Source of the DNA: Flavobacteriaceae bacterium
GTDB lineage: Bacteria; Bacteroidota; Bacteroidia; Flavobacteriales; Flavobacteriaceae
Direction of reading: 5' to 3'
Assembly: GCA_947377425.1 (NCBI GenBank)
Contig: CANCFZ010000002.1
Coordinates: 1-34,774 of the forward strand
Length of the DNA: 34,774 bases
This document shows positions 1 through 34,774 of the stretch, one piece after another. The position numbers and the translations under genes were made by a program. Numbering within the stretch: the stretch's first letter is position 1; every line of letters starts with the position of its first letter. The notes under the pieces were generated by a model that did no database searches, was not told the origin of the DNA, and saw only the letters and a list, made by a program, of their open reading frames with translations.

Positions 1-62
1 CTCGATACAAATTTCTAAAACAAAAATTGCATTTTTGTTTTGAAAATTCACTCGAAGTGACG
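1..62 (+). repeat. Hairpin repeat unit U1 (CTCGATACAA...CACTCGAAGTGACG)
   Basis: Conserved ends ctcgatac and cactcgaagtgacg; internal stem aaaacaaaaa-ttgca-tttttgtttt. Same family at 128-189, 269-331 (inverted), 675-736, 803-862. Confidence 0.85.
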
Positions 63-127
63 CAATGCTGATGATGATGTATGCGTAAACCAAGAAATAT
101 AGACTAAAGAGTTAGTGCTACCAAGTT

Positions 128-189
128 CTCGATACAAATTTTCAAAACAAAAATTGCATTTTTGTTTTGAAAATTCACACGAAGTGACG
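128..189 (+). repeat. Hairpin repeat unit U2, 17-bp perfect stem
   Basis: aattttcaaaacaaaaa-ttgca-tttttgttttgaaaatt bounded by ctcgatac and cacgaagtgacg. Confidence 0.85.
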
Positions 190-268
190 ATGCATAAATA
201 ATTATGAATAAAATTCCAAGATCCCAAAACTAAACCATTAGAACTACTAAACAAAAATTTTACTCTAT

Positions 269-331
269 CGTCACTTCGAGTGATTTTTTGTTTTAAAAAC
301 GCTAGTTTTTGAAACAGAAAATTGTATCGAG
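269..331 (-). repeat. Hairpin repeat unit U3 (inverted copy, diverged stem)
   Basis: Reverse complement reads ctcgatacaattttctgtttcaaaaactagcgtttttaaaacaaaaaatcactcgaagtgacg; same ends, different but still largely self-complementary interior. Confidence 0.8.
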
Positions 332-350
332 AACTACTAGAAAAATAACG

Positions 351-641
351 CTATTTAAACTTCTTCTTAGCTAAATTGGGTAAAGCATCATAATCTCCAT
401 TTATCAGAGCTTCTTTCTTTGCTCTAGACCATTTTTTTATCTGTTTCTCTGTATCTATTGCTAAATTTATATCTGTAAATTCAGCATAGAATACTAGTAG
501 CAATGGTCTTCTACTTGCTGTATAGCAATCTGGATAAAACGCTGTGTTGTGTTGAAACATTCTTTGTTCCAACTTACTTGTAACTCCAGTATAATAACTG
601 TTGTCTGAACATTTTAATATGTAGACATAAGATTGTTGCAT
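351..641 (-). CDS. GIY-YIG nuclease family protein (about 96 aa)
   Basis: MQQSYVYILKCSDNSYYTGVTSKLEQRMFQHN...: YVYIL/YYTGVT core of single-domain GIY-YIG proteins. The listed ORF extends upstream into repeat U4; the start at 639-641 (cat) gives the conserved N-terminus. Confidence 0.9.
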   Translation of the reverse strand: MQQSYVYILKCSDNSYYTGVTSKLEQRMFQHNTAFYPDCYTASRRPLLLVFYAEFTDINLAIDTEKQIKKWSRAKKEALINGDYDALPNLAKKKFK

Positions 642-674
642 TTTACAAAAATAATAAATTCCTGCTTCCCAGTT

Positions 675-736
675 CTCGATACAAATTTCTAAAACAAAAA
701 TTGCATTTTTGTTTTGAAAATTCACTCGAAGTGACG
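675..736 (+). repeat. Hairpin repeat unit U4 (identical to U1)
   Basis: 62 bp identical to 1-62 by eye. Confidence 0.85.
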
Positions 737-802
737 CAATGCTGATGATGATGTATGCGTAAACCAAGAAATATAGACTAAAGCGTTAGTGCTACCAAGT
801 TC

Positions 803-862
803 TCGATACATTTATTATAAAATAGCTCCATCGATATTTCATAAAAAACACTCGAAGTGACG
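803..862 (+). repeat. Hairpin repeat unit U5 (third stem sequence type)
   Basis: ctcgatacatttattataaaatagctccatcgatatttcataaaaaacactcgaagtgacg; ends conserved, interior unrelated but still foldable. Confidence 0.75.
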
Positions 863-1086
863 AAAGAGTTAATAGTACTGATAATGATGTTTGCAAAAGT
901 GTAGAATTAAATTCCATCGTTTTAATAAAAAAAAGTATTTTTTTTACCCCTTTCCCAACCTTTAGTAAAAAAAAATCTGCAAAGTCAGGAGATATTTGCA
1001 GAGCTTTTCATAGGAACACTTTGCAGAGCTGGGATAAAAAAGTGTTTTGAAACTATTTTACAGGAAACTGTAAAAGGGTAACTATT

Positions 1087-1470
1087 TTATTTTTTCTTAC
1101 TAAATTTTAAGCTAGCCAGCAGTTTTTTAAATCGAACTCCAGGTCGGTAAATTATAGAAGCACTTTTAATATTTTGTACTGTTACCATTTCGGGTGAAGG
1201 ACTTGCGTTGCCTTTTACGCTAATTTGAAACGAACCTAAATGACCTAATCGCACAATATTTCCTTTTTCCAATTCTCTTGAAACTATGTTTACTAAACTA
1301 TAAACCACCGCTTGACAATCGGTTTCAGTAAGTGTGGTACTAACCGATATTTGTTGCGAGAGTTCGTCCAAATCGATTACACCTCTTTGAATGGCTCTTG
1401 GATAATATTGCATTGGAGCTTCTGCAATCGTTGGACTTTTCTTTCCAACTGGAGTAAATAATACCGCCAT
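1087..1470 (-). CDS. HU-like DNA-binding protein (Bacteroidota HU-HIG type)
   Basis: 127 aa; ...VSRELEKGNIVRLGHLGSFQISVKGNAS...VTVQNIKSASIIYRPGVRFKKLL matches the HU-HIG family pattern. Confidence 0.85.
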   Translation of the reverse strand: MAVLFTPVGKKSPTIAEAPMQYYPRAIQRGVIDLDELSQQISVSTTLTETDCQAVVYSLVNIVSRELEKGNIVRLGHLGSFQISVKGNASPSPEMVTVQNIKSASIIYRPGVRFKKLLASLKFSKKK

Positions 1471-1532
1471 AATGTTTACACTTTTTACTAATTATAACAA
1501 ATATAACTAAATCTACTGATATCAATACAAAA

Positions 1533-1611
1533 CGACCGCAGTCCTTTTGAAAAATGAACGTGGTCAAATTAGAAAATGACTGTGGTCAATTATATAAATG
1601 ACTGTGGTCGT
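1533..1611. promoter_or_regulatory. 22-bp-period direct repeat array with one inverted copy upstream of the HU-like gene
   Basis: aaaatgaacgtggtca (1551), aaaatgactgtggtca (1573), ataaatgactgtggtcg (aligned position 1595): exact 22-bp period; inverted relative cgaccgcagtcctttt at 1533-1548. Confidence 0.65.
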
Positions 1612-1758
1612 TTTTGTCAAAGCTTTTGAACTGCTTAAATTTTCATAAGTAGTTGTTATGATAAAACTAATTAAATAAACGAATTGATAGTATGTAAAAT
1701 CTTTTTTATTAGGATTACGCCATTTTTTTGAGTAACTTTAGGTTATTAATTTCTTATT

Positions 1759-2595
1759 ATGATTGAAGTAACTAAAACGTATATTTTAGAATTGTATAAA
1801 CCTATTGCAAGTGATACACACAAAGGACTGCAAGGTCACGCCTTATTGATTGGCGGCAGTTATGGCAAAATGGGATCGGTGTGTTTGTCTAGTAAAGCGG
1901 CATTAAAAAGTGGTTGCGGATTAGTTACTTCATTTATTCCACAATGTGGGTATGCTATTATTCAAATTGCCATTCCCGAAGTGATGGTTTTGACTGATGA
2001 GAATGAAAAAGTCCTAACCGATATACACTATGATTTTGAACCTGATGCCATTGGTATTGGTATGGGAATGGGGCAGGATAGCCTAACCGAAAAGGCATTT
2101 TATAATTTTATAATAAACAATAAAAGCGCCTTGATTGTGGATGCTGATGCGTTGAATATTTTGTCTAAAAATAAAAATTGGCTGTCACTTTTACCTAAAA
2201 AAACTATTTTGACGCCACACAAAAAAGAATTAGAACGACTTATTGGAACTTGGCAATCGGAGGACGAAAAAACAGCTAAAGTAATTGAATTATCGTTAGA
2301 TTTTGATTTAATAATTGTTGTAAAAGGTGCACCAACGCTTATTGTTAACGGAAGCGAAATTTATGAAAACACTACAGGAAATCAGGCATTAGCAACAGCT
2401 GGAAGCGGTGATGTATTGACCGGAATAATAACGAGTTTAGTGGCTCAAAATTATGAACCATTTCACGCAGCTATTTTGGGCGTATACATTCACGGATTAA
2501 CAGCAGACATTGCGGTTTCAGAAACAGGCTATCATTCATTTGTAGCTAGTGATAGTATTGCCTATTTGGGTAAAGCATTTTTGAGTATAGAATAG
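1759..2595 (+). CDS. nnrD: ADP-dependent NAD(P)H-hydrate dehydratase
   Basis: 278 aa; [46 protein letters not shown]-type motifs of the YjeF C-terminal kinase-like fold. Confidence 0.92.
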
Positions 2596-2611
2596 CTTTT
2601 TGTAAATATAT

Positions 2612-2663
2612 TTTACTAAAAAAATCCTTGCTGATAACAACAAGGATTTTTTGGTTTAGTAAA
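2612..2663. terminator. Bidirectional terminator-like stem-loop
   Basis: tttactaaaaaaatccttg-ctgataacaa-caaggattttttggtttagtaaa between convergent nnrD and the T9SS gene. Confidence 0.75.
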
Positions 2664-2673
2664 GCAACGGCTT

Positions 2674-5600
2674 TTAGTTAATAATTTTTTTCATTACAAC
2701 AGTTCCATCTGTAGCATTGATTTGGATAATGAGGAGTTCATTAGTTATTCCAACAGGAATACTAGTTTCATTATTTTTTATATCTTTTTTCTCGGTTATT
2801 AATCGGCCTCTACAGTCTAATATTTTAACATAATCCATTATAACCGAACCGCTATTGATAATCAAGTTGTCTGTTTTTTTGTATACTATAACTTGATTAT
2901 TAGAGAATGTTGAGGTCGGAATGCTTAAAGCATTATTATATACAATTTCAAAACGGTCATTAAATGTTCCAATTTCAGAAGCAAAAGTATAACCACTAGT
3001 TTTTAAATCATGAATAGTACCCGTTAAATTATCTTTCAAGAAAATGTCTTGATTATCTAAGAATAAACCATCTAAATGATCAATCGAAATAGTATAAGTA
3101 GCAGCAGTAGCAGTTTTGAATCCAAGAGAAACAATATCATTTGTATCAAATGGAAGTGCTCGACCTTGAATTACAAATTTTCCGGAGTTTATAATACTAT
3201 AAAATTCAATAGCTCCATCATTTAGGAATTTTCCATCATGACTGTCTAAACCTTGAGTAGCATTAGAAACATAACCAACTTCTGTTTGTGAAAAAGCACC
3301 TGCGGTATTGGTTGCATTCAACCAAATTCTATTTTTTTCAGCTGTTACTTGATTTGTAGGTTGGCTTTTAAAGAATTGGTCGGAATTATCAGCTACACGT
3401 TGAGCGTTGTTAAAATTAACAGTAGTTGCATTTTCTAAAGCCTCAACAAAGAATCCTTGACCAGTTCTAATAATTCCGTTAGGATCTACCACTTGGGCTT
3501 CACCATTGTCTACAAAAGTATCGTCTAACCATGAACAATAGGATGGACTTGCTGAATTGTTAGTTTTTCTCCAAAAATATAATGTACCAGTTATATTACT
3601 GCTATTGTCAGTAATAAAAGTGCTGATATCAATTGGAGAAGGATAAGGATTACCAACTAAGTTATAGCGATGTGTTTCATCTCCAACAGACATTGCATAA
3701 GAATAATTTCCATTGTTTGGCGTTCCTGTGAAAGTTCCATTCCAAATAGATGCTGCTGTAGGATGGTTATAAGGCATACGAATTAAATATCCTTGAGCAT
3801 TTTCAAAATTAGAGGTTGATGCTATCACATTATAAAAATTAGTTGTCGAATTATAAACATAAAAACGATTGTCTAAAGTTAGTGGTGAAAACGCATGTAA
3901 TTGCTGACCAGTTACAGGAGATGACCATGATGTATAATCTAAACGAATCAAAGGAGAACTATTGCGTTTAATGATAATATTTCCAGAATTTGCTACATCA
4001 GTACTTTGAAATAAATTAGCATTGTTTTCTAGCGTAAAACTACCAGAAGTAACAGTCAAAGCTCCATTTAAAGTTACATTTTTTCCGGAAGGAATTGTAA
4101 CAATTGCACCATTATTTATGGTTAATGAGCACAGTGTTAAATTAGTAGAAGCGGTATAGTTTGAAGATATAACAGCGGTACTAAGGCTAGTTGGAACTCC
4201 ATTATCCCAAGTGCCTGTCCAAGTTGTTACTCCTCCAGTACTTATTGTGATTTCGGCACTTGCTGTAATTCCGTTTTCATCTTTAATAGTTACAGTATAG
4301 GTAGTTGTTTGTGTAATATTTGTAACTGTTGGATTAGCAATTGTTGTATCATCAAGAAAATCCGGTGGAGACCAACTGTATAAAACACTTGAGTCAGCAG
4401 TAAATGTTGTGTCTAATGAATAATTAGAACCTATACAAGTACTAAAATTACTACTAGTAATACTAACTGATGGGTCATCTTTAGTAATTCCAGTTACTAC
4501 AGAATTTTGCTCTAGTGCAACACTTTCACCTGATATAGACAGTGTATTAGTATCTAAATTATTGAATTTAACCCACGGATTACTATCTTGATTAAATTCA
4601 CCATCTAATTTGGCACTTGAAATAGCTGTTTCAGTTCCCGAAATATCATCATTGGTATAAGTAGCTGTGATGGATGCATTACAAGATGATATTCCATATT
4701 GTGATACATTCCAGTAGCGATTCAAATAATTGGTCGGACTCGAATTGTTAGGATGTTTAGCATTAGCTACATTAACACCTAGATACGCATTAGAATAACC
4801 TGTTCCTGTAATGCTTATTGTTATTGGTGAATACTCAGTAGTACCAGTATTGTCTCCAATAGGGAACGTGTAAGAACCATTTGCTGTAAATATTTTTCTT
4901 AATTCTCCTGTGCTACTAGCTATTATCATATTAGATGCACTTGGAGAAGTAATTGAAATTGAACCTGAGCTACCAATAGTTACATTACTTGTATTCAAAT
5001 TAAGTGTGCCATTAACTAAATCTAAAGCACCGTTTACTGTTATACTTTGATTGCCTAATGTAACTCCACCAGTTCTATTAATAGTTAAATTATTTAAAGT
5101 AGGAGCGCTACTAAATAAATCATTGTTTAAAACTAAATTATCTGTTCCTCCAAAATTTAAAGAAGAACCTGCATCAACTTCAATAACTCCTGATGTTTTG
5201 CTAATGGTTCCATTAATTCCTAATAGAGCATCAGTGATAATTAAATTACCATCCGTTAGCGTAAGGTTATTAGTTACATTGGAATTTGTAAGAACAGTAA
5301 CTCCATTACTATTATTTATAGTTAGATTATAAAATGTAGTGGTTGTACTTCCGGTTATTGATTGAGGTTTATCACCATTCATTGTAATTGAGTGGCTTGA
5401 AGCAGCAGTAAAAGTTCCGCTATTATCAAAATCACCTCCAATAGTATGGTTGAAATTACCAGTATTAAAAGTTGCTCCATCACCAATAATTAAACCATCA
5501 CTAATTGTTAGAATTGATGCGGCAGTAGCTGTTGCAGAATCAACAAGAGTAAAAGTTCCATCAATTGTCATTGAAGACGATGGTAGTGTTTTAGTACCAG

Positions 5601-8600
5601 TGCCACTAAGTTTTAAATTATGATAATAATTAGGTGACTCTGTGGTTACTACTGTTTGATTTGATCCCATATAGTCAATAGTTGTATCATATAAATTAGG
5701 ATACCATTTACCTGTTCCTGTTTTGATAAAAGAATTTTCAATTTTCATGTAGTTTCCAGACATGTTAATTATAGTAGCACCATTACCAACTTCAACATCA
5801 TAAAATTGAGTAATACCTGAAATAGAAGCACCAGCACCTGTAAATGTTACTTTGTGGCCATTAGGATTAAAGCCACCAGAAATATCTTCCCAAGCTCCGC
5901 CACCCATAGCACCAGTTGCTGTTATAGTGATGTTTCCAAGTGCTGTTAAAGGTATTCCGTCTCCAATAGTTATTGACTGTAGTGTCATATCTCCTGAAGG
6001 CAAAACAGGAAGGTTAGTTAAATCAGCAGCATTTGGAATAATGATACGAGAAGTCGAATCTACAGCTCCATCAGGGAACCAGTTAGAACCATTGCCCCAG
6101 TCAGTATCAGTTCCACCAGTCCATGTTTTGTATGATGAATTTGAATGTGTGTAAATAGAAAAATTTGTTTGCCAATCATGTGGATATCCAGGATCACCTG
6201 TTTGTCCAGGGATATACATAAAGTAGTTGATAGGTACATTTGACCAACCAATATATTTTGCACCACTTGTAGTAATGTTATATTGTGCTCTACCATGTTC
6301 GTCGTGATAAGTTCCTCCTTTGCCAGATCCACCTGATTCTATAGGTGTTGGAATATCATAATCACCAGTTGTAATTTCATTTTCATTATTTCCATTTAAT
6401 TCTGAATCTAAATAATGTAAATTAACCGAAGTGTAAAGTCCTGGGTTAGTAATTGGAAGAAATATATTATAATATCTTAAAACTGGAGCCACTTCAGCAG
6501 CTGGATTTTCGCAACAAGAACCAGAACCAATAAAAGGTACCATTGTTATGTAGCTTGGAGCATCTCCAGTTCCTGTTAAAGCAAAAGTTGTTGCAGGGTT
6601 TCCAAAAGTATACACTGTATTTGGAACAGGGTTATTTCTGGTTATAGTTCCAGTTACATCGCCGGGACCTGTATTAGTTGCAGACAGTCCCATAGTTAAA
6701 ACATGAGAATCCATGTCTAACATTCCATTAGTAGCTGATGGATTTGAATTTGGTAAATTAAGAATTCCGTTTACGGTCAAATTTCCTGTAGCATCTCCAC
6801 CACCTGTAGTAGATATTGTTAAAGCATGATAGGTTCCTGCAACAATATTTTGAGTAGTTGATGTAGCATTGTAAAGAACAGTCCCAGTTCCTCCCCAAGT
6901 TTTACCAGATGGAATAGGTAGAGAGCTAGTATTTTGAGTTTTAATAGTTCCGTTATTAGTAATACTGCTTAATGTACCTGTCAGAGCCAATGTTCCTAAA
7001 TCTAAAGTTTGACCTACAGAAGTACTTAAAGCTCCATTAATAACAATAGGATTAGAAATTGTAGTTGTATTTGATGAGTTTGTATTTACACTCAAATTAT
7101 TTAATAAATTGGTTGTTCCAGAAGTTGTTTGATCTAAGCTTAAAGTTGCGTTAACAGATCCATTCATTGTTATATTGCAGCTTGAGCATCCAACTAATCC
7201 ATCTGTTGCAGTATTTGTAACTGTTCCTCCTAATGTTAACGTTTTTCCGTTAATTGATAATTTTCCACTATTTATTGTCAAATTACTTGTTACAGAAGTA
7301 TCATTACTTAAAGAAGTGTTTCCTTGTACAATAAAGTTTTTTGCAGTTCCTTCAAAAGAAGCATAATTAGTTGATGGATTAGCTACTAAAGTAATGTCAT
7401 CAAGACCAATATCGTCATATTGTCCTGAACCAGATACCGAGGCACCGCTCCATTTAAAATAATAGTAGTTATTAGTAGTTAAACTTAAACCTGTGATAGT
7501 AACTACTCTATAATAAGAAGTCCAACCAGAGCTATCTGCACTTGTAGGTGTAGTGCTATCAATACCGGAGATAGTTGTATAAGTTGAATTGTTTGACGAA
7601 TGACTGAAAACCAAACTGTTAGATGCGTCTTGACCATTATAGACATATACTTTATATCCTAAACTTAATGAAGTAATAGTGCTACCTGTTTGGTTTTGAA
7701 AACGTAACGTTATAGCTCCAGGAGCAAAATCTCCAGTAGCTGGATGAATACCTAATGAAAAATTATTAGTACTAGTTTCAAAGGCATAAACACCGCCCAC
7801 AGTTGTGTTACCTTGAGAAGCTCCTCTATCAAAATCTTGACCTTCAGTATTGGTGCCTCCAAAAGCTATAGAACCATCTGTAAAGCCACTTATTGCCCAT
7901 GCATTCGAGTTTAGCAAGCCTGATGTTGAACCAGGTGCCAATCCATCTCCTTGAAAAACACCTTCATTTACCCCATCTTCTGTTGTATCAAAATCGATAG
8001 TAGTTGCTGTATTGGTGTCATATATTTGCCATCCAACTGGTGAATTTAAAGTTGTTCTATTTGCTGTTGCAGAACTTGTTGTATTGTAGTTTTCGGTTCC
8101 ACTTGAACCATTAAAATCATATATAGCCACGTAGTATGTTGTTGCTGGAGATAATCCAGAAATGGTAACATTATTTCCTGTGCCATTATATACAGTAAAA
8201 TTTCCAGTTCCTATTTCTGCTCCAGTTCCATACGTTGTCATTGGCGAATAAGTTATAGCATCAACAGGAGTTGCATTTACAGCTCCAGAAGCTTTAATTA
8301 AAACTAAATGATTACTTCCATTACCATTAGTCCAATTTACTTTAAATGATTCTGAAGTTACATTCGTAAAAGTAACAGAAGAAGAGGCTGTAGTAGGTTG
8401 TGTAGCTAGTACTGAAGCGTTTAAGCTAACTGTTTTTGTAGTTGCTCCTGTAGTTGTATTTGTAATATTTCCACTGTATAAGCCAAATGATGCGGATGCT
8501 TTTACTCTAGCATAAATAGTAATCGGTTGCCCAACTAATACGCCTCCTGATTGAGTTAGTGTTACACTATCACTATAAGTACTTCCGTTAGTTGAAACTT

Positions 8601-9840
8601 CAAAATTAGTTGGTGCTGTTACTACAGCATTTGCAGTTAAATTAGCGCCATTTATAGTATATGTAGCCGCAGAAGAAGCAGTTCCTGTTAATGTTGAAAA
8701 AGCACTTAATAAACTAGATGAAACACTTAAAGAAGGTACACCAGCTACATCAATTATAAATGGAAGAGTATTAGAAACTCCAGATCCATTGCCAACTGTT
8801 ATAGATGCTGTTCCTGATGAGGTTATATCGGTAGCTAATATAGCTGCAGTTAATTGTGTAGAAGAAACAAATGTAGTAGCTCTATTGGATCCATTCCATT
8901 TTACGGTACTTGTTCCACTAACAAAATTGGTTCCGTTAACGGTTAAAGTAAAAGCACCTGTTCCTGCTACTTTTGAACTTGGGGCAAGTGAAGTAATAGT
9001 TGGAACAACAACACTTACATTTACATTATCTAAGAAAGCAGTTTGTGCTGTTGAAGTTGCGGCATTCCAAAAACAACCCATAATAGGAAGTGATGTTGAG
9101 GTATAAGTTGAATTAACGACCGTTCCTTGAGAAGTTAATGTACCAGTTAATGGATCTTGAAAAGCTGTGATACCGTCATTTCTTAAATATAATTGCCATG
9201 TATTAGTACCAGGAGTATAGGTTACCTTTACACTAATATATTCTTTTCCAAAATCGGTTAATCCAGTTGTGTTTGATGTTATAAGAGTTGTTGAGGTTCT
9301 TATCCCTGCAGTATATCGAACTAATTTTATAGGGTCGATAGAAGTATCGTTAGTTCCTAATAAAATTGCATAGCCAGTACCAACGGTACTTGTAGTTCCA
9401 GATGTACCTGCAAGTATGTAGGCAACACCATATTTCTCTGAAGAAAAACCACCAGGATTAGTTCTAATTTGACGCATATTAAACGTCCAAGACACCATAC
9501 CTGGATTACTATTTAATGTAGTGCTATAAGGCGCAGCAAAATTTGTTGTTGCATTAGTATAGCCCATTACCCAACCGTTTACATTAGATGATGTACTTGC
9601 ATCATTGACTAATGTCATGAATCCGGTATTAATTTTAGTTCCATAATCAGAACCACTTCTAGACATGCTCCATTTAGTACTTGAGCCAATAATACCATTT
9701 ACTGTAGTGTAATTTGTGCCAGCTGATGTAGTAAAATCATCACTAAAGACATTTGTTTGCGCAATACCGCAATAAAAACTTAAAAAGAAAATTAGATTTA
9801 AAAAAATGCTAACATAACGAGTTAATGTAAAATTTTTCAT
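2674..9840 (-). CDS. Giant secreted T9SS cargo protein with IPT/TIG-like, Ig-like and FN3-like segments and a C-terminal type C-like sorting domain
   Basis: ORF 2674..9864; likely start [28 protein letters not shown] (signal peptide) at 9840. TIG-like [36 protein letters not shown]3-like [17 protein letters not shown]...[19 protein letters not shown]-terminus [50 protein letters not shown]...VVMKKIIN. Confidence 0.88.
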
Positions 9841-10002
9841 ACTTGTAGGTTTTGATGGTTTCAATTAAATAACTTTTCAAAATGAAAAGCCCTTTAATTT
9901 GTTGATAATCAAGGGGGAAAATTACCTACGAAATTAGTATTGTAAAATTATATTATTTTGTTATTGCTAAGTTAAAAAAAAGTAAAAAATCGATTAAAAA
10001 CA

Positions 10003-10035
10003 TGTATTTAGTCGGTTTTTTGTGTATTTGGTCGG
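10003..10035. promoter_or_regulatory. Two 13-bp direct repeats (tgtattt[a/g]gtcgg) at 20-bp spacing upstream of the giant T9SS gene
   Basis: tgtatttagtcgg 10003-10015 and tgtatttggtcgg 10023-10035. Confidence 0.45.
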
Positions 10036-10150
10036 ATTATATAGGAAAAATATTACTAAGAAATATGCTGTAGTTTACAGATTTAATATTAAAAAGCATA
10101 TTAAAATTCAATTGAATAAAAAAAAATGAATAGAAAATTATTGGTTTTTA

Positions 10151-10254
10151 ATGTTCTTTTTGCAGTTCCTTTTGCACTAATTTGAAAGGTGCCTAAATTT
10201 ACTAATCGAACAATACTTCCTTTTTTCTAATTCTTTGGCAACTACATTTTGATA
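10151..10254 (-). pseudogene. Remnant of an HU-like gene, frameshifted
   Basis: Reverse strand reads VVAKELEK, then after a frame change GSIVRLVNLGTFQISAKGTAKRTLK, matching SRELEKGNIVRLGHLGSFQISVKGNAS of the intact HU at 1087-1470. Confidence 0.75.
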
Positions 10255-10299
10255 AATGATTGCGGAGTTTTAAATTATGATACTAATAACTTATTTAGC

Positions 10300-11586
10300 T
10301 TAGCCTAGAAAATTTTTCAAATCTTCATAACTCTTAATCTTAACCTTTATTTTATCTATACCTAAAACACTTTCTATTTGTTTAGGAATAGGTAATTGAA
10401 TGTTTAAAACGGACTCTACTACATCTAAAAACTTTATTGGATGTGCAGTTTCTAAAAATAATCCTATTGAGTTTTGCTGTTTGTGCATTTCATTTTTTAA
10501 TCCCAAATAGCCAACAGCTCCATGTGGCTCGGCAATATATCCTGTATTTGCATAAATATTTTGTATTGCAAATTTTGTTTCTTCATCGGTGTAAGTATAG
10601 GATGAAAAATCTTTCTCAAATTCTTTTAAATCATTATTATACATTTCTTGAATGCGCACAAAGTTACTAGGATTCCCAACATCCATTGCATTGGAAATTG
10701 TTGCAACAGAAGGTTTTGGCTCGTATTTTCCAGTTTGTAAAAATTGTGGAACCGTATCATTTGCATTAGTTGATGCTACAAAATGGGCGATAGGCAATCC
10801 CAATCGTTTGGCTAAAATCCCAGCACAAATATTCCCAAAATTTCCACTTGGGCAAGAAACGATTAACGGTTTATTATGTTTTTTTAATTGTTTGTAGGCA
10901 AAGAAAAAGTAAAACATTTGTGGCAGCCAACGTGCGATATTAATCGAATTTGCAGAGGTTAAGTTCTTATGTTGTAAACTTTCATCCAAAAAAGCTTTCT
11001 TCACCATATCTTGACAATCATCAAAAACACCGTCAACTTCAAGAGCTGTAATGTTTTGACCTAAAGTAGTCAATTGGCGTTCTTGAATATCACTAACTTT
11101 TCCTGATGGATAAAGAATGATCACTTCAACACCTTTTACACCAAGAAATCCGCTTGCAACTGCACCTCCAGTATCACCAGAAGTTGCAACAAGAACTGTA
11201 TTCTTTTGATTTTTATCTTTATTAAAATACGCCAAACAACGCGACATGAATCGTGCTCCAACATCTTTAAAAGCCATTGTTGGACCATGATATAATTCTA
11301 ACGAATAAACATTTTCTTCTATAAGAACACAAGGAAAATCAAAGCATAGTGTTTCTGTAAGGATTTTTTTTAATTCAACTTCAGAAATTTCGTTGCCTAC
11401 AAACTGTTGAATTACATGAAAAGCAATTTCTTCATTGGATAACAATTCAATACCATCAAAAAAGGATTGTGATAATGGTGTTATTGTGGAAGGAAAATAC
11501 AATCCTCTATCGGGAGCAAGTCCTTTAATAACAGCTTCTTGGAAAGAAACGTGCTGGTTTTTGTTGTTTAGGCTGTAATAGTTCAT
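10300..11586 (-). CDS. thrC: Threonine synthase
   Basis: 428 aa; YHGPTMAFKDVGARFMSR PLP-lysine motif, ATSGDTGGAVASGF. Confidence 0.95.
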   Translation of the reverse strand: MNYYSLNNKNQHVSFQEAVIKGLAPDRGLYFPSTITPLSQSFFDGIELLSNEEIAFHVIQQFVGNEISEVELKKILTETLCFDFPCVLIEENVYSLELYHGPTMAFKDVGARFMSRCLAYFNKDKNQKNTVLVATSGDTGGAVASGFLGVKGVEVIILYPSGKVSDIQERQLTTLGQNITALEVDGVFDDCQDMVKKAFLDESLQHKNLTSANSINIARWLPQMFYFFFAYKQLKKHNKPLIVSCPSGNFGNICAGILAKRLGLPIAHFVASTNANDTVPQFLQTGKYEPKPSVATISNAMDVGNPSNFVRIQEMYNNDLKEFEKDFSSYTYTDEETKFAIQNIYANTGYIAEPHGAVGYLGLKNEMHKQQNSIGLFLETAHPIKFLDVVESVLNIQLPIPKQIESVLGIDKIKVKIKSYEDLKNFLG

Positions 11587-11658
11587 AGAAAGTGAGATTT
11601 ACGAAGGAAAAAGTACGAAATAAAAGCTGTTTTGACTTCCTATTTAGCACTTCAAACT

Positions 11659-12591
11659 TTATATTATTTTAACTCCAATAGGATTAATTTTTGAGATGTG
11701 TATGTCTGAAGGTATTCCTGTAATGCTATGGGCTTCTGTCATTGCAATAGCCACTTTTTCGGCAATTTCTTGTCCTTTGCACAATGCAAAAATGGAAGGT
11801 CCTGCTCCTGAAATTCCTGCACCCAAGGCACCGTTATGAATAGCTGCAAATTTAGTGGTGTCAAATCCAGGAATTAATTTTTTTCGTAGTGGTTCTACAA
11901 TTACATCGTTTAAAGAACGTCCGATTAATTCATAATTGTTGGTGTATAAACCGGCAATCAATCCACCTACATTTCCCCATTGCGTAATAGCGTCTTTTAG
12001 CGGAATCATTGGGTTTAGAACAGCTCTAGCATCAGAGGTTTTTACTTCAATATGGGGATGTAATGCTACTGCATATAGTTCACTCGGACTGTCTATGCGA
12101 ATAACGTCTAATGGTTCGTAACCTCTTACCAAAGTAAATCCACCCAATAGGCAAGGAGCAACGTTATCTGCATGTTCGCAACCACTAGCTACGGCTTCGC
12201 CTTTCATAGCGAAATGGACTAATTCTTTTCGTGAAAATGTATTGCCAAGTAATTCATTAATTCCAAAAACGGCACCAGCAGCACTTGCAGAGGAACTTCC
12301 AATTCCGCTTCCGGCTTTGATTTTTTTGTGAATTTCAATTTCGAATCCGTGTTCAAATGAGACGCGATTAATCGCTTCTTTACAAATAGCTAAAGCGGCA
12401 ACTCCAGCAACATTTTTTTCGGTTTCCAATGGTAAATCGGCACCGGTTATTTTGGTAATTCGAATGCCTTTTTCTGTTGATTTTCTGATAATCATTTCAT
12501 CACCAATTCCTTCTAGGCATAAACCTAAAACGTCGAATCCGCAAGATAAATTAGCTATTGTGGCAGGACAGAATATTTTTATTTCGTTCAT
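11659..12591 (-). CDS. thrB: Homoserine kinase
   Basis: 310 aa; GHMP motif IKAGSGIGSSSASAAGAVFGIN; GAGISGAGPSIFALC. Confidence 0.95.
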   Translation of the reverse strand: MNEIKIFCPATIANLSCGFDVLGLCLEGIGDEMIIRKSTEKGIRITKITGADLPLETEKNVAGVAALAICKEAINRVSFEHGFEIEIHKKIKAGSGIGSSSASAAGAVFGINELLGNTFSRKELVHFAMKGEAVASGCEHADNVAPCLLGGFTLVRGYEPLDVIRIDSPSELYAVALHPHIEVKTSDARAVLNPMIPLKDAITQWGNVGGLIAGLYTNNYELIGRSLNDVIVEPLRKKLIPGFDTTKFAAIHNGALGAGISGAGPSIFALCKGQEIAEKVAIAMTEAHSITGIPSDIHISKINPIGVKII

Positions 12592-12605
12592 TGATTTTGT
12601 TTTTT

Positions 12606-12635
12606 TGTAGAGACGCGATTAATCGAGTCTCTACA
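12606..12635. repeat. 30-bp near-perfect palindrome overlapping the thrA stop codon
   Basis: tgtagagacgcgattaatcgagtctctaca; only one mismatched pair. Confidence 0.85.
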
Positions 12636-15078
12636 CATTTCCAATTCGGATAACATCGGCAAAAATCCCTGATGCTGTAACGGCCGCGCCAGCACCAGCA
12701 CCTTTTATAATTAACGGTTGATCGATGTATCTATCGGTGTAAAATTCTACAATATTATCTTTTCCTTCTAAATTATAAAACGGACTTTCTTTTGGAATAA
12801 ATTGTAATCCAACGCTTGCTTTTCCGTTGTCAAACGAAGCTACAAATTTTAATCGACATTCTTTCGATTTAGCTTCGGATAAAAGGTTTTCAAAATGATC
12901 TGCATGTTTGGTTAATGATTTGAAGAAATCTTCGTTATTTGTAGTATCCATACATTCTTTTGGAAGAAATGAATTGTTTTCAATATCTTCCATTTCCATT
13001 ACATTTCCGCTTTCTCTAATAAGGATTAGAATTTTTCTGGCTACATCAACTCCGCTTAAATCAATTTTTGGGTCGGGCTCTGTAAATCCTTGAACTCCTG
13101 CTTCTTTTACAACATCATGAAAATTATAAGTGTCACTGAAATTATTAAAAATAAAGTTCAAACTTCCTGATAAAACCGCATTGATTCGATTGACTTTATC
13201 ACCCGAAGCAATTAAATGTTTTAAGGTATCTATGATAGGCAATCCAGCTCCAACATTAGTTTCAAATAAGAATGGAGCATTATATTTTCGGGATAATGAT
13301 TTAAGATATTTGTAGTTATCGTATTGTGATGAACATGCTATTTTATTACAAGTTACAACTGCAATATTTTGTTTTAAAAATTGATCATAAATCGATGCGA
13401 TATCACCATTTGCAGTAATGTCAACGAAGATGCTGTTGCGTAAATTCAATTCTTTAGCTCTAGAAATAAATTCATTTACATTGGCAGTTTCGCCATTTTC
13501 TAACAACGTTTTCCAATCTTTCAAATTCATTCCGTCTTCGTCAAAAAACATTTTTCGTGAGTTTGACATAGCAATAACTCTAAGATTTATTTTCAGATTT
13601 TCTTTTAGAAATTTCCTTTGTTGGTTGATTTGGTCGATGAATTTTTCTCCGACATTTCCAACGCCCATTACAAATAAATTCAATTGCTTGGTATTGTCTT
13701 CAAAGAAACGTTCGTGTAAAGTATTCAGCGCTTTTTTGACATCTTTTTCATTGATTACTACCGAAATATTTCGTTCGGATGCACCTTGTGCAATGGCACG
13801 AATATTGACGTTGTTTTTACCTAATGTACTAAACATTTTACCACTCAAACCTTGATGATTTTTCATGCTTTCGCCTACTAAAGCTACTATACACAAGTCT
13901 TTTTCTACGATACAAGGATCAATATTATTTTGAGCAATTTCCAATTCAAAAGCTTTGTCAATAGCCACTTTGGCTTTATCAGCGTCAGCATTTACAATTC
14001 CAATGCAGATTGAATGTTCGGAAGAAGCTTGAGTAATAAAAACTACATTAATGCTGTTTTGCGAAAGCACTTCAAATAAGCGCTTGGAAGAACCAGCCAC
14101 ACCAATCATTCCGGAGCCTTCTAAAGTTAATAACGCAATGTTGTCAATATGAGAAATTCCTTTAATTGGATTAGCATTTGAATCTGGATTACTTGAAATT
14201 AAAGTTCCGTAAGCTTCAGGTTCAAACGTATTTTTAATCCAAATAGGAATATTGGCTTTCAAAACTGGCTGAATTGTTGGAGGATACAAAACTTTTGCAC
14301 CAAAATGCGATAATTCCATAGCTTCTTGATAGGAAATACTTTCAATAGGTTGCGCTTGTTTTACGATTTTTGGATTGGCAGTGTACATTCCGTTTACGTC
14401 TGTCCAAATTTCTAACGAAGAAGCTTTTACGCCATTTGCAATAATTGCAGCTGTATAATCAGAACCACCGCGACCAAGAGTAGTCGTGTTTCCATCTTCG
14501 TCAGAAGCAATAAATCCAGGTAAAACTACTACTTGTGATTTATTTGAAGTAAAATAGGATTCTATTTTCGGATTTGAAAATGGAAATTCAACAATTGCTT
14601 TTCCAAAATTTGAATTCGTAATAATCAACTCACGACTGTCTTTGAAATTGCTATTTGGAATCGTTTGTTGCAAAGCCGAAGCAATGATTTGAGACGATAA
14701 TAATTCGCCAAAACTTGCGATTGCATCCGCTGTTCTTGGAGATAATTCGCCTAAAAGAAAACAGCCATCTAATAAAGTTTGTAATTGGTTAATTTGGCTA
14801 TTAATTTTAATCAGCAATTGATTTTGATTAGCAGCATCAACTAAATCGGAAATTGCATCAAAATGTTTTTGTTTAATTTCTTCAATATTGGTTTTGTAAG
14901 TTTCGTCTTTGGATGCCGCTCTTTTAGAAGCGTTTATAAGCATATCTGTAACACCGCTCAAAGCAGAAACTACCACGGCTAATTTATTGTCTTTGGCTTT
15001 TTGGTTAACTATAGTGATAACCTTTTGAATGTTTTGTGCATTGGCTACTGATGTTCCGCCAAACTTTAATACTATCAT
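12631..15078 (-). CDS. thrA: Bifunctional aspartate kinase / homoserine dehydrogenase I
   Basis: 815 aa; MIVLKFGGTSVANA start; ACT region; VMGVGNVGEKFIDQI; ETNVGAGLPIIDTLKHL. Confidence 0.96.
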   Translation of the reverse strand: MIVLKFGGTSVANAQNIQKVITIVNQKAKDNKLAVVVSALSGVTDMLINASKRAASKDETYKTNIEEIKQKHFDAISDLVDAANQNQLLIKINSQINQLQTLLDGCFLLGELSPRTADAIASFGELLSSQIIASALQQTIPNSNFKDSRELIITNSNFGKAIVEFPFSNPKIESYFTSNKSQVVVLPGFIASDEDGNTTTLGRGGSDYTAAIIANGVKASSLEIWTDVNGMYTANPKIVKQAQPIESISYQEAMELSHFGAKVLYPPTIQPVLKANIPIWIKNTFEPEAYGTLISSNPDSNANPIKGISHIDNIALLTLEGSGMIGVAGSSKRLFEVLSQNSINVVFITQASSEHSICIGIVNADADKAKVAIDKAFELEIAQNNIDPCIVEKDLCIVALVGESMKNHQGLSGKMFSTLGKNNVNIRAIAQGASERNISVVINEKDVKKALNTLHERFFEDNTKQLNLFVMGVGNVGEKFIDQINQQRKFLKENLKINLRVIAMSNSRKMFFDEDGMNLKDWKTLLENGETANVNEFISRAKELNLRNSIFVDITANGDIASIYDQFLKQNIAVVTCNKIACSSQYDNYKYLKSLSRKYNAPFLFETNVGAGLPIIDTLKHLIASGDKVNRINAVLSGSLNFIFNNFSDTYNFHDVVKEAGVQGFTEPDPKIDLSGVDVARKILILIRESGNVMEMEDIENNSFLPKECMDTTNNEDFFKSLTKHADHFENLLSEAKSKECRLKFVASFDNGKASVGLQFIPKESPFYNLEGKDNIVEFYTDRYIDQPLIIKGAGAGAAVTASGIFADVIRIGNV

Positions 15079-15162
15079 GATTTAATTGTTTTTTGACTTG
15101 TGTAAAATACATATAAATTGTTTACTCTCATTTGAAAGTCCATAATTGGATTATATGTTAAA

Positions 15163-15270
15163 TTATACCCCGAATGGGGTTGTAGTTGTTGTAGACGTAG
15201 TGCCAACAAAAGTCGTAACCAAAGTACTGGTTGTGAATAAAGAAGAATAGCTGTTTTTGTTGTTTGTCAT
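15163..15270 (-). CDS. Thr-rich leader peptide of the thr operon (candidate)
   Basis: Unlisted 35-aa ORF MTNNKNSYSSLFTTSTLVTTFVGTTSTTTTTPFGV*, 13 Thr including five consecutive, 84 bp upstream of thrA. The last codons form hairpin accccattcggggt. A TAnnTTTG-like -7 box (tatttttg, 15278-15285 on - strand) lies just upstream. Confidence 0.8.
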   Translation of the reverse strand: MTNNKNSYSSLFTTSTLVTTFVGTTSTTTTTPFGV

Positions 15271-15478
15271 ACTTTTTCAAAAATACTATTTTTTGTTAAT
15301 TAAAAAAGTTTTAAGCGTATTTTTGTGAATATCATAATTATACTGCGAAATTGCTTTCAATAATTTTATTAAACTATTTGTTTTGACTAATTTTTATTGA
15401 TTTGATAATAAAATAGACGTTAAAATAGTTGCATTTTAACAATTGTTTGCGGAATTTTGACGTCAAATTACAATCAAA

Positions 15479-16981
15479 ATGGATACTATACATTACATAA
15501 GTTCAGAAGTCTTAAGTTTAGATATGTTGCAAGAAATCATTGCACATCATAAAACATTGGCACTTTCTGAGGAAGCAAAAATAAATATTCAAAAATGCCG
15601 TGAGTATTTGGATAAAAAAATGGCTTCACATGATGCACCAATTTATGGAATTAATACCGGATTTGGTTCTTTGTGTAATGTTAAAATTTCTAATGAAAAC
15701 CTATCACAACTTCAAGAAAACTTAGTAAAATCGCATGCTTGCGGAACAGGTGAAGAAGTACCTCATGAAATTGTAAAAATCATGCTTTTACTTAAAATTC
15801 AATCGTTAAGTTACGGATATTCAGGCGTACAATTGGTTACAGTTGAGCGTTTAGTCGATTTTTATAACAATGACATTTTGCCTGTAATTTACAATCAAGG
15901 TTCACTTGGTGCTAGTGGCGATTTAGCTCCGTTGGCACATTTATCGTTACCATTATTGGGAGAAGGCGAAGTATATTATGAAGGTAAAAAAGTACATTCA
16001 TCAGAAGTTTTAAATAAATTCAATTGGCAACCAATCATTTTACAATCAAAAGAAGGATTGGCGTTGTTGAATGGAACCCAATTTATGAGTGCTTATGGAA
16101 GTTATATTTTGCTTAAGGCAATGAAATATTCTTATTTTGCAGATGTAATTTCTGCTATTTCATTAGAAGGATTTGATGGAAGATTAGAACCTTTTAATGA
16201 GTTGATACATTATATTCGTCCGCACAAAGGTCAAATTGTGACTGCAAAACGAATTACAGAATTATTGGAAGACAGCCAAATTATTACTCAAGAAAAGTTG
16301 CACGTTCAAGATCCATATTCGTTCCGTTGCATTCCGCAAGTGCATGGTGCTTCTAAAGATGCTATTGATTATGTAAAAAAAGTTTTTAAAACCGAAATCA
16401 ATTCGGTTACTGATAATCCAAATGTTTTTGTTGGTGAAGATGTAATTATTTCGGGAGGAAATTTCCACGGACAACCATTGGCATTGGCATTAGATTTCTT
16501 GGCAATTGCTTTGTCTGAGTTGGGAAGTATTTCTGAAAGAAGAACCTACCAATTGATTTCAGGATTAAGAGGTTTGCCAGCATTTTTAGTTAGCAATGCA
16601 GGATTAAATTCTGGATTTATGATTCCGCAATATACAGCCGCAAGTATTGCCAGTCAAAATAAACAATTGGCAACTCCAGCTAGTGTTGATAGTATTGTTT
16701 CAAGTAATGGTCAAGAAGATCACGTTTCTATGGGAGCCAATGCTGCTACCAAATGTTTACGTATTATGGAAAACCTAGAGCGTATTTTAGCAATCGAATT
16801 GATGAATGCTTCTCAGGCTATTGAGTTTAGAAGACCGTTGCAATCAAGTACTTTTATCGAAATGTTTTTAAAATCATACCGAGAAGAAGTACCTTTTGTA
16901 AAAGAAGATAGAATTCTACATTATGATATTGCGAAATCAGTAGCTTTTTTGAATACTTTTTTGATAGATTTGGAAGATTAA
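15479..16981 (+). CDS. hutH: Aromatic amino acid lyase, histidine ammonia-lyase-like
   Basis: 500 aa; GSLGASGDLAPLAHLSLPLLGEG (ASG MIO motif); NGTQFMSAYGSY. Confidence 0.9.
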   Translation: MDTIHYISSEVLSLDMLQEIIAHHKTLALSEEAKINIQKCREYLDKKMASHDAPIYGINTGFGSLCNVKISNENLSQLQENLVKSHACGTGEEVPHEIVKIMLLLKIQSLSYGYSGVQLVTVERLVDFYNNDILPVIYNQGSLGASGDLAPLAHLSLPLLGEGEVYYEGKKVHSSEVLNKFNWQPIILQSKEGLALLNGTQFMSAYGSYILLKAMKYSYFADVISAISLEGFDGRLEPFNELIHYIRPHKGQIVTAKRITELLEDSQIITQEKLHVQDPYSFRCIPQVHGASKDAIDYVKKVFKTEINSVTDNPNVFVGEDVIISGGNFHGQPLALALDFLAIALSELGSISERRTYQLISGLRGLPAFLVSNAGLNSGFMIPQYTAASIASQNKQLATPASVDSIVSSNGQEDHVSMGANAATKCLRIMENLERILAIELMNASQAIEFRRPLQSSTFIEMFLKSYREEVPFVKEDRILHYDIAKSVAFLNTFLIDLED

Positions 16982-17108
16982 ATAGTCCAATTCTGAATTT
17001 TATAGAAATAAATAACAAAAACTAATAGTGTTTACTGTTTTACAATTATTGTTGCGAAATGTTTTTTAGTTATTGTAGTCACAAAATTTCAATATCAAAA
17101 CAAAATAA

Positions 17109-17627
17109 ATGAAACCATCCCAACTACAACCCACCGAATATGCTTCTTATTACGGAAACTATATTGCCCAAGTTTCAGAAGAATATACTTTAGTAGAAGA
17201 ACTTGAAATCTCCTTGCATCGATTCATTAAGTTTGTTCAAGATATTGCTATGGATAAATTTGATTACCGTTATGCGGAAGGAAAATGGACTATTAAGGAT
17301 ATTATTCAGCATATTATTGATGCCGAACGAGTTTTTGCCTATCGAGCTTTGCGTTTTGCAAGAAATGACAAAACGGAATTGCCTGGTTTTGAAGAAAACG
17401 ATTATGTAGCCGAAGCTAACGGAAATAAAAGAAGCATCATGGAATTGCTAACCGAATTGTCAGCAGTTAGACATTCGACTTTGTTATTGTTCAAATCATT
17501 CAATGAAGAACAACTTTTACGTTATGGAATAGCTTCCAATAATCCAATGTCGGTTAGAGCAATAGGTTTTGTTATTATTGGACATCAGAATCACCATCAA
17601 AAAGTTTTTGAAGAAAGATATTTGTAG
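17109..17627 (+). CDS. DinB family protein
   Basis: 172 aa; YRYAEGKWTIKDIIQHIIDAERVFAYRALRFARNDKTELPGFEENDYV...; GHQNHHQKVFEERYL. Confidence 0.88.
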   Translation: MKPSQLQPTEYASYYGNYIAQVSEEYTLVEELEISLHRFIKFVQDIAMDKFDYRYAEGKWTIKDIIQHIIDAERVFAYRALRFARNDKTELPGFEENDYVAEANGNKRSIMELLTELSAVRHSTLLLFKSFNEEQLLRYGIASNNPMSVRAIGFVIIGHQNHHQKVFEERYL

Positions 17628-17692
17628 GATGATATAAAAGATTTGAAGTATGATGTGCGAAATACGAGGTACGAAGTTTAAAAAAAGTGCAT

Positions 17693-17732
17693 AAAAAATC
17701 CCAAATTTAATTATTTTAAATTTGGGATTTTA
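17693..17732. terminator. Bidirectional terminator-like stem-loop
   Basis: aaaaatcccaaatttaa-ttatt-ttaaatttgggatttt between convergent genes. Confidence 0.85.
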
Positions 17733-17769
17733 TCTTTCGTAGTTCGTATATCAAACCTCGTATCTTGTC

Positions 17770-18186
17770 TTATTCTTCACCTTCGTCATCGTCATCAAAA
17801 TTATCTGACGTTTCAAAATCGTCATCATCGTCATCATCGTCTCCGTCGTCAGAGCCGCCTTTATCTTTCAACAAGTCTTCTTCAACATCGTCATCATCAG
17901 AAGCATCTTCATCATCATCTAAACCAGCAACTGGAATGATTGGTTCAATTACAGAATCAATATCATCTTCTTCGTCAAATTTTTCCATTCGGCTTGCCAA
18001 TTTAGTACTTACTTTCACTAAATAAATAGTGTCCTCAGTCTTAACTTCAACAGCTTCAATAAGTTCATTTTGCGCATTTCTAAAACGAATGATATCAGAA
18101 TCATCATATCCTTCTGGAAATTTTTCAACTAATAAGTTTAAAATGTCGCCTGTTAGCTTTGCATAATCAACAATTACTCTTTTCAT
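17770..18186 (-). CDS. Hypothetical protein with Asp-rich acidic C-terminal tail
   Basis: 138 aa; MKRVIVDYAKLTGDILNLLVEKFPEGYDDSDIIRFRNAQNELIEAVEVKTEDTIYLVKVS... then DDDDVEEDLL...DDGDDDDDDDDFETSDNFDDDDEGEE. Confidence 0.75.
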   Translation of the reverse strand: MKRVIVDYAKLTGDILNLLVEKFPEGYDDSDIIRFRNAQNELIEAVEVKTEDTIYLVKVSTKLASRMEKFDEEDDIDSVIEPIIPVAGLDDDEDASDDDDVEEDLLKDKGGSDDGDDDDDDDDFETSDNFDDDDEGEE

Positions 18187-18195
18187 AAAAATATA

Positions 18196-19170
18196 TTATA
18201 GGTCTAATAAATAAGCAAAAATTAGAGGTGCAACAATTGTAGCATCCGATTCAATAATGAACTTTGGAGTGTGAATATCTAATTTACCCCAAGTAATTTT
18301 TTCATTTGGAACCGCACCAGAATACGAACCATAACTAGTAGTAGAATCTGAAATCTGACAGAAATAACTCCAAAACGGAATATCGTGCATTTCCATATCT
18401 TGATACAACATTGGCACAACACAAATTGGAAAATCTCCAGCAATTCCGCCTCCAATTTGGAAAAAACCAACTCCTTTTCCACCTGAATTTTTAGGATACC
18501 AATCCGATAACCACATCATGTATTCGATTCCGCTTTTTGTTGTAGTTGGTTTGAATTCACCTTTAATACAATAAGAAGCAAAAATATTTCCCATCGTACT
18601 GTCTTCCCAACCAGGAACTACAATTGGAAGGTTTTTTTCTGCCGCAGCAACCATCCAAGAATCTTTTGGGTCAATTTCGTAATATTGTTTTAAAACACCA
18701 GAATTAATCATTTGATACATAAATTCATGCGGAAAATAACGTTCTCCTTTTGAATCGGCATTATGCCAAATATCATACAAATGGGATTGTAATCTTCTAA
18801 AAGCTTCTTCTTCTGGAATACAAGTATCAGTAACTCTATTGTAATGATTTTCAAGTAAATCCCATTCGTCTTGTGGACTTAAATCTCTGTAATTAGGAAC
18901 TCTTTTATAAGAATTGTGAGCTACTAAATTCATAATATCTTCTTCAAGATTTGCTCCAGTACATGAAATAATGTGTACTTTATCTTGGCGAATCATTTCT
19001 GCTAATGATTTTCCTAACTCGGCAGTACTCATTGCGCCTCCAAGAGTAATCATCATTTTTCCATTTTCTAATAAATGTTGCTCATATCCTTTGGCAGCAT
19101 CTACTAAAGCAGCAGCGTTGAAGTGAAGATAATTCTTCTCAATAAACTGACTTATTGGTCCTTTGCTCAT
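18196..19170 (-). CDS. Deoxyhypusine synthase family protein
   Basis: 324 aa; MITLGGAMSTAELGKSLAEMIRQDKVHIISCTGANLEEDIMNL; GKGVGFFQIGGGIAGDFPICVVP; TSYGSYSGAVPNEKITWGKL. Confidence 0.9.
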   Translation of the reverse strand: MSKGPISQFIEKNYLHFNAAALVDAAKGYEQHLLENGKMMITLGGAMSTAELGKSLAEMIRQDKVHIISCTGANLEEDIMNLVAHNSYKRVPNYRDLSPQDEWDLLENHYNRVTDTCIPEEEAFRRLQSHLYDIWHNADSKGERYFPHEFMYQMINSGVLKQYYEIDPKDSWMVAAAEKNLPIVVPGWEDSTMGNIFASYCIKGEFKPTTTKSGIEYMMWLSDWYPKNSGGKGVGFFQIGGGIAGDFPICVVPMLYQDMEMHDIPFWSYFCQISDSTTSYGSYSGAVPNEKITWGKLDIHTPKFIIESDATIVAPLIFAYLLDL

Positions 19171-19314
19171 TTTGTTTGTTTTAATCTGATTTTTTTTATG
19201 CTGAATTTATTTCAGTATTTCAGATTCTGTTAATGTTTAATTGTAAAACTGTAGTTTGGAGTTCAAAGAAAAACTTTTTTTTTAAAACTTCAAACAGTTT
19301 TTTTATTTTTAATT

Positions 19315-20718
19315 CTATTTTTTAGTGTAACCCAAAATTTTCAATACATCTTCGGAAGTTTGTTGTTCAGAAAAAACTTCGGTTGCTAAAATTCCGTTTT
19401 CATCTCTATCAATCAAAATATGTTTTGGTTGCGGAATCAAGCAGTGGTGCAATCCTCCAAATCCTCCAATAGTTTCTTGATAAGCTCCAGTATTGAAAAA
19501 TCCAATATATAATGGTTTTTCTTTATTATATTTAGGCAAATAAATGGCATTCATATTTTGTTCTGAATTGTAATAATCGTCACTATCACAAGTCATTCCG
19601 CCAAGTAAAACTCTTTCGTAAGTATCATTCCAGCGATTGACTGCAAGCATAATAAAACGCTTGTTGATTGCCCAAGTATCTGGTAAAGTGGTGATAAATG
19701 AACTGTCAATCATGTTCCAAGCTTCTCTATCATTTTGTTGTTTTTGATATAATACCTGATAGATTGCTCCGCCAGATTCACCAACAGTAAATGAACCAAA
19801 TTCTGTAAAAATATTTGGAACATCAACCTCGGCTTCATCACAAGCAATTTTAATTTGATTGATAATTTCGTCAATCATATATTGATAATCATATTCAAAC
19901 GCTAAAGAATTTTTGATAGGAAAACCTCCGCCAATATTCAATCCATCTAAGGTTGGACATTCTTTTTTCAAAGCGATATATACTTTGATACATTTTACCA
20001 ATTCATTCCAATAATAAGCATTATCATTTATTCCAGTATTGATAAAAAAGTGAAGCATTTTCAACTCCAATTTATCATTTTCTTGAATTTGTTTTTTATA
20101 AAACTGAACTATATTTTTATATCCAATTCCTAATCTTGATGTATAAAACTCAAATTTTGGCTCTTCTTCGGCAGCAATTCTGATTCCAATTTTAAATTTC
20201 CCTTTAATTTCTGCTTGAAGCAAATCCAATTCTTCATAATTATCTATTATTGGAATTGCATTTTTATGTCCGTTATTAATCAAACGCGCAATATTGGTTA
20301 TGTATTGATCTCTTTTGAAACCGTTACATATAATATGTGTGCTTTTATTGATTTTTCCGTTTTCTAATAAATTTTCAACAATATTAATATCAAATGCTGA
20401 TGACGTTTCAATATGAATATTATTTTTGAACGCTTCGTTCATAATGTATTCAAAATGAGAGCTTTTTGTGCAATAACAATAGTAATATTTAGCTTCATAT
20501 TTGTTTTTTTCCATTGCATTTCTGAACCAGTTTTTGGCTCTTTTAATGTTGGATGAAATTTGAGGTAAATAAGTGAATTTCAATGGAGTTCCATATTGTT
20601 CCACCAACTTCATTAAGTCGATGTTATGAAACTGCAAAGCGCCTTCTTTATTGAGGTTGAATTCTTCTTGCGGAAAATAGTAAGTCTGATTAATTAAGTC
20701 GAAATATCTTGTGTTCAT
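19315..20718 (-). CDS. speA: Biosynthetic arginine decarboxylase (fold III PLP-dependent)
   Basis: 467 aa; YGTPLKFTYLPQISSNIKRAKNWF; KYYYCYCTKSSHF; LNIGGGFP; C-terminal GAYQETIGGFGGLHHCLIPQPKH. Confidence 0.85.
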   Translation of the reverse strand: MNTRYFDLINQTYYFPQEEFNLNKEGALQFHNIDLMKLVEQYGTPLKFTYLPQISSNIKRAKNWFRNAMEKNKYEAKYYYCYCTKSSHFEYIMNEAFKNNIHIETSSAFDINIVENLLENGKINKSTHIICNGFKRDQYITNIARLINNGHKNAIPIIDNYEELDLLQAEIKGKFKIGIRIAAEEEPKFEFYTSRLGIGYKNIVQFYKKQIQENDKLELKMLHFFINTGINDNAYYWNELVKCIKVYIALKKECPTLDGLNIGGGFPIKNSLAFEYDYQYMIDEIINQIKIACDEAEVDVPNIFTEFGSFTVGESGGAIYQVLYQKQQNDREAWNMIDSSFITTLPDTWAINKRFIMLAVNRWNDTYERVLLGGMTCDSDDYYNSEQNMNAIYLPKYNKEKPLYIGFFNTGAYQETIGGFGGLHHCLIPQPKHILIDRDENGILATEVFSEQQTSEDVLKILGYTKK

Positions 20719-20770
20719 TGAAATAAAATTGTTTGAAAGATTAATTGAAATTGCTACATTAATCTAGGAT

Positions 20771-20950
20771 TCAAACTCTAATATTAGCATAAACGATAGG
20801 AAGTTTTTCGGTTTCGGATTTTATCATCTCTAAAAACAAGCCTAAAATAGTTCTAATTGAAGTTAAAAAAGTAACACACAATACTTGAAAACCCGTATTG
20901 GTTTTTAGCGTGAAAGTGCTATTAGTAGTGCTATTTTTCTTTTTATTCAT
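20771..20950 (-). CDS. Candidate 59-aa upstream ORF ahead of arginine decarboxylase
   Basis: MNKKKNSTTNSTFTLKTNTGFQVLCVTFLTSIRTILGLFLEMIKSETEKLPIVYANIRV*, same strand, ends 52 bp before speA; promoter-like box just upstream. Confidence 0.4.
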   Translation of the reverse strand: MNKKKNSTTNSTFTLKTNTGFQVLCVTFLTSIRTILGLFLEMIKSETEKLPIVYANIRV

Positions 20951-20955
20951 TCCGA

Positions 20956-20987
20956 CAAATGTAAAAAATAAATCAAGCGAATTGCAA
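20956..20987 (-). promoter_or_regulatory. Bacteroidota-type promoter (TTG - 21 nt - TACATTTG)
   Basis: Reverse-strand ttg (20985-20987) and tacatttg (20956-20963), matching TTG / TAnnTTTG. Confidence 0.5.
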
Positions 20988-21006
20988 CATTTTTATTAAA
21001 AAAATA

Positions 21007-22068
21007 TTAAGTTTTATAATCATCGAAACTTTCAATAATTAATTCAGTATCAACCGATTGATTAATTATGGTTTTTCCAATGCCATTTATCAATGCAAAT
21101 TGCACTTTTCCGTACTCATTTTTCTTGTCGTGAATGAGTAAATTCTGAATGGATTTGATGTCATTTTCAGTAATAACATGTTTTTCAAAAATGTCAGTTA
21201 TCGTATATTTTATTTGATGAAATTCTTCGTTTGATAATAATCCTTTTTCTTTAGAAATATAACTTTCCAAAATCATTCCAATTGCAATTGCTTCGCCATG
21301 AAGTAATGGTGTTGCTGATTCTAAAAAATGACTTTCTATTGCGTGACCTAGTGTATGACCGAAGTTTAGCGCTTTTCTAATTCCGTTTTCGGTTGGATCT
21401 TGTTTTACAATTTCGTTTTTAATTTCTATCGAGCGATAAATTAAAGCATCAAAATCAGCAAAATCAATTTCAGATAAAACTAAAAATTGTTTCCAGTATT
21501 TTTTGTCATAAATCAATCCGTGTTTCAACATTTCAGCCAATCCAGAACGCATTTCTTTTTGAGATAATGTTTCTAAAAATGAAGTATCAATCAATAATAA
21601 TTGGGGTACATTTATTACTCCAATTTGATTTTTTAAATTACCTAAATCAACGCCATTTTTTCCACCAATTGAAGCATCAACCATTCCTAACAAAGTAGTT
21701 GGAACGTTTATAAAATCAATTCCTCTTTTAAAAGTAGAAGCGACAAATCCACCAATATCAGTAATAACTCCACCGCCAAGATTAATTATTGCACTTTTTC
21801 TATCAGCACCTAAATCAGATAAAATCGACCATATTTCAACACAAGTTGTAATGTTTTTTATACCTTCACCAGCTTCAATTTCGATAATTTCAATTGGAAT
21901 TTCAGTAGCTAAATTGGGTAAAAATTTAGGCAAACAATGTTCATTAGTATGCTCGTCAACAAGAATGAATAGTGAAGAATACTTGTTTTGAATTATAATT
22001 TGGTTGATTTCTTCATATCCTTTTTCATTAAAATAAATAGAATATCCGTTGGCTTCAATTGATTGCAT
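21007..22068 (-). CDS. aroB: 3-dehydroquinate synthase
   Basis: 353 aa; INLGGGVITDIGGFVASTFKRGIDFINVPTTLLGMVDASIGGKNGVDL; LNFGHTLGHAIES; LLHGEAIAIGM. Confidence 0.95.
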   Translation of the reverse strand: MQSIEANGYSIYFNEKGYEEINQIIIQNKYSSLFILVDEHTNEHCLPKFLPNLATEIPIEIIEIEAGEGIKNITTCVEIWSILSDLGADRKSAIINLGGGVITDIGGFVASTFKRGIDFINVPTTLLGMVDASIGGKNGVDLGNLKNQIGVINVPQLLLIDTSFLETLSQKEMRSGLAEMLKHGLIYDKKYWKQFLVLSEIDFADFDALIYRSIEIKNEIVKQDPTENGIRKALNFGHTLGHAIESHFLESATPLLHGEAIAIGMILESYISKEKGLLSNEEFHQIKYTITDIFEKHVITENDIKSIQNLLIHDKKNEYGKVQFALINGIGKTIINQSVDTELIIESFDDYKT

Positions 22069-22176
22069 ACTAATTTGTGAATTTTAAGCAAAAATAAGCA
22101 TATTATTTCTATCTGAATCGATTGTATTTTAACTTATTTTTTTATTTAAACATTCTGTAAAACAAAATAAATAGAT

Positions 22177-22184
22177 TACTTTTG
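22177..22184 (+). promoter_or_regulatory. Promoter -7 element (tacttttg) for the photolyase cluster
   Basis: TAnnTTTG match 36 bp upstream of the TTG start at 22220; no clear -33 element. Confidence 0.35.
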
Positions 22185-22219
22185 TTTAATATTTATTTAA
22201 ATAAGATAAACAAAATAAT

Positions 22220-22522
22220 TTGAAACCAATTATTGCAACAATCGAGAATACCGATTTCACGGATATTCAAATAGATAGAATTATCGAAATGGCATGGGAA
22301 GATCGAACTCCATTTGATGCCATAAAATTTCAATTTGGTTTAGCCGAAGCAGATGTCAAAGCTTTGATGAAAAAAGAATTGAAGTTTAGCAGTTACAAAT
22401 TATGGAGAGAACGTGTTGAAAATTGCAAAACAAAACATGTAAATAAACGTGTTGAAGGCATTGACCGATTCAAATGTAACATGCAACGTTCAATTTCCAA
22501 TAACAAAATTGCAAAACGTTAG
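22220..22522 (+). CDS. TIGR03643-like small protein
   Basis: 100 aa; TDIQIDRIIEMAWEDRTPFDAIKFQFGLAEADVKALMKKELKFSSYKLWRERV. TTG start; in-frame stop just upstream. Confidence 0.75.
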   Translation: MKPIIATIENTDFTDIQIDRIIEMAWEDRTPFDAIKFQFGLAEADVKALMKKELKFSSYKLWRERVENCKTKHVNKRVEGIDRFKCNMQRSISNNKIAKR

Positions 22523-22526
22523 TAAA

Positions 22527-22925
22527 ATGCAAAGTAAGAAACCAGATAATGTAGTTTTTTCAGAAGAGGATGGTTACAACGCCAGTTTGTTGTCTTATTC
22601 CACAAGTGTAGGTGCTCCAGTTATCAAAATGGACGATGTTGTATCGTGGAAAAGTAGAGGAATTAGCAATGTAAATAAGGAGTTTGAAAATAAGTTTCAC
22701 GAACTTAAAATTCAATATGAAAATTTAATGCAAGAATTTGAATGGAACGAATTGGTTTATAATTCCAAATTTTCATTCGAACCAGTAATTGGAGAAATTT
22801 ATCATTTGTATGCCAATAATGACGGAACCAATTCACTTTCATTAATTGCTCCAAATGAATGGAATAAGGAACACCTTGGAACTTTTAAATTGAATAGCGA
22901 AAGAAAATGGGTACATCTTATTTAA
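22527..22925 (+). CDS. DUF2452-like protein
   Basis: Likely start at 22527 (MQSKKPDNVVFSEEDGYNASLLSYSTSVGAPVI), 132 aa, rather than the listed 22449; C-terminus YHLYANNDGTNSLSLIAPNEWNKEHLGTFKLNSERKWVHL. Confidence 0.7.
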   Translation: MQSKKPDNVVFSEEDGYNASLLSYSTSVGAPVIKMDDVVSWKSRGISNVNKEFENKFHELKIQYENLMQEFEWNELVYNSKFSFEPVIGEIYHLYANNDGTNSLSLIAPNEWNKEHLGTFKLNSERKWVHLI

Positions 22926-22935
22926 TTATTTAAAA

Positions 22936-23577
22936 ATGAGTAAAATACAAATTGATAAAACCCAAATTGAACAGTTAGAAAAGCAAAAAAGAGTTCACTT
23001 AATCAACAGTTTAGGAGGATTTAAAAGTGTTGCATTGGTTGGAACTTCTGATGAAAATAGGAATACGAATTTATCTATTTTCAATTCGTTTTTTCATATT
23101 GGAGCCAATCCACCATTGATTGGATTGATTTTTCGTCCAAGTCCGCCAGAACGTGATACAATGCGAAATATTTTGGACACAGGATTTTACACGATAAATC
23201 ACATCAACGAATCCATTTACAAACAAGCGCATCAAACTTCTGCAAGATACGATAAAGGAATTTCTGAATTTGATGCCACCAATTTGAAATCAGAATATAA
23301 AAATGACTTTTTTGCACCATTTGTAGCAGAAAGCAACATCCAATTAGGAATAGAATTTAAAGAAAAAATCGATATTGCAATCAATAATACAATAATGGTT
23401 ATTGGTGAAATTGTTCAGATTTATATTCCAGAAAATTGTTTGTGCGAAGATGGTTTTATTGATTTGGAAAAAGCCAATACAATCACTTGTTCAGGTTTAG
23501 ATAGTTATCACAAAACCATACAATTAGACCGATTAAGCTATGCAAAACCCGATAAAGAAATTACTTCATTATTATAA
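22936..23577 (+). CDS. Flavin reductase family protein
   Basis: 213 aa; FKSVALVGTSDENRNTNLSIFNSFFHIGANPPLIGLIFRPSPPERDTMRNILDTGFYTIN. Confidence 0.85.
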   Translation: MSKIQIDKTQIEQLEKQKRVHLINSLGGFKSVALVGTSDENRNTNLSIFNSFFHIGANPPLIGLIFRPSPPERDTMRNILDTGFYTINHINESIYKQAHQTSARYDKGISEFDATNLKSEYKNDFFAPFVAESNIQLGIEFKEKIDIAINNTIMVIGEIVQIYIPENCLCEDGFIDLEKANTITCSGLDSYHKTIQLDRLSYAKPDKEITSLL

Positions 23578-23580
23578 AAA

Positions 23581-25086
23581 TTGACTAAAAAAGCTATAAA
23601 TATTGTTTGGTTCAAACGTGATTTACGTTTTACAGATCACGAACCACTTTATTTGGCGCAACAAGAAGAAATTCCAGTTTTGTTATTTTATTTTTTTGAA
23701 CCATCTGTAATGAATTATTATGATTCCGATGTGCGTCATTGGCGGTTTATTTACGAATCAATTCAAGAAATGCAAGCCAGGTTGAAGTCAGTTTCAGCTG
23801 AAATGTATTTTTTTCATAATGAAATTGCATCGGTTTTTGAAAATTTACTCAAAAGTTATGATGTAAAATCAGTTTTCTCACATCAAGAAATTGGCAATAA
23901 AGTAACTTACGATAGAGATATTGTAATGCAAAATTTTTTTGATTTCAATCAAATTCGTTGGAAACAATCACAAATGCACGGCGTGATTCGCAAGTTAAAA
24001 TCAAGAAGCGATTGGGACAAACGTTGGGAAAATGTGATGCGAGGAACACCAAAAATAATTGATTTGAATTCGTTTCAATTTGAAAATTTAGAATCCGATT
24101 TTTATAATAAATTAAAAGGAAATGAACTTTCTAATGAAATCACAACTCGCAATAAAAACTTCCAACAAGGCGGTGAATATTGGGCTTGGCGTTATTTGGA
24201 CAGTTTTGCAAAAGAGCGTCATGTAAATTACAGCAAACACATTTCTAAACCTAATTTAAGTCGAACCGGTTGCAGTAGATTGTCACCATATTTGACTTAT
24301 GGAAACATTAGTATGCGAATGGTTTATCAATATACCAATCAGCATTATGAAAGCTCCAAAAACAAAAGAGCAATGCTGAATTTTGTTTCAAGATTGCATT
24401 GGCATTGTCATTTTATGCAAAAATTTGAAGACGAATGTCGAATGGAATTTGAAAATGCAAATCGAGCTTATGATTCATTAATAAAACCAAAAAATGAAAT
24501 TTATATAAAAGCGTGGCAAGAAGGCAAAACCGGAGTTCCAATTGTTGATGCGTGTATGCGATGTTTGGTTCAAACCGGTTACATTAATTTCCGAATGCGA
24601 GCGATGGTTGTTTCGTTTTTTACATTTAATTTATGGCAAGATTGGCGCGAATTGCATTTTTTGGCACGACAATTTTTAGATTACGAACCTGGAATTCATT
24701 ATCCGCAAATACAAATGCAATCGGGAACAACCGGAATTAATACGATTAGAATTTACAATCCAATTAAAAACTCCGAAGAACACGATTCAGAAGGAATTTT
24801 CATTAAAAAATGGTTACCAGAATTAGCTGAAATTCCAGTAAATTTAATTCACGAACCATGGAAATTAAATGTTATTGAACAACAATTTTACAACTGCGAA
24901 ATTGGAAAAGACTATCCATTTCCAATTGTAGATATTGATGAAACCCGAAAAAATGCAAGTGATATTGTATGGAGTTTCCGAAAGAAAGATGATGTCAAAG
25001 AAGAAGGAAAACGAATTTTAAAAAAGCACGTCAGTAATCCAAATAAACCAAAAAATGCGAGGAATAAAAAAACAAAACCTTCCTAA
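23581..25086 (+). CDS. Photolyase/cryptochrome family protein
   Basis: 501 aa; [84 protein letters not shown] start preceded by an in-frame stop. Confidence 0.9.
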
Positions 25087-25198
25087 TAATATCTGTGTTG
25101 TTTGCCAAAAACCATTCGCTTGGCGCAAAAAATGGGAAAAAGTTTGGAACGAAGTTAAATATTGTAGTGATAAATGTAGAATGAATAAAACTAAATAG
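25055..25198 (+). CDS. DUF2256-like zinc-ribbon protein (47 aa, not in ORF track)
   Basis: [47 protein letters not shown]: [14 protein letters not shown].W.[10 protein letters not shown] pattern; overlaps the photolyase 3' end in another frame. Confidence 0.8.
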
Positions 25199-25251
25199 CC
25201 ACTGATTCACAGATTTTATTCTTTAAAACTTGCGACAAAAACTAAAAAAAA

Positions 25252-26544
25252 ATGAGAACATCTATAGTTTGGTTTAAAACCGATTTACGATTATATGATA
25301 ATGAAACACTTATCAAAGCAATTGCACAAAGCGATGAAATAATTCCGGTGTATTGTTTTGATGCTGCTGAATTTGTTATTACTGAATTTGGATTCCAAAA
25401 AACAGGAAGTTTTAGAGCGCAATTTTTATTAGAATCGTTAATTGATTTGGATAAAAATTTAAGAGCAATTGGTTCAGGATTATTAATTTTAAAAGGAAAC
25501 CCTGAAGTTGAAATTCCGAAAATTGTGCAAGAATACAAAGCCACCAAAGTTTTTTCTAAAAAAGAAGTTTCTTATGAAGAAAATCAAACTGAAATTAAAG
25601 TTAGAGAAGAATTATTCAAATTGAAATGTGAGCTTAAAACATTTAGCACAAGTACATTATATCATGCTGAGGATTTGTCCTTTTCTATAAAAGATATTCC
25701 TGATGTATTTTCAAATTTCAGAAAAAAAACGGAGAAAGATGCTATTATCAGAGTTTCATTTGACGAACCAACTGAATTGAAATCTCCAGAAATAAAACCT
25801 ATAAATCTGCCAACTTTGCAAGAATTAGGCATAGATTTTATAACAATTGATTCGAGAGCAGTTTTAAAATTTAAAGGAGGCGAAACCGAAGCGATAAAAC
25901 GTTTGAATCATTATTTTTTTGAATCAAAATGTATTTCGCAATATAAAGAAACTCGAAACGGTTTAGTCGGAGCCGATTATTCCTCAAAGTTTTCGGTTTG
26001 GTTGGGTTTAGGTTGTATTTCACCAAGATTTATTCATAACGAACTTAAAAAATATGAAGAAGAATTTGGTGCCAATGAATCAACTTATTGGTTGGTTTTT
26101 GAATTGTTGTGGCGCGATTATTTTAGATTTATGATGAAAAAATATAATGTTAAATTCTTTCAACAAGCAGGAATTCAGAACAAAGGAATTCCAGTAAACC
26201 AACACAATACCCAACAACTTCAAAAATGGATAAATGGTGAGACTGGAGTTGATTTTGTTGATGCCAACATGATTGAATTAAAACTCAGTGGTTTCATGAG
26301 CAATCGAGGTCGTCAAAATGTTGCTAGTTATTTTTGCAACGATTTAAAACTAGATTGGCGTTATGGTGCTGCCTATTTTGAACAACAACTCATTGATTAT
26401 GATGTTTGTAGTAATTGGGGGAATTGGGCCTATTTAGCTGGTGTTGGAAATGATCCAAGAGGAAATCGTTATTTTAATATAGAAAAACAAGCTACTGATT
26501 ATGATAAAGATAAAAAGTATAGGAATTTATGGTTAAAATCATAA
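25252..26544 (+). CDS. DASH family cryptochrome
   Basis: 430 aa; SIVWFKTDLRLYDNETLIKAI; RNGLVGADYSSKFSVWLGLGCISPRFIHNEL; LSGFMSNRGRQNVASYFCNDLKLDWRYGA; YLAGVGNDPRGNRYFN. Confidence 0.93.
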   Translation: MRTSIVWFKTDLRLYDNETLIKAIAQSDEIIPVYCFDAAEFVITEFGFQKTGSFRAQFLLESLIDLDKNLRAIGSGLLILKGNPEVEIPKIVQEYKATKVFSKKEVSYEENQTEIKVREELFKLKCELKTFSTSTLYHAEDLSFSIKDIPDVFSNFRKKTEKDAIIRVSFDEPTELKSPEIKPINLPTLQELGIDFITIDSRAVLKFKGGETEAIKRLNHYFFESKCISQYKETRNGLVGADYSSKFSVWLGLGCISPRFIHNELKKYEEEFGANESTYWLVFELLWRDYFRFMMKKYNVKFFQQAGIQNKGIPVNQHNTQQLQKWINGETGVDFVDANMIELKLSGFMSNRGRQNVASYFCNDLKLDWRYGAAYFEQQLIDYDVCSNWGNWAYLAGVGNDPRGNRYFNIEKQATDYDKDKKYRNLWLKS

Positions 26545-26565
26545 AAAAAATTACAAAACTCTATT

Positions 26566-26573
26566 TATATTTG
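26566..26573 (+). promoter_or_regulatory. Promoter -7 element (tatatttg) for proline dehydrogenase
   Basis: TAnnTTTG match about 20 bp upstream of the ATG at 26592. Confidence 0.4.
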
Positions 26574-26591
26574 CATAATTAATAAATTCTA

Positions 26592-27761
26592 ATGGACAAA
26601 ATTTTCAACAATACAGAAGTTGCTTTCTCATTAAAAAGCGATACCGAATTAGATAGAGCCTATTTTTTATTTAAAATGATTTCCAATGAACCACTTGTTC
26701 GAATTGGAACAGCTGTAACTAACTTTGCATTAAAAGCACATTTGCCAGTTGACGGATTGATTCGTGCTACGGTTTTCGACCATTTTTGTGGTGGAATAAA
26801 CGAATTAGATTGTCTTTCTGTGGTAGATAAAATGTATACCAAAGGCGTTTCATCAGTTTTAGATTATTCAGTTGAAGGAAAAGAAGAAGAAGCTCAATTT
26901 GATGCGGCTTTAGAAATGACTTTAAAAACTGTCGAATTTGCTAAAGAACGCCAAGCAATTCCGTTTGCAGTATTTAAACCAACTGGTTTAGGAAGATTAG
27001 ATTTGTATACAAAAGTAGGAGAGAAGCAAATACTTTCTTCAGATGAACAAAAAGATTGGAATAAAGTTGTTGAACGTTTTGATATTATTTGTAAAACTGC
27101 ACACGATAAAAACGTTGCCTTATTGATTGATGCCGAAGAAAGCTGGATGCAAGATGCAGCCGATGATTTAATTGAAGAAATGATGCTCAAGTACAATAAG
27201 GAACAAGTAATTGTGTTCAGTACGTTGCAAATGTATCGTTGGGATAGACTGGATTATTTGAAAGCCCTGCATGAAAAAGCTAAAACAGAAGGGTTTTATA
27301 TTGGAATGAAACTAGTTCGTGGTGCTTATATGGAAAAAGAGCATGAAAGAGCCAAAGAAAAAGGATATCCTACACCAATTTGTACTTCTAAACAAGCCAC
27401 CGATGATAACTATGATGCTGCAGTAGACTATATGATGAAACATATTGACTCAATGGCAATATTTGCAGGAACTCACAACGAAGAAAGTTCATACAAGTTA
27501 ATGGAAATGTTGAAAGCAAATAATATCGCTATAAATGATCACCGCATTTGGTTCGGACAGTTGTATGGAATGAGTGATAATATTAGTTATAATTTAGCTG
27601 CTCATGGATATAATGTTGCCAAATATTTACCATTCGGACCAGTTCGAGATGTGATGCCTTATTTAATTCGTCGTGCAGAAGAAAATACTTCTGTTGCAGG
27701 TCAAACTAGTAGAGAATTGAATTTATTGAAAACCGAACGAAATAGACGAAAAGACAAATAA
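26592..27761 (+). CDS. Proline dehydrogenase
   Basis: 389 aa; MKLVRGAYMEKEHERAKEKGYPTPI; FGQLYGMSDNISYNLAAHGYNVAKYLPFGPVRDVMPYLIRRAEENTS. Confidence 0.94.
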   Translation: MDKIFNNTEVAFSLKSDTELDRAYFLFKMISNEPLVRIGTAVTNFALKAHLPVDGLIRATVFDHFCGGINELDCLSVVDKMYTKGVSSVLDYSVEGKEEEAQFDAALEMTLKTVEFAKERQAIPFAVFKPTGLGRLDLYTKVGEKQILSSDEQKDWNKVVERFDIICKTAHDKNVALLIDAEESWMQDAADDLIEEMMLKYNKEQVIVFSTLQMYRWDRLDYLKALHEKAKTEGFYIGMKLVRGAYMEKEHERAKEKGYPTPICTSKQATDDNYDAAVDYMMKHIDSMAIFAGTHNEESSYKLMEMLKANNIAINDHRIWFGQLYGMSDNISYNLAAHGYNVAKYLPFGPVRDVMPYLIRRAEENTSVAGQTSRELNLLKTERNRRKDK

Positions 27762-27774
27762 AATTTTCATCTTT

Positions 27775-28536
27775 TCATATAATTTTCTTTATAACTCTTA
27801 ATCTGTGTGTATGCCTATTTACTTCGGCATTATAAATTCCTAAATGATCCAAACGGTCAATTCTAACTTTTCCGCTTGCGTGAATTATGTAGTTGTCTTC
27901 GAGCATAATTCCAACATGAATTATTTTGCCTTCGTCATTATCAAAGAATGCTAAATCTCCAGGTTCACTTTCTTCAATAAAACTCAAAACTTCGCCTTGT
28001 GTAGCTTGTTGTGAAGCATCACGAAGTAGTTTGTATCCATTTAGTTTATAAACCATTTGTGTAAATCCAGAACAATCGATTCCAAATGGAGTTTTTCCGC
28101 CCCAAAGATAAGGAGCGTTTAAGTACATATGGGCAGTATCAATAATACTTGACTTTGGTTTTATACCACTTGTTTTTAATCCTTCAAATTCATAATTTTG
28201 AATATTAATATCACTGTGATTCAAAAAAGATAATGAAGCACCTAGAGTAATTGGTAGTAAAAAATTCTTGGGTGTAGATATATATTCAACTAAATCGGAA
28301 TTAAGAATAATTGCTTCTTTGCAAAGCGTATTATAATTTTCTTTTGAAAGTATTTGATATTGTTTACTATCAACCCAACCTTCATAATTATCATAATGAA
28401 GTTTGATTTTTGACCATTGATTATCTTTTTCTAAGATTTCAAAATGTTCGCCAAAAAGTACTTGAGAAACAATTTCGCTTCTATCACTTGGTTCAATCCT
28501 TAACGGAATTGATGATAAATTACAAATGGCAAACAT
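27775..28536 (-). CDS. C40 family peptidase (NlpC/P60) with N-terminal SH3-like domain
   Basis: 253 aa; PYLWGGKTPFGIDCSGFTQMVYKLNG; GDLAFFDNDEGKIIHVGIML. Confidence 0.92.
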   Translation of the reverse strand: MFAICNLSSIPLRIEPSDRSEIVSQVLFGEHFEILEKDNQWSKIKLHYDNYEGWVDSKQYQILSKENYNTLCKEAIILNSDLVEYISTPKNFLLPITLGASLSFLNHSDINIQNYEFEGLKTSGIKPKSSIIDTAHMYLNAPYLWGGKTPFGIDCSGFTQMVYKLNGYKLLRDASQQATQGEVLSFIEESEPGDLAFFDNDEGKIIHVGIMLEDNYIIHASGKVRIDRLDHLGIYNAEVNRHTHRLRVIKKII

Positions 28537-28560
28537 TTACTAATAATGAATTGGGATTAT

Positions 28561-28597
28561 TGATTTAGGATTTTACTACGTGCAAAATCCTAAATCA
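28561..28597. terminator. 14-bp perfect stem-loop between thiolase and NlpC/P60 genes
   Basis: tgatttaggatttt-actacgtgc-aaaatcctaaatca. Confidence 0.65.
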
Positions 28598-28609
28598 GTA
28601 CTATATTTA

Positions 28610-29788
28610 TTATGCTTTTTCAATTACAATTGCAGAAGCGCCACCTCCACCATTACAAATTGCAGCAGCTCCAATTTTTGCATTGTTTTGTTGTAAAACA
28701 TTAATTAGGGTAACAACAATTCTAGCGCCCGAACAACCTAGTGGATGTCCTAATGAAACGGCACCTCCATTTACATTTATTTTATCATTTGATAATCCTA
28801 ATATTTTTGCATTAGCTAAACCTACAACAGAAAAAGCCTCATTAAATTCAAAATAATCAACATCTGAAATTGATAATCCAGCTTTAGTTAATGCTTTTGG
28901 AATTGCTTTTGCAGGTGTAGTTGTAAACCATTTTGGTTCTTGTGCTGCATCGGCATAAGATTTTATATATGCTAATGGTTTTAATCCCATAGCCATTGCT
29001 TTTTCTTCACTCATTAAAATTACTGCTGCTGCACCATCATTAATAGTAGAAGCATTTGCTGCAGTAACCGTTCCATCTTTTGTGAAAACGGCATTAAGCA
29101 TTGGAATTTTATCTAAGCTTACGTTGGTATATTCTTCATCTTTGGTAACCATTATTGGGTCACCTTTTCTTTGAGGAACGGCAACCGGAACTATTTCTGA
29201 ATCAAATTTTCCAGCTTCCCAAGCTTTAGCAGAACGCTCATAGGATTGAATTGCGAAAGCATCTTGTTCTTCACGAGTGATTTTATATTCTGAAGCACAT
29301 AAGTCAGCAGAAACTCCCATTGCATTATTATCGTAAGCATCAACAAGTCCATCTTTTTGCATTCCGTCTTGCATTGTAGCTGGTCCAAATTTCACACCAT
29401 TTCTCATGTGAACGTAATGTGGAATCAAACTCATGTTTTCCATTCCTCCTGCAACGACTATTTCGGCATCGCCAGCCATAATTGCTTGTGCTCCAAACAT
29501 AATAGCTTTCATTCCAGAAGCACAAACTTTATTTACTGTTGTACAAGCAACTTCATTTGATAATCCAGCAAAAATTGCAGCTTGTCTAGCAGGAGCTTGA
29601 CCAACACCAGCTTGAACTACATTTCCCATAAAAACTTCATCAACTAAATTTGGGTCTAAGTTAATTTTATTTAAAGCGCCTTTTATAGCTGCTGCACCAA
29701 GATGGGGTGCAGGAACAGTTGATAAAGCTCCCATAAAACTTCCAATTGGAGTTCTAACAGCTGAAACGATTACTATCTTTTTATTCAT
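28610..29788 (-). CDS. Acetyl-CoA C-acyltransferase (thiolase)
   Basis: Likely start MNKKIVIVSAVRTPIGSFMG at 29788; NKVCASGMKAIMFG; NVNGGAVSLGHPLGCSGARI; AICNGGGGASAIVIE. Confidence 0.94.
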   Translation of the reverse strand: MNKKIVIVSAVRTPIGSFMGALSTVPAPHLGAAAIKGALNKINLDPNLVDEVFMGNVVQAGVGQAPARQAAIFAGLSNEVACTTVNKVCASGMKAIMFGAQAIMAGDAEIVVAGGMENMSLIPHYVHMRNGVKFGPATMQDGMQKDGLVDAYDNNAMGVSADLCASEYKITREEQDAFAIQSYERSAKAWEAGKFDSEIVPVAVPQRKGDPIMVTKDEEYTNVSLDKIPMLNAVFTKDGTVTAANASTINDGAAAVILMSEEKAMAMGLKPLAYIKSYADAAQEPKWFTTTPAKAIPKALTKAGLSISDVDYFEFNEAFSVVGLANAKILGLSNDKINVNGGAVSLGHPLGCSGARIVVTLINVLQQNNAKIGAAAICNGGGGASAIVIEKA

Positions 29789-29989
29789 AATATTTTGTAT
29801 TGTCCCAAAGTATTGGGAGTTGTTTGTTAGTTTGTTATGCAAATTTACTATTTTTTAGGGAAACTTCATTTTTAAGCTAAAGAAATCCAGAATTTATTTA
29901 AGATTAATAAAATAATAATTTCTATTTAATTGATTTTTAATCATTTCATAAAAACGAAAAATTTATATGAAAAAAAAGAGTTTAAAATG

Positions 29990-30020
29990 TTGTAAATATT
30001 ATAATGATACGTTACATTTG
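29990..30020 (+). promoter_or_regulatory. Bacteroidota-type promoter for the tRNA cluster
   Basis: ttg (29990-29992), 20-nt spacer, tacatttg (30013-30020). Confidence 0.65.
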
Positions 30021-30063
30021 CAACCGCTCAAAGAGAAAAGTTCTTATACTTTATATTGAATTT

Positions 30064-30150
30064 GGAGAGTTGCCTGAGTGGCCGAAAGGACATGTTTGCT
30101 AAACATGCGTATGGGAAACTGTACCAAGGGTTCGAATCCCTTACTCTCCG
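30064..30150 (+). tRNA. tRNA-Ser (GCT)
   Basis: ggagagt...tttgctaaa anticodon loop...ggttcgaatccc...actctccg; long variable arm. Confidence 0.93.
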
Positions 30151-30159
30151 CTTTTTTTT

Positions 30160-30234
30160 CGGGGTGTAGCGTAGCCCGGTTATCGCGCCTGCTTTGGGAG
30201 CAGGAGGCCGCAGGTTCGAATCCTGCCACCCCGA
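30160..30234 (+). tRNA. tRNA-Pro (TGG)
   Basis: cggggtg...cctgctttgggagcagg...aggttcgaatcctgccaccccga. Confidence 0.93.
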
Positions 30235-30259
30235 CTTTTAATATTTATTTATTAAAATT

Positions 30260-30333
30260 GGTTCCATAGCTCAGCTGGATAGAGCAACGCACTTCTAATG
30301 CGTAGGTCGAAGGTTCGAATCCTTCTGGGATCA
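30260..30333 (+). tRNA. tRNA-Arg (TCT)
   Basis: ggttccatagctcagctggatagagcaacgcacttctaatgcg...aggttcgaatccttctgggatca. Confidence 0.93.
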
Positions 30334-30339
30334 CTTGAC

Positions 30340-30367
30340 AAACCTTCTTGAAAAAGAGGGTTTTTTT
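30340..30367 (+). terminator. Rho-independent-like terminator after the tRNA cluster
   Basis: aaaccttctt-gaaa-aagagggttttttt. Confidence 0.75.
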
Positions 30368-30661
30368 GTTTTCAACTTTCTGTTAAAACATATCTAAAAA
30401 AGTGCATTATTTGTAAAAATAAGCTGCTCCTCAGCTAGCGCATACGTCACTCCAGTGCCCAAAAAGTAAAACTAAAATTAACTGTATAACAGCAATGGTG
30501 TAACTTTTTTTATTAAATTCGTTTTAAATTTAGGAATAAAAAATAGAATTTTGGCAAAAAAAGATGGTACTTATTTTTTTTTAAGAAAAAATTGTGGTAC
30601 AAGTGTGATACTTGCGCTAGCGATTAGAAAACAAAAAAAATAACAATTTAAAAATAAAATT

Positions 30662-31093
30662 ATGACAGCAATTAACCCTTGGATTAACTTTAACGGAAAT
30701 ACCGAAGAAGCATTCACTTTTTATAAATCAGTTTTTGGTGGCGAGTTTACAAAGATTATTCGTTTTAAGGATATATCAAGCGATGAATTTCCTGTAGCAG
30801 AAAACGAAGCTGAAAAAATAATGCAAATTGTTTTGCCCATAGGTAAAAACATTTTAATAGCTAATGACGTTCCAGAAATTTTGGGAAAAACAAACGAAAA
30901 CGAAAACAGATCTAAAATAGCAATTAGTGTAGAAAGTCGAGAAGAAGCGGATAAATTATTCAATGGACTTTCGGCAGGAGGACAAATTGAAATGCCTATT
31001 TTGGATACTCCTTGGGGTTCCTATTTTGGAATGTTTAGAGACAAATATGGAATTGAATGGATGGTAGATTTTGATCCAAATTATAAAGGGTAA
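30662..31093 (+). CDS. VOC/PhnB-like glyoxalase-fold protein
   Basis: 143 aa; INPWINFNGNTEEAFTFYKSVFGGEFTKIIRFKD; PWGSYFGMFRDKYGIEWMVDF. Confidence 0.92.
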   Translation: MTAINPWINFNGNTEEAFTFYKSVFGGEFTKIIRFKDISSDEFPVAENEAEKIMQIVLPIGKNILIANDVPEILGKTNENENRSKIAISVESREEADKLFNGLSAGGQIEMPILDTPWGSYFGMFRDKYGIEWMVDFDPNYKG

Positions 31094-31149
31094 ATTCAAA
31101 CTAAGAAAAATACAAGCTGACTCACGAATCATTTCGTTTACATATAGAC

Positions 31150-31187
31150 AAAAAAAACTATAACCTCACCGTTATAGTTTTTTTTTT
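31150..31187. terminator. Terminator stem-loop after the VOC gene
   Basis: aaaaaaaactataac-ctcacc-gttatagttttttttt. Confidence 0.88.
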
Positions 31188-31231
31188 GAATTCCAATTTT
31201 CTTCTTATCTTGTGGCTGAAAATTCATTCTA

Positions 31232-31927
31232 ATGAAATCCATTTTTGTTTCTCTTCTGTTTTTTTTCTTGTTTCTTTTTGTAGGTTGTAAATCTACCGAA
31301 TCTTCTATGGCAAGTAAGAAGGAACTAATTAAAAATAATTATTTAAAGGGTAATTCTATTGCATTATATGACGGAATCAACGATACTACTTTTGTAAAAC
31401 TTAAAAATTTCAGTGGCGATTTTATTTTTGATATGAAGTATGCTACTGAAGCTAATTTTCTTAAAACTAAAGTGTATGATTGTGATGAATGTTATTTGAG
31501 ATTAAAAACAATAAAATTTCTTATTGAGGCTAATGCTGAATTTCAATCGTTAGGATATAGAATAAAATTATTTGATTGTTATCGTCCGTTGGATATTCAA
31601 AAGAAGATGTGGGAAATTGTTTCAAATGCTGATTATGTTGCCGATCCAAAGAAAGGTTCAATTCATAATAGAGGAGCAGCAGTTGATATTACGTTGGTTG
31701 ATAAAGATGGAAATGAATTGGATATGGGAACTTCATTTGATTTTTTTGGTCCAGAAGCTGCTCATAATTATCAAGGGTTTTCAAGAAAAATCAGAAAAAA
31801 CAGAACTTTATTGAAAGAAGTAATGCTGAAACACAATTTCAAATCATTTGATTCCGAATGGTGGCATTATAATTTGGTTGATAGTAATAAAGATAAACTG
31901 GCTAATTTTAAATGGAAATGTAATTAA
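31232..31927 (+). CDS. M15 family D-Ala-D-Ala dipeptidase, lipoprotein
   Basis: 231 aa; lipobox-like FLFVGCKS; CYRPLDIQKKMWE; GSIHNRGAAVDITLVDKDG; EWWHYNL. Confidence 0.9.
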   Translation: MKSIFVSLLFFFLFLFVGCKSTESSMASKKELIKNNYLKGNSIALYDGINDTTFVKLKNFSGDFIFDMKYATEANFLKTKVYDCDECYLRLKTIKFLIEANAEFQSLGYRIKLFDCYRPLDIQKKMWEIVSNADYVADPKKGSIHNRGAAVDITLVDKDGNELDMGTSFDFFGPEAAHNYQGFSRKIRKNRTLLKEVMLKHNFKSFDSEWWHYNLVDSNKDKLANFKWKCN

Positions 31928-32491
31928 TTATTCTATACATTTTAAATAGTCCATGAAGAAATGATCTGGATTGTATGTTTTTTTATCAACTTCAGAAACC
32001 AATTCGCTTTTGGTAATATAATCAACAGTTTCACCAGAAAATTTTATTCGGACAAATGATATTGGTGATTTTTTTAGTTCCTCAAAAGTATCTTTCATAA
32101 ACAAGAAATAACCGCCTAAAATTCTACTGGTTTCATTGTTATTTCTCACCGAGTTCCCACAAGATTCTTGTTCTATTCCTAATAAGGTAACAATTTTGCC
32201 ATTATTTAATTGAATGTATATTCTGGAATCTTTATCCAAACATTTTGCCGAAATAAAATCAGTGCTTTTTTGAATCATTTGCATGTTCAATGATAATAAT
32301 CCATCAGCATTTATTAAAGAAAAGAATATTGAAGTTTGGCTATTTCCAAAAACACGTTCGTGAATTACATAATCTTGAGTTGATTTGTATGTACCTAAAC
32401 TATCTTTTACATTGGTGCTATATTCACATTCTTTTTGAGCAAAAGTTGTGATAGAAAACAATAGGAATGCTAGAAATAATAACTTTTTCAT
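31928..32491 (-). CDS. Hypothetical secreted protein
   Basis: 187 aa; signal peptide MKKLLFLAFLLFSITTFAQ; no recognised domain. Confidence 0.7.
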   Translation of the reverse strand: MKKLLFLAFLLFSITTFAQKECEYSTNVKDSLGTYKSTQDYVIHERVFGNSQTSIFFSLINADGLLSLNMQMIQKSTDFISAKCLDKDSRIYIQLNNGKIVTLLGIEQESCGNSVRNNNETSRILGGYFLFMKDTFEELKKSPISFVRIKFSGETVDYITKSELVSEVDKKTYNPDHFFMDYLKCIE

Positions 32492-33676
32492 TTAGGATTT
32501 TATTTTGGTGCAAAGTAACACAATTTTAGCATCATTTTTATCGGTTGTAAAAAAACAATAAACGTTTCCACCATCTTTTATTTTCCATTTTTTTCTTATT
32601 ATTTCTACCGAATCTGGAAAATTTCTAGTAGTGACGTTTGCTTTTTGATTGGAAAGATTAGAATGAACATCTTTTTTAGAATAATCAATTATTTTGTCAA
32701 TTTGAAAAACTCTACCAGGGAACTCGATTAACTCCTCTGAAGTGTAAAGATGGGAGTTTTGATGCAATTTATCTAATGAAAATTGAGTGGCTACTTCTAT
32801 AAATCCACCCGATTTCATTATAGCACTATTGGGTTCGTATAGATATTTTTTAGGCAAACCCAAAGAAGCATAATTTTCAGAATTGATATTGAATTGAAAG
32901 GTTTGCTTTTCATCTTTGCTAAAATTGATAGTCTTAATTGTAACGTCATTTTGAAAGTCTTTTTCAATCTCCCATAATAATTCTTTAACTTCATTATCAA
33001 CAGCTACAATGTGAATTGTTTTTACATTTTTCAATTCAGATAAACCAGCTGTAATATCAAGAATAGGGGCTGTTTTGATTAAAATGTTATTGGTGTATTG
33101 AAAATAGAAGTCTTGTAATTCGGGAACATTAGGCAGGCAATCTTTGAGCAGGAACACTTTTCCTTTTACATCATTTCTTCTGGATGGATCGATATAAATC
33201 CAGTCAAATTTTTGGTTTAATTCTTCTATAATTTCTGAACTATCGCCACAAATACAATTTATATTATTGCATTCTAATTGTTCAAAATTTGAAGTAACAA
33301 TTTCGGACAATTTTTCATTAATTTCACAATGAATTACTTGATTTACTTTTTTAGAAAAGTAAAAATCATCTATTCCAAAACCACCGGATAAGTCAATTAG
33401 ATTTTTTCCTGAAACTATTTCAGATTTGTATTGTGCCGTAATTTCGGATGATGTTTGTTCAACAGAAATTTTACTTGGATAAATTATGTTTTTAGTAGTA
33501 AACCAAGTTGGTAGTTTGTCTTTGCTTTTAGTTCGAGCTTCAATTTGATTTAAAATAATTTTAAAATCTACTTCGGGAAATGGATTTTTTTGAAATGCTA
33601 ATTTAGAACTATCAGAACCTGTTTTTTCATAGATATAGTTCTGTATTTCAAGATTTAAAATTTCGTTAGTATTCAT
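32492..33676 (-). CDS. Class I SAM-dependent methyltransferase with THUMP-like C-terminal region
   Basis: 394 aa; LIDLSGGFGIDDFYFSKKVNQVIHCEINEKL; FDWIYIDPSRR; C-terminal VTTRNFPDSVEIIRKKWKIKDGGNVYCFFTT. Confidence 0.85.
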   Translation of the reverse strand: MNTNEILNLEIQNYIYEKTGSDSSKLAFQKNPFPEVDFKIILNQIEARTKSKDKLPTWFTTKNIIYPSKISVEQTSSEITAQYKSEIVSGKNLIDLSGGFGIDDFYFSKKVNQVIHCEINEKLSEIVTSNFEQLECNNINCICGDSSEIIEELNQKFDWIYIDPSRRNDVKGKVFLLKDCLPNVPELQDFYFQYTNNILIKTAPILDITAGLSELKNVKTIHIVAVDNEVKELLWEIEKDFQNDVTIKTINFSKDEKQTFQFNINSENYASLGLPKKYLYEPNSAIMKSGGFIEVATQFSLDKLHQNSHLYTSEELIEFPGRVFQIDKIIDYSKKDVHSNLSNQKANVTTRNFPDSVEIIRKKWKIKDGGNVYCFFTTDKNDAKIVLLCTKIKS

Positions 33677-33691
33677 TAAAAAAAAGCTGAA

Positions 33692-34774
33692 TTAAATGTT
33701 TTTAGTTAAAATTTTAATGATTTTATTTTCTGGAAAAAACTCTTTCCCAATAACTTTTAAGATGGTGTAAAGCGGAATTGCGATTATCATTCCGGTAATT
33801 CCAAATAAAGTTCCAATAATAAGAATGACTAAAAATATTTCTAAAGGATGAGAATTGACGCTTTTAGAAAATATAATTGGAGAAGAAACATTATTGTCAA
33901 TTAATTGAACAATAAAAAAACCAATGGTAACATAGATTGTTGTGGGTAAAATAACAGTTTGAAAATCACTTCCAATATTACTCAACATTGTTAAAATTCC
34001 GGCTAAAATGGATGCTATGAATGGTCCTATGTAGGGAATGATGTTTAGTAACCCACACAAAAAAGCGATGACTATTGCGTTTTCAACTCCAAAGATGAGT
34101 AAAACAATTAGATATAAAATGAATACTACAGTTAATTGAATAAATAAACCGATGAAATATCGAGTAAGAAGTAATCTTGTTTTTTCAATTGAGTTAAGAA
34201 TTTTTTCTTCGTGTTCATCAGGAAGAATTTTTTTCATTCCAATGATAAACTGAACTTTGTCTTTTAAGAAAAAGAAACTTATGAAAAACACGGTTACTAA
34301 TCCAATTCCCAAACTACTAAGAGTTCCAATTATAGAATTAAAAAAATCAGTCAAAAAGTTAAAATTCAATCGTGAAGTTATATCAGATTCTTTAATTAAT
34401 TTAGAACTATTAATACTGTGTCTGTCTAAATAAACACTTAATTGATTGTATAATTCAACACATCTAAGTTCAATTGATTTAGTATCTAATAATGATAAAT
34501 TAGTGCTTTGGGATGTTATTAAAGGTACAAAAAGCATAATCAATCCAATGATCAACAATAAAAATAAGATTAAGGTTGTTGCTACGGCTAAAGTATTTTT
34601 AAATTTTAATCTTCTTTTAAAAAATTCCACTATTGGATTGGCAATCATTGAAAAAATCACAGAAACAATTAAATATAGTAGTACAGTTTGAACTAAATAA
34701 ATAAAATATAATCCAACAAAAATTAAAGTTAAAACTCCAAGTGCTCTTAGTATTCCGTTTGCAAGTATTTTTGA
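33692..34774 (-). CDS. AI-2E family transporter (permease), 5' truncated by window edge
   Basis: Reading frame stays open from 34660 to the window end (SKILANGILRALGVLTLIFVGLYFIYLVQTVLLYLIVSVIFSMIANP...); CGLLNIIPYIGPFIASI; HPLEIFLVILIIGTLFGITGMIIAIPLYTILKVI. Confidence 0.88.
   Translation of the reverse strand, partial: SKILANGILRALGVLTLIFVGLYFIYLVQTVLLYLIVSVIFSMIANPIVEFFKRRLKFKNTLAVATTLILFLLLIIGLIMLFVPLITSQSTNLSLLDTKSIELRCVELYNQLSVYLDRHSINSSKLIKESDITSRLNFNFLTDFFNSIIGTLSSLGIGLVTVFFISFFFLKDKVQFIIGMKKILPDEHEEKILNSIEKTRLLLTRYFIGLFIQLTVVFILYLIVLLIFGVENAIVIAFLCGLLNIIPYIGPFIASILAGILTMLSNIGSDFQTVILPTTIYVTIGFFIVQLIDNNVSSPIIFSKSVNSHPLEIFLVILIIGTLFGITGMIIAIPLYTILKVIGKEFFPENKIIKILTKNI

Follow-up and report, generated by a model that had tools for sequence, protein, structure and literature searches.

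A single-domain GIY-YIG nuclease gene enclosed by CGTC-tagged REP-like repeats in Flavobacteriaceae, and its counterparts in other bacteria

Few repeats in bacterial chromosomes are as common as REPs, and the half of them tagged with GTAG has a partner enzyme, RAYT. The other half, tagged with CGTC, includes dRS3 of Neisseria and RPE-4 and RPE-6 of Rickettsia (Di Nocera, De Gregorio, Rocco 2013, PMC3733652). These repeats are recognized by a CGTC (or TGTC/CCTC) tag at the end, lying beyond the palindrome, and by the predominance of inverted pairs whose tags face outward (HH). A typical one is 20-40 bp long, with an 8-9 bp stem, a 4-5 nt loop and a 3-nt tail. No dedicated transposase was found for them, and the question was left open (PMC3733652). 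In the searchable open literature, we found no paper joining GIY-YIG proteins and REPs; most subscription journals and preprints lie outside it, and the novelty of the link described here is provisional. One Moraxella paper lists both kinds of gene without linking them, and searches with the unit end sequences returned only unrelated papers among the matches listed.

The window, the whole stretch of 34,774 nucleotides analysed here, belongs, as contig C2, to a MAG of 76% completeness close to Flavobacterium. Five units of about 60-63 bp with shared ends had been reported at its start in an initial annotation, clustered around a GIY-YIG ORF, and both the units and the ORF were recovered (Table 1). 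All five units have the left end CTCGATAC, while the right end is CACTCGAAGTGACG in four and CACACGAAGTGACG in U2. AGTT precedes four of them, and U1 begins at the contig edge. GACG is terminal in every unit, which places CGTC first on the opposite strand. About 8e-7 chance occurrences of the strict end pattern are expected in 2.3 Mb; the genome of the window, at 76% completeness, holds six, and none of the reversed control pattern. The nuclease gene is enclosed by U3 and U4. Hairpin folding, suggested for all five units despite their differing interiors, ranges from -11 to -17 kcal/mol in four of them, and U5 folds weakly (-5.3 kcal/mol). The stem of U2 is indeed perfect, with 18-nt arms around a 3-nt loop rather than the 17 bp first given. 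An RNA-family identity of the region was rejected, since all cmscan matches were sub-threshold chance matches. Elsewhere in the window (1529-1614), an array of AATGACTGTGGTC-like half-sites lies between HU-like and NAD(P)H-hydrate dehydratase genes and is possibly an operator.

Table 1. Positions of the repeats, the nuclease gene and the proposed element in the window
Feature	Position	Strand	Remarks
REP-like unit U1	1-62	+	CGTC tag at 62-59 on the complementary strand
REP-like unit U2	128-189	+	Perfect 18-bp stem, 137-154/158-175
REP-like unit U3	269-331	-	CGTC tag at 269-272; left border of REP-gene-REP
REP-like unit U4	675-736	+	GACG at 733-736; right border of REP-gene-REP
REP-like unit U5	802-862	+	Third interior type, weak fold
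GIY-YIG nuclease gene, 96 aa	351-641	-	PF01541, 60.1 bits; subfamily I, KKWSR...LPNLAKKxF
Proposed minimal element, CGTC-REP / GIY-YIG gene / REP-GACG	269-736	.	468 bp, tags outward
147-bp direct repeat, copy 1 (U1 + spacer)	1-147	+	
147-bp direct repeat, copy 2 (U4 + spacer)	675-821	+	96% identical to copy 1

The strict pattern was present in 12 of 60 relatives, with stem sequences varying between genomes. Collection from all loci gave 645 distinct units, most ending in GACG or GACA, and 568 distinct interiors, which were thinned at 80% identity to 281. In these, the first ten positions were 75% paired, as against 33-43% when the partner was shifted by one or two, and every inner-stem position showed each of the four Watson-Crick pairs; these counts, and those of the outer stem below, are of sequences, not of evolutionary events. 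Mean interior folding energy was -4.6 kcal/mol, compared with -0.9 kcal/mol in shuffled interiors. At the S position of the outer stem (ASTTC/GAAST), C-G occurred 99 times, G-C 52, G-G 32 and C-C once (p 3e-22), and the units of the window are of the mismatched G-G kind. The stem covariation that the initial annotation had proposed can be regarded as established for this set of aligned units. In these units, a CGTC tag is joined by a short outer stem (ASTTC/GAAST) and by a long inner hairpin that keeps its pairing while its sequence is free to vary. Because of this 5-bp outer stem and long variable inner hairpin, we call the units of the window a CGTC-tagged, REP-like variant form and not a typical member.

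The PF01541 domain of the window nuclease carries the catalytic Y, Y, R and E, and the protein scores 193.7 bits against profile A1. Six residues (Y7, Y17, R27, H31, E65, K69) are invariant in 163 proteins. The dN/dS of the gene against relatives ranges from 0.02 to 0.14, with 0.02 to the nearest and no value for two saturated pairs. As estimated from these alignments, the nuclease is shown to be under purifying selection, with its catalytic residues kept. A structure model (pLDDT 80, from seven sequences) had its best matches in UPF0213, for which no function or flanking repeat is described in the literature searched, and then in Slx1. A role in defence or in phages was considered and rejected, as the nuclease had no PADLOC and no PHROGs match.

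A profile search of named genomes with the window nuclease retrieved 79 loci, mostly in Flavobacteriaceae (among them Flavobacterium, Winogradskyella, Aquimarina, Maribacter and Tenacibaculum), and nearly all had units 5-250 bp from the gene. In this branch, subfamily I, 100 of 105 distinct proteins, nearly all from Flavobacteriaceae, had a unit within 300 bp, and 89 had one on both sides. Counted by flank, units were found in 189/210 within 300 bp and in 17/210 at 900-1200 bp (p ~4e-72), a ratio inflated by the mostly coding nature of the control flanks. The anticipated enrichment beside the gene is therefore present. In the two-sided genes, the tags point out/out in 45, in/in in 19 and in mixed directions in 25. 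Some genes scored as having no unit bear variant repeats, such as CGTTG-AYTTCGAG at L216 and GTCAGTCTGAG at L222. Four members of the nuclease clade (L222-L225) are without the usual units, and in L222, the one of them that was read, a different palindrome, GTCAGTCTGAGGCTCTCGAAGAC, lies to either side.

Across the order (398 genomes), a subfamily-I nuclease (142 bits or more) was present in 26 genomes, 21 of which had the end pattern CACTCGAASTGACG, compared with 24 of the 372 others. Equal abundance without the nuclease, which the initial annotation had named as a refutation, was thus not seen. These 24 genomes also indicate that the nuclease is not required for the presence of REPs. The genome G017 is 99% complete, lacks a subfamily-I nuclease and contains 26 strict copies, many near-identical, which suggests that amplification can go on, or persist, without this enzyme. 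Many of the strict units of G017 are arranged in tandem near polysaccharide genes (L071, L080, L081). The nuclease itself is distributed patchily (84/398 genomes at E 1e-20, sister genes included). Subfamily I is usually present in one copy per genome, and decayed copies with stops were seen.

A second GIY-YIG branch with the signature KAGSR occurs in the same genomes, and its genes lie beside a CGTC-type REP of another kind, GTCATTGCGAG...GAAGCAATCTCA. Across Bacteroidota, this subfamily II had its own REP in 47/62 flanks, compared with 2/62 further out, and 26 of its 31 genes had a REP nearby. Tags point out/out, in/in and in mixed directions in seven each of the 21 two-sided genes. REPs of the AST type were found in 189 flanks beside subfamily I and three beside subfamily II, those of the ATT type in 47 flanks beside II and one beside I (p 4e-45); the reversed motif of the matching type was absent from the flanks of either. 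Both nuclease/REP pairs co-occur in three genomes (G005, G013, G036). On a tree of 126 proteins, whose single forks are uncertain owing to few columns and a quick method, REP type required 19 changes, against a shuffled mean of 62.8. The motif test was used for Bacteroidota because a detector of 8-bp palindromes, which scored 6/58 flanks there, is blind to outer stems of 5-6 bp. Judged from these genome comparisons, the association of units with nucleases and its branch specificity can be considered established.

It was also considered that all GIY-YIG genes might be alike in this respect, which was rejected: distant families, including tRNA-linked tandem arrays, are without CGTC REPs, as are the 15 distant GIY-YIG proteins on the tree. 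In the same genomes, such families form tandem arrays with units of ~350-390 bp (L261, L253, L254, L255, L256; L253 lies on G007:C24). Several arrays are located just 3' of tRNA genes (tRNA-Pro, tRNA-Val, tRNA-Met), and in L261 (G022:C1:180000-184500) the last ~31 nt of tRNA-Pro are repeated in each of the five units. These arrays at tRNA 3' ends look like a second kind of GIY-YIG element.

Outside this order, we read records of a plasmid collection, several of them as large as a chromosome, that carry a standalone GIY-YIG gene; they come from Sinorhizobium, Shinella, Rhizobium, Azospirillum, Sphingobium, Novosphingobium, Aeromonas, Neisseria, Planktothrix and, in one case, Spirosoma (Bacteroidota). 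Tagged palindromes were present in 26/34 flanks within 250 bp and in 3/34 at 900-1150 bp, with no reversed tags, and 12 of the 14 proteobacterial and other genes were flanked. The proteobacterial flanks carry classical CGTC REPs, for example CGTCATCCTCGGGCTTGACCCGAGGATCCA in S. meliloti. On one 3.7-Mb S. meliloti replicon, a search at E 0.001 found the full REP only at the nuclease locus. The repeat flanking the gene in N. gonorrhoeae, CGTCATTCCCGCG...CGGGAATC, is of the dRS3 type, and taken alone this flanking may be due to chance, as dRS3 may be abundant enough in Neisseria. In two different orders, sufB and sufC have a REP-flanked GIY-YIG gene between them (L305, Azospirillum; L316, Shinella PSBB067, with neighbours identified from sequence alone), which could reflect either a common ancient insertion or a favoured site. 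S. meliloti also has five near-identical matches (L342, L344, L346, L348, L352; two were read) within a repeat that joins an apparent GIY-YIG 3' end to a partial REP, inside another palindrome array.

Several loci show signs of mobility. In S. meliloti, a derivative copy adjoins a complete REP-gene-REP; it consists of the two REPs with the last third of the gene, and is 93% identical. Such an internally deleted copy with the ends of the gene-bearing form was seen at one locus, the other cases being one-ended remnants, and S. medicae plasmids retain 5' gene remnants. Between fnrL and a response-regulator gene, Sphingobium TomTYG46 and TomMM7A carry REP-gene-REP, while TomTYG64 and TomTYG74 carry a lone palindrome tagged at both ends, which equals the outer half of one REP joined to that of the other; TomTYG72 has other sequence there. 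Plain loss between 8-bp repeats could also explain the solo allele, a point against a mobile element. A Shinella plasmid carries dispersed gene-less inverted REP pairs in HH orientation, with the same ends as the gene-bearing pair. Neither a target-site duplication nor a clear insertion into a naive site was found in the few sites compared (Sphingobium, Shinella). A candidate empty site in Sinorhizobium sp. K101 was left out for its poor alignment.

We consider it probable that REP-gene-REP is mobile, with a nuclease acting on the cognate REPs, and that gene-less REP pairs derive from this element. CGTC-REP, gene and REP-GACG would form one small element, and the nuclease would recognize its own type of REP by the conserved ends or by the fold. 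We infer that it nicks or breaks DNA at the cognate REP, and that REPs, and at times the whole REP-gene-REP, are then moved or amplified through repair or replication from a further copy. Gene-less pairs would arise by internal deletion, as MITEs do from transposons, and REPs might be kept by the nuclease as REPINs are by RAYTs. Against this stand the outward tags on both sides in only 45/89 subfamily-I and 7/21 subfamily-II genes, and the REPs in genomes without a subfamily-I nuclease (24/372), and G017 with its 26 copies. The main rival, which we regard as unlikely, is homing: a selfish GIY-YIG gene would cut pre-existing gene-less REPs and be copied into them, without making or moving REPs. 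The enzyme does belong to the superfamily of I-TevI-type homing enzymes, the Sphingobium site holds in some strains the gene with a REP on each side and in others a lone palindrome with a tag at both ends, and gene-less pairs have the ends of the gene-bearing pair. However, REP types track the nuclease tree, which under homing would require REPs to diverge along with the enzyme, and REPs are far rarer without the nuclease (24/372 vs 21/26). Moreover, the left REP of the occupied Sphingobium allele is complete, so that the gene was not plainly inserted into the centre of a palindrome, which also speaks against homing.

Less likely again is a domesticated nuclease, now scarcely mobile or immobile, whose housekeeping or regulatory task would be to process REP hairpins or cruciforms, for example to keep palindromes stable or to act on its own transcript. 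This would agree with the low dN/dS (0.02-0.14), the usually single subfamily-I copy per genome and the fold neighbour Slx1, active on branched DNA, but the patchy distribution, decayed copies and deletion derivatives look like an element with turnover. Movement of the REPs by a Y1 (HUH) transposase, whether a RAYT or some other, with the GIY-YIG genes adjacent by accident, has a known precedent in REP/RAYT systems, and Y1_Tnp genes occur in 33 of 60 relatives. We rejected it as very improbable: neither the REP-bearing G012 (99% complete) nor G000 has a Y1_Tnp match, tagged 8-bp palindromes occur at only 3/54 flanks of Y1_Tnp loci, and the tag is CGTC, not GTAG. Passive gathering of REPs in permissive intergenic DNA where GIY-YIG genes also sit is hardly credible, even though REPs are mostly intergenic, since these repeats are absent beside other, similarly sized GIY-YIG families of these genomes, REP types are not exchanged between the two subfamilies, and the full REP was found on the 3.7-Mb S. 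meliloti replicon only at the nuclease locus (E 0.001). A nuclease that cuts REPs and so spreads them would be the most economical reading of these patterns, and among enzymes that could spread or maintain CGTC REPs, the GIY-YIG nuclease is the strongest candidate.

The initial annotation's interpretation is supported, and its parallel with RAYTs and REPs holds, as an analogy; the CGTC-type identity of the REPs, the REPs particular to each branch, the link across phyla and the 147-bp repeat go beyond it. More tentatively, and on balance leaning slightly against so broad a claim, we propose that single-domain GIY-YIG nucleases are dedicated, transposase-free mobilisers of CGTC REPs across several phyla, including dRS3 and the large alphaproteobacterial families, and that they cut cognate hairpins by structure and so spread REP-gene-REP elements. 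If the link is true, a cognate GIY-YIG nuclease would answer the partner question for the CGTC half of REPs, and a very common class of small nucleases, to which no role is assigned, would gain a function. It would also add an enzymatic route for moving short bacterial repeats, and REP spread could be tested with a 96-aa enzyme and short oligonucleotides.

Compared with known systems, the units share with CGTC REPs an unpaired CGTC tag at one end, a palindrome straight after it, inverted pairs, at some loci with outward tags, and an intergenic location. The REPs flanking the proteobacterial nuclease genes match the published description, with CCA-like tails and an 8-9 bp stem, whereas most Flavobacteriaceae units differ in their length (50-80 bp), 5-bp outer stem and long free inner stem. 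Here the partner is a GIY-YIG gene, while the published account lists no transposase association. The nuclease resembles standalone UPF0213 GIY-YIG proteins (PDB 1zg2, 1ywl) in fold, sequence family, single domain and intact catalytic residues. Slx1 of Slx1-Slx4, its nearest structural neighbour outside UPF0213, acts on branched DNA, but that system is eukaryotic, depends on Slx4 and has no repeats. With the GIY-YIG homing endonucleases I-TevI and I-BmoI it shares the superfamily and the gene-bearing and gene-less alleles at one site; unlike them, it has no intron and no separate DNA-binding domain, and its target would be a hairpin repeat. From REP/RAYT the present system differs in the CGTC tag instead of GTAG, in a GIY-YIG nuclease instead of a Y1 HUH transposase and in showing no Y1 linkage in the genomes and flanks given above. 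As in REP/BIME/REPIN-RAYT (TnpA-REP) systems, there are inverted pairs, a single-copy enzyme gene flanked by its cognate repeats, dispersed gene-less copies, and repeats that persist without the enzyme.
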